This document shows positions 1 to 41,373 of a stretch of DNA of 41,373 nt, piece by piece (the stretch's first letter is position 1; each line of letters starts with the position of its first letter). Below the pieces are notes generated by a model. That model saw nothing but the letters and a program-made list of their open reading frames with translations. It did not search any database and had not been told where the DNA came from. The translations under genes and the position numbers were made by a program. The DNA is from Nitrospira sp. (GTDB lineage Bacteria; Nitrospirota; Thermodesulfovibrionia; Thermodesulfovibrionales; SM23-35): assembly GCA_016873615.1 (NCBI GenBank), contig VGWX01000014.1:1-41373 (forward strand), in the 5' to 3' direction.

Positions 1-283
1 CCACGCCCGCCTTATCTTCATCCGGTTTAACAACAAACCCGCCGATACAGAAGGGCGGGGATACCCCGCCCCTACTTCCCAAAATATTGCTCGTAATTTC
101 CGGATTGTACAACAATCTTTGCTTCAGGAAGAGAGTCTCGGATGGCCACATTATGAGACTCAGCAATAGTTTGAACGGAAATAATCATTTCCCATCACGT
201 GTCAAGAATGCGCATAAGCAGGGGAAGCTGTGCTTCCTGAAAGATTCGTGATAAGACATCAGGTATAAAATGGAGAAGCCTAC
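1..283. other. Non-coding or decayed region with one palindrome
   Basis: No convincing gene is visible. A minus-strand reading of 38 codons (188 down to 72, ATG to TAG) could be the tail of a decayed gene, because the same frame upstream is open apart from one stop, but I recognise no family. A perfect 8-bp-arm hairpin of GC-rich sequence lies at 53-71. Confidence 0.3.
53..71. repeat. GC-rich perfect palindrome
   Basis: Arms GGGCGGGG (53-60) and CCCCGCCC (64-71) surround a 3-base loop. No T-run follows on either side, so it resembles a dispersed palindromic repeat more than a terminator. Confidence 0.5.
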
Positions 284-314
284 AAAAAAATAAATAGAGC
301 CATTTTAAGGGCTC
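284..314 (-). terminator. Rho-independent terminator of the ncRNA
   Basis: Read on the minus strand: GAGCC, an 8-base loop, GGCTC, then TATTTATTTTTTT. The stem and T-tract have normal terminator geometry. It lies downstream of the structured RNA candidate at 411-573 in the same direction. Confidence 0.7.
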
Positions 315-587
315 AACTTGATTGGACAACCTCTCTGTGCCGGCAATGTCAACTTCTGCCTTTGCCTCAGCAGGATGACCAAATACCCTTATATGGCTCC
401 AGAATAACTTGCGATCTCAGTCCCGGGATACCTTGAGCTATTTCGTCTAAGTGGGTGCTTCGGTAAATGCCTTTAGGTTTCCTCCTCGCTGCTGGAGGCT
501 TACTCACCGGCATCTAACTCCTGCTTCCCCTACTACGTTTGATCCTCAGGTCTAATCCCGTCCTGAGTATCGCAATTTCTTTTCTTG
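285..587 (-). ncRNA. Structured non-coding RNA, possibly 6S RNA
   Basis: The core spans 573 down to 411. Read on the minus strand, a closing stem is formed by GCGAT-A-CTCAG at the 5' end and CTGAG-ATCGC at the 3' end. It continues through GGGAT/ATCCC and ACCTGAG/CTCAAGGT, then opens into a large bubble (about 35 and 24 bases). The apical arm is closed by CGGTGAGT/ATTTACCG and capped by a CCTCC/GGAGG hairpin. The apical stem needs G-U pairs that only exist in the minus-strand RNA, which fixes the direction. Closing stem, big bubble and terminal arm are the architecture of 6S RNA, and the GGAAACCTAAAGG stretch recalls a conserved 6S segment. About 90 bases, also foldable, separate the core from the terminator. 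The family assignment is inference; a structured RNA gene is better supported than the name. Confidence 0.55.
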
Positions 588-593
588 ATTTTA

Positions 594-621
594 ATTCTAC
601 TCTCTTATGAATATATTTCAA
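594..621 (-). promoter_or_regulatory. Sigma-70-like promoter for the ncRNA
   Basis: On the minus strand, TTGAAA (621-616) and TAGAAT (599-594) are separated by 16 bases. The predicted start near 587 is about 14 bases ahead of the closing stem of the RNA candidate. Confidence 0.55.
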
Positions 622-965
622 GAAACAATTAGCTTAGCATTGAGGATATCTGAGTCATTTTAGGCTTCTAAGACCTTATTATTTACTATTTTTAATCATA
701 AGCACCTATTATCGATATTTTTCACAATTTACAATTAAACATTCCTTGCAATAAATGTGAAGCCCGAATAATCTTGAGAAAAAAATCCTTAAACTGTCCT
801 TCTGTCTATAATGAAAATGATCTTCTTTTCCCCCTGATTTGTTGCTATACTTTTAAACAGATGTAACCCCTGAGTAACGTATATTTATTGTTGTCAGGCT
901 TATGCTATGTCAATTATAAAATGAACCCTATTATAATTACGCAGGAAAAAATAACGGAGGTGGCT
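622..965. other. AT-rich intergenic region
   Basis: No gene is seen here. It separates the minus-strand ncRNA from the plus-strand alpha-2-macroglobulin gene. TATAAT at 807-812 and TATACT at 846-851 are possible -10 boxes for the latter, but neither has a good -35 at proper spacing. The Shine-Dalgarno GGAGG is at 956-960. Confidence 0.35.
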
Positions 966-3900
966 GTGAGGTACAAGGCATTGTTATTATTATTTGCTGT
1001 CTTTGTTTTATCACCCTATTTCCATACTTCCCTCTCTGCAGAAAAGGCCGCTCAGATCGATATGTTCTCGCCGCAGGGTGGGGTCAAAGATGTACGGCAG
1101 GTCAGTGTGCGGTTTTCCGAACAGACGGTTCCATTCGGAGACCCGCGTCTTGCTGAACCATTTGATATCAAATGTCCGGCAAAGGGAAAGGGGCGATGGC
1201 TGGATGGAAAAAACTGGGTCTATGATTTTGAAAAACACCTCCCGGCTGGGGTAATCTGTGAATTTATTCTGAAGCCGGATTTGAAGACCCTTTCAGGAAA
1301 ACAGATAACAGGGTTGAAACAATTTTCATTTTCTACAGGCGGACCGGCTATAAAAGAATCTGTTCCCTATGAAGGGTCTGAATACATAGATGAAGACCAG
1401 GCATTCATCCTTATGCTCGATGCAGAACCTTCTGAAGAATCAGTCCTGTCAAATGCTTCATGCGCCATCGAAGGGATAAACGAGCGGGTCGGAATAAGGA
1501 TCCTCAAAGGCGGGGAAAGGGAGAAGATACTGAAGGTCCACCGTGACGTCCGTTATAAAGATACGCCCGGATTGATACTGCAATGCAGGCAGAAATTTCC
1601 GGAAAGCGCAAAAGTCAGCCTTATTTGGGGCAAAGGTATAAAGTCCCTTAGCGGTGTTGAAACAACTGAGGATCAGACGCTCCATTTCAAAACACGTCTG
1701 CCCTTCACAGCCACATTTCGGTGTGCGAAAGAGAATCCGAATGCCGGTTGCATCCCCCTGCTTCCTATGCGCCTTAATTTCTCAGCGCCGGTCCCAGTGA
1801 AATATGCAGAAAAGATTGTTCTCAAAGGACCTGATAATAAGGTCTATAAGCCTGACAAACCATACGAGGAAAATGCAGAAATCATATATTCACTGTCCTT
1901 TGCAGGCCCGTTCCCTGAGAATACTTCTTTTAGCATTGAAGTTCCGGGAAATATGCAGGATGAAGCAGGAAGGGTTCCGGAAAACAGGGAGAAGTTCCCT
2001 CTTACGGTTAAAACAGATGCTTATCCGCCGCTTGCCAAATTTTCAGCCCGCTTCGGAATCATTGAGCTTGCAGGCAATGCTGCGCTTCCGGTGACCCTCA
2101 GAAACCTTGAGCCTGAGGTCAAATCCAGGATGCTGAAGATTGATGACAGTGAAAATGGCGACGAAGTGAATGCAAAGGGATATGCCGGCGGGGTGAAGGC
2201 CAGGATTCATAAGGCCCAAAAAAATATAGAAGAAGAGATTATCGAATGGATGAAAAAACTTGCCTCAGCAGAAAGGGAAGCCTCAATTTTCAGTAATAAG
2301 GATGACAGGAAAGAAATTTCAATTCCAAAACCGGAGGGCTCAAAGGCATTTGAGGTTATCGGGATCCCTCTGAAAGACGCCGGGTTCTATGTTGTCGAGC
2401 TTGAGAGCGCGATACTTGGAGCCTCTTTGCTTAATAAACAAAAGCTCATGTATGTTCCTGCAGCAACTTTGGTCACAAACCTCTCGGCTCATTTTAAATG
2501 GGGGAGGGAATCATCTTTGGTCTGGGTGACAACGCTTGATAAGGCAGAGCCGGTGAAAGACGCCTCTCTATCAATCAGGGATTGTAAAGGCAAGGAGATA
2601 TGGAGCGGGAAGACTAATGAAGGCGGCATCGCAAAGATAGATTTTCATCTGCCATCAGATCAGGAGCTGCCTCAATGCCCTGTGAATGTAAATTATTCAG
2701 AGTCTTCAAATGTACTTTCAGGCATAGGCAGGGGACTGTTTGTCTTCGCAAGGAATTCTGATGATATTACATTTGTGCATTCATCATGGGATAACGGGAT
2801 CGAGCCGTGGAGGTTTAACCTCCCGCCTGCTTCGTATCAGGGGCCGATAAGCGCGCATACCATATTAGACAGGACGCTTTTGAGGGCAGGTGAGACTGTC
2901 AATATGAAGCATTTGGTCAGAAAGCGGACCATGTCCGGCTTCTCAATGTTGCAGGATTCAGAATTGCCCAAAGCTATTTTGATTCAGCATAGCGGAAGCA
3001 ATCAGAGATACGAATTCCCTTTGGTATGGGATTCAAAAGATATAGCAGAGACAACGTGGGAGATACCTCCGGACGCCAGGCTCGGCAATTATGAGGTCAC
3101 CCTCCTGAAGAAGGCAACGGAAAACCCCCGATCACGGACTGATGCGGGTGGGACGGAAGAATATTCTTATGCTGATGGCTGGATGTCTGGCTCGTTCAGA
3201 GTTGAAGAATTCAGAGCGCCTCTCATGAGGGCTGTAATACAGCCGGTACAGGATACATTGATTAATGCATCTGAGGCTGATGTCGACCTTTCAGTTGCGT
3301 ATCTGTCGGGCGGAGGCGCGGGCAATGCCCCGGTTAAATTGAGAAGCCGGCTACAGCCTAAATATGTAAATTTTGATGATTATGAAGACTTTGTCTTTGC
3401 AAACGGCACTGTTAAAGAGGGGACAGTCCGGAGATCCGACTACGAAGAAAATGATGAAGAGCCGGTAAGGAAAAAGCCGGCAATTCAGACGCATGAGCTT
3501 AAACTTGATAAGTCCGGAACAGGCAGGGTGAAGATAACAAAATTGCCTGCGGTATCGTCTCCACAGACGCTCTCCACAGAACTTGAATTCAGGGACCCGA
3601 ATGGCCAGGTTCAAACCGTTTCCCAAAAAATACCTCTCTGGCCTTCAAAACTGATCCTTGGGATAAAGCCTGATTCCTGGGCAGCTTCAAAGGAAATATT
3701 CAGATTCCATGTGGCTGTACTTGATCTGAAAGGCAGACCAATGCCGGATAAATCAGTAAAGGTGGATCTGTTCCGGAAAAAATACTATTCCCACAGGAAA
3801 AGGCTCATAGGAGGCTTTTACTCCTATGAACACGTGACCGAGATAAAGCGTGTTGGCCGCATTTGCGAGGGGCAGACAGATTCAAGAGGTCTGCTCATAT

Positions 3901-6734
3901 GCGAGACTCAATCTCCTGTCTCCGGTAATCTGATTCTTCAGGCAGAAGCTCAAGATGATTCAGGAAATAAGACTGCTGCATACAGAGATGTATGGGTTGC
4001 CGGCAAAGGAGAATGGTGGTTTGATGTGTCTGACAATGACAGGATTGATCTCCTTCCTGAGAAAAAGAGATACGAACCTGGAGAGACTGCCAAATTCCAG
4101 GTCAGGATGCCGTTCAGAGAGGCGACAGCCCTTGTCACTGTAGAAAGAGAAGGGATTATCGAGACATTCATTCAGAGATTATCCGGGAAGTCAGCGTCAA
4201 TAGAGATCCCTGTTCAGGGGTCATATGCGCCGAATGTTTTTGTCTCAGCCCTTGTTGTGCGCGGCCGCGCAGGCGACATACAGCCTGCTGCAACAGTTGA
4301 CCTCGGAAGGCCTTCGTACAAGATCGGCATCGCAGAGATCAGTGTCGGGTGGAAGAGGCATGAGCTTAAGGTGAATTTGTCCTCTGATAAAGGTGTATAC
4401 AGGATCCGGGATAAGGCAAATATCCATATAAAAGTCACAAGGGCAGATGGAAAGGCCCTGCCGGCAGGGAGCGAGGCTGCAATTGCTGCTGTTGATGAGG
4501 GGCTTCTTGAACTGATGCCGAACAGCAGCCTCAAACTCCTCAATGCAATGATGGGAAGAAGGGGTTATGAAATACTTACCTCAACTGCCCAAATGCAGGT
4601 TGTCGGAAAAAGGCATTACGGCCTGAAGGCATTGCCGCATGGCGGCGGCGGCGGGAAACAGATAACAAGGGAATTATTCGATACCCTTCTATTATGGAAG
4701 GCGCGCCTCCCTCTCAATGAAAAAGGCGAAGCATCAATAGAAATACCGCTCAATGACTCATTAACCTCATTCAGAATTGTGGCTGTTGCAAACGGAGGAG
4801 CAGACCTTTTTGGTTCAGGAGAAACAAGCATAAGGACAACCCAGGATTTGATAATCCTCTCCGGAATCCCGCCGCTGGTGCGGGAGGGCGATGCCTTTAA
4901 GGCTACCTTTACCATCAGAAATGCGTCTGACAGAAAGATGGACCTGGAGGTAAAAGCAAATATTGATGGTATTCCCGGGAAGACAGAACCAGAAACAGTG
5001 AACGAATCCCTTTCAGCAGGTGAGGCAAAGGATATCAGTTGGGAGATTCATGTCCCTCAAGGGGTCGATCATCTGAATTACGAAATAACAGCAAAGGAAA
5101 TGCCCCTTCTATCCCCCACTTTGGAAAAGGGGGGCAAGAGGGGATTTGACCAGGCTCAGGACAGCATTAAAGTCAGCCAGAAGGTTATAGAAGCCGTGCC
5201 AATAAAAACATTCCAGGCAACAATTACGCAGATTGAAAACAGTTTTAACATGAAAGCAGAAAAGCCTGAAGATGCATTGTCTGGTAAGGGCGGGATAAGT
5301 GTTTCATTCAGGCCGGGGCTTTCAGGCGGACTGGATGGTGTTATACGGTTTATGAAAGAGTATCCATACGCCTGTATGGAGCAGAAGGTTTCAAGGGCGG
5401 TTAGCCTGCGGGATGAAACCCTATGGAAAAATCTTATTTCAGAACTTCCTTCTTATCTTGATTCAGACGGGCTCGTAAAATATTTCCCGTCATCAGGCCG
5501 CGGAAGTGATACGCTTACTGCCTATATCCTCTCTATTTCAGACGAGGCCGGATGGAAAGTCCCTGAACATATAAAAGACCAGATGGCGACTGGTTTAAAG
5601 GGGTTTATTGAAGGAAGGGTCAACAGATATTCATTGCTTCCAACAGCAGACCTGTCCATAAGAAAAATGGCTGCATTAGAGGCCTTGTCCAGGAGCGGAA
5701 AGGCAGAGTCAAGTCTCCTTGGCTCGATATCAATAGAACCGAATCTCTGGCCAACGTCTGCTGTCATAGACTGGATAAATGTGCTTCTGAGGATGAAGGG
5801 GATACCTGACCAAGAGAGGAAGTTGAAGGAATCCGAACAGATAATCAGGTCAAGGCTGAACTTTCAGGGAACAACAATGGGTTTTTCGACAGAGCGCACA
5901 GATTATCTCTGGTGGCTGATGGTTTCTGCAGACCTCAATGCTGTGAAGAGTATTCTTGCGCTGTTGAGTTTTGAAACCTGGAAAGAAGATATGCCGCGGC
6001 TTGTGAGAGGAACATTAGGCCGTCAATACAAAGGAGCATGGAATACAACGATCGCAAATGCCTGGGGAGTTCTTGCTATGGAGAAATTCTCGCGGAAGTT
6101 TGAAAATATTCCAATAACAGGGATAACAGCGGCTTCACTTGATAAAAAGACTATTGATACTGACTGGGCAAAGACTCCTGATGGAAGGAGCATGATGTTT
6201 GACTGGCCAAAGGCAAAAGAAGACCTTGCCATTACTCACAATGGAACCGGAAACCCCTGGGCAATAATCCAGGGCCTTGCATCGATTCCTCTTAAAGAAT
6301 CTCTCTCAAGCGGATACAGGATTAAAAAGACGCTTATCCCTGTAGAACAAAAGGAGAAGGGGAAATGGAGCAAGGGTGATGTAGTAAAAGTCCATCTTGA
6401 TCTTGAGGCGCAATCTGATATGACGTGGGTTGTAGTAAATGACCCTGTTCCCGGAGGGGCAAATATCTTGGGAACAGGGCTGGGAAGGGATTCACAGATT
6501 CTGACGAGGGATGAAGAAAGTAAGGGATGGGTCTGGCCTGCATTTGAAGAACGCTCATTCGGGGCGTTCAGGGCATATTATGAATTTGTGCCAAAAGGGA
6601 AATGGACAGTTGAATATACATTAAGATTAAACAACGAAGGCATATTCATTCTCCCGGCTACAAGGGTTGAGGCGCTCTATGCTCCGGAGATGCTGGGTGA
6701 AATGCCGAATGAAAAAATAGAGATAAGACCGTAA
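966..6734 (+). CDS. Bacterial alpha-2-macroglobulin (YfhM-like)
   Basis: Large periplasmic protease-trapping protein of about 1922 residues. I chose the GTG at 966 because GGAGG ends five bases before it and the product then starts with a clean signal peptide (RYKALLLLFAVFVLSPY, cleavage after SLSA); earlier ATGs would bury the signal. No lipobox cysteine is present, unlike E. coli YfhM, so the protein is probably soluble in the periplasm. The MG2-like segment around LDRTLLRAGETVNMKH, the AAVDEGLLELMP segment and the thioester motif CMEQ (Cys about 1470) are visible. In this family the thioester covalently captures attacking proteases. Pairing with pbpC downstream is the classical arrangement and suggests defence of the envelope when peptidoglycan is breached. 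A palindromic element is inserted in frame near residues 1380-1394. Confidence 0.93.
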   Translation: MRYKALLLLFAVFVLSPYFHTSLSAEKAAQIDMFSPQGGVKDVRQVSVRFSEQTVPFGDPRLAEPFDIKCPAKGKGRWLDGKNWVYDFEKHLPAGVICEFILKPDLKTLSGKQITGLKQFSFSTGGPAIKESVPYEGSEYIDEDQAFILMLDAEPSEESVLSNASCAIEGINERVGIRILKGGEREKILKVHRDVRYKDTPGLILQCRQKFPESAKVSLIWGKGIKSLSGVETTEDQTLHFKTRLPFTATFRCAKENPNAGCIPLLPMRLNFSAPVPVKYAEKIVLKGPDNKVYKPDKPYEENAEIIYSLSFAGPFPENTSFSIEVPGNMQDEAGRVPENREKFPLTVKTDAYPPLAKFSARFGIIELAGNAALPVTLRNLEPEVKSRMLKIDDSENGDEVNAKGYAGGVKARIHKAQKNIEEEIIEWMKKLASAEREASIFSNKDDRKEISIPKPEGSKAFEVIGIPLKDAGFYVVELESAILGASLLNKQKLMYVPAATLVTNLSAHFKWGRESSLVWVTTLDKAEPVKDASLSIRDCKGKEIWSGKTNEGGIAKIDFHLPSDQELPQCPVNVNYSESSNVLSGIGRGLFVFARNSDDITFVHSSWDNGIEPWRFNLPPASYQGPISAHTILDRTLLRAGETVNMKHLVRKRTMSGFSMLQDSELPKAILIQHSGSNQRYEFPLVWDSKDIAETTWEIPPDARLGNYEVTLLKKATENPRSRTDAGGTEEYSYADGWMSGSFRVEEFRAPLMRAVIQPVQDTLINASEADVDLSVAYLSGGGAGNAPVKLRSRLQPKYVNFDDYEDFVFANGTVKEGTVRRSDYEENDEEPVRKKPAIQTHELKLDKSGTGRVKITKLPAVSSPQTLSTELEFRDPNGQVQTVSQKIPLWPSKLILGIKPDSWAASKEIFRFHVAVLDLKGRPMPDKSVKVDLFRKKYYSHRKRLIGGFYSYEHVTEIKRVGRICEGQTDSRGLLICETQSPVSGNLILQAEAQDDSGNKTAAYRDVWVAGKGEWWFDVSDNDRIDLLPEKKRYEPGETAKFQVRMPFREATALVTVEREGIIETFIQRLSGKSASIEIPVQGSYAPNVFVSALVVRGRAGDIQPAATVDLGRPSYKIGIAEISVGWKRHELKVNLSSDKGVYRIRDKANIHIKVTRADGKALPAGSEAAIAAVDEGLLELMPNSSLKLLNAMMGRRGYEILTSTAQMQVVGKRHYGLKALPHGGGGGKQITRELFDTLLLWKARLPLNEKGEASIEIPLNDSLTSFRIVAVANGGADLFGSGETSIRTTQDLIILSGIPPLVREGDAFKATFTIRNASDRKMDLEVKANIDGIPGKTEPETVNESLSAGEAKDISWEIHVPQGVDHLNYEITAKEMPLLSPTLEKGGKRGFDQAQDSIKVSQKVIEAVPIKTFQATITQIENSFNMKAEKPEDALSGKGGISVSFRPGLSGGLDGVIRFMKEYPYACMEQKVSRAVSLRDETLWKNLISELPSYLDSDGLVKYFPSSGRGSDTLTAYILSISDEAGWKVPEHIKDQMATGLKGFIEGRVNRYSLLPTADLSIRKMAALEALSRSGKAESSLLGSISIEPNLWPTSAVIDWINVLLRMKGIPDQERKLKESEQIIRSRLNFQGTTMGFSTERTDYLWWLMVSADLNAVKSILALLSFETWKEDMPRLVRGTLGRQYKGAWNTTIANAWGVLAMEKFSRKFENIPITGITAASLDKKTIDTDWAKTPDGRSMMFDWPKAKEDLAITHNGTGNPWAIIQGLASIPLKESLSSGYRIKKTLIPVEQKEKGKWSKGDVVKVHLDLEAQSDMTWVVVNDPVPGGANILGTGLGRDSQILTRDEESKGWVWPAFEERSFGAFRAYYEFVPKGKWTVEYTLRLNNEGIFILPATRVEALYAPEMLGEMPNEKIEIRP
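5103..5145. repeat. C-rich palindromic element, in-frame copy 1
   Basis: C-tracts followed by CTTTGGAAAAG and G-tracts form a long hairpin inside the alpha-2-macroglobulin gene, encoding roughly PLLSPTLEKGGKRG. The same design recurs at 7959, 10208, 14846 and 14895. The frame stays open and the thioester lies about 80 residues further on. Confidence 0.8.
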
Positions 6735-6777
6735 GCCTCATAAATCATGTGCTTGATATAACTACAAGGAGGATGAA

Positions 6778-7104
6778 ATGAAAATCGGTATCCTAATTTC
6801 AACAGGTGACGCAGAGACAATCTGGAATGCTTTTCGTTTTGCAAATCTCTGTCTAAACACAAACGTGAACGACGAAGTATCGATATTTATGCACGCAAAA
6901 GCCGTGGAATATGAGAATTGTGACTCGGAGAAATTCAAAATAAAGGAGCTGGCGAAAGCATTTGTCCTGAGCGACGGCAAACTGCTTGCATGCGGCAAGT
7001 GTCTTGGCTTCAGGGGACTGGAAGAGAATAACGTCTGCCGTAAGGGTAGCCAGAAAGACCTCTACGAAATGGTTATGACAAGCGATAAACTTGTCTGTTT
7101 CTAA
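6778..7104 (+). CDS. DsrE-like sulfur-relay family protein
   Basis: A 108-residue cytosolic protein beginning MKIGILISTGDAETIWNAFRFAN, the start of a DsrE/DsrF/peroxiredoxin-like alpha/beta fold. Cysteines cluster in ACGKCLGFRG (around residues 71-74), in NVCRKG and at the C-terminus (LVCF). DsrE-family proteins carry sulfane sulfur on a conserved cysteine, but the substrate here is unknown. AAGGAGG at 6766-6772 sits five bases before the ATG. It lies between the alpha-2-macroglobulin and pbpC genes with short gaps, probably in the same transcript, which is an unusual interruption of that pair. Its role in the envelope operon, if any, is unclear. Confidence 0.75.
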   Translation: MKIGILISTGDAETIWNAFRFANLCLNTNVNDEVSIFMHAKAVEYENCDSEKFKIKELAKAFVLSDGKLLACGKCLGFRGLEENNVCRKGSQKDLYEMVMTSDKLVCF

Positions 7105-7141
7105 GTTGTAAAGATGAGCAAAAAGACCGGGGAATCATAAA

Positions 7142-9523
7142 ATGAAAGCGTTATTTACCATTTTAATATTTCTTGCTCTTGTATCAAATGCTTATTCCCT
7201 GCCTTCTTTTCAGGAAGTAAAAGACTCTTACAGAAAATCGGATGCGGTTTTATTGGACAGGCATGGAAAGATCATCCATGAACTCAGGGTAGATCCAAAA
7301 TTCAGACGGCTTGACTGGACATCTATTGAAGATATTTCTCCGGCTCTCATAAAGGCAGTTGTTCTTTCTGAGGACAAAAGATTTTATGAGCACCATGGCG
7401 TTGACTGGCTTGCTGTCAGTTCAGCATTTATAGAAAACCTTTTTAGAAAACAGTCGCGCGGGGCAAGCACAATAACGATGCAGCTTGCATCGATGCTCGA
7501 TGAAAGTCTGAAACCAAAAGGTTCGAAGAGGACAATAGGACAGAAGTGGGATCAGATGGAAGCTGCAAAAAAACTGGAAGAGACATGGTCGAAAAAAGAG
7601 ATACTTGAAGCATATCAGAACCTTCTTGCTTTCCGTGGTGAATTGCAGGGGGTTTCTGCTGCATCAAGAGGGCTTTTTGATAAAGAGCCGGCCGGGCTGA
7701 ATGAATCAGAATCCCTTATACTGGCATCTCTTATAAGGTCGCCAAATGCCACTATCGAAAAGGTAGGCAGCAGGGCATGCAGCCTTGGCAGTTCTTTGAA
7801 TTCATCTGTTAAATGCGAAGATATCAGGGCGCTTGCTGAAAGGACTCTGACCAATAAATATTCAATCAAGCAGAGAACAGCGCTCGCACCTCATGTGGCA
7901 TATCAGTTGTTAATGAATATCGATAGCAAACCTTATGGAATTGCTAAACAAGACGGTAATCCCCCCATCCCCCCCTTTAGCAAAGGGGTGATAGGGGGAT
8001 TTGGCGAAAACAGTCAAAAGGAAATTGAGGTTTCAACAACACTCGACAGGGATCTCCAGAGCTATGCCGCTGATGTTTTAAAACATCATATATTGTCTGT
8101 CAGGCATCAGAATGTGAACGACGGAGCTGTCCTGATCGTCGAAAACAAGACAGGAGATGTCCTTTCATATGTCGGCAGTATAGGTGACGAATCAAGCGCA
8201 CGCTATGTTGACGGAATAAGGGCAAAAAGACAGGCAGGTTCAACGCTCAAGCCGTTCTTATATGCGCTTGCACTTGAAAAACAGGTTCTGACGCCGGCAT
8301 CAATATTAAGCGACAGCCCTGTCGACATTTCCACCGGCCTTGGTGTTTATAAACCTGAGAATTATGAGAATGATTTCAAGGGTATGATTTCCGTGCGTAC
8401 GGCGCTTGCCTCTTCACTGAATATTCCTGCTGTCAGAACTCTTTCCCTTACCGGCATAGACCCCTTTATCCAGAAACTCAAACTCCTGGGGTTTAGCCAG
8501 TTGAAGAGTGATGATTACTACGGGTTTTCTGTTGCCCTGGGTTCGGCTGATGTCAGTCTATGGGAACTGGTTAATGCATATCGCACCTTGGCCAATAATG
8601 GTTTCAGGAATGATTTAAGGCTGAGATTTGAAGATGCTGATGGAGTCATAAGTAAGACCTCACGATCGTCATTCACGCAAGCGGAGCGCGTCGGGAATCC
8701 TTCTGAAAACAAAGAAAGATTCCGGACAAGCCGGAATGACAAACCGGCGACTGAATATGGCCTTACTTATGAACTCATTAGTAAGGATGCAAAGAGTACC
8801 CGTGTATTTTCTGAAGAAGCGGTGTTCCTCATATCAGATATACTCTCAGACAGAGAAGCACGAAGCTATACATTCAGTCTTGAAAATCCGCTTTCCACAA
8901 AATACTGGAGCGCTGTAAAAACAGGGACGAGCAAGGATATGAGAGATAACTGGTGCATCGGATATTCAGACAAATATACCGTAGGGGTATGGGTCGGCAA
9001 TTTCTCAGGCGCTGCTATGTGGAATGTAAGCGGTATTACAGGCGCTGCACCTGTCTGGCTTGAGATTATGAACTATCTCCATCAGAGAAATCCGGTTATG
9101 CCGCCTAATCCCCCTTCAGGAGTTTTTGCAAAGAGGATAGAGTTTCAGAACAACATAGAACCTGCAAGGGTTGAATGGTTTATACAGAATACCGGACCGG
9201 CAATTGCAATCTCGGATGAAACAATAATTACCCTTAATACAGCACATGATTTCCCTCATATTCTCTATCCATCTGATGGGACAACAATCGCTTTAGACCC
9301 TGATATCCCGGTCGAAAATCAATATATATTTTTTGAGGCTGAGACCTCTCACAACGACCTTGATTGGATTCTGAATGGACAGAGTATAAGCAAGACATTC
9401 CAGGCGGCGCTTTCATGGAAGCTTAAGCAAGGCAAATATCTGTTATCTCTTATAGATAAAAAAAAACGTGTTATCGACTCTGTAGTGTTCCAGGTGAGAG
9501 GCGCTGCTCATTCCTCTGAATGA
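7142..9523 (+). CDS. pbpC: Penicillin-binding protein 1C
   Basis: Bifunctional peptidoglycan glycosyltransferase/transpeptidase, 793 residues, anchored or secreted through the N-terminal hydrophobic segment (residues 3-19). The glycosyltransferase motifs EDKRFYEHHGVD (E77) and RGASTITMQL (106-115) are intact. The transpeptidase has STLK (Ser367 nucleophile), SSLN and KTGTSKD (593-599). A C-terminal region of about 170 residues fits the PBP1C extra domain. The neighbouring alpha-2-macroglobulin is its usual partner. Two palindromic elements of different families lie inside the gene in frame: near residues 273-287, between the glycosyltransferase and transpeptidase, and near 509-533, inside the transpeptidase before KTG. 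Both replace what would be loops. All catalytic motifs remain, so activity is plausible. Confidence 0.94.
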   Translation: MKALFTILIFLALVSNAYSLPSFQEVKDSYRKSDAVLLDRHGKIIHELRVDPKFRRLDWTSIEDISPALIKAVVLSEDKRFYEHHGVDWLAVSSAFIENLFRKQSRGASTITMQLASMLDESLKPKGSKRTIGQKWDQMEAAKKLEETWSKKEILEAYQNLLAFRGELQGVSAASRGLFDKEPAGLNESESLILASLIRSPNATIEKVGSRACSLGSSLNSSVKCEDIRALAERTLTNKYSIKQRTALAPHVAYQLLMNIDSKPYGIAKQDGNPPIPPFSKGVIGGFGENSQKEIEVSTTLDRDLQSYAADVLKHHILSVRHQNVNDGAVLIVENKTGDVLSYVGSIGDESSARYVDGIRAKRQAGSTLKPFLYALALEKQVLTPASILSDSPVDISTGLGVYKPENYENDFKGMISVRTALASSLNIPAVRTLSLTGIDPFIQKLKLLGFSQLKSDDYYGFSVALGSADVSLWELVNAYRTLANNGFRNDLRLRFEDADGVISKTSRSSFTQAERVGNPSENKERFRTSRNDKPATEYGLTYELISKDAKSTRVFSEEAVFLISDILSDREARSYTFSLENPLSTKYWSAVKTGTSKDMRDNWCIGYSDKYTVGVWVGNFSGAAMWNVSGITGAAPVWLEIMNYLHQRNPVMPPNPPSGVFAKRIEFQNNIEPARVEWFIQNTGPAIAISDETIITLNTAHDFPHILYPSDGTTIALDPDIPVENQYIFFEAETSHNDLDWILNGQSISKTFQAALSWKLKQGKYLLSLIDKKKRVIDSVVFQVRGAAHSSE
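7959..8000. repeat. C-rich palindromic element, in-frame copy 2
   Basis: A 42-base unit starting ATCCCCCC and ending GGGGGAT, with centre CTTTAGCAAAG. It is exactly 14 codons long and reads as NPPIPPFSKGVIGGF inside PbpC, in the linker between its two enzymatic domains. Confidence 0.85.
8668..8740. repeat. GTCATTC...GAATGAC element, in-frame copy
   Basis: A 73-base unit bounded by GTCATTC and GGAATGAC with internal inverted segments (GGGAATCC, GATTCCGG). It encodes a serine/arginine-rich stretch of about 25 residues in PbpC. Related units are at 17301-17326, 20000-20074 and 30816-30899. Confidence 0.8.
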
Positions 9524-9626
9524 CGTCCAATCAAAAGACAATCTCCTTTTTTTTATGTTAGAATTATTTTAAAAATGAGTAAATATCAATGATAAATTGC
9601 AGTCAAAAAAGAGAGAAGGGGGGAAT

Positions 9627-10187
9627 ATGATAGCAATACTTGTTATCCTTGGAATTTTGCTGGCGGTTGTTATTTTTGGTATAGCTATTTATAACAAGCT
9701 CGTCAGGTTACGGAATACGGTAAAATCCTCATGGTCGGATATCGATGTCCAGCTCAAAAAGAGATATGACCTTGTCCCGAATCTTGTCGAGACGGTCAAA
9801 GGCTATGCCGCACACGAAAAATCCACATTTGAAAATGTTACAAAGGCAAGGTCGATGGCCATGCATGCAACAACTCCTGCTGATAAGGCAAAGGCAGAAA
9901 ACATGTTCATGGAGACCCTGAAAAGTTTGTTTGCCATTGCTGAGGCATATCCTGAACTGAAGGCAAATGCAAATTTCACGCAGCTTCAGACACAACTAAA
10001 AGAACTGGAAGACAGCATCGAGTATGCAAGACGTTATTACAATGCTGTTGTCCGCGATTTCAATATCGTCATAGAATCATTCCCGTCAAATATCGTTGCG
10101 TCATCATTCGGTTTCAAACAGGAGGAATTCTTTGAACTCGAAGCGCCTGAAGTTGAGAAAAAACCGCCAAAGGTCAGTTTTTCATAA
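9627..10187 (+). CDS. lemA: LemA family protein
   Basis: A 186-residue membrane-anchored protein with one N-terminal helix (residues 2-22) followed by the LemA signature YNKLVRLRN, then WSDIDVQLKKRYDLVPNLVE. The rest is helical and ends with AYPELKANANFTQLQTQL and ARRYYNAVVRDFN, all typical of the family. The ATG at 9627 follows AAGGGGGG and gives the canonical LemA N-terminus; an in-frame ATG ten codons earlier lacks these features. It lies two bases before the DUF2207 gene, a common pairing. The molecular role of LemA is not established; envelope association is inferred. Confidence 0.9.
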   Translation: MIAILVILGILLAVVIFGIAIYNKLVRLRNTVKSSWSDIDVQLKKRYDLVPNLVETVKGYAAHEKSTFENVTKARSMAMHATTPADKAKAENMFMETLKSLFAIAEAYPELKANANFTQLQTQLKELEDSIEYARRYYNAVVRDFNIVIESFPSNIVASSFGFKQEEFFELEAPEVEKKPPKVSFS

Positions 10188-10189
10188 CG

Positions 10190-11995
10190 ATGCAGGATAA
10201 AAGAAAAATCCCCCCACGCCCCCCTTTCGTAAAGGGGGGGAAAGGGGGGATTACAAAATCATGTATCTTTTATCTTGCATCATGCATCATCTTCTTAATA
10301 TTGCCCTTGCTTTCCACATCTGCATCAGCCCAGGATTTCACGATCAAAAAATACCATTCCGATATAACCATCAGCGAAGATTCCTCTTTCATGGTAAAAG
10401 AGATTATAGATGTTGAATTCCATAGAATGAAGCACGGTATTTACAGGGAAATCCCTTATAAGTATGCTGATGATTTCGGCAAGACCATTAAAACTCCTTT
10501 AAAAGTAATATCTGTTACCGATGTATTAGGAAAGGGATGGAAATACAGTGTAAGCAAGAAAGGAAACATTGTATATATAAGGATCGGAGACCCGGATAAA
10601 CATGTGGATGGGAATCAGACATATGTAATCACTTATGAAGTTGAAAACGCCCTGCTTTATTTCAATGACCATGACGAGCTTTACTGGAATGTGACAGGGA
10701 ATGAATGGAAAGCGGATATAAGGGAGGTGTCTGCTGCAGTAACGCTAACTTCAAAGGACAAGAGCGCTATTCTCTGGGCAGCCTGTTATACCGGCGTCCG
10801 CGGGTCGAGGAGTTCCGACTGCAGATTTGAGACATCAAACAATATAGGGGAGTTTTCTGCCAGGAAAAGGCTGAACATAGGCGAGGGACTGACAATTGCA
10901 TTTGGGTGGGATAAAGGGCTTGTTTCGCCTCCATCGGAATGGAAGAGGTTTTTGTGGTTTATTGATATCAGGGAGAACTGGATTTTTATCATGCCTTTTT
11001 TCTCGCTGATAATCATGATAAATATCTGGCGCTTAAAGGGAAGAGATCCCAGGGTCAGGGAGGCTGTTACTGTAAGGTATGAACCTCCGAAATATAACAA
11101 TCTGGCGCTGACGCCCGGCGAGGTTGGAACACTTATTGATGAAAAACTTGATTCGAGGGATATTACTTCCACTATTGTCGGTCTGGCGGTTAAGGGTTAT
11201 ATAAAGATAGAAGAATCAAAGACAGAAGGGTTGATATTCGATTCCACAGATTTTTACCTCGCAAACGTTAAAGCGCCGGATGATAACCTGAGCCCTTTTG
11301 AGACAATTCTCATGAGCAAGATATTTACGACAGAAATGCCTGGAAGAATGGTCTCTGATATGAAGAATCAGTTTTACAGGGAGCTGGATTTATTGAAAAA
11401 GACCCTGTACGGAGAATTGATCAGTAAAAGGTATTTTCTTGTCAGTCCTGAAAAAATAAGATCTGTCTATATAACAGCAGGGATTTTTCTTGCAGTGGTC
11501 TGCAGTATTGTTTTTGCGTTGCTTGTATCACCCGGGAAAGGCGTCGTTGCAGGCATTTTAGCAGGCCTTCCCGTGCTTGCCTTTTCAAAGGCCATGCCTG
11601 CAAAGACACGGACAGGCGCCTCGGTATATATGGATATCCTTGGCTTTCAGGAATTCATGGAACGTGCGGAAAAAGATCAGCTTGAACGTATGCGGGATAA
11701 AGATCTATTTTCAAGGTTCCTGCCTTATGCAATTGCCCTTGACGTTGTGGATAACTGGGCAAAGGCATTTGAAGGCATTTATCAGGAACAGCCTCAATGG
11801 TATGGTTCACACGCTGGTTTCAGGACATTCAATCCATATCATTTTTCACGCTCCATAAGCTCAGCGACCTCGAGCCTTGCCTCGGCAATGTATTCTGCTC
11901 CAAGGAGCAGCGGCGTCAGCGGCGGAGGCGGTGGTTTTGGGGGAGGAGGCTCTTCAGGCGGAGGATTCGGCGGCGGCGGCGGCGGAAGCTGGTAA
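10190..11995 (+). CDS. DUF2207 membrane protein
   Basis: A 601-residue protein translated from an ATG two bases after the lemA stop, so translation is probably coupled. After a hydrophobic signal (about residues 25-45) comes an extracytoplasmic DUF2207 domain, a helix near WIFIMPFFSLIIMINIW, a cytoplasmic part, and a helical pair near ITAGIFLAVVCSIVFALLV. The C-terminus is almost pure glycine and serine (GGGGGFGGGGSSGGG, then GSW), usual for this family. A palindromic repeat occupies codons 7-21, ahead of the signal sequence, giving a proline/glycine/lysine-rich leader. A later start would be needed to exclude it, but no better one is visible. The function is unknown. Confidence 0.87.
   Translation: MQDKRKIPPRPPFVKGGKGGITKSCIFYLASCIIFLILPLLSTSASAQDFTIKKYHSDITISEDSSFMVKEIIDVEFHRMKHGIYREIPYKYADDFGKTIKTPLKVISVTDVLGKGWKYSVSKKGNIVYIRIGDPDKHVDGNQTYVITYEVENALLYFNDHDELYWNVTGNEWKADIREVSAAVTLTSKDKSAILWAACYTGVRGSRSSDCRFETSNNIGEFSARKRLNIGEGLTIAFGWDKGLVSPPSEWKRFLWFIDIRENWIFIMPFFSLIIMINIWRLKGRDPRVREAVTVRYEPPKYNNLALTPGEVGTLIDEKLDSRDITSTIVGLAVKGYIKIEESKTEGLIFDSTDFYLANVKAPDDNLSPFETILMSKIFTTEMPGRMVSDMKNQFYRELDLLKKTLYGELISKRYFLVSPEKIRSVYITAGIFLAVVCSIVFALLVSPGKGVVAGILAGLPVLAFSKAMPAKTRTGASVYMDILGFQEFMERAEKDQLERMRDKDLFSRFLPYAIALDVVDNWAKAFEGIYQEQPQWYGSHAGFRTFNPYHFSRSISSATSSLASAMYSAPRSSGVSGGGGGFGGGGSSGGGFGGGGGGSW
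10208..10251. repeat. C-rich palindromic element, in-frame copy 3
   Basis: Starts ATCCCCCC, has centre CTTTCGTAAAG and ends GGGGGAT. It supplies the peptide PPRPPFVKGGKGG just before the signal peptide of the DUF2207 protein. Confidence 0.85.
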
Positions 11996-12050
11996 GGTTT
12001 AAGCAACTGATGGGTTTACTCTATCACGGTCTTCAGTTATAATTTTTACC

Positions 12051-13145
12051 ATGCGCAAAAGATTAATCATTTTCATTATCCTCATCATACTTGCGGCAGT
12101 AGCCGCATACAAAATCATTGTACACATCAAATCAAAGGACAGCTTATTGACAGTCAGCGGCAGGGTTGAGGCGAGTGAGATCGAATTAGCTGCAAGAGTT
12201 TCGGGGAGGCTTGAGAGTGTTCTTATAGAGGATGGGATGATTGTCAAAAAAGGAGCTTCAGTTGCGCTTATTGAGGATGCGGAACTGCAGTCGAAGAGAA
12301 GAGAGCTTATCAACAGGATTGATGAGATCAATGAGAGACTCGGCGCTGCTGAACTGGACCTCGACTATACTGTAAACAGTGTTGACCATTCCATAGATGA
12401 AGCAAGAAAGGCTTTATCGGTTGCAGAGGCACGTCTGAAGCAGGCGGAGGCAAACAGGGAAAACGCGGGAAGAGATTATAAGAGATATTCGAATCTTTTG
12501 GAAAAAGAAGTTATATCAAAACAGCGGTATGACAATGTAAGACTTGCTTATGAAATCTCCGGGGAAGAGGTTCATGTGGCCCTGAAAGAAGTCGAAAGAG
12601 CCAGGGTATCTTTGATGAAGGCAGAAGACTCAAAGAAGCTTGTGAAGGCTAAAGAAAGAGAATTGCTTGCGCTCAGGAAATCAATTGGCCAGTTGAAGGA
12701 AGGACTCCAGCAGATTGAGATACAGATCAGCTATGCCAGAATTAACGCTCCTTCAGACGGTGTCATTCTGAAAAAGGTTTCCGAACCCGGTGAAGTAGTT
12801 ACGCCGGGAGGTGTTATCGGTGTTATGATCAATCCTGAAGATATTCATATCAGGACATACGTGCCGGAAAAATATATCGGAAAGATAAAACTCAATATGC
12901 AGGCTGATGTATTTAATGATGCCTATCCTGATAAGCCGTTTGGCGGCAATGTCTGCTATATTTCAGACAAGGCAGAGTTTACGCCAAAAGAGGTGCAGTC
13001 CTATGAAGAAAGGGTAAAACAGGTCTTTGCAGTCAAGGTCTGTTTCCCGCAGAAGGAAGACTCTGCATCAAAGAATAAATCACCGTATGAGGTCTTCAAA
13101 AAAGGAATGCCCGTAGATGTAAGATTTGGTATCAAAACCGGATAA
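12051..13145 (+). CDS. HlyD-family membrane fusion protein
   Basis: Periplasmic adaptor of an ABC exporter, 364 residues. It has one N-terminal anchor helix (4-22), a lipoyl-like half (VSGRVEASEIELAARVSGRL, then VKKGASVALIEDAEL), a long coiled coil (about 75-225), the second lipoyl half (ARINAPSDGVILKKVSEPGE) and a beta-barrel region. This matches the YbhG/EmrA-like class. Its stop codon abuts the ATG of the ATPase gene, so the two are translationally coupled. The substrate cannot be told from sequence; related YbhGFSR systems export drugs or cations. Confidence 0.92.
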   Translation: MRKRLIIFIILIILAAVAAYKIIVHIKSKDSLLTVSGRVEASEIELAARVSGRLESVLIEDGMIVKKGASVALIEDAELQSKRRELINRIDEINERLGAAELDLDYTVNSVDHSIDEARKALSVAEARLKQAEANRENAGRDYKRYSNLLEKEVISKQRYDNVRLAYEISGEEVHVALKEVERARVSLMKAEDSKKLVKAKERELLALRKSIGQLKEGLQQIEIQISYARINAPSDGVILKKVSEPGEVVTPGGVIGVMINPEDIHIRTYVPEKYIGKIKLNMQADVFNDAYPDKPFGGNVCYISDKAEFTPKEVQSYEERVKQVFAVKVCFPQKEDSASKNKSPYEVFKKGMPVDVRFGIKTG

Positions 13146-14837
13146 ATGGCCCCTCCTGTCATATCACTGAGAAATATTTCAAAAAAATTCAAGAAGGTTG
13201 AAGCGCTAAAGGGAATAGACCTTGATATCACACCCGCGGAGATTACCGGCATAATCGGCCCTGATGGCGCCGGTAAAAGCACACTCTTAAAGATATGTGC
13301 CGGAGTTCTTTCCTTTCATGGTACGGCAACATTCATGAATACGGATATCCGCAGGCATCCGGAAAGAATAAAGAAATATCTCAGCTTCATGCCCCAGGGG
13401 CTCGGGCTGAATCTTTACATGGACCTTTCTGTGGAAGAAAATATCGATTTCTTTGCTGCAATAAAAAATGTCCCGGATGCAGAGAGGGACAGGCTGAAAG
13501 ATCAACTGCTCAGGGCAACCGGCCTGGAGCCTTTCAGGGCCAGATGGGCAAGGCGTCTTTCCGGCGGTATGAAACAGAAGCTCGGCATCTGCTGTTCTTT
13601 GATCTCAAACCCTGAGGTGCTTCTGCTTGATGAACCGTCAACAGGGGTAGACCCGCTTTCACGGCGCCAGTTATGGGAGATACTGAACGGATTTATTACA
13701 GAAAAAGGGACAACCCTTATCCTTACTACCTCCTATATGGATGAAGCTGAAAGATGCCATTCAGTCAGGTTTATCCACGATGGAAATGTCCTTTTTTCGG
13801 GTAACCCTGAAGAGCTGATGAGAGAGGAAAAAGACCTGGAGGATGCCTTTTTCAAGATGCTTCTTGCAGGCAAGGAACTGACCACATACGATATCCCATT
13901 CAGGAATAACGTTTCAAAAAACGGTTCAATTGCGATCGTGATTTCCGGGGTCAGCAAACATTTCGGATCGTTTAAGGCGGTTGATGATGTGAATCTTTCC
14001 ATACAACACGGCGAAATTTTTGGGTTTCTCGGGCCCAACGGAGCAGGGAAAACAACGCTCCTGAAATGCGTTCTTGCACTGTATAAACCTGATAAGGGCT
14101 CAATACGTATTATGGAACTGCAGTCAGGGAGTCCTGAACTCAGAAAGACGGTAGGATATATGTCGCAGATCTTTTCCCTTTACGGTGATCTCACGGTAGC
14201 AGAGAATATCGAACTCTATGGCGCTATTTACGAAATAGAAAAGAAGGATTTGAAGGAGAGGATGCAGTGGGTCATAGATGTCTCTCACCTTGCAGGGATG
14301 GAAGATACCATGGTGGGCAAGCTTCCCCTCGGAATCAAACAGAGGCTTGCCCTCGGATGTTCAACCCTGCATCTGCCGTCGGTCCTTATCCTTGACGAGC
14401 CTACTTCAGGGGTTGACCCTGTTGCGAGGAGGTCTTTCTGGCAGCTTATCCGTTTGCTCTCGGATAAGCTTGGCATGACTGTAATTGTCACCACGCATAA
14501 CCTTGTAGAAGCAGACTACTGTGACAGGATTGCGATCATGAATGAAGGCAAGGTCATAGCAGTGGATACGCCTGAAAACCTCAGGAATGAGTTCATACAT
14601 CATTCAGGGGATGTGTATGAGATATACCCGGAAACCGGCCTTGATGCCAAAATATTTTCTGAGCGGCAGATAGAGGTAGCCCCTTTTGGAAGGCGCTACC
14701 ATATCTGGAAAAAGGGCCTGAGTGAAAATGAAATCAAAGCGCTTATGGATTCCCATAAAATCGGATACAGGTTCATCAGGACCATCCCGCCTTTGATGGA
14801 AGATGTATTCATATACTTTCTGGAAAGGAAGAGATGA
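13146..14837 (+). CDS. ABC exporter ATPase, two nucleotide-binding domains
   Basis: A 563-residue fused ATPase of YbhF type. Domain 1 has Walker A GPDGAGKST (38-46), signature LSGGMKQKL and Walker B VLLLDEPSTGVDP. Domain 2 has GPNGAGKTT (from about 296), the less usual signature LPLGIKQRL, and VLILDEPTSGVDP. Walker A and the Walker B glutamate are present in both domains. The divergent second signature (LPLGI in place of LSGGM) hints that the two sites are not equivalent. It sits between the adaptor and the two permeases. A pair of palindromic elements separates it from the first permease gene. Confidence 0.94.
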   Translation: MAPPVISLRNISKKFKKVEALKGIDLDITPAEITGIIGPDGAGKSTLLKICAGVLSFHGTATFMNTDIRRHPERIKKYLSFMPQGLGLNLYMDLSVEENIDFFAAIKNVPDAERDRLKDQLLRATGLEPFRARWARRLSGGMKQKLGICCSLISNPEVLLLDEPSTGVDPLSRRQLWEILNGFITEKGTTLILTTSYMDEAERCHSVRFIHDGNVLFSGNPEELMREEKDLEDAFFKMLLAGKELTTYDIPFRNNVSKNGSIAIVISGVSKHFGSFKAVDDVNLSIQHGEIFGFLGPNGAGKTTLLKCVLALYKPDKGSIRIMELQSGSPELRKTVGYMSQIFSLYGDLTVAENIELYGAIYEIEKKDLKERMQWVIDVSHLAGMEDTMVGKLPLGIKQRLALGCSTLHLPSVLILDEPTSGVDPVARRSFWQLIRLLSDKLGMTVIVTTHNLVEADYCDRIAIMNEGKVIAVDTPENLRNEFIHHSGDVYEIYPETGLDAKIFSERQIEVAPFGRRYHIWKKGLSENEIKALMDSHKIGYRFIRTIPPLMEDVFIYFLERKR

Positions 14838-14845
14838 GATCAATA

Positions 14846-14929
14846 ATCCCCCTCAATCCCCCTTTAGAAAAGTGGGATGTAGAAACTATAGAATATCCCC
14901 CTCTTTTTTAAAGAGGGGATAGGGGAGAT
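14846..14929. repeat. Two C-rich palindromic elements in the ABC operon
   Basis: Two units of the same family as those inside coding genes: 14846-14878 and 14895-14929, separated by 16 bases. Here they fill the gap between the ATPase and permease genes. The second forms a strong hairpin (CCCCCTCTTT/AAAGAGGGG) that might attenuate or stabilise the transcript. Confidence 0.8.
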
Positions 14930-14946
14930 TACCAATAAATACTTAG

Positions 14947-16095
14947 ATGAAACTCGGCGGAAATACACTCAAGAGGATTTTTGCGATCACCTCAAAAGAG
15001 GTTAAGGAAATAGTGAGGGTGCGTCTTTTTCTCATGCTCGCCTTTGTGGTCCCCTTCATAATGTTCAATGTCTTTGCATATGGCATCAGCCTGGACATTG
15101 AAAACATGCCTTTCGGTTATATTGACTATGATCACAGTCAGATAAGCAGTCAGCTAATCGAAAAATTCAAGGGCAGGAATTTCGATATGAAAGGCGAGAT
15201 GTTTTCTCCACAGCAGGCTGACAAACTGCTTACCAGCGGCGAGTTGAGGGCTGTACTGGTGATACCCCCGGATTTTTCAAGGGAGCTTTACAGGGGAAGG
15301 AATGCAGAGGTCCAGTTCCTGATCGACGGAGGTTATCCGTACAGGGCTCTTACAATAAAAGGCTACTGCCAGGCGATAATACTTTCCTTCAACAGGGAAT
15401 TGATCGGTGAAAAGATTCAGAAGACAGGGGGCCGGATGACAACAGGTCAGCCAATAAGGACGGAAACGAGGTATCTCTTCAATGAATCCCTGAAGAGCAG
15501 TTATGCGCTTGTGCCCAGCCTCATTGCCATTATCCTGCTGATGAATCCGGCGGTGCTCACAGCTCTTGCCATAGCAAGGGAAAAGGAGTTCGGCACTATC
15601 TATAACATCTATTCCACTCCAATAAAGAAATGGGAATTTCTGGTAGGCAAGATCATTCCCTATTTGTTTATTTCAGCGCTCAACTTTACGGTGCTGGTCA
15701 TTACAGTGAGATTTCTTTTTCAGATATCCATGAAGGGAAATATACTCGATCTCATACCCGGAGCCCTCGTCTACATCCTGATCAATGTTTCCTTCGGCCT
15801 TCTCGTCTCTTCAGTGACCAGGACAATGGTGTCTGCCCAGATCGTGACCGTTATTGTTACTGTCATCCCGGCTTTCCTGTATTCAGGTCTCTTAATCCCG
15901 GTTACGAACCTTGAGGGCGGGGCAAAGATCATGGCATATATCTATCCCACCATGCATTTCATGAAGATAATCCACGGCGTCTATCTGAAAAATCTGAACT
16001 TCTTCCATCTCCTCCCGCAGTTTCTGCTGCTCGTCCTCTATTTCTGCATCCTCTTTTCTCTTGGGATCCTTGCTTTCAGGAAAAGGGAAGGGTAA
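14947..16095 (+). CDS. ABC-2 type exporter permease 1
   Basis: A 382-residue membrane protein with an N-terminal helix (about 22-42), a periplasmic domain of about 140 residues, and five C-terminal helices from about 175 on. REKEFGTIYNIYSTPIKKWEFLVGKIIPY is the characteristic cytoplasmic loop of ABC-2 permeases (YbhS/YhhJ type). It probably forms a heterodimer with the next gene product. The gene is three bases ahead of permease 2. The upstream palindromic elements displace it from the ATPase gene. Confidence 0.92.
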   Translation: MKLGGNTLKRIFAITSKEVKEIVRVRLFLMLAFVVPFIMFNVFAYGISLDIENMPFGYIDYDHSQISSQLIEKFKGRNFDMKGEMFSPQQADKLLTSGELRAVLVIPPDFSRELYRGRNAEVQFLIDGGYPYRALTIKGYCQAIILSFNRELIGEKIQKTGGRMTTGQPIRTETRYLFNESLKSSYALVPSLIAIILLMNPAVLTALAIAREKEFGTIYNIYSTPIKKWEFLVGKIIPYLFISALNFTVLVITVRFLFQISMKGNILDLIPGALVYILINVSFGLLVSSVTRTMVSAQIVTVIVTVIPAFLYSGLLIPVTNLEGGAKIMAYIYPTMHFMKIIHGVYLKNLNFFHLLPQFLLLVLYFCILFSLGILAFRKREG

Positions 16096-16098
16096 GCC

Positions 16099-17217
16099 AT
16101 GTGGCAGCTGATAAAAAAGGAACTACTCCACATACTCAGGGACAGGGGTCTCCTTATCTTTGTCATTTACGCATTCACACTCGATATTTATATTGCATCA
16201 GAGGGGTTCAACCTGATACCCGAAAATGTATCCATAAGTGTATATGACGAAGACCATTCATTGAGAAGCCGCGAACTGACTGACCGGATCAAGCCGCCGG
16301 CCTTTAAACAGCCTGATATCATAAACAACCGTCAGGAGATAGATTATCTGCTCAATGAATCCAAGACAATCCTTGCACTGGTAATCCCAGACGGTTTTGA
16401 GAGGGATCTTCACAGAAACAGCGCGTCGGTTCAGGTGCTTGTTGATGGAACACAGAGCTCAGCAGCATATCTGAGTTCCGCATACCTCAATATAATCATT
16501 GAACAATACTCGAATGATTTCAGGATGGAAATGCTCAAGGTGAATAATATCACCGGATTACCCTCTATCAATACCAAGAGCAGGATATGTTTTAATGAGG
16601 AGGCAAATGACAAACTCTTTGAAGGAATCAATGAATTTTTTATGATCGTTACCCTTATCGGGATGATACTGCCTGCTTCCATACTCATCAAGGAAAAGGA
16701 GTACGGGACCATTGAACAGATCATGATCTCACCGCTCAGTATTCAGAAGCTTCTACTAATGAAGGTGATAGCTGCATCGATATTCCTGCTCAGCATGATA
16801 GGGTTCAGCTATGAGTTTGTCCTCTCCCTCTGGCTTGGTTTTCGTCTGAAGGGGACTATCCTTGAGTTCCTGCTGATTAGTCTTATTTACAGCTTTGCGA
16901 CCACAGGTCTTGCATTTATTATTGCATCCATAGCAAAAAGGCTCAGTCAGATAGGACTGCTTACCATGGCAATCTTTGCGCCTATGCTTCTCCTTTCAGG
17001 CGGGTGGGTGCCACCTGAATCGCTTCCTGAATGGTTAAGGAAACTGACTGTCATCTCACCGTTGAAATATTATATGGATCTGGGCATCAGCCTTCTTATC
17101 AGGGGGGCTTCCCTGGACCTGCTTTTGCCGAATATGATCAAGCTGTTGATACTCGGCGCCATCTTCATAGCTGCAGGGTATTTTTTATACGACAGGAGGA
17201 TTATTAAAGGAGAATAA
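16099..17217 (+). CDS. ABC-2 type exporter permease 2
   Basis: A 372-residue homologue of permease 1 with the same plan: one N-terminal helix, a periplasmic domain, and a C-terminal bundle with KEKEYGTIEQIMISPLSI as the ABC-2 loop, followed by SGGWVPPESLPEWLRKLT. It resembles YbhR. As the last gene of the four-gene export operon it is followed by a low-complexity repeat rather than an obvious terminator. Confidence 0.92.
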   Translation: MWQLIKKELLHILRDRGLLIFVIYAFTLDIYIASEGFNLIPENVSISVYDEDHSLRSRELTDRIKPPAFKQPDIINNRQEIDYLLNESKTILALVIPDGFERDLHRNSASVQVLVDGTQSSAAYLSSAYLNIIIEQYSNDFRMEMLKVNNITGLPSINTKSRICFNEEANDKLFEGINEFFMIVTLIGMILPASILIKEKEYGTIEQIMISPLSIQKLLLMKVIAASIFLLSMIGFSYEFVLSLWLGFRLKGTILEFLLISLIYSFATTGLAFIIASIAKRLSQIGLLTMAIFAPMLLLSGGWVPPESLPEWLRKLTVISPLKYYMDLGISLLIRGASLDLLLPNMIKLLILGAIFIAAGYFLYDRRIIKGE

Positions 17218-17270
17218 GACAGTAGGTAGTAGACAGTAGACTGTAGACAGCAGAGACAAAACAGTAGGAA
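17218..17270. repeat. Low-complexity AGTAGAC-type repeat
   Basis: Imperfect reiteration of GTAGACAGTAGAC-like units just after the export operon. It has self-complementary parts (CAGTAGAC, CTGTAGAC) but no T-tract. Confidence 0.5.
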
Positions 17271-17290
17271 CTCCAAATAAAAAATTCGTT

Positions 17291-17671
17291 TTACTCTTTT
17301 GTCATTCCGGCTTGTCCGGAATCCTTTTTTATTCTTGCCCTTTTTCTGCTCCTTGCCTTTTGCCTCCTGATCTTCTCTCTCTTGATATCATTCGTTGTTG
17401 TCAGTCCTGATAACCCCTCGATTCTCTTGACCAGTTCACGTCTGGCAAGGAAACGGTTGATGGACTGGCTCCTGTCCTTCATGCACTTCACTTCAATGCC
17501 TGTAGGGAGGTGTTTCAGATAAACGCAGGTTGCAGTCTTGTTGACATTCTGCCCTCCGTGGCCGGATGAGCGTATGAACTTTTCTTCAATATCCTTTTCA
17601 AGGATACCAAGCGTATCCATATGCTCCCTGAGCCATTTGTTCTTTTCTTCACTGACTGCAAAAGTAAGCAT
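17291..17671 (-). CDS. Stand-alone GGQ release-factor-like protein
   Basis: A 126-residue protein made of the peptidyl-tRNA hydrolysing domain of class I release factors. RSSGHGGQNVNKTATCV places GGQ at 39-41, and it ends in a basic Lys/Arg-rich tail. It lacks a stop-codon-reading domain, as do ArfB and the C12orf65-like group that release peptides from stalled ribosomes. Lengths and motif fit, but which subgroup is uncertain. The last residues (DSGQAGMT) are encoded by a dispersed repeat of the GTCATTCC family, so the gene's end has been captured by, or has grown into, the repeat. It is divergent from marC, with 20 bases between the starts. Confidence 0.87.
   Translation of the reverse strand: MLTFAVSEEKNKWLREHMDTLGILEKDIEEKFIRSSGHGGQNVNKTATCVYLKHLPTGIEVKCMKDRSQSINRFLARRELVKRIEGLSGLTTTNDIKREKIRRQKARSRKRARIKKDSGQAGMTKE
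17301..17326. repeat. GTCATTCCGG half-element at a gene end
   Basis: GTCATTCCGG then CTTGTCCGGAATC, an inverted unit related to the element inside pbpC (where GACAAGCCGGAATGAC appears). It supplies the last eight or so sense codons of the release-factor-like gene. Confidence 0.7.
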
Positions 17672-17691
17672 GAAGTATTATAATTAAAGCC

Positions 17692-18294
17692 ATGGAAGAT
17701 ATTCTCAAGATACTGCCCAATACCTTTATCCCTCTCTTTGTTGCAACTAATATATTTATGCTGCTTCCTATTTTTATCTCGATTACAAAGGAGATGACAA
17801 AGGTAAAAAGGAAGGTGGTTGTCCGGGATTCGATACTCACAGCCATAATCGTCAGTTTTTTATTCATAGCGCTGGGAGAGCTTATTTTCCGGATACTCGG
17901 AATCACGACAGATGATTTCAAAATAGCAGGAGGAATAGTGCTCCTCGTTTTCGCAGTGCGTGACCTTGTGCAAAGCGGAGAAGAGCGGATAAAGCCTGAT
18001 CTGAAGGTCGGCGTGGTTCCCATTGGGGTTCCCTTAATTGTGGGGCCGGCTGTTCTTACTAATATTCTGCTGCTTGTGAATCTTTACGGAATTGTACCGA
18101 CTATTGTCTCATTAATACTCAATCTGCTCATTATATGGGTTTCACTCATAAACGCAGAGCGGATTATCAGCATTGTCGGCAGAGGAGGCGTCATCGGGAT
18201 TGCAAAGGTTATGGCGCTTCTTCTTGCATCAATAGCGGTAATGATGATCAGGATCGGGGTTGTGAATATAGTTCAGGATTCCACAAAAGGTTAA
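17692..18294 (+). CDS. MarC family integral membrane protein
   Basis: A 200-residue protein with about six hydrophobic helices. Family motifs include FVATNIFMLLPIFISIT near the N-terminus and GVVPIGVPLIVGPAVLTNIL in the middle, the repeat of the P-x-G-P-A type in MarC/YhgN proteins. These inner-membrane proteins have no proven transport substrate; the historic link to multiple antibiotic resistance was withdrawn. It is followed 13 bases later by the phosphoesterase gene, probably in one transcript. Confidence 0.88.
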   Translation: MEDILKILPNTFIPLFVATNIFMLLPIFISITKEMTKVKRKVVVRDSILTAIIVSFLFIALGELIFRILGITTDDFKIAGGIVLLVFAVRDLVQSGEERIKPDLKVGVVPIGVPLIVGPAVLTNILLLVNLYGIVPTIVSLILNLLIIWVSLINAERIISIVGRGGVIGIAKVMALLLASIAVMMIRIGVVNIVQDSTKG

Positions 18295-18307
18295 AGGAGA
18301 ACCGGGT

Positions 18308-18790
18308 ATGCTTATAGGAATTATGTCAGACACCCATGACAATCTGATCTTTGTCAGAAAGGCCATAGAACTATTCAATAATAAGAAGGTCGGGCATGTC
18401 ATCCATGCAGGAGATTACACATCGCCTTTTACACTAAAACCCTTCAAAGAACTGAAATGCAAATATACAGGGATATTCGGGAACAATGACGGCGACAAAC
18501 TCCTGCTTCTGGAAAGGTCTGAGGGCAATATTTACAACCAGCCGTATATATTCAAACTGCACAACAGGAAGATAGTAGTTATGCATGAGCATTATGTCGC
18601 AGATGCGCTTGCAGAGAGCGGCCATTTCGACCTTGTTATCTATGGACATACGCATACGGCTGATATAAGGAAGGTAAAAAGCGCCCTTATTGTCAATCCC
18701 GGAGAAGTAAGCGCCTGGCTCTATGGAAAGTCTACCGTCGCACTGGTTGATTTAGAAAAGATGGATGGTGAGATTGTAGAGCTTACCTGA
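18308..18790 (+). CDS. YfcE/MJ0936-like metallophosphoesterase
   Basis: A 160-residue enzyme of the calcineurin-like superfamily. Metal-binding motifs appear in order: SDTHDN (D8, H10), HAGDYT, FGNNDGD, MHEHY and YGHTHTAD. The size and motifs match the small YfcE/MJ0936 phosphodiesterases, which use Mn or Ni to cleave phosphodiesters in vitro; the natural substrate is unknown. An AGGAGA ribosome site precedes the ATG. A structured repeat lies immediately after the stop. Confidence 0.92.
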   Translation: MLIGIMSDTHDNLIFVRKAIELFNNKKVGHVIHAGDYTSPFTLKPFKELKCKYTGIFGNNDGDKLLLLERSEGNIYNQPYIFKLHNRKIVVMHEHYVADALAESGHFDLVIYGHTHTADIRKVKSALIVNPGEVSAWLYGKSTVALVDLEKMDGEIVELT

Positions 18791-18795
18791 AAAAT

Positions 18796-18940
18796 ATTCG
18801 TTAGAGAGGACTATATTTTCGCTCATTCTCGTCCCTCGATGAACTCGGGACTGCGAGGCTTTTGCCTCTTTATATCCAGAATTCATATTGATGGACTATC
18901 GGCAAAAGAATCCGCTCAAATACAGTCCTCTCTTACGAAT
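18796..18940 (-). repeat. Structured repeat family, copy A
   Basis: Read on the minus strand it contains TTTGAGCGGATTCTTTTGC, then ATAAAGAGGCAAAAGCCTC, a GTCCC/GGGAC hairpin and GAGAATGAGCGAAAAT. The 23-base ends (18796-18818 and 18918-18940) are inverted repeats with one mismatch and one pair that is G-U only in minus-strand RNA. It fills the space between two convergent genes and could end transcription of both. Confidence 0.8.
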
Positions 18941-18958
18941 TATAAGGTGAAAACTCGT

Positions 18959-19882
18959 TTATAATGTTATCCCGTCTATCCTTTTTAATCCTGCATCGAT
19001 CGCCATCTGTACTGCATCGGCATACTCCTGATGGGTAATCCTTCTGTTTAATGACGGATAATCAAATGCCTTATAGCATGGATGATACTGGTCCATGATA
19101 TTGATATAGGTATTTTTTGAGATTTCTTCAGCAATAAACCTGACTACACCTTCCGTACCTGCAATCCCCTCCGGCAACACGAGATGCCTTGCCAATAACC
19201 CTCTTGTTGCGATTCCCCTTTGATCAGTGACGAGGTCTCCGACCTGCCTGTGCATTTCTCTTATTGCAGCCATTGCAGCCTCCGGATAATCCTCTGCCTT
19301 GGAATACATCTTTGCCATCGCAGGATCGATATATTTGAAGTCAGGCATGTAGATATCAATAATACCGTCGAGTATTTGTATCGCATGGAGAGATTCATAT
19401 CCTCCGCAGTTATAGACAATGGGGAGTTTTAAACCCTTTTCAGAAGCAATCATGATAGCCCTCAGCATCATCGGCATCTGGTGGGTGGGTGTGACGAGGT
19501 TGATGTTATGGCATCCCTGCTTCTGGAGCGAAAGCATGATATCCGCCAGTTTTGTAAATGACATTTCAGCGCCTTCACCGAGATGGCTTATCGAATAGTT
19601 CTGGCAGAAGATGCAGCCGAGATTGCAGTTGCCCATAAAAATGGTCCCTGAGCCAAACCTGCCTACCAGAGGTCTTTCTTCACCAAAATGGGGGCCGTAG
19701 CTCGATATGAACGGCTTATCCCCTGTCTTGCAGAAACCCCTGCCGCCCGATGTCCTGTCAACTTTGCACTGCCTCGGACACAAGGTGCATTCTTTTAGGA
19801 TTTCTTCTGCCTTTCTAACCTTCTCAGACAATACACCGGGAGGGAGCAAGAGGTATGCCGGAGTGAATATATTATCGTTCAT
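18959..19882 (-). CDS. PflX-like radical SAM protein (COG1313 type)
   Basis: A 307-residue radical SAM enzyme related to pyruvate formate-lyase activating enzymes. An N-terminal cysteine set (CTLCPRQC, then GFCKTG) precedes the SAM-cluster motif CNLGCIFCQNY (CX3CX2C), with MGN before it. Later segments (PIVYNCGGYES and DIYMPDFKY) follow the PflA fold. COG1313 members have no firmly assigned substrate. No glycyl-radical enzyme is nearby, so the partner is unknown. No clear Shine-Dalgarno is seen before the ATG. Copy A of the structured repeat follows the stop by 18 bases in the same orientation. Confidence 0.88.
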   Translation of the reverse strand: MNDNIFTPAYLLLPPGVLSEKVRKAEEILKECTLCPRQCKVDRTSGGRGFCKTGDKPFISSYGPHFGEERPLVGRFGSGTIFMGNCNLGCIFCQNYSISHLGEGAEMSFTKLADIMLSLQKQGCHNINLVTPTHQMPMMLRAIMIASEKGLKLPIVYNCGGYESLHAIQILDGIIDIYMPDFKYIDPAMAKMYSKAEDYPEAAMAAIREMHRQVGDLVTDQRGIATRGLLARHLVLPEGIAGTEGVVRFIAEEISKNTYINIMDQYHPCYKAFDYPSLNRRITHQEYADAVQMAIDAGLKRIDGITL

Positions 19883-19999
19883 ATTTTTAGTTTACCGTGA
19901 AGGGAGAAAATAGGGAAGAATGAGCGCGATGAAAGGCGCTATTTAACAAGTGGGAATCATATAAGTATCAATATTTAGTGTCGGTCCATAAAATAGTAC

Positions 20000-20074
20000 G
20001 TCATTCCCTGACTTGATCGGGGAATCCAGTCTTATTAATAGTTTCTGGATTGTCCGGTCAAGCCGGACAATGAC
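20000..20074. repeat. GTCATTCC...GGACAATGAC element, intergenic copy
   Basis: A 75-base unit bounded by GTCATTCCC and GGACAATGAC. Inside are the inverted segments GATCGGGGAATCC, GGATTGTCCGG and CCGGACAATG. It is the same family as the unit inside pbpC. Confidence 0.75.
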
Positions 20075-20156
20075 AAAGACTGACTTTTCTGCCAAATAGC
20101 TTACCAGTTGTTTTAGATGACAATTGAATTATTTCGAAATTTACTGTGGTATACTT

Positions 20157-20184
20157 TTGTCAAATAAAACCGATTGCGTATAAT
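20157..20184 (+). promoter_or_regulatory. Promoter of the lipoprotein gene
   Basis: TTGTCA (20157-20162), 16 bases, then TATAAT (20179-20184). It predicts a leader of about 100 bases before the AAGGAGGAGG ribosome site at 20277-20286. Confidence 0.65.
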
Positions 20185-20289
20185 CATTGTTGTACAAGTA
20201 AAGCGGACAATATTAATAAGGAAAAAGGCGTCATGGTCGTCTATAACCGAGTTATCGGAAATTAAGAGCACCGAAAAAGGAGGAGGCAA

Positions 20290-20727
20290 ATGAAGAAAGG
20301 CAATTTTGCAGTTTTGGGAGTAGTAATAACGTTGGTTCTTATACTTACTGGATGTGCGACTATGGGTGACGTCGCCCGATCTAAAGCCGAAGGAACGAGC
20401 AAGGTTTATCCTGTAACTGGAGATCAGGCATGGGACATTGCAAAAGCTGTTTTCCGCTGGGAAGGGGCTGATGCAATAGAGGAACATCGTAAAGACAATT
20501 ACATGCTGACAAGTAGCGGAGTGAATTTGATTACCTATGGCGCAGTCATGGGCGCATGGATAGATACTATTGATCAGAATTCTACTAAAGTAACTGTTGT
20601 TACAAAGCGCAGGATAGCTACGAATCTGGCAACAACTCTTACTGAAGACACCTTTCATAAGCGTTTTGCGCAGGCGGTGGAAATAATTAGGGCTGGCAAA
20701 TCGTTACCTGTTACACCCCCAAATTAG
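20290..20727 (+). CDS. Small lipoprotein of unknown function
   Basis: A 145-residue protein with a lipoprotein signal: MKKGNFAVLGVVITLVLILTGC, lipobox LTGC with Cys22. The mature part has an alternating alpha/beta look (VTGDQAWDIAKAVFRWEG, and TKVTVVTKRR) that resembles small DUF3568-like periplasmic lipoproteins, but I cannot name the family with certainty. It has a strong ribosome site and its own promoter. It appears monocistronic. Confidence 0.8.
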   Translation: MKKGNFAVLGVVITLVLILTGCATMGDVARSKAEGTSKVYPVTGDQAWDIAKAVFRWEGADAIEEHRKDNYMLTSSGVNLITYGAVMGAWIDTIDQNSTKVTVVTKRRIATNLATTLTEDTFHKRFAQAVEIIRAGKSLPVTPPN

Positions 20728-20981
20728 ATTACATAGAGTACAAAAATGATATTTCAAGACCTGACCCTAAATTCTAAATTCTTATAAAAAGAGCGCATAA
20801 CATTCCACTCGTGCAAATGGCGTTCCGCCACCGCACAGTTCAGGGGTTATAAACAAAATGCAAATGTAATCGTTCTCTTGTATAAAATAGGTTATAATTA
20901 AAGCAGGCTATTATGGTAGGTGCAAAATATGGGCATCCACCATATTGTTCAAAAAAATTTACAGAATTCGGAGGTGTCATT

Positions 20982-21452
20982 ATGAAAAAGGTTATCGTTT
21001 TAAGTCTTTTGTTTGTTTTTTCATTGTTCAGCCTTTCCTATGGGTTTGACAAGCAACTTGCATTAAGGTTTGATTCCATGTTTTCCCAGATGACCCCTGA
21101 GATGATTGCCAAAAGACCCTGTGAGGTTAATTCCAAACAGATTTTTGAGATGATAAAGGCGAACGAAGATTTTGTAGTACTTGACATCAGAACTCCTCAG
21201 GAAATGGGCATTGTAGGAATAACATACAAAAATGCCATTAAGATCCCCATGCACGAATTATTTAAGGAAGAAAACCTGAATAACCTGCCAACAGACAAGA
21301 AGATAGTTATTGTCTGTCACACCGGAACCAGGGCAGCTGCAGCGTCAACAGCATTAAGGGCAGTAGGGTTTATGAATGCATTTATGCTTAAGGGTGGCAT
21401 TGCTGAACTGGCAGCTGAGTCCGGTAGAAGTGTGGTCGGCATTCTCTGGTAA
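20982..21452 (+). CDS. Secreted rhodanese-like protein
   Basis: A 156-residue single-domain rhodanese. The start at 20982 is preceded by GGAGG (20970-20974) and gives a signal peptide (MKKVIVLSLLFVFSLFSLSYG); an upstream in-frame ATG would hide it. The segment FVVLDIRTPQEM is the rhodanese alpha/beta start, and VCHTGTRAAAAST holds the catalytic cysteine loop (CHTGTRA). It probably transfers sulfane sulfur or binds sulfide in the periplasm. A TATAAT at 20893-20898 may be its -10, with a poor -35. Confidence 0.88.
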   Translation: MKKVIVLSLLFVFSLFSLSYGFDKQLALRFDSMFSQMTPEMIAKRPCEVNSKQIFEMIKANEDFVVLDIRTPQEMGIVGITYKNAIKIPMHELFKEENLNNLPTDKKIVIVCHTGTRAAAASTALRAVGFMNAFMLKGGIAELAAESGRSVVGILW

Positions 21453-21712
21453 GACAAGATTGCATAGTTGATTGTGAAAACTTCTGTAAATAGGGACATT
21501 ATTCTTGCGGCTTCTTCAGTCTGCTGAATCTGCCGGTCAGAGAAGTCTTTATCGCATTTTAAGAATTACAGAAATTATGCAACTGCAATGGAAACTTATG
21601 ACCTCATCTGTTTATTGAATGATGTAATGTATCTGGACGCCAAAATAGTAATAATATTGCAATAATTCTTAATTGGCAGGGTAGTCATCATATCTTTACA
21701 AAGGATGCGGAT
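21453..21712. other. Intergenic sequence, nothing recognised
   Basis: 260 AT-rich bases between the rhodanese gene and the attC-like site. I see no gene, strong hairpin or clear promoter. Confidence 0.4.
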
Positions 21713-21769
21713 GGTCAACAAGGGGGTGCAGGCGACGCGTTACAGCGCACCTAACCCATACCGTTATGT
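21713..21769 (+). other. attC-like site 1 (degenerate)
   Basis: 57 bases starting GGTCAACAAGGGGGTGC and ending GCGCACCTAACCC-ATACC-GTTATGT. The ends deviate by one base each from the integron consensus RYYYAAC and GTTRRRY. GGTGC and GCACC can pair inside. Length, AACAA after the left core and the central GACGCG stretch recall 59-base elements. The two outer cores pair poorly, so this is a decayed site or a chance resemblance. Confidence 0.35.
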
Positions 21770-21823
21770 CTGAAAAAATATTGTAAACATGGTATCATTT
21801 TGGAAAATGGAGTGGGGTTTAAT

Positions 21824-22021
21824 ATGAAAGCTAAATTTAACATGATTTATTGGAAGGGTGATAAATTTTGGGTAGGCAAATTACTTGAACATCCTGAAAT
21901 AATGACACAGGGGGAAACAATGGAAGAACTTGAAGAAAACATGAGAGAAGCATATATCATGATGACGATAGAAGATGTTCCTGAAAAACATAAGGTTAAG
22001 AAACTTGAATTGGCAGTATGA
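21824..22021 (+). CDS. hicB: HicB-like antitoxin
   Basis: A 65-residue protein beginning MKAKFNMIYWKGDKFWVGKL, with HPEIMTQGETMEELEENMREA in the middle, the partial RNase-H-like fold of HicB. It lacks a long DNA-binding tail, so it belongs to the short HicB class. I took the ATG at 21824, after GTGGGG; a TTG eight codons earlier is possible. Its stop overlaps the ATG of hicA by four bases (ATGA). The order antitoxin-then-toxin is the reverse of the commonest hicAB layout. Confidence 0.8.
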   Translation: MKAKFNMIYWKGDKFWVGKLLEHPEIMTQGETMEELEENMREAYIMMTIEDVPEKHKVKKLELAV

Positions 22022-22190
22022 AGAGGAAGGACCTCATCAGGAGGTTAACTGATGAGGATGCATTCTCGTAAGGCATGGTAGCCGACATGATCTCTATAAA
22101 AATCCGACCACTGGCAAGAAACAGCCTATCCCAAGACATAACGAAATAGACGAAAATCTCGCAAAACACATACTAAAAGAATTGACATAA
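22018..22190 (+). pseudogene. hicA: HicA-like toxin, single-base frameshift
   Basis: The first frame reads MKRKDLIRRLTDE and then hits a stop. Shifting frame at about 22055-22057 restores GCILVRHGSRHDLYKNPTTG and then KKQPIPRHNEIDENLAKHILKELT to a stop at 22188-22190. This is a complete HicA double-stranded-RNA-binding-like domain with its catalytic histidine in the HGSRHD region. One extra G in GATGAGGATGC would repair it. So either the toxin is dead, which explains tolerance of a decaying locus, or the base is a sequencing error. Confidence 0.85.
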
Positions 22191-22242
22191 CAACAAAATC
22201 TACTGGTCAAGCTTTCAACCCGCCAGTGATTTATCGTTACCT
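22185..22242 (+). other. attC-like site 2 (degenerate)
   Basis: 58 bases overlapping the hicA stop. Left end ACATAACAACAA, inner complementary pair ACTGG/CCAGT, right end TATCGTTACC. Integron cassettes typically begin their attC right at the gene's stop codon, as here. Core matches are imperfect. Confidence 0.35.
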
Positions 22243-22329
22243 ATAAAAAATGTAAGTGTCTATGTAATATCTTCACGCTTATAAAGGTGCTGCCACCAAG
22301 CTTTTGCTGCCTATATGATTACCCTTTTA

Positions 22330-23982
22330 TTATTTCATTACAGCTCCGCTTCCGGCAGAGCTGACCATTCTCGCATATCTTGAAAGATAGCCCTTTGTTA
22401 TTTTGGGCTTAAGCGGCTTCCATTTGCTTAGCCTCTCCCGTATCTCTTTATCAGAAAGGACGACGTCAATTTTTCTCTTTTGAATGTCGATCCGTATCCT
22501 GTCTCCATCCCTGAGGATTGCGATTGTTCCGCCTTCCATCGCCTCCGGTGAAATATGCCCTATACAGGGTCCTCTTGTCCCACCAGAGAACCGTCCATCT
22601 GTTATAAGCGCCACTGATTGGCTTAATCCCATTCCCGCAATCGCAGCTGTCGGAGACAGCATCTCCCTCATGCCCGGACCTCCCTTGGGTCCTTCATATC
22701 TGATAACAACCACGTCTCCTGCCCTGATCTTTCCGTTCAGGATTGCCTTCATGCCCTCTTCTTCAGAATCAAATATCTTTGCCTTACCCTCAAACTTCAT
22801 CATGTTCTGGCTGACGGCAGACTGCTTTACAACTGCTCCATCCGGTGCAAGATTCCCTCTCAGAATAGCAATGCCTCCTTCCTTATGGTAAGGCTTGTTC
22901 AAAGGTCTTATAACATTCTCATCAACTACCTCGGCGGAATCAGCAATCTGATAGATCTTTCTGCCGCTTACCGTAATCATATTATTCATGTTCTTTTTCA
23001 GCCGTTTCATCAAAGCAGGGATTCCGCCTGCCCAGTCGAGGTCCTCAAGATAATGTTCGCCTCCGGGGAGCATATTCGCAAGATGCGGAGTCTTTTTGCT
23101 TAATACATCGAATGTCTCAAGCGGCAGTTCAACGCCTGCATCATGTGCGATGGCAGGGATATGGAGGACGGTGTTTGTTGATCCGCCGAGTGCGAGGTCA
23201 ACCATTATTGCATTTTCGAACGCCTTTTTTGTCAATATTTTCCTTGCCGTAATATTATGCTTTACCAAATCAATAATCCTCTGCCCGCTTTCAAAGGCTA
23301 TCCTTCTCTTGTCGGCAGATACGGCCAAAGCAGTTGCACACCCCGGAAGGCTCATTCCCAATGCTTCGGTAACACATGCCATGGTATTTGCCGTGTACAT
23401 TCCCTGACATGAACCAGCGCCCGGGCACGCACACATCTCAAGGGCGTCAAGTTCATCCTTTTTGATCAGACCCCTCTTATATTTCCCGATTGCCTCAAAG
23501 GTATCGTTAACGAGAGACAGCCTTCTCCCCCTTAAATGGCCGGAGAGCATGGGGCCGGCGGTCACAACAATCGCCGGAATGTCTATCCTTGCTGCAGCCA
23601 TGAGCATGCCGGGGGTTATTTTGTCGCAGTTTGTGAGAAGCACAAGGCCGTCAAGCTGATGCGCCTGGGTAATAGTCTCGACCATATCGGCAATCAGCTC
23701 TCTTGATGGGAGGGAATAGTGCATGCCGCTATGTCCCATCGCAATACCGTCGCAGATACCGGGAATCCCGAAAATGAATGGATAGCCTCCGGCGGCATGT
23801 ATCCCCTTTTCAATGAATCTTTCAAGATCCCGCATACCTATATGACCAGGAATGATGTCGGTAAAACTTGTTGCAATACCAATAAACGGTTTTTTCATCT
23901 CACTTTTTGCGATTCCTGTCGCATAAAGCAGTGCCCGGTGCGGAACACGCTCAAGACCCTCTTTTATAATCCTGCTCCTCAT
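22330..23982 (-). CDS. ilvD: Dihydroxy-acid dehydratase
   Basis: Fe-S dehydratase of branched-chain amino acid synthesis, converting dihydroxy acids to the 2-keto acids of valine and isoleucine; about 550 residues. AAGGAGG precedes the ATG at 23982, so longer in-frame extensions are not used. Family motifs: [31 protein letters not shown] (Cys119), [16 protein letters not shown], and [22 protein letters not shown] near the end. The PGH form, rather than PCN, is also what E. coli IlvD has. No other ilv gene is in the window, so it is apart from a classical ilv operon. Confidence 0.96.
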
Positions 23983-24056
23983 AAAAACCTCCTTGCATTT
24001 GATATCCATTTCCCCACTGGTCCGGGATGTGGATTTATTGCATATAAGAAATAAAA

Positions 24057-24114
24057 ACTGAGAAGCAAGAAATGAGAGAGGCAATTCCTTTGCGCTCAGT
24101 TCTTACTTCTCAGT
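24057..24114. repeat. ACTGAGAAG inverted repeat
   Basis: Arms ACTGAGAAGCAAGAA (24057-24071) and TTCTTACTTCTCAGT (24100-24114) differ at one position. It lies between ilvD and the DUF465 gene. Confidence 0.7.
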
Positions 24115-24129
24115 TATCAGTTTCTGCTT

Positions 24130-24360
24130 CTAATTTACCGGAATGCTTTTTTTGTATTCTCTTACAAGTTCAGCCATCCTGTCTTTTTTCAGGAGTTTCT
24201 GCTTCTGAATCTTTTTTCTTTCAAGTTCTTCCTCCGGAGTAAGATAGCGTTTGTTGTCAATCTCTGCAAGGAGTACATCAAGGCCCCTGTGTTCTTCGCT
24301 CAGCTTCCTGAATTCTTCATTTTCTTTTTTTAGGAGTTCTGCAATCTCTTGTTCTTTCAA
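24130..24360 (-). CDS. DUF465/YdcH-like small coiled-coil protein
   Basis: 76 residues, highly charged and helical. The segment NEEFRKLSEEHRGLDVLLAEIDN followed by RYLTPEEELERKKIQKQKLLKKDRM is the typical YdcH/DUF465 pattern of two helices. GGAGG precedes the ATG. The family's function is unknown. It is encoded between the ilvD and PPOX genes in the same direction, with inverted repeats upstream of ilvD. Confidence 0.85.
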   Translation of the reverse strand: MKEQEIAELLKKENEEFRKLSEEHRGLDVLLAEIDNKRYLTPEEELERKKIQKQKLLKKDRMAELVREYKKSIPVN

Positions 24361-24448
24361 TTTTCCCTCCTGTTTTTAATAAAATATTTTGCCGTATGTC
24401 ATTCTGACAAAAATCAGATGAGTTTTTTGCAACACTTTATAGGTTAAA

Positions 24449-25807
24449 TTATATCTCCTTAATAATCCTTTCTGCAAGTTTATATGAATTTTCTATGCAA
24501 TCATTAACTCCTATGCCGCGATAGGCATTCCCAGTAATGTAAAACCCTTTGAATTTACTGGTTAATTTATCAATTTCAGATAGTCTTTCCTGATGGCCGA
24601 CCGGATACTGAGGGATACCTTTCGGGTGTCTGTAGACCTTTGCAAAATCAGGTTCTGCCTTTATTCCCATGATATCGTTCAATTCAGCCATGACCAGGCT
24701 TATAAGCTTGCCTTCGTCCTGTTCTGCGAGTTCGGATCTCCTTGCTCCACCGAGCATGCTTCGGAGCAGGACATAACCCTCCGGAGCCCTGTTGGGGAAA
24801 ATGCTTGAGTCCCATAATGTCCCCAGTATTTTTTTGCCTTCCCTGAAAGGTATAAGGAACCCGAATCCGTCAAGAGAAAGATTGATTCTTTCACGTTTAT
24901 ATCCAAGACATACAACGGAGATTGTCGGATAATAGATCTCATTGAGGCTCGAAGAAAGGCTCTTGTCAATGACCTTTACCATCTCTGAAGTTGCAAAAGC
25001 CGGGGTTGCACAAACAACAGTTTCAGCCTCAATACCGGAGCCATCCGACAGATAAACAATATAGGAATCACCCTTTCTATCGATTGACACAGCGCTCGCG
25101 CCTGTCTTTAATCTTTCAGCCAAAAAGTCTGAAAGAGAACCTATCATTGTTCCCATGCCGTCATAGAATGAAGTCAGAACACCTCCGGGGCCGGCTCCGA
25201 CTTTTTTACCTGTTTTCTTCGCCTCCTTCCGGAGTTTAATCATGCCCCTTATCAGGCTGCCATGAGTCTGTTCAAGGTTATAGACTTTCGCAAAACAGCT
25301 CTTCAGGCTCATCTTTTCCGGGTCTCCGGCAAAAATACCAGAGGCCATCGGGTCAATCAGCTTCTCAAATACCTCTTTCCCAAGCCTTCTTTTTGCAAAA
25401 TCTGCAAGTGTCTCATCATCTCCGCTTCCCTTAGCAGCAAAGATTTCCCATATGATCCTCAGCCTGCCGGCTAAACTCAGCAGGTTTGAGGCAAAAAATG
25501 CAGGAGGTGATTCAGGAAGGCGATGGAGTTTCCCTTCAGAGAATATGAACCTTTTCCTTGCATTATCATTGCTTCTTAAAGGCGTCAGGGAAAGCCTGGA
25601 GACAAGTTCCAGGGTTTTCGGACGGTTATCGAGAAAGCCGTTAACCCCGCCTTCACACAAAAACCCTCCAGTCTTATCAGTCCATATCTTGCCGCCGGCT
25701 TTTTTTTCAGACTCAAGGACAACGATGTCTAATAAAGGCTTCTGCTCAAGCAGAAAATAGGCTAAAGAAAGACCGGATATACCCCCACCGATGATGACTA
25801 ATCTCAT
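24449..25807 (-). CDS. hemG: Protoporphyrinogen oxidase, HemY type
   Basis: FAD flavoprotein of about 452 residues that oxidises protoporphyrinogen (or coproporphyrinogen) in haem synthesis. The N-terminal dinucleotide-binding motif GGGISGLSLAYFL is followed by VLESEKKAGGKIWT. The C-terminal FAD segment FYITGNAYRGIGVNDCIENSYKLAERI is characteristic. The ATG at 25807 is preceded by GGAAGGAAA; an in-frame TTG five codons upstream is less likely. No other haem genes are nearby. Whether it works on proto- or coproporphyrinogen cannot be judged by eye. Confidence 0.92.
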   Translation of the reverse strand: MRLVIIGGGISGLSLAYFLLEQKPLLDIVVLESEKKAGGKIWTDKTGGFLCEGGVNGFLDNRPKTLELVSRLSLTPLRSNDNARKRFIFSEGKLHRLPESPPAFFASNLLSLAGRLRIIWEIFAAKGSGDDETLADFAKRRLGKEVFEKLIDPMASGIFAGDPEKMSLKSCFAKVYNLEQTHGSLIRGMIKLRKEAKKTGKKVGAGPGGVLTSFYDGMGTMIGSLSDFLAERLKTGASAVSIDRKGDSYIVYLSDGSGIEAETVVCATPAFATSEMVKVIDKSLSSSLNEIYYPTISVVCLGYKRERINLSLDGFGFLIPFREGKKILGTLWDSSIFPNRAPEGYVLLRSMLGGARRSELAEQDEGKLISLVMAELNDIMGIKAEPDFAKVYRHPKGIPQYPVGHQERLSEIDKLTSKFKGFYITGNAYRGIGVNDCIENSYKLAERIIKEI

Positions 25808-25868
25808 ATAATTTCCTTCCAAATTTTAACATAATTATAGCCCATAACATTTATGAATTTTTATCATG

Positions 25869-25999
25869 CCTGCCTGGGGGAGAGTGTTTGAGCGGATTCT
25901 TTTGCCGATATTCAAATAAATTATATAAAAAATAAAGAGGCAAAGGCCTCGCAAGGAGGAACGACTGAGAATGAGCGAGGATACTCTCCCACGGGCAGG
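25869..25999 (+). repeat. Structured repeat family, copy B
   Basis: Contains TTTGAGCGGATTCTTTTGC, AATAAAGAGGCAAAGGCCTC and GAGAATGAGCGA. Its 17-base basal arms (25869-25885 and 25983-25999) are complementary with one G-A mismatch and one U-G pair valid in plus-strand RNA. The arm sequence is unrelated to those of copies A and C. It lies between hemG and the Cys-rich small gene. Confidence 0.8.
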
Positions 26000-26026
26000 T
26001 AATCCTAATTTTATGAGTAAAACAGG

Positions 26027-26194
26027 TTAGAATAATTTCGGCTCAAGATAATCCCTGAACGCTTCACACCTGCCCTTCTTTTTGCAGTTCATATCACAAA
26101 CTTTCACATACTGAAAACTTTCCCTGTCAGGACACCAGATTTTAATATCATTTTTCAACTGGTTATCCTGTTTTTTATCAGGTTTTTTGCCCAC
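26027..26194 (-). CDS. 55-residue Cys-rich small protein
   Basis: A GTG start at 26194 with AGAGGA six bases upstream gives 55 residues. The first 20 are basic and polar. Then come WCPDRESFQYVKVCDMNC and KKKGRCEAFRDYLEP, with four cysteines spaced C-x11-C-x3-C-x5-C. That spacing suits a small zinc or Fe-S site. It begins 11 bases after the stop of the radical SAM gene on the same strand, so the two are surely co-transcribed. It could be a metal-binding accessory protein, or less likely a substrate peptide of that enzyme. I know no name for it. Confidence 0.75.
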   Translation of the reverse strand: MGKKPDKKQDNQLKNDIKIWCPDRESFQYVKVCDMNCKKKGRCEAFRDYLEPKLF

Positions 26195-26205
26195 TGTCGG
26201 TCCTC

Positions 26206-28050
26206 TTAACTCTGTCTTTTCTTTTTGTTTTCTGTTGCTAAGGACAGGAAGGACTTTCTGTCAGAGGAAAGGAGTATCAGGCCTTTCTGCTCGAGGTCAT
26301 TAAGCATGTAAGAAGCAGTGTCTAAAGGAATGCCTGATTTTTCAGATACCTTCTCTATCTCCTGTGCTTTTTCAACAGCAGAGAGATACAGGTCCTTTTC
26401 TTTCGAATTCAATGTGTGGGTTGATCTGCGGCCATCACGACAAACCTCAATCTGAAGCGCATTCAAAGAATTGGAATAGACCATATAATTATCGCCGGGG
26501 CTCTTACTTTTGATCTCCTCAACCTTCTTCCTTATTAAACCTGAGACCCGGAACTGTTCATCATCGTTATCAAACTGATATGGATAAGGATAGTTGGAAT
26601 AAGAGGGCATACCGAAATCTACAAAAATCAATGAGAAAATGTTATCGCTGTGTTTCTTCAGACCATAATTTTCAATATTCAGAAAAACCGGACAATCTGT
26701 CGGCAGATAAAATTCTCCAGGATATACAAGGATATTTTCACTTGTCAGGATATGCGTGATGCTGTCCATTACCCTGAAATTTTCTTTCATATCCTCTTCG
26801 GTCATTTTCGGAAAACAGGTAAAGAGATTGAACTGAACCGGGACACCAAGTTCAGCGGCTGCCTTCAATACCTCCACATTCTTGAGGACTGTGACCCCTT
26901 TGTTCATTACCTCTAAAATCCTGTCACTGAAGGTTTCGATCCCGATCTGGGAGTTTGAGACCCAGTTGCCGAAGCGCATGATTGAGCCTAATACTTCTTT
27001 GTCCATCCTCTCTGCGCGGAATTCCGCATAGATGAAGTTGAGATTCTTTGGTTCAAGATATCTTGATGTCTCAATGATTACTTTAGGGTCTTTAAGGGCG
27101 TCAGAGTCCAGGATAAAGAAATTCCTGAGGTCTTTTGAGATGCCCTGATAATATTCGAACTCTCCTTTTATCCGCTCCGCCGACTTTGCCTGGCACAGGA
27201 TGTTGTATGATTCATCGGGACAGAAGGTGCATCTTTTCCATGGACAACCCCTGCCGAATTCAATCGGGAGAATAATTTCTTCCGGGCTGACAGGTAAATC
27301 TTCAAAATCATATTCAGGAAAAGGCAGGGAATTTATTGAGACATTCGGTTTGGAAAGAGATTTTTTTATCTCCCCATCCTTCTCTTTATATATAACATTA
27401 TAAAGATCTTTCGTATTATCATTAATATGTTCGAGCAGACTTTCAACAGTTACTTCACACTCGCTGATCCCGATGAAATCCAGAAAATCCGTACTTTTCA
27501 TCAGATCGTGCGCAAATGCGCCTGAACAATCTTTCCCTCCTGCAATTGTCAAAACATCCGGATAGATATTCTTGATTCTGGAGCACATCAGAAGAGAACT
27601 GCTTAATTGATAGTGAGAAGAGCTGAATCCGACGAGCTTTGTATCTCTTAAATACGGCAGTAAGCGCAGAAATGCTGATTCAGTGAATGCCCTTGTGATC
27701 TCCCTCATTTCCTCGAAATCAGTCAAAGTCAATCCTATCGATTCAAGCCGTTCCCTGAACAGGTCTTTTGATTTCAGGTATTTATCTTCAAAAAGCAGGG
27801 AAGCGAAAACATAATCCAGCCCCATATATTCAACACCGAATTGTTCTGTCTGTCCGACAAATTTTTCTATAATCCGGGAATTGTATTTCTGCACAAAAGG
27901 AAGGAACTCGAGATGAAAGTGAAAGGTCTTTACGCTTTTGCCATTTTCAGTCAGAAATGACTGCATGATGCCGAGGTTTATATTGGGTACATTGGCAAAC
28001 CATTTAGAGATAAATCTCGCATAAGGCATAGATATGAATAGAAAGTCCAC
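26206..28050 (-). CDS. B12-binding radical SAM, RiPP-maturation type
   Basis: A 614-residue protein. The N-terminal third (LFISMPYA, then VPNINLGIMQSFLTENGKS, and VGFSSSHYQLSSSL) looks like the cobalamin-binding half of class B radical SAM methylases. The SAM-cluster cysteines are at FGRGCPWKRCTFCPDE (C269, C274, C277), a CX4CX2C variant. IGIETFSDRILEVMNKGVT is the conserved barrel segment. The C-terminal 70 residues resemble a winged helix (EKVSEKSGIPLDTASYMLNDLEQKGLI). This plan fits the group named RiPP-maturation radical SAM C-methyltransferases. The start is GTG at 28050, with no visible ribosome site. The partner gene is the Cys-rich 55-mer. Confidence 0.8.
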   Translation of the reverse strand: MDFLFISMPYARFISKWFANVPNINLGIMQSFLTENGKSVKTFHFHLEFLPFVQKYNSRIIEKFVGQTEQFGVEYMGLDYVFASLLFEDKYLKSKDLFRERLESIGLTLTDFEEMREITRAFTESAFLRLLPYLRDTKLVGFSSSHYQLSSSLLMCSRIKNIYPDVLTIAGGKDCSGAFAHDLMKSTDFLDFIGISECEVTVESLLEHINDNTKDLYNVIYKEKDGEIKKSLSKPNVSINSLPFPEYDFEDLPVSPEEIILPIEFGRGCPWKRCTFCPDESYNILCQAKSAERIKGEFEYYQGISKDLRNFFILDSDALKDPKVIIETSRYLEPKNLNFIYAEFRAERMDKEVLGSIMRFGNWVSNSQIGIETFSDRILEVMNKGVTVLKNVEVLKAAAELGVPVQFNLFTCFPKMTEEDMKENFRVMDSITHILTSENILVYPGEFYLPTDCPVFLNIENYGLKKHSDNIFSLIFVDFGMPSYSNYPYPYQFDNDDEQFRVSGLIRKKVEEIKSKSPGDNYMVYSNSLNALQIEVCRDGRRSTHTLNSKEKDLYLSAVEKAQEIEKVSEKSGIPLDTASYMLNDLEQKGLILLSSDRKSFLSLATENKKKRQS

Positions 28051-28080
28051 ATAATTATTCTATATAATCTATTTAATGCA

Positions 28081-28749
28081 ATGAAAGACAAAAAACAGAA
28101 GAAAACAGGCTATTATCATATAAAGAGACTGCATTTTGATGCGGATGAAAACAGACATCCCTGGCTCCCGATGCTTCTGGATGCCTATTATATAGTGGAT
28201 AAGGGCATCGATGAAGCTATTAAGGCAGAGCTGAAGACAGGCAGGAAATTAGCCTGCAGCAAGGGCTGTTCGCATTGCTGCAAAACCCATCAAACTATCC
28301 CTGTGTATCCGCTGGAACTGGTCGGACTTTCCTGGTATGTTACAGAAAAGATCAAGGGTCCTGTTCGTGAAGTCATCAAGGCGCAACTGAGAAATTACAA
28401 AGAAAACGACGCCTGTCCTTTTCTTGTTGAAGGGGCCTGTTCCGTACATCCAATGAGACCGGTATCATGCAGGCAGTTCAATGTTTTTGGAAAGCCATGT
28501 GCGGAAGGAGAAGACCCGTATTACACGAGGCGGGAAGATGTTCTATCGCCAATAAAAAAATACACAGACCGTGCCTTCTTTCTGATGCTGCCTTTCTATG
28601 GTGTTGAAAATGAAGATCAAAGATGGAAGATCATCGGGAGCGGGGCTGTGCATCAGGTTGTCAAGCTCATGCAGACCTGCAACTGGAAGAGTCTTGCCGA
28701 AAAGATGGATGAGTTTGAGGGGAACAGCCAGGAAGAGGGGAAAATATGA
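28081..28749 (+). CDS. YkgJ-like Cys-cluster protein
   Basis: A 222-residue cytosolic protein with the zinc/iron-chelating CxCxxCC-like domain (YkgJ, PF03692): CSKGCSHCCKTHQTIPVYPLE, CPFLVEGACSVHPMRPVSCRQF and NVFGKPCAEGEDP. Family members hold a metal centre of unknown role and often neighbour radical SAM genes. Only 30 bases separate its ATG from the GTG of the radical SAM gene on the other strand. TATAAT at 28063-28068 would give a leader of only a few bases, so it may be translated leaderless. Confidence 0.85.
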   Translation: MKDKKQKKTGYYHIKRLHFDADENRHPWLPMLLDAYYIVDKGIDEAIKAELKTGRKLACSKGCSHCCKTHQTIPVYPLELVGLSWYVTEKIKGPVREVIKAQLRNYKENDACPFLVEGACSVHPMRPVSCRQFNVFGKPCAEGEDPYYTRREDVLSPIKKYTDRAFFLMLPFYGVENEDQRWKIIGSGAVHQVVKLMQTCNWKSLAEKMDEFEGNSQEEGKI

Positions 28750-28768
28750 AACCACAGGAAGATATTTT

Positions 28769-28827
28769 AACCACAGAGGACTCAGAGGGAAAATTTAGCT
28801 TGTAAAAACTCTGTGAACTCAGTGGTT
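28769..28827. repeat. AACCACAGAG palindromic repeat
   Basis: AACCACAGAGGACTCAGAG on the left and CTCTGTGAACTCAGTGGTT on the right form an imperfect hairpin after the YkgJ-like gene. It may serve as a terminator, though the T-tract is weak. Confidence 0.6.
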
Positions 28828-28914
28828 TCTTTGAACTTTTTGATATGTAATATTTTTTCTATGGTCTCTGTTGTTAATTTTTGACAATACGTGTATCGTT
28901 AAAAGGAGTGAAAT

Positions 28915-29028
28915 ATGGAAAAAGAGAAAATATCGAAGAAGATAGGTTTTCTCAGGGCTGGCTGGTGGATAATACACTGTATAGGAATAACTATGGTATA
29001 TGTACTTGGCCATATTCTGTGGAGGTAA
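28915..29028 (+). CDS. One-helix mini-protein 1 (37 aa)
   Basis: Starts after AAAAGGAG with ATG at 28915. A basic N-terminus (EKEKISKKIGFLR) leads into one predicted transmembrane helix: AGWWIIHCIGITMVYVLGHI. The motif GWW-x2-H-x10-G-H puts two histidines in or at the ends of the helix. The next gene encodes a paralogue with the same spacing. Size and design recall accessory subunits of membrane complexes, for instance small oxidase subunits, but there is no partner evidence here. Confidence 0.72.
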   Translation: MEKEKISKKIGFLRAGWWIIHCIGITMVYVLGHILWR

Positions 29029-29029
29029 T

Positions 29030-29134
29030 ATGCTTAAATACTTCATGAGATATAAACCGGGCTGGTGGGTCCTGCATATTGTCGCCGTCGGGCTCACTTT
29101 TTATATCGGCCACATGGTAAATTTTAATTTTTAG
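29030..29134 (+). CDS. One-helix mini-protein 2 (34 aa)
   Basis: ATG one base after the previous stop, with GGAGG at 29021-29025 in the end of gene 1. The product MLKYFMRYKP then GWWVLHIVAVGLTFYIGHMV shares GWW-x2-H-x10-G-H with mini-protein 1 while the other residues have mostly changed. So the pair is a diverged duplication under constraint. Translation is coupled. The helix orientation (positive N-terminus inside) is the same as for gene 1. Confidence 0.72.
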   Translation: MLKYFMRYKPGWWVLHIVAVGLTFYIGHMVNFNF

Positions 29135-29141
29135 GTGAACT

Positions 29142-29549
29142 ATGAAGAAGAGTACGTTATTAATAGCATTATTTTTACTGGCTTTATCAGGGTTGATGCT
29201 GCATCTCAGGATTCACAACTTTATGATCGCCGACAAGTTACACCCGGGTACTTTTCTGTTCGACCCTACAAGGTTCCTTGCAACTCTGTTCCCATTAGTG
29301 GACGTAATATTGGTCACTGCCCTTTTTATGTCACGGAAGACCGCTGTGTATGGTTATCTCCTCAACGGTCTCATCGTTATTTATGGCACGATATTAATGG
29401 CTCATTTCAGCATCTCTGAGATGACAGTAAAGTCAATACCTCTGAGTTCCATGTTATTGAAGTCTACCCTCCCGGATATCGGCATAGCATGGGGAGATTT
29501 CTTCGTCGGCAAAGCTCTGTATGATCTGTATATGAGGGGTACAAGTTAG
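29142..29549 (+). CDS. Small multi-helix membrane protein
   Basis: A 135-residue protein with about four hydrophobic segments: residues 4-22, 44-63, 68-90, and a weaker one around 105-125. It follows the two mini-proteins by seven bases, with AGGTGA as ribosome site, so it is part of the same operon. Histidines occur in LMLHLRIHNF and MAHFSIS. I do not recognise a family. Together with the one-helix proteins it may form a small membrane complex. Confidence 0.7.
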   Translation: MKKSTLLIALFLLALSGLMLHLRIHNFMIADKLHPGTFLFDPTRFLATLFPLVDVILVTALFMSRKTAVYGYLLNGLIVIYGTILMAHFSISEMTVKSIPLSSMLLKSTLPDIGIAWGDFFVGKALYDLYMRGTS

Positions 29550-29668
29550 AACTTCTCTTTTTCATCAGTGGCGTTATTTTTATAGCTCCGTGGAATTTTT
29601 ACTGAAACAAAGAATTTGGCAAGGATGTGAAAAAGTGATGTGCGCTGTCGGAATTTCGCATAGCTGCC

Positions 29669-29697
29669 TTGTATGAAGATAACATATATGTTATACT
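29669..29697 (+). promoter_or_regulatory. Promoter and operator of the toxin-antitoxin pair
   Basis: TTGTAT (29669-29674), 17-base spacer, TATACT (29692-29697). The perfect palindrome ATAACATATATGTTAT (29679-29694) fills the spacer and touches the -10, where a bound XRE antitoxin would block polymerase. Expected transcripts begin only about 9 bases before the toxin ATG. Confidence 0.7.
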
Positions 29698-29712
29698 CGG
29701 TTGACAAGTGAC

Positions 29713-30057
29713 ATGAACTGGACTGTTGAGTATTACAGAGATTCAAAAGATAAGGAGCCTGTTAAAGACTTTATTGATGGTCTTCCGGAGAAATCGCAGG
29801 CCCAAGTAATCGGGAAAATTGAACTTTTAGCAAAATATGGCGTATTGCTGAAAGAACCATATACACGGCACATTAAAGGGAAGATTTGGGAGTTGAGAAT
29901 AATGATCGGCAAGGGATACAGCCGAATCTTTTATTTTTCATACACAGGAAGAAGGTTTGTTTTGCTGCATGCCTTTTTGAAAAAAACAGACAAAACACCG
30001 CCGGCAGAAATAGACATAGCTGAAAAGAGAATGCAGGATTTTATAAAAAGACAGTAG
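29713..30057 (+). CDS. higB: HigB/RelE-like toxin (Gp49 family)
   Basis: A 114-residue protein, MNWTVEYYRDSKDKEPVKDF at the start and GKIWELRIMIGKGYSRIFYF in the core, matching phage Gp49-like/HigB toxins that cut mRNA on the ribosome. The tail LLHAFLKKTDKTPPAEIDIA is typical, with the basic residues intact. I use ATG 29713; a TTG at 29701 is possible. No good ribosome site precedes it, in line with a near-leaderless transcript that would keep toxin synthesis low. Confidence 0.88.
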   Translation: MNWTVEYYRDSKDKEPVKDFIDGLPEKSQAQVIGKIELLAKYGVLLKEPYTRHIKGKIWELRIMIGKGYSRIFYFSYTGRRFVLLHAFLKKTDKTPPAEIDIAEKRMQDFIKRQ

Positions 30058-30076
30058 AGGCCTACGGAGGATATAG

Positions 30077-30397
30077 ATGAAAAAGAAATATGTAAGAGGG
30101 ACAACCTTAGAGGAACATAAGGCAGATCTCATGAAAAATCCGAAATTCAGGAAAGCATGGGAGGAGTTGCAACCCGATTTCGATCTTATGGAAAAAATGA
30201 TTATAGCGAGAGGAAAGGCCGGGGTATCTCAGAAAGAATTAGCGCAAAGGATTGGTACAAAACAGAGTGCTATCGCTAGACTTGAAGGTGGAGGTTTTAA
30301 CAAGGCGACCATCGAAACATTGGGGAAAATCGCCGACGCTCTTAATTTTAAGTTAGTCATAAAGCTGCAGCCCAAAAAGGAAGCTACGGCACGATAA
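30077..30397 (+). CDS. higA: HigA-like XRE antitoxin
   Basis: A 106-residue protein with a helix-turn-helix of the XRE class (AGVSQKELAQRIGTKQSAIARLEGG, about residues 50-75). The N-terminal 45 residues probably wrap the toxin. A GGAGG ribosome site at 30065-30069 gives it much better translation than the toxin. The toxin-first order and the gap of 19 bases are normal for HigBA. It likely represses the promoter through the palindrome at 29679. Confidence 0.9.
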   Translation: MKKKYVRGTTLEEHKADLMKNPKFRKAWEELQPDFDLMEKMIIARGKAGVSQKELAQRIGTKQSAIARLEGGGFNKATIETLGKIADALNFKLVIKLQPKKEATAR

Positions 30398-30469
30398 AAC
30401 TGAGTTATGATTTGCTTGCTGTAATCCGCACGGGGAGCATCAGTTGAGGGCTATTAAGTACTCTTGGTC

Positions 30470-30781
30470 GGGTTCAAGTTTGCAACTTGAACCCTTTGTT
30501 TTGATACAATATAGCCCATAATGTCATCGGTAAGGATTTCAAATGAACTCACCTCATGCATCTATTATCTTACCTTTACTGTGAGAAAGTGGTATTGCAT
30601 ATTTGATCGACACAACAGATTTCAAATTCTCGCCGATTCAGAAAATCCAGTTCGCAGACAATATGTGAAAAAGCCGGGAGACTGGTTATGGTCATCTGCC
30701 AACCCAGAGAGCGATATTGTCATTGAATCAGTGGTTTTATGAGGTGCAAAATATTTGGTTTCAAGTTGCAAACTTGAACCC
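30470..30781 (+). mobile_element. Deleted RAYT transposon, MITE/REPIN-like
   Basis: Each end is a hairpin. Left: GGGTTCAAGTT, loop TGC, AACTTGAACCC (30470-30494). Right: GGTTTCAAGTT, loop GCA, AACTTGAACCC (30757-30781). The right is the reverse complement of the left with a single difference. Between them is a truncated REP-associated transposase. The whole 312-base unit is too short to encode a full enzyme, so it would need help in trans. Confidence 0.72.
30521..30742 (+). pseudogene. RAYT transposase, internally deleted
   Basis: 73 codons. The beginning (IYYLTFTVRKWYCIFD) matches the N-terminal start of REP-associated tyrosine transposases, and the end (NPVRRQYVKKPGDWLWSSA) matches their conserved C-terminal segment. 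The middle, including the HUH motif and catalytic tyrosine, is missing. The frame is open across the junction. So it is a fused remnant with no catalytic residues. Confidence 0.75.
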
Positions 30782-30815
30782 GCAGAGGATGAGTCGATAT
30801 TCTTACCGTTTGTTT

Positions 30816-30899
30816 GTCATTCCCGGTCTACGACTCGTAGAGAATCTTTCCGATGTCTTCAGAGAAGGATTCCCGACGCGCTTCACTTGCGGGAATGAC
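30816..30899. repeat. GTCATTCCCG...CGGGAATGAC element
   Basis: An 84-base unit bounded by perfect 10-base inverted ends, GTCATTCCCG and CGGGAATGAC. It shares AAGGATTCCCGACGCGC with the complementary segment of the element inside pbpC. Confidence 0.8.
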
Positions 30900-30967
30900 A
30901 GCCTTTGGATTTTTCCATACATTTATACACAGAACCAAATCAAGTAAAGATTTTGGGCAGAGTTTTG

Positions 30968-32902
30968 TTAAATCTTCACAGGGTCGACATCAACTTTTAT
31001 TTTCACGTCCTTTTGGTTTTTGAATGCCTGGAGCAGGGATTTTGCTGTGGAGTGAAGTTTTTCACGTAGAGAGGATTTCAGAAGTAATTTGTATTCATTT
31101 TCACCTTTTTTGTTTTTTTCTATATAAGGACCGAGTATTTCAACGTCATCGACTGGTTTTTTTATATTCTGTACTTTGCCGGAGATGTCTCTCCTGGTTA
31201 TGAATTTGATTAACAGCAGCTTTGAAAATGGCGGATAGGAGAGGTCTCTGCGTCTCTGCAATTCTTCTTTGAAGAATGAGTTGTAGTCATAATTCTTAAG
31301 GCATTTATAAAGATAATTCTGCGGCATCCTTGTCTGGATAAAGACTTCTCCATCAGGGTCAATCTTATCAATAATAGATAGAATTTCCTGATAAGACTTT
31401 TCTGCTGACCTGAAATCAGGGAGATTAAGGTACAAGTCTGTGTTCAGAATGGCAGCCATTGCGAATCTGCTTTCACTCCCCAATCTTTTGGTCATCAGTT
31501 TTGTGCCGATAAAAATCCTGTTAGCATCTGTGAAGGTCGCCCCGATCAGAGCTTCAACCTCTGATTTATTTTTTGCCCTGTCGCTGTCGAGCCTGAGGGC
31601 TTTTATACCTAAAAGAGCCTCAAGGTCTTCCTGTACCCGCTGTGTTCCGGCTCCAAGTAGTTGTATGTTATAGCCTTTGCACTTGCTGCAACTTTCAGGT
31701 ACTTTGGACAGGGTGTATCCGCAATAATGGCATTTCATTGACATGTCCTGCTTGTGAAATACCATCGGAATCCTGCACGCAGGACATTCCTCTATATGAC
31801 TGCAGTCCATACATTGAAGGAGGGTTGAGTGTCCCCTCCTGTTAATAGCAAATATAATCTTTTTGTCGTTTTTTATATGCTTTGCGGCTGCATCGGTTAT
31901 GGTTTTCGACAGATAAGGTTTGATATGTTTTTCGTATCTCATATCAATTACCTTAACCTTCGGTGTTTTTATGTCAAATGAAGGGTTCAGCAGGGTATAT
32001 TTCCCTGATCTGCAGTTATAGAAAGACTCGATGGATGGACTTATGGATGAGAGGAGTACGACTGCCTTTTCAAGATAACCCCTCATTACTGCAACGTCCC
32101 TTGCATTATAGCATGGACTGTTCTCCTGTTTATAAGAGCTGCTGTGTTCGTGGAGCACTGCAATGAAGGATACCTTTTTCAAAGGAGCAAAAACAGCAGA
32201 CCGGGTGCCCAGGACAATATCTGAATGGCCGGAAAGAATTCTGCCGATTGATTCAGATCTCTGCCCCCTGCTCAGTTCACTGTGTAAAAGACAGACCCTT
32301 TCTCCAAAACTCCTGTTTAGTAAAATGTACAGGTTATTTATTAGGCATACCTCCGGAACCAGAATGATTACATTTGAGGTTTCAGAGAGTATCCCTGTTA
32401 GCAATGAGTCTTCATAGGAGGAAGAAGGGGCATGAAGGAGAAATGTCTTATATGTCTCTTTTTTAAATGATTTTATAAGATCAGCAACCAGATTATTATT
32501 GACCTTAATTACATTTGTCCCGTTGTCTTCTCCATTAAGCTTTTCCGACAGAGAGTGACTGAGAACTTTTGTCTTTCTTTTCTTTACGCTTGTAAATGCT
32601 TCTTTGGGCAGCATGTTTTTCAGGACAAGCCCCTGTTCAGCTATATAATATTCAGACATCCACTTCAATAGCTTGACCATTCTGTCGCTCAAAACAGGGC
32701 TGTCACCGTGAATATCCTGAATTTCCTTGATATTTCCGGATAGTATTGCCGGAGATATACCCATAACTATCCCTTTTGTTATCTTGTTCTTCAGCGGGGC
32801 GCTCACAGCCATGCCAGGGGTTATTGTTTTCAGAAATGCGTCAGGACATCTGTAGGTGAGAGGGCCTATATTGAGAGGAAAGATGATATCGAAAAAATTC
32901 AT
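30968..32902 (-). CDS. priA: PriA-like primosomal protein, degenerate ATPase
   Basis: About 644 residues of replication-restart protein PriA. The DNA-binding N-terminus (FDIIFPLNIGPLTYR), the eight zinc cysteines (CMDC, CPAC, CHYC, CSKC), GTQRVQEDLEAL and NLPDFRSAEKSYQ are in place. The Walker A loop is gone: LLHAPSSSYED (residues 155-165) replaces the usual GxTGSGKT. The Walker B DEEH is LHEH (250-253), followed by an intact SSYKQE. So ATP hydrolysis and unwinding are probably lost while DNA and partner binding may remain; in E. coli, ATPase-dead PriA still supports primosome assembly. The start at 32902 is the best fit to the family; an ATG nine codons upstream exists. Confidence 0.88.
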   Translation of the reverse strand: MNFFDIIFPLNIGPLTYRCPDAFLKTITPGMAVSAPLKNKITKGIVMGISPAILSGNIKEIQDIHGDSPVLSDRMVKLLKWMSEYYIAEQGLVLKNMLPKEAFTSVKKRKTKVLSHSLSEKLNGEDNGTNVIKVNNNLVADLIKSFKKETYKTFLLHAPSSSYEDSLLTGILSETSNVIILVPEVCLINNLYILLNRSFGERVCLLHSELSRGQRSESIGRILSGHSDIVLGTRSAVFAPLKKVSFIAVLHEHSSSYKQENSPCYNARDVAVMRGYLEKAVVLLSSISPSIESFYNCRSGKYTLLNPSFDIKTPKVKVIDMRYEKHIKPYLSKTITDAAAKHIKNDKKIIFAINRRGHSTLLQCMDCSHIEECPACRIPMVFHKQDMSMKCHYCGYTLSKVPESCSKCKGYNIQLLGAGTQRVQEDLEALLGIKALRLDSDRAKNKSEVEALIGATFTDANRIFIGTKLMTKRLGSESRFAMAAILNTDLYLNLPDFRSAEKSYQEILSIIDKIDPDGEVFIQTRMPQNYLYKCLKNYDYNSFFKEELQRRRDLSYPPFSKLLLIKFITRRDISGKVQNIKKPVDDVEILGPYIEKNKKGENEYKLLLKSSLREKLHSTAKSLLQAFKNQKDVKIKVDVDPVKI

Positions 32903-32954
32903 ATGAAATTCTATCACATTTGTTATCATTCTTATCTTTGTGTCATAATTTATT

Positions 32955-34664
32955 ATGCTGAAAAGAATGTTTTTATCACTCCTTGTAATTTTTGTTTTCT
33001 CATGCGCTGCGAAACAGGTCAGGGTTCAGGAAGAAAGGCCTTTGCCTCCAAAGGATGCTTACTATCAGTATATGCTCGGTTATTTTGCAGAAAAAGAAGG
33101 AAAGTGGGAAGAGGCAATTGCATATTACAATAAGGCCCTTGAGTCTGATCCTTCATCTCCTTACCTTAGAACGCAGATTTGTTATATGCTTCTCAGAACA
33201 GGCAAGGTGGCTGATGCAATATCACAGGCTGAAGATATAATCAAGTCAGACCCTGATTATGTCCCTGTCCTCATGCTGCTTGGAGAACTGTATAACAGCA
33301 AGAAAAGGACTGAAGACGCAATAAATATTTATGAAAAGATTCTGAAGTTAGAGCCGGAGAACCAGGAAGCATCCCTGTTCCTGAGCCTCCTGTATGCTTC
33401 CAGAAAAGAATACGGAAGGGCTATCAGTATCCTCGATGAAGTCAGCGCCAAACATCCTGATAATATAATGGCTACCTATTATCTCGGATCGCTCTATATT
33501 GACAATGGAGATCTGGTGAAGGCTTCGGAATATTTTGAAAAGACAATTGCACAAAAACCCAATTTTGATGCAGCCTATTTTAATTTAGGGATAATCAGCG
33601 AAATGAACAATAAACTGAAAGAGGCTGAGGAATATTACAATAAGACGATTGAAGTAAATCCGCACAACCTTCAGGCCAGGGAAAGACTGGCACAGATCTA
33701 TTTCAGGCAAAAAGAAACGGATAAGGCGATAGAGCAGTATGAGAAGATCAGCAGCAGGCTTCCTGTAAACCTTGAGATACATATAAATCTCGGGATACTC
33801 TATTTTGAAGACAAACAGTATGAGAGGGCTGTTGAGGAATTCAGGATTGTGCTCGAATCCCGGCCTGACAATACAGGAATACGATACTATCTCGCATTAA
33901 CGCTTGGAGAACTTGAAAGAACCAATGAAGCCATACTGGAACTTAAGAAAATAATCCAGCAAGCCCCAAAAAATCTCAACGCATTTCTTTATATGGGATT
34001 TTTATATTCAAAGAGTAACAGGGATGATGATGCAATTGCGGTTTATGAAGAGGTGCTGACTTTCGAAAAGGAAAAACCAGAAGTTTATTTCTATCTTTCA
34101 ACGATATATATCCATAAAAAAGATTATGCAAAGGCAGGGAAAATATTGAAGGATGCAATCCCCCGTTTTGAAAACAACGAAGATTTGAATTTTAATCTTG
34201 CCATAGTATATGAAAAAGCAAAAATGTTTGATGAGATGACTGGGTATTTGAAGAGGGCTATCGAAATTAATCCGAAACATGCAGAAGCGCTGAACTACCT
34301 GGGTTACAGTTATGCAGATAAAGGGATAAACCTCAATGAGGCTCTTTCACTCATAAACAGGGCGCTTGAACTGAAACCTGAAAGCGGCTACATAATGGAC
34401 AGCCTCGGATGGGTATATTATAAATTAGGGAAATACGATGATGCTCTGAAGATATTATTGAAGGCAGTAGAAAAAGTAAAAGATGATCCTGTTTTATATG
34501 AACATCTGGGGGATGTCTGTAACACGATGGGATTAAAAGAAAAAACCAGGGAATACTGGCAGAAATCGATTGAGTTTCATACAAAAGGTGATGATGAAGG
34601 CTTAAAAGAGAGAGTCGAAAAGAAAATAAAAGAACTCGGACACGGAGACAGGGAGAAGCTGTGA
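32955..34664 (+). CDS. TPR-repeat lipoprotein
   Basis: A 569-residue protein. The start MLKRMFLSLLVIFVFSCAAK has a lipobox-like VFSC, so a lipoprotein anchored in the envelope is likely. About a dozen or more tetratricopeptide repeats follow through to the end (for example WEEAIAYYNKALESDPSSPY and HAEALNYLGYSYADKGI). TPR proteins scaffold other proteins; the partner is unknown. It is divergent from priA and overlaps the start of ispE by four bases (GTGA), so it heads the ispE transcript, as lipoprotein genes do in proteobacterial ispE loci. Confidence 0.9.
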   Translation: MLKRMFLSLLVIFVFSCAAKQVRVQEERPLPPKDAYYQYMLGYFAEKEGKWEEAIAYYNKALESDPSSPYLRTQICYMLLRTGKVADAISQAEDIIKSDPDYVPVLMLLGELYNSKKRTEDAINIYEKILKLEPENQEASLFLSLLYASRKEYGRAISILDEVSAKHPDNIMATYYLGSLYIDNGDLVKASEYFEKTIAQKPNFDAAYFNLGIISEMNNKLKEAEEYYNKTIEVNPHNLQARERLAQIYFRQKETDKAIEQYEKISSRLPVNLEIHINLGILYFEDKQYERAVEEFRIVLESRPDNTGIRYYLALTLGELERTNEAILELKKIIQQAPKNLNAFLYMGFLYSKSNRDDDAIAVYEEVLTFEKEKPEVYFYLSTIYIHKKDYAKAGKILKDAIPRFENNEDLNFNLAIVYEKAKMFDEMTGYLKRAIEINPKHAEALNYLGYSYADKGINLNEALSLINRALELKPESGYIMDSLGWVYYKLGKYDDALKILLKAVEKVKDDPVLYEHLGDVCNTMGLKEKTREYWQKSIEFHTKGDDEGLKERVEKKIKELGHGDREKL

Positions 34665-35578
34665 TCCGGAGAGATTTTTCTCCGCGTCAGTGTATTCCTG
34701 ATTTACCCTCACGATCTGCCCCACTTTATTTGCGCGCCCCTGCAAAAATCAACTGGTTCCTTAAGATAGTCGGAAAAAGAGACGATGGCTTCCATAATAT
34801 TATCAGTTTGATGCAGTCTGTAAACCTTTATGACAGCCTCGTAATTGAACATGCTGATTCTGTTGATATTGCGACTGATCCGGATATCCCGCTTCACGAT
34901 AACATCGTATATAAAACAGTAAATATTCTGAAAAAACATACACACTGCACAAAGGGAGCCAGAATTCAATTAAAAAAGAAGATACCTGTTGGCGCCGGAC
35001 TTGGCGGGGGAAGCAGTGATGCGGCATATGCATTATCAGGATTGAATACATTATGGGGACTTCAATTAAGCCAAGAAGAATTAAACGCAATTGGCGCAGA
35101 AATAGGTTCAGATGTTCCATTTTTCTTAAACGGTACTTCTGCTCTGGTCGAAGGAAGGGGTGAAAAGGTTACGCCATTGAAAATACAGTCATCTGTCATG
35201 CTTCTGCTTGTTAAACCTCCTGTCTCTGTTTCCACAGCCTGGGCTTATACATCCTTTGACAAATTTGATACGGATAAGTTGACAAAAAAACCTTTTGATA
35301 TTAAACTTTTCTGTCAGGCTTTAAACAGGAAGGATTTCGCCTCCCTCGGGAAAATGCTCGATAATGATCTTGAAGAAGTGGTTGCTGAAAGATATCCTGT
35401 TATCAGACAGATAAGACAAAAATTGACGGGAACAGGGGCGGCAATCTCCGGAATGAGCGGCAGCGGTTCCACAGTATTTGGTGTTTTTGAGAATAAAGAT
35501 AAGGCTGCTGCTGCTGCTAAGACAATGAAGCCGAATTGGTACTCAATAGTTGAAACGCTGTTAAGAGTTGAAAGTTAA
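34661..35578 (+). CDS. ispE: 4-diphosphocytidyl-2-C-methyl-D-erythritol kinase
   Basis: GHMP kinase of the MEP isoprenoid pathway, which phosphorylates CDP-ME with ATP; 305 residues. Motifs: LRAPAKINWFLKIVGKRDDG (substrate region), PVGAGLGGGSSDAAYAL (ATP loop) and SGMSGSGSTVFGVF (third GHMP motif). The start is GTG at 34661, overlapping the TPR gene's stop, with GGGAG ahead of it. The first 22 residues are an extra N-terminal extension compared with typical IspE, so the real start could be a little later, but no better ribosome site is seen. Confidence 0.95.
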   Translation: MIRRDFSPRQCIPDLPSRSAPLYLRAPAKINWFLKIVGKRDDGFHNIISLMQSVNLYDSLVIEHADSVDIATDPDIPLHDNIVYKTVNILKKHTHCTKGARIQLKKKIPVGAGLGGGSSDAAYALSGLNTLWGLQLSQEELNAIGAEIGSDVPFFLNGTSALVEGRGEKVTPLKIQSSVMLLLVKPPVSVSTAWAYTSFDKFDTDKLTKKPFDIKLFCQALNRKDFASLGKMLDNDLEEVVAERYPVIRQIRQKLTGTGAAISGMSGSGSTVFGVFENKDKAAAAAKTMKPNWYSIVETLLRVES

Positions 35579-35651
35579 GAGTTAAAAGTTAAGGAACAAA
35601 ACAAATCATTAAGGAATGACTTTCAACTTTTGACTTTTCACTTTTAACTTT
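35564..35651. repeat. AAAGTTAA low-complexity inverted repeat
   Basis: GTTGAAAGTTAAGAGTT-type sequence on the left and CTTTCAACTTTTGACTTTTC-type on the right form a long imperfect hairpin overlapping the end of ispE and followed by a T-run. It may act as terminator. Similar short pieces occur at 35745-35775 and 37440-37470. Confidence 0.55.
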
Positions 35652-35660
35652 TTTTAAAGG

Positions 35661-35735
35661 TGGGGCGTCGACAAACGGCAAGTCAGGAGACTTTGGATCT
35701 CCCATCTGGAGGTTCGAATCCTCCCGCCCCAGCCA
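35661..35735 (+). tRNA. tRNA-Gln (UUG anticodon)
   Basis: 75 bases including an encoded CCA. The acceptor stem is TGGGGCG/CGCCCCA with discriminator G. The anticodon arm is GGAGA-CTTTGGA-TCTCC with anticodon TTG, and the T-arm is GGAGG-TTCGAAT-CCTCC. It lies between ispE and prs, a position also occupied by tRNA-Gln in other bacteria. Confidence 0.96.
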
Positions 35736-35789
35736 GCACGAATTTACTAATAACTTTCAACTTATAACTTTTTTATATTTGGAGGAGTG

Positions 35790-36734
35790 ATGCCTGAGGG
35801 AATTAAACTCTTTACCGGTAATGCACATAAGGGTCTTGCAAAGGAGATTGCAGATGATCTCGACATACCTCTTGGAGATGCTACTGTATCAAAATTCAGT
35901 GATGGTGAGATCACGGTTCATCTCAATGAAAATGTCAGAGGCTCTGATGTCTTTGTTCTGCAACCGACCTGTATGCCGGTAAATCATAATCTCATGGAAC
36001 TTCTTTTGATGGTGGATGCACTCAAGAGGGCATCCGCACGAAGAATAACTGCTGTGATACCTTATTATGGCTACGCAAGACAGGACAGAAAGGTTCAGCC
36101 AAGAGTGCCTATATCTGCAAAACTTGTTGCTGATCTGATAACCGCCGCTGGTACAAACAGGGTGCTCACTATGGATCTTCACGCTGCACAGATTCAGGGT
36201 TTTTTTAATATCCCTGTTGATAATCTTTATGCCTCACCTGTGTTGTTCGATTATGTACATAACAAATATAATTCCCAGAATCTTGTCATTGTTTCACCTG
36301 ATGCAGGTGGTGTTGAGAGGGCGAGGTCTTTTGCCAAGAAACTCCAGTGCTCTATTGCAATCATTGATAAAAGGCGTGAAGTTGCAAATATATCTCAGAT
36401 AATGAACGTAATAGGTGAAGTGAAAGGTAAAGATGCTATTATTCTTGATGATATGATTGATACGGGTGGAACTACTATTCAGGCCGTTTCAGCTCTGAAA
36501 GAAAAGGGAGCAAAGAATGTTATTGCTGCATGTACACATGCCGTGCTTTCACATAATGCGGTTGAAAAAGTGAACAATTCCGAGCTTGAGGAGCTTATTG
36601 TTACAAATACGATTCCGCTTGACAGCAAAAAAGAAAAGTGTAAGAAACTGACTGTGTTGAGTATAGCGACTCTCATTGGAGAGGCGATAAAAAGGATTCA
36701 TGAAGAATCTTCTATAAGTTCGCTTTTTGTATAA
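35790..36734 (+). CDS. prs: Ribose-phosphate pyrophosphokinase
   Basis: Makes PRPP from ribose 5-phosphate and ATP, for nucleotides, His and Trp; 314 residues. It opens with [24 protein letters not shown]-binding [14 protein letters not shown] and the PRPP loop [17 protein letters not shown] (DDMIDTGGT) are intact. The ATG at 35790 is four bases after GGAGG, and a GTG one codon upstream is too close to it. The tRNA gene is immediately upstream and rplY starts 16 bases after the stop, in the conserved ispE-prs-rplY-pth order. Confidence 0.97.
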
Positions 36735-36750
36735 AGGAAAAGGAGGAGAA

Positions 36751-37419
36751 ATGGAAAGGATAACTATTGCTGTAGAGAAAAGGGGAGAGACAGGCAAAGG
36801 AGTAGCAAGATCTCTGCGGAGGAATGATATGATTCCTGCGATACTTTATAGAGCTGGAGACTCACTGCCGATAAAGATACCCAAGAAGGAGATTACGCAA
36901 TTCATTAATACAACTTCCGGTGAACAGGTTATGGTAAACCTTCAATTCAAAGACGGCGAGAACAAACTTGCCCTTATGAAGGATTATCAGGTAGACCCTA
37001 CGAAGAGGGAATTGCTCCATGCAGATTTTTTTGAAGTATTGCTTACAGAGAAGGTAAAAGTGAGTGTGCATATAACCACTACCGGAGAATCGATAGGGGT
37101 AAAGAGGGACGGAGGGCTGCTTCAGAACCCGCTGAGAGAAATAGAAATTGAATGCCTTCCGGATAAAATCCCCGGCCATGTAAAAATAGATATCTCAGGG
37201 CTTGAAATAGGCCAGTCATTACATGTCGGCGACCTGAAGCTTGAAGAAGGCATTAAGGTTCTTACAAATCATAGTGAAGTTATAGCGAATGTTATAGCTC
37301 CTGCTGTTGAAGCAGTTGCGCCTGTTGAGGAGGTTGCTGCAGCGCCTGAGGTTACAGAACCTGAGGTGATCAAGAAGGGCAAGAAAGAAGAAGAGAAGGA
37401 AGAGGAAGCGAAAAAATAA
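36751..37419 (+). CDS. rplY: Large ribosomal subunit protein bL25 (CTC type)
   Basis: A 222-residue bL25/CTC-family protein that binds 5S rRNA. The N-terminal domain is MERITIAVEKRGETGKGVAR and RNDMIPAILYRAG, then the CTC-type C-terminal beta domain up to about residue 185. The tail is rich in Glu, Lys and Val. AGGAGGAG precedes the ATG at 36751. The acidic/basic tail is typical of long versions. The position between prs and pth is canonical. Confidence 0.95.
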   Translation: MERITIAVEKRGETGKGVARSLRRNDMIPAILYRAGDSLPIKIPKKEITQFINTTSGEQVMVNLQFKDGENKLALMKDYQVDPTKRELLHADFFEVLLTEKVKVSVHITTTGESIGVKRDGGLLQNPLREIEIECLPDKIPGHVKIDISGLEIGQSLHVGDLKLEEGIKVLTNHSEVIANVIAPAVEAVAPVEEVAAAPEVTEPEVIKKGKKEEEKEEEAKK

Positions 37420-37477
37420 CTCTTCGGTATCTTTTTTAAAACATATAACTTTTTACTTTTAACAGTTAACTATATTT

Positions 37478-38029
37478 ATGTGGCTAATAGCCGGCCTCGG
37501 AAATCCAGGAAGAAAGTATGAGAGAACCAGACATAATGTCGGTTTCATGGTGATTGAGGAATTTGCTTGCAGGAATAACATAGATTTAAGAGATAAAAAA
37601 ACTTTCAGAATCGGAAGGGGTTCTGCAGACGGAAATGATATCCTGCTTGTAAAACCCCTTCTTTATATGAATCTGAGCGGACATGTTATTCAGGATATGC
37701 TAAGAAAGTTTAGTATCGAGCCTGCAAATCTCATAGTGATCCACGATGACCTTGACATGGAAACAGGAAAACTGAGAATCAGAAAGACAGGTTCATCAGG
37801 CGGACACAAAGGCATTGAATCGATAATAGATAATACAGGTTCCAGGGATTTTTTAAGGGTGAAGATCGGTATAGGAAGAGAAGAAGGTATGCCTGCTGAG
37901 GACTATGTCCTGAGGAAGTTCAGGAGGGAAGAACTTGCAGCAATGAAAGAAGCGATTCAGAAAGCAGCAGATGTAATCTACTCGATTATCACAGAAGGGG
38001 TAGATAAAACGATGAACAGATATAATTGA
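37478..38029 (+). CDS. pth: Peptidyl-tRNA hydrolase
   Basis: Releases peptides from stray peptidyl-tRNAs; 183 residues. LIAGLGNPGRKYERTRHNVGF contains Asn8 and the catalytic His19 region; KPLLYMNLSG and VIHDDLDMETGKLRIRKTGSSGGHKG hold the other active-site residues. It is translated downstream of rplY without overlap, and there is no clear ribosome site directly before the ATG. It lies upstream of moeA. Confidence 0.96.
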   Translation: MWLIAGLGNPGRKYERTRHNVGFMVIEEFACRNNIDLRDKKTFRIGRGSADGNDILLVKPLLYMNLSGHVIQDMLRKFSIEPANLIVIHDDLDMETGKLRIRKTGSSGGHKGIESIIDNTGSRDFLRVKIGIGREEGMPAEDYVLRKFRREELAAMKEAIQKAADVIYSIITEGVDKTMNRYN

Positions 38030-38050
38030 CCCTTATAAAGGGAAAAACAT

Positions 38051-39310
38051 ATGAAAGACATGCTTGGCAGAGAGGAACTGATCCCGGTAGAAAAGGCTTT
38101 AGAGCTCCTTTTTGCATATGCACCCTTCAAAAGACCCGCTGAAATCAGCCTGCCTATCGATAAAACGTACGGAATGATAATTTCAAGAGATGTCATTTCA
38201 CCTGAAGACCTGCCTTCGTTTCACAGGTCAACGGTTGACGGGTTCGCAGTAAATTCTGCTGATACATTCGGCGCTACGGAGGGGATGCCGTCATATCTGA
38301 ACATGAAAACTGAAATATTCATGGGAGAAACCCCTCGCTTTTCGCTGGGGAAGGGTGAGGCAGCAAAAATTGCAACAGGTGGGATGCTTCCCGATGGTTC
38401 TGACTCTGTTGTGATGCTGGAACATACACAGCAGGTAGATGAAATCATAATAGAGGTTGTAAAACCTGTTTCACCCGGGGAGAATGTAATTCACGCAGGA
38501 GAGGATGCGAAAAAGGGTAAGTGCATTTTGAAAAGCGGTCACAGGCTAAGACCGCAGGATATCGGAGCGCTTGCCGGTCTCGGTATCACGGATGTTTGGG
38601 TTTACAGGAGACCACAAGTGTCTATAGTATCAACAGGCGATGAAATAGTGCCTGCTGATAAGCCTGTTAAGCCAGGCCAGGTCAGGGACATAAATTCTTA
38701 TACTCTTGCAGGATTGATTTCAGGCGCCGGAGGCATTCCTGTAAAAAAAGGCATTTTCAGCGATAAGTATGATCTCATAAAGGATGTTATTGAAAATTCT
38801 TTGAGAGATTCGGATATGATCTTGATTTCAGGAGGCAGCTCGGTAGGCACAAAGGATGTGACTGCAAAAGTGATAAATGATCTTGGCAGGCCGGGTGTCT
38901 TGTTCCATGGCGTATCATTAAAACCCGGCAAACCAATGATAGGAGGCGTTATTGAAAACACGCCTGTATTCGGTCTCCCGGGACATCCGGCAGCGGTTAA
39001 TATCTGTTTCGAAATCTTTATCAGGCCTGTTCTGGGAATTCAATCAGGAGCAAGAGAAAATAGATTTAACAGCAGGAAAAGGACTATACAGGCAAAGATT
39101 GCAAGGAACATTTCCTCAAGCCCCGGCAGAGAAGAACATATAGGGGTAGCCCTTGAAGAAAGAGATGGAGAAATATGGGCGGCGCCCCTGCTCGGCAAAT
39201 CAGGGCTTATTACAACATTAACAGGGGCAGACGGAACAATTGTTATCCCGTTGAGGAAACTCGGAATCTATGAAGGAGACACAGTTGAAGTCACAATTTT
39301 TAATGAATAA
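38051..39310 (+). CDS. moeA: Molybdopterin molybdenumtransferase
   Basis: Inserts molybdate into adenylated molybdopterin, 419 residues. Family landmarks: PSFHRSTVDGFAVNS, ATGGMLPDGSDSVVMLEHT, VSIVSTGDEIVP, SGGSSVGTKDVT and GLPGHPAAVNICFEIFIRP, in the usual order. The C-terminal domain IV is present. It is the last obvious housekeeping gene of the operon. Molybdenum cofactor use implies molybdo- or tungstoenzymes elsewhere in the genome. Confidence 0.95.
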   Translation: MKDMLGREELIPVEKALELLFAYAPFKRPAEISLPIDKTYGMIISRDVISPEDLPSFHRSTVDGFAVNSADTFGATEGMPSYLNMKTEIFMGETPRFSLGKGEAAKIATGGMLPDGSDSVVMLEHTQQVDEIIIEVVKPVSPGENVIHAGEDAKKGKCILKSGHRLRPQDIGALAGLGITDVWVYRRPQVSIVSTGDEIVPADKPVKPGQVRDINSYTLAGLISGAGGIPVKKGIFSDKYDLIKDVIENSLRDSDMILISGGSSVGTKDVTAKVINDLGRPGVLFHGVSLKPGKPMIGGVIENTPVFGLPGHPAAVNICFEIFIRPVLGIQSGARENRFNSRKRTIQAKIARNISSSPGREEHIGVALEERDGEIWAAPLLGKSGLITTLTGADGTIVIPLRKLGIYEGDTVEVTIFNE

Positions 39311-39400
39311 AAATGTTGACGAAATCCTCAGTAAGTGATAAGCTTTTTTCAAAATACCTTTTGCGAAAGATGAAGGGTTTTTAAGAGAAGAAGGCCGGCT

Positions 39401-39850
39401 ATGAGAAATCTCTCTGCGATAAAGTCGCTGCATCATAAAAAAACAACCGCAATACTTATTGCAGTCACAATAATCATTACCTTCTCTGTAGCAACAGAGA
39501 CATTCCCTGCCGATTCCAGCACAGAATACCAAAAAGCTCTTCAATACTATAACAATAGAAAATATAAAGAAGCTGTAAAACTTTTTAAAGAATACGCAAA
39601 GAAGAAACCTGACGCTACTGTCTATTACCGGATCGGCTATGCATTGTACCAACTCCGTGAATTTGATGAAGCGAATAAGTATTTCAGAGATGCATATCTC
39701 ATCGACCCGGGTTTTTCACCCGGCCCTATCAGACCTCCTAAGGAACATCCGCAGGAAGAGAAAAAGATTGATGAACCGGCTATTAAGCAAGATACTTCAA
39801 AAAAGGAATCAAATATTCTTCCACATATTCTACAGAAAGGGGAAACCTGA
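39401..39850 (+). CDS. Small secreted TPR protein
   Basis: A 149-residue protein. After a basic N-terminus there is a hydrophobic segment (AILIAVTIIITFSVATETFPA) that can be a signal or anchor. Two TPR-like units follow: TEYQKALQYYNNRKYKEAVKLF and ATVYYRIGYALYQLREFDEANKYF. The tail is proline- and charge-rich. It could be a partner of the larger TPR lipoprotein. The upstream 90 bases have no obvious promoter. Confidence 0.78.
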   Translation: MRNLSAIKSLHHKKTTAILIAVTIIITFSVATETFPADSSTEYQKALQYYNNRKYKEAVKLFKEYAKKKPDATVYYRIGYALYQLREFDEANKYFRDAYLIDPGFSPGPIRPPKEHPQEEKKIDEPAIKQDTSKKESNILPHILQKGET

Positions 39851-39919
39851 TAAGACGACGGAGCCTGCAACTATCAGCTAAAGCTTCTACCAGTTGCTGA
39901 AATCCCTGGCAGGATCAGA

Positions 39920-40954
39920 TTATTTATCTATCGTTATATCGTTGTCCGGAACTACTACGACCTTCAGAGAATTTTTAGCCTCAGCAACCAATTTGAAGCC
40001 CTGTGTAATGGATGACAGCGGAACCCTGTGTGTTATCATTTCTCTGACATTGATCATGCCGCTGTCAATCAGGTTTATTGCCTGCTTTAAATCATCAGGC
40101 GCGGCGCCATATGAAAATGTCACAGTAATCTCGTCTCTCCAGAATCGCAAGGAAGGGATGCTTATATCATTTTGAGGGATAGCGAAAAAAAGTACCGTTC
40201 CTTTTCTGTTGACAGAGGACAGGGCATTGTCAACTGCCTGTTTTGAAGCAGCACATACAATCACACGATCTGCCAATCTGTCGTCGTTGATTTTTCTCAG
40301 AATATCAACAGAATACTCTCTTGCGTCAATTGACCGATCGGCACCAAATTCCATCGCCTTATTCATTCTGTAGTCATTGATATCAGTTGCGATTATTTTC
40401 ATGCCTTTCAACTTTGCAAGTTGAACATGCAGAATGCCTGAAATACCCGAGCCTATTATCAAAACTGTCTGACCTTTTTGCACGCCTATCTGATTCTTGC
40501 CGGCAATTGCACATGCCAATGGTTCAATCATCGCAGCATCCTCGTAGGTAAGACTCCCGGGAAGCAGAAAAGTCCCGTATCTGAGATTTTCTTCAGGCAC
40601 CCTGATATATTCCGCGAAACCTCCCGGATAATAATTACCAGTATGAAGTGACTCGCAGGCAGTATAATTGCCTTGTATGCAATGATGGCATTTGTAACAT
40701 GGCACATGGTGAGAAACAAATACCCTGTCACCTGTTTTGAACCCCTCAACATTACTTCCAATCTCAACAATTTCTCCTGCCGCCTCATGCCCCAGAATTC
40801 GGGGAGACTTCTTGATCCGATACCACTCCATTACATCAGTTCCGCATATTCCACAGGCCTTCATTTTGACCAGGATTTCATTATTGGAAATAGAGGGCAT
40901 TGGCCGGTCTTCGATCCTTATGTCATTGTTGTTGTAATAAACCGCAACTTTCAT
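39920..40954 (-). CDS. Zinc-dependent alcohol/polyol dehydrogenase
   Basis: A 344-residue medium-chain dehydrogenase/reductase. The catalytic zinc set is CGICGTD and GHEAAGEI; the structural zinc set is CYKCHHCIQGNYTAC; the NAD-binding turn is VLIIGSGISGILHVQLAKLKG followed by DINDYRMN, with Asp favouring NAD over NADP. Threonine/sorbitol dehydrogenase-like; the substrate is not clear. The aldolase gene upstream on the same strand and the structured repeat between them suggest an operon or a pair of sugar-metabolising genes. Confidence 0.9.
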   Translation of the reverse strand: MKVAVYYNNNDIRIEDRPMPSISNNEILVKMKACGICGTDVMEWYRIKKSPRILGHEAAGEIVEIGSNVEGFKTGDRVFVSHHVPCYKCHHCIQGNYTACESLHTGNYYPGGFAEYIRVPEENLRYGTFLLPGSLTYEDAAMIEPLACAIAGKNQIGVQKGQTVLIIGSGISGILHVQLAKLKGMKIIATDINDYRMNKAMEFGADRSIDAREYSVDILRKINDDRLADRVIVCAASKQAVDNALSSVNRKGTVLFFAIPQNDISIPSLRFWRDEITVTFSYGAAPDDLKQAINLIDSGMINVREMITHRVPLSSITQGFKLVAEAKNSLKVVVVPDNDITIDK

Positions 40955-40967
40955 ATAATTAGTTTTA

Positions 40968-41103
40968 TGGAAAGATATAGTGTTTGAGCGGATTCTTTTG
41001 CTGATAGTCGATTGTGAATTAATTTAAGAAAATAAAGAGGCAAAAGCCTCAGAGTCCCGATAGATATCGGGACGAGAATGAGCGAAAATTCTTTATCTTT
41101 CCA
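40968..41103 (+). repeat. Structured repeat family, copy C
   Basis: TTTGAGCGGATTCTTTTGC, AATAAAGAGGCAAAAGCCTC, a perfect hairpin GTCCCGATAGATATCGGGAC, then GAGAATGAGCGAAAAT. The basal arms TGGAAAGATA (40968-40977) and TATCTTTCCA (41094-41103) are exactly complementary. It lies between the aldolase and dehydrogenase genes, antisense to their direction. Confidence 0.82.
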
Positions 41104-41118
41104 GTTCAAATAAATAAA

Positions 41119-41373
41119 TTATTTTTTTGAATAGATCTCAAATGCTTCATCAACAGAAGCGCCTTTATGTACTACTGCCCTTATTGCTTTAATCATTCCG
41201 GAAGGGTTGTCACTCTGAAAAATATTTCTGCCCATATCAACGCCTGATGCTCCTTCTTTGATAGCATTTGCAGTCATCTGCAGGGCGTCTCTCTCAGGTA
41301 TCTTTTTCCCGCCTGCCATAACAACAGGAACCGGGCATCCTTCCACTACCTTGTAAAAATCCTCGCAATAATA
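41119..41373 (-). CDS. Class I aldolase, 3' part (FbaB/LsrF-like)
   Basis: The gene is cut by the window's end; 84 codons of the C-terminus are visible. [24 protein letters not shown] and then [14 protein letters not shown] match archaeal-type class I fructose-bisphosphate aldolases and the related LsrF and 2-amino-3,7-dideoxyheptulosonate synthases. GGKK and GRNIFQ are phosphate-binding. It ends just before copy C of the structured repeat and precedes the dehydrogenase gene on the same strand. The missing Lys active-site region prevents a finer assignment. Confidence 0.85.

Follow-up and report, generated by a model that had tools for sequence, protein, structure and literature searches.

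Almost all PriA proteins carry the motor motifs, although E. coli is viable when the motor is lost, and annotation describes actinobacterial PriA as a protein that probably lacks helicase activity. The PriA of Deinococcus radiodurans, in which Walker A and Walker B are degenerate, shows neither ATPase activity nor unwinding and binds single-stranded DNA, forks and DnaB (Lopper et al., 2015; PMC4504706). No clear priB or dnaT gene is present in that genome (PMC4504706). These authors left open whether bacteria with such a pseudohelicase use another helicase, or reload the replisome only where no remodelling is needed (PMC4504706). In E. coli, the K230A variant of PriA still permits DnaB loading in the presence of PriB, DnaT and DnaC (PMC10175261). 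The sequence-only reading of the DNA studied here stated that E. coli PriA can load the primosome when its ATPase is dead, and this is documented (PMC4504706; PMC10175261). A pseudohelicase PriA has already been published and tested for Deinococcus, which that reading missed. What is new here is the complete, order-wide erasure of the motor in Nitrospirota, together with a second dead group carrying other lesions and a transitional family. No paper describing a PriA pseudohelicase in Nitrospirota was found in the literature searched.

The PriA gene of the window

The window is a stretch of 41,373 nucleotides from a draft Nitrospira sp. genome of the order Thermodesulfovibrionales. Its priA gene lies on the minus strand as an open frame, intact as previously read, which ends at 30968 and encodes 653 amino acids from the ATG at 32929 or 644 amino acids from the ATG at 32902. 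Since relatives align from the second of these methionines, the 644-residue protein is the likelier product, and the coordinate of 32902 given earlier was right. The features of the gene are as follows.

30968..32902, minus strand: priA pseudohelicase coding sequence, 644 amino acids, with the ATG at 32902 the better supported start
32606..32866, minus strand: 3'-binding domain (PriA_3primeBD, PF17764), kept, E 7e-18
32648..32662, minus strand: SSB-tail pocket residues W90 and Y94, counterparts of K. pneumoniae Trp82 and Tyr86
32408..32431, minus strand: former Walker A (motif I), APSSSYED where GVTGSGKT is expected
32144..32155, minus strand: former Walker B (motif II), LHEH where DEEH is expected; only the third residue (E. 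coli E322) is kept
32036..32050, minus strand: former motif III, SSISP where GSATP is expected
32000-32002, minus strand: SSB-tail pocket K310, the third counterpart
31679..31813, minus strand: cysteine-rich region (PF18319); its eight zinc cysteines never vary in the 92 order members, and the inter-cysteine spacing is largely unchanged
31475..31507, minus strand: former motif V, GTKLMTKRLGS where GTQMxAKGHDF is expected; the motif V glycine is gone
31349..31390, minus strand: former motif VI (arginine finger), QEILSIIDKIDPDG where TQxAGRAGRGxxxG is expected, three residues shorter
30980..31174, minus strand: C-terminal domain (PriA_C, PF18074), kept, E 1.5e-7

The protein is recognizable as PriA by its scores above the cut-offs of curated models, its eight zinc cysteines and the PriA fold of its AlphaFold model. 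It matches TIGR00595 (priA) with 372.6 bits against a cut-off of 230.35, and the matches to PF17764, PF18319 and PF18074 all exceed the Pfam gathering cut-offs, while the DEAD and Helicase_C models give scores below theirs. The residues of the SSB-tail pocket are those defined in K. pneumoniae PriA (PMC5531588).

All four signatures of an active superfamily 2 PriA helicase, namely Walker A, DEEH/DEEQ, GSATP and GRAGR, are gone, and this combination of degenerate ATPase motifs with retained DNA-binding domains is that of a pseudohelicase. The sequence-only reading had correctly described the destroyed Walker A, the change of DEEH to LHEH, the retained zinc cysteines and the SSYKQE stretch, which is unchanged in the window PriA. 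Its claim that the late helicase motifs are kept was wrong, as the SAT motif has become SSISP, the motif V glycine is missing, and the arginines of motif VI are replaced in a shortened segment. PDFRSxE, GEVFIQT and the C-terminal domain are the remnants of the late region. The erasure covers every ATP-site motif, beyond Walker A and Walker B alone. From its sequence, the window PriA very probably neither binds nor hydrolyses ATP, in which case it would not unwind DNA.

Motif loss across Thermodesulfovibrionales

The order was sampled with 92 PriA sequences from all 13 families, a few of them clipped by contig ends, and compared with 48 PriA sequences of the phylum classed as intact and with E. 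coli PriA. The P-loop (G[KR][ST]), SAT and GRxGR motifs are each absent in 92 of 92 order members across the 13 families, and all 48 intact sequences carry the P-loop and DEEH or DEEQ. The loss is therefore clade-wide, a point on which the earlier interpretation depended, and no relative with intact motifs occurs among the sampled order members; a recent mutation or a sequencing error is ruled out by the same order-wide distribution. Judged from these alignments, the motif loss is far beyond chance. A stray DE persists at motif II in seven of the 92 proteins, E322 is retained in 91, and the position of K230 is occupied by glutamate in 86% (E. coli numbering here and below).

Among the residues that never vary in intact PriA, the order has lost Q203, most of the P-loop, D320, E321, G355, A357, T358, R380, G545, Q580, G583, R584, G586 and R587, and Q420 is likewise among the order-wide losses. 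Those kept in at least 95% of the order are Y88, G93, E322, Y327, R338, S356, P359, all eight cysteines, E572, R625, P631, P632, G674, P675, D728 and P729. Set against each other, the two lists indicate that the loss tracks the ATP site and spares the rest of the protein. The SSB-tail pocket is largely retained, with its tryptophan in 91, its tyrosine in 89 and its lysine in 86 of the 92 sequences. Loss of the wedge hairpin of the cysteine-rich region was ruled out by the mostly unchanged spacing. A link between motor loss and the missing winged-helix region was ruled out as well, since the linker at this position is equally short in most intact PriA enzymes of the same class.

Copy number, selection and gene neighbourhood

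The source genome is a draft of 2.9 Mb in 216 contigs with 99.98% completeness, and it holds one PriA_3primeBD match and one match to the whole protein. The window PriA is thus the sole PriA, and a second, full-length or intact copy, which would have undermined the earlier interpretation, is not present. Across the order, PriA_3primeBD was found in 163 of 176 genomes and in 123 of 126 high-quality genomes; 149 of the 163 have one match and 14 a second, weaker one. These second matches, in G071, G092, G102, G104, G106-G109, G146, G147 and G157-G160, lie outside the best matches listed.

The priA genes of the order are under purifying selection. Five close pairs, each within one family, give dN/dS of 0.17-0.26, and a sixth pair, from family f10, gives 0.20. 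Per-domain values are all below 0.4 except for one of 0.60, a short-region estimate from a pair with few changes. For intact pairs outside the order, the whole-gene values are 0.13-0.16; because those of the order are slightly higher, selection may perhaps be slightly relaxed relative to intact PriA. The earlier proposal of a selected loss of ATPase, rather than decay, is supported by the order-wide distribution, the single copy, these dN/dS values and the invariant zinc cysteines.

Within the family, the priA locus is syntenic, with a divergent TPR gene and after it ispE, prs, rplY and pth (names from reading of the translations). At 29701-30397 of the window, a pair of genes for a RelE/HigB-like toxin and an HTH antitoxin-like protein separates priA from the next conserved gene; ORFs resembling such a pair did not show up at the priA locus of L022 and L024, two loci of the same family. 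Elsewhere in the window, 888-9523 is occupied by a large alpha-2-macroglobulin-like gene and then a penicillin-binding protein 1C-like gene, again from reading of translations. Palindromic repeats (CCCCCTTT...AAAGGGGG) occur around positions 5127, 7971, 10220 and 14858, several of them in frame inside genes, where they yield peptides like PPxPPFxKGGxGG. This peptide also turns up in other PriA proteins: L003 and L014 carry it in the linker, and the intact L163 in the C-terminal domain.

Other dead PriA enzymes in Nitrospirota

In the sister orders of the class PriA is intact, with the exception of family f18. This family is half-eroded: L126, with GIAGSGKT and DEEQ present and GRAGR gone, lacks the motif VI arginines only, and L164, with DEEQ and GSATP present, has lost the P-loop as well; DEEQ and GSATP or GSSTP stay. 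Family f18 is possibly a snapshot of pseudohelicase formation.

A second dead group of the phylum comprises L131-L140, L146-L154, L165 and L166 (families f29, f32, f37 and f41-43), from genomes that are presumably Nitrospira-like. As in Thermodesulfovibrionales, the P-loop, SAT and GRxGR are absent in these proteins and the cysteines are retained. Their own lesions are a P-loop that is mostly one residue shorter, aspartate or glutamate at D320 and a G355 that is often retained. Unlike in the order, W83 and K371 of the SSB pocket are mostly lost.

In a PriA tree built without the motif columns, the order forms one clade (SH-aLRT 100), including some very divergent families on long branches, and the second dead group is nested among intact PriA enzymes (91). 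Forcing both dead groups into one clade is 37 log units worse, with an AU p value of 0.0597, at which the constraint is not rejected. A single origin of all dead PriA enzymes of the phylum was set aside because the tree separates the groups, though one clade remains compatible with the AU test. The better reading of these sequences, though not a proven one, would be two independent losses and one in progress within Nitrospirota.

Predicted structure

The AlphaFold model of the window protein has a pLDDT of 90.2. Its best match in the PDB is the fork-bound PriA of 8fak (8fak_H), a PriA/PriB/fork complex, with Z 34.0 and rmsd 2.9 over 609 residues; for the ADP-bound PriA of 4nl4, the values are Z 28.3 and rmsd 3.4 over 532. 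A model of an intact PriA of the same class gives Z 34.7 and rmsd 3.1 over 612 with 4nl4, and Z 33.3 and rmsd 4.8 over 594 with 8fak, and is by rmsd nearer to the ADP-bound form; with one model each, the intact one from 63 sequences, and alignments equal in size but different, this comparison is a lead and not a result. When E. coli PriA binds a fork, its zinc domain swings by about 85 degrees and a pore forms around the lagging-strand single-stranded DNA (PMC10175261). The models tentatively suggest that a PriA without ATP could be held in this fork-bound, pore-forming, loading-competent shape as an always-on loading platform, the helicase having been lost two or more times in Nitrospirota and family f18 standing midway; we regard this as a doubtful extension.

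Partners and helper helicases

DnaB is present in all 12 genomes that were checked. DciA was found in 74 of 75, in the groups with dead and with intact PriA alike. DciA is presumably a partner of the window PriA; its gain along with motor loss was ruled out, as both groups have it. A DnaC/DnaI loader was also discarded, since, going by their length and copy number, the matches to PF01695 (IstB/DnaC family) appear to be frames of DnaA length or transposase helpers of IS21 elements.

Among potential helper helicases, recG is apparently absent from 5 of 35 dead-order genomes (f8 and f9) and, in the same class, from 2 of 16 genomes with intact PriA (f14). In these near-complete genomes (G084, G089, G090, G106 and G108 of f8/f9; G196 and G310 of f14), no RecG exceeds the model cut-off. 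The idea that a dead PriA makes RecG dispensable, taken from E. coli recG/priA300 genetics, was not upheld, as the absences in both groups leave no clear association. RecQ was likewise rejected as a replacement helicase, being patchy in both dead and intact groups. For RecG, RecQ and DciA, an association with dead PriA was sought and none was found.

Proposed function of the PriA pseudohelicase

With a probability of roughly 80%, the single-copy PriA of the whole order would be an ATP-independent, fork-binding scaffold for the reloading of DnaB, and not an unwinding motor. This proposal is supported by the loss of the ATP site, order-wide retention, purifying selection, intact zinc and terminal domains, the predicted PriA fold, the shared syntenic locus in relatives and the presence of DnaB and DciA, and it follows the precedents of D. 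radiodurans PriA and of E. coli K230A PriA. PriA would have been retained because the cell still needs its non-motor job. It would recognize abandoned forks, with the 3'-binding domain on the nascent leading 3' end and the helicase lobes on the arms, and dock on SSB. The zinc domain would hold the single-stranded lagging DNA, and DnaB, the replicative helicase, would be recruited, probably with DciA as loader. The substrates of such a scaffold would be forks with a lagging strand that is single-stranded from the outset, or is exposed first by another helicase.

The missing ATP-site motifs, the dN/dS slightly above that of intact PriA, the long branches and the strong divergence of some families could also reflect relaxed decay, in which another restart pathway has taken over and the gene is eroding or has a minor residual role. 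However, PriA is found in 163 of 176 genomes, all 92 sampled genes have a long open frame, none of the eight cysteines varies, and between families whole domains are preserved at 32-50% identity, which makes decay very improbable. A repurposed protein, for instance a regulator or a structural fork protein by which DnaB is no longer reloaded, would equally have a dead enzyme core, and its partners would be invisible to sequence or fold comparison. Outside the ATP site, however, the residues kept are the same as in intact PriA (Y88, G93, E322, R338, R625, PP631-632, GP674-675 and DP728-729), and the SSB pocket is largely retained, so that repurposing seems unlikely.

The use of nucleotide through an altered site might be read from the residues now common at the motif sites in the order (A-P-S...E at the old P-loop and S-P at the old SAT). 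Yet Q203, the P-loop, D320/E321, SAT and both motif VI arginines were lost together, and a P-loop-like string occurs anywhere in the protein in only one of the 92 order members (L064); an altered site is scarcely credible.

Comparison with known systems

Dead PriA in one order, intact PriA in its sister orders, a second dead group and a half-eroded family together amount to a natural experiment, in which comparison can tell apart the residues that the motor requires and those that loading requires, and which offers matched pairs for biochemistry.

The PriA of E. coli and Klebsiella (4nl4, 8fak and 6dgd) shares with the window PriA the 3'-binding domain, the two helicase lobes, the cysteine-rich region, the C-terminal domain and the W/Y/K of the SSB pocket, at about 23-28% identity in structural alignment. 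It differs in having the ATP site that the window PriA lacks. In addition, the linker at the position of the E. coli winged helix is about 70 residues shorter in the order, though already short in most intact PriA enzymes of the class, and the PriB-contact residues T482 and H483 of E. coli are not conserved in the PriA of the order.

The likeness to D. radiodurans PriA lies in the degenerate Walker A and Walker B; binding of forks and DnaB without ATPase was shown there, and is proposed here. As Deinococcus belongs to a different, distant phylum, the loss there is presumably independent of that in Nitrospirota. The PriA of Deinococcus-Thermus keeps part of motif I, with GKT changed to GRT, whereas that of Thermodesulfovibrionales has lost the P-loop, SAT and the arginine finger.
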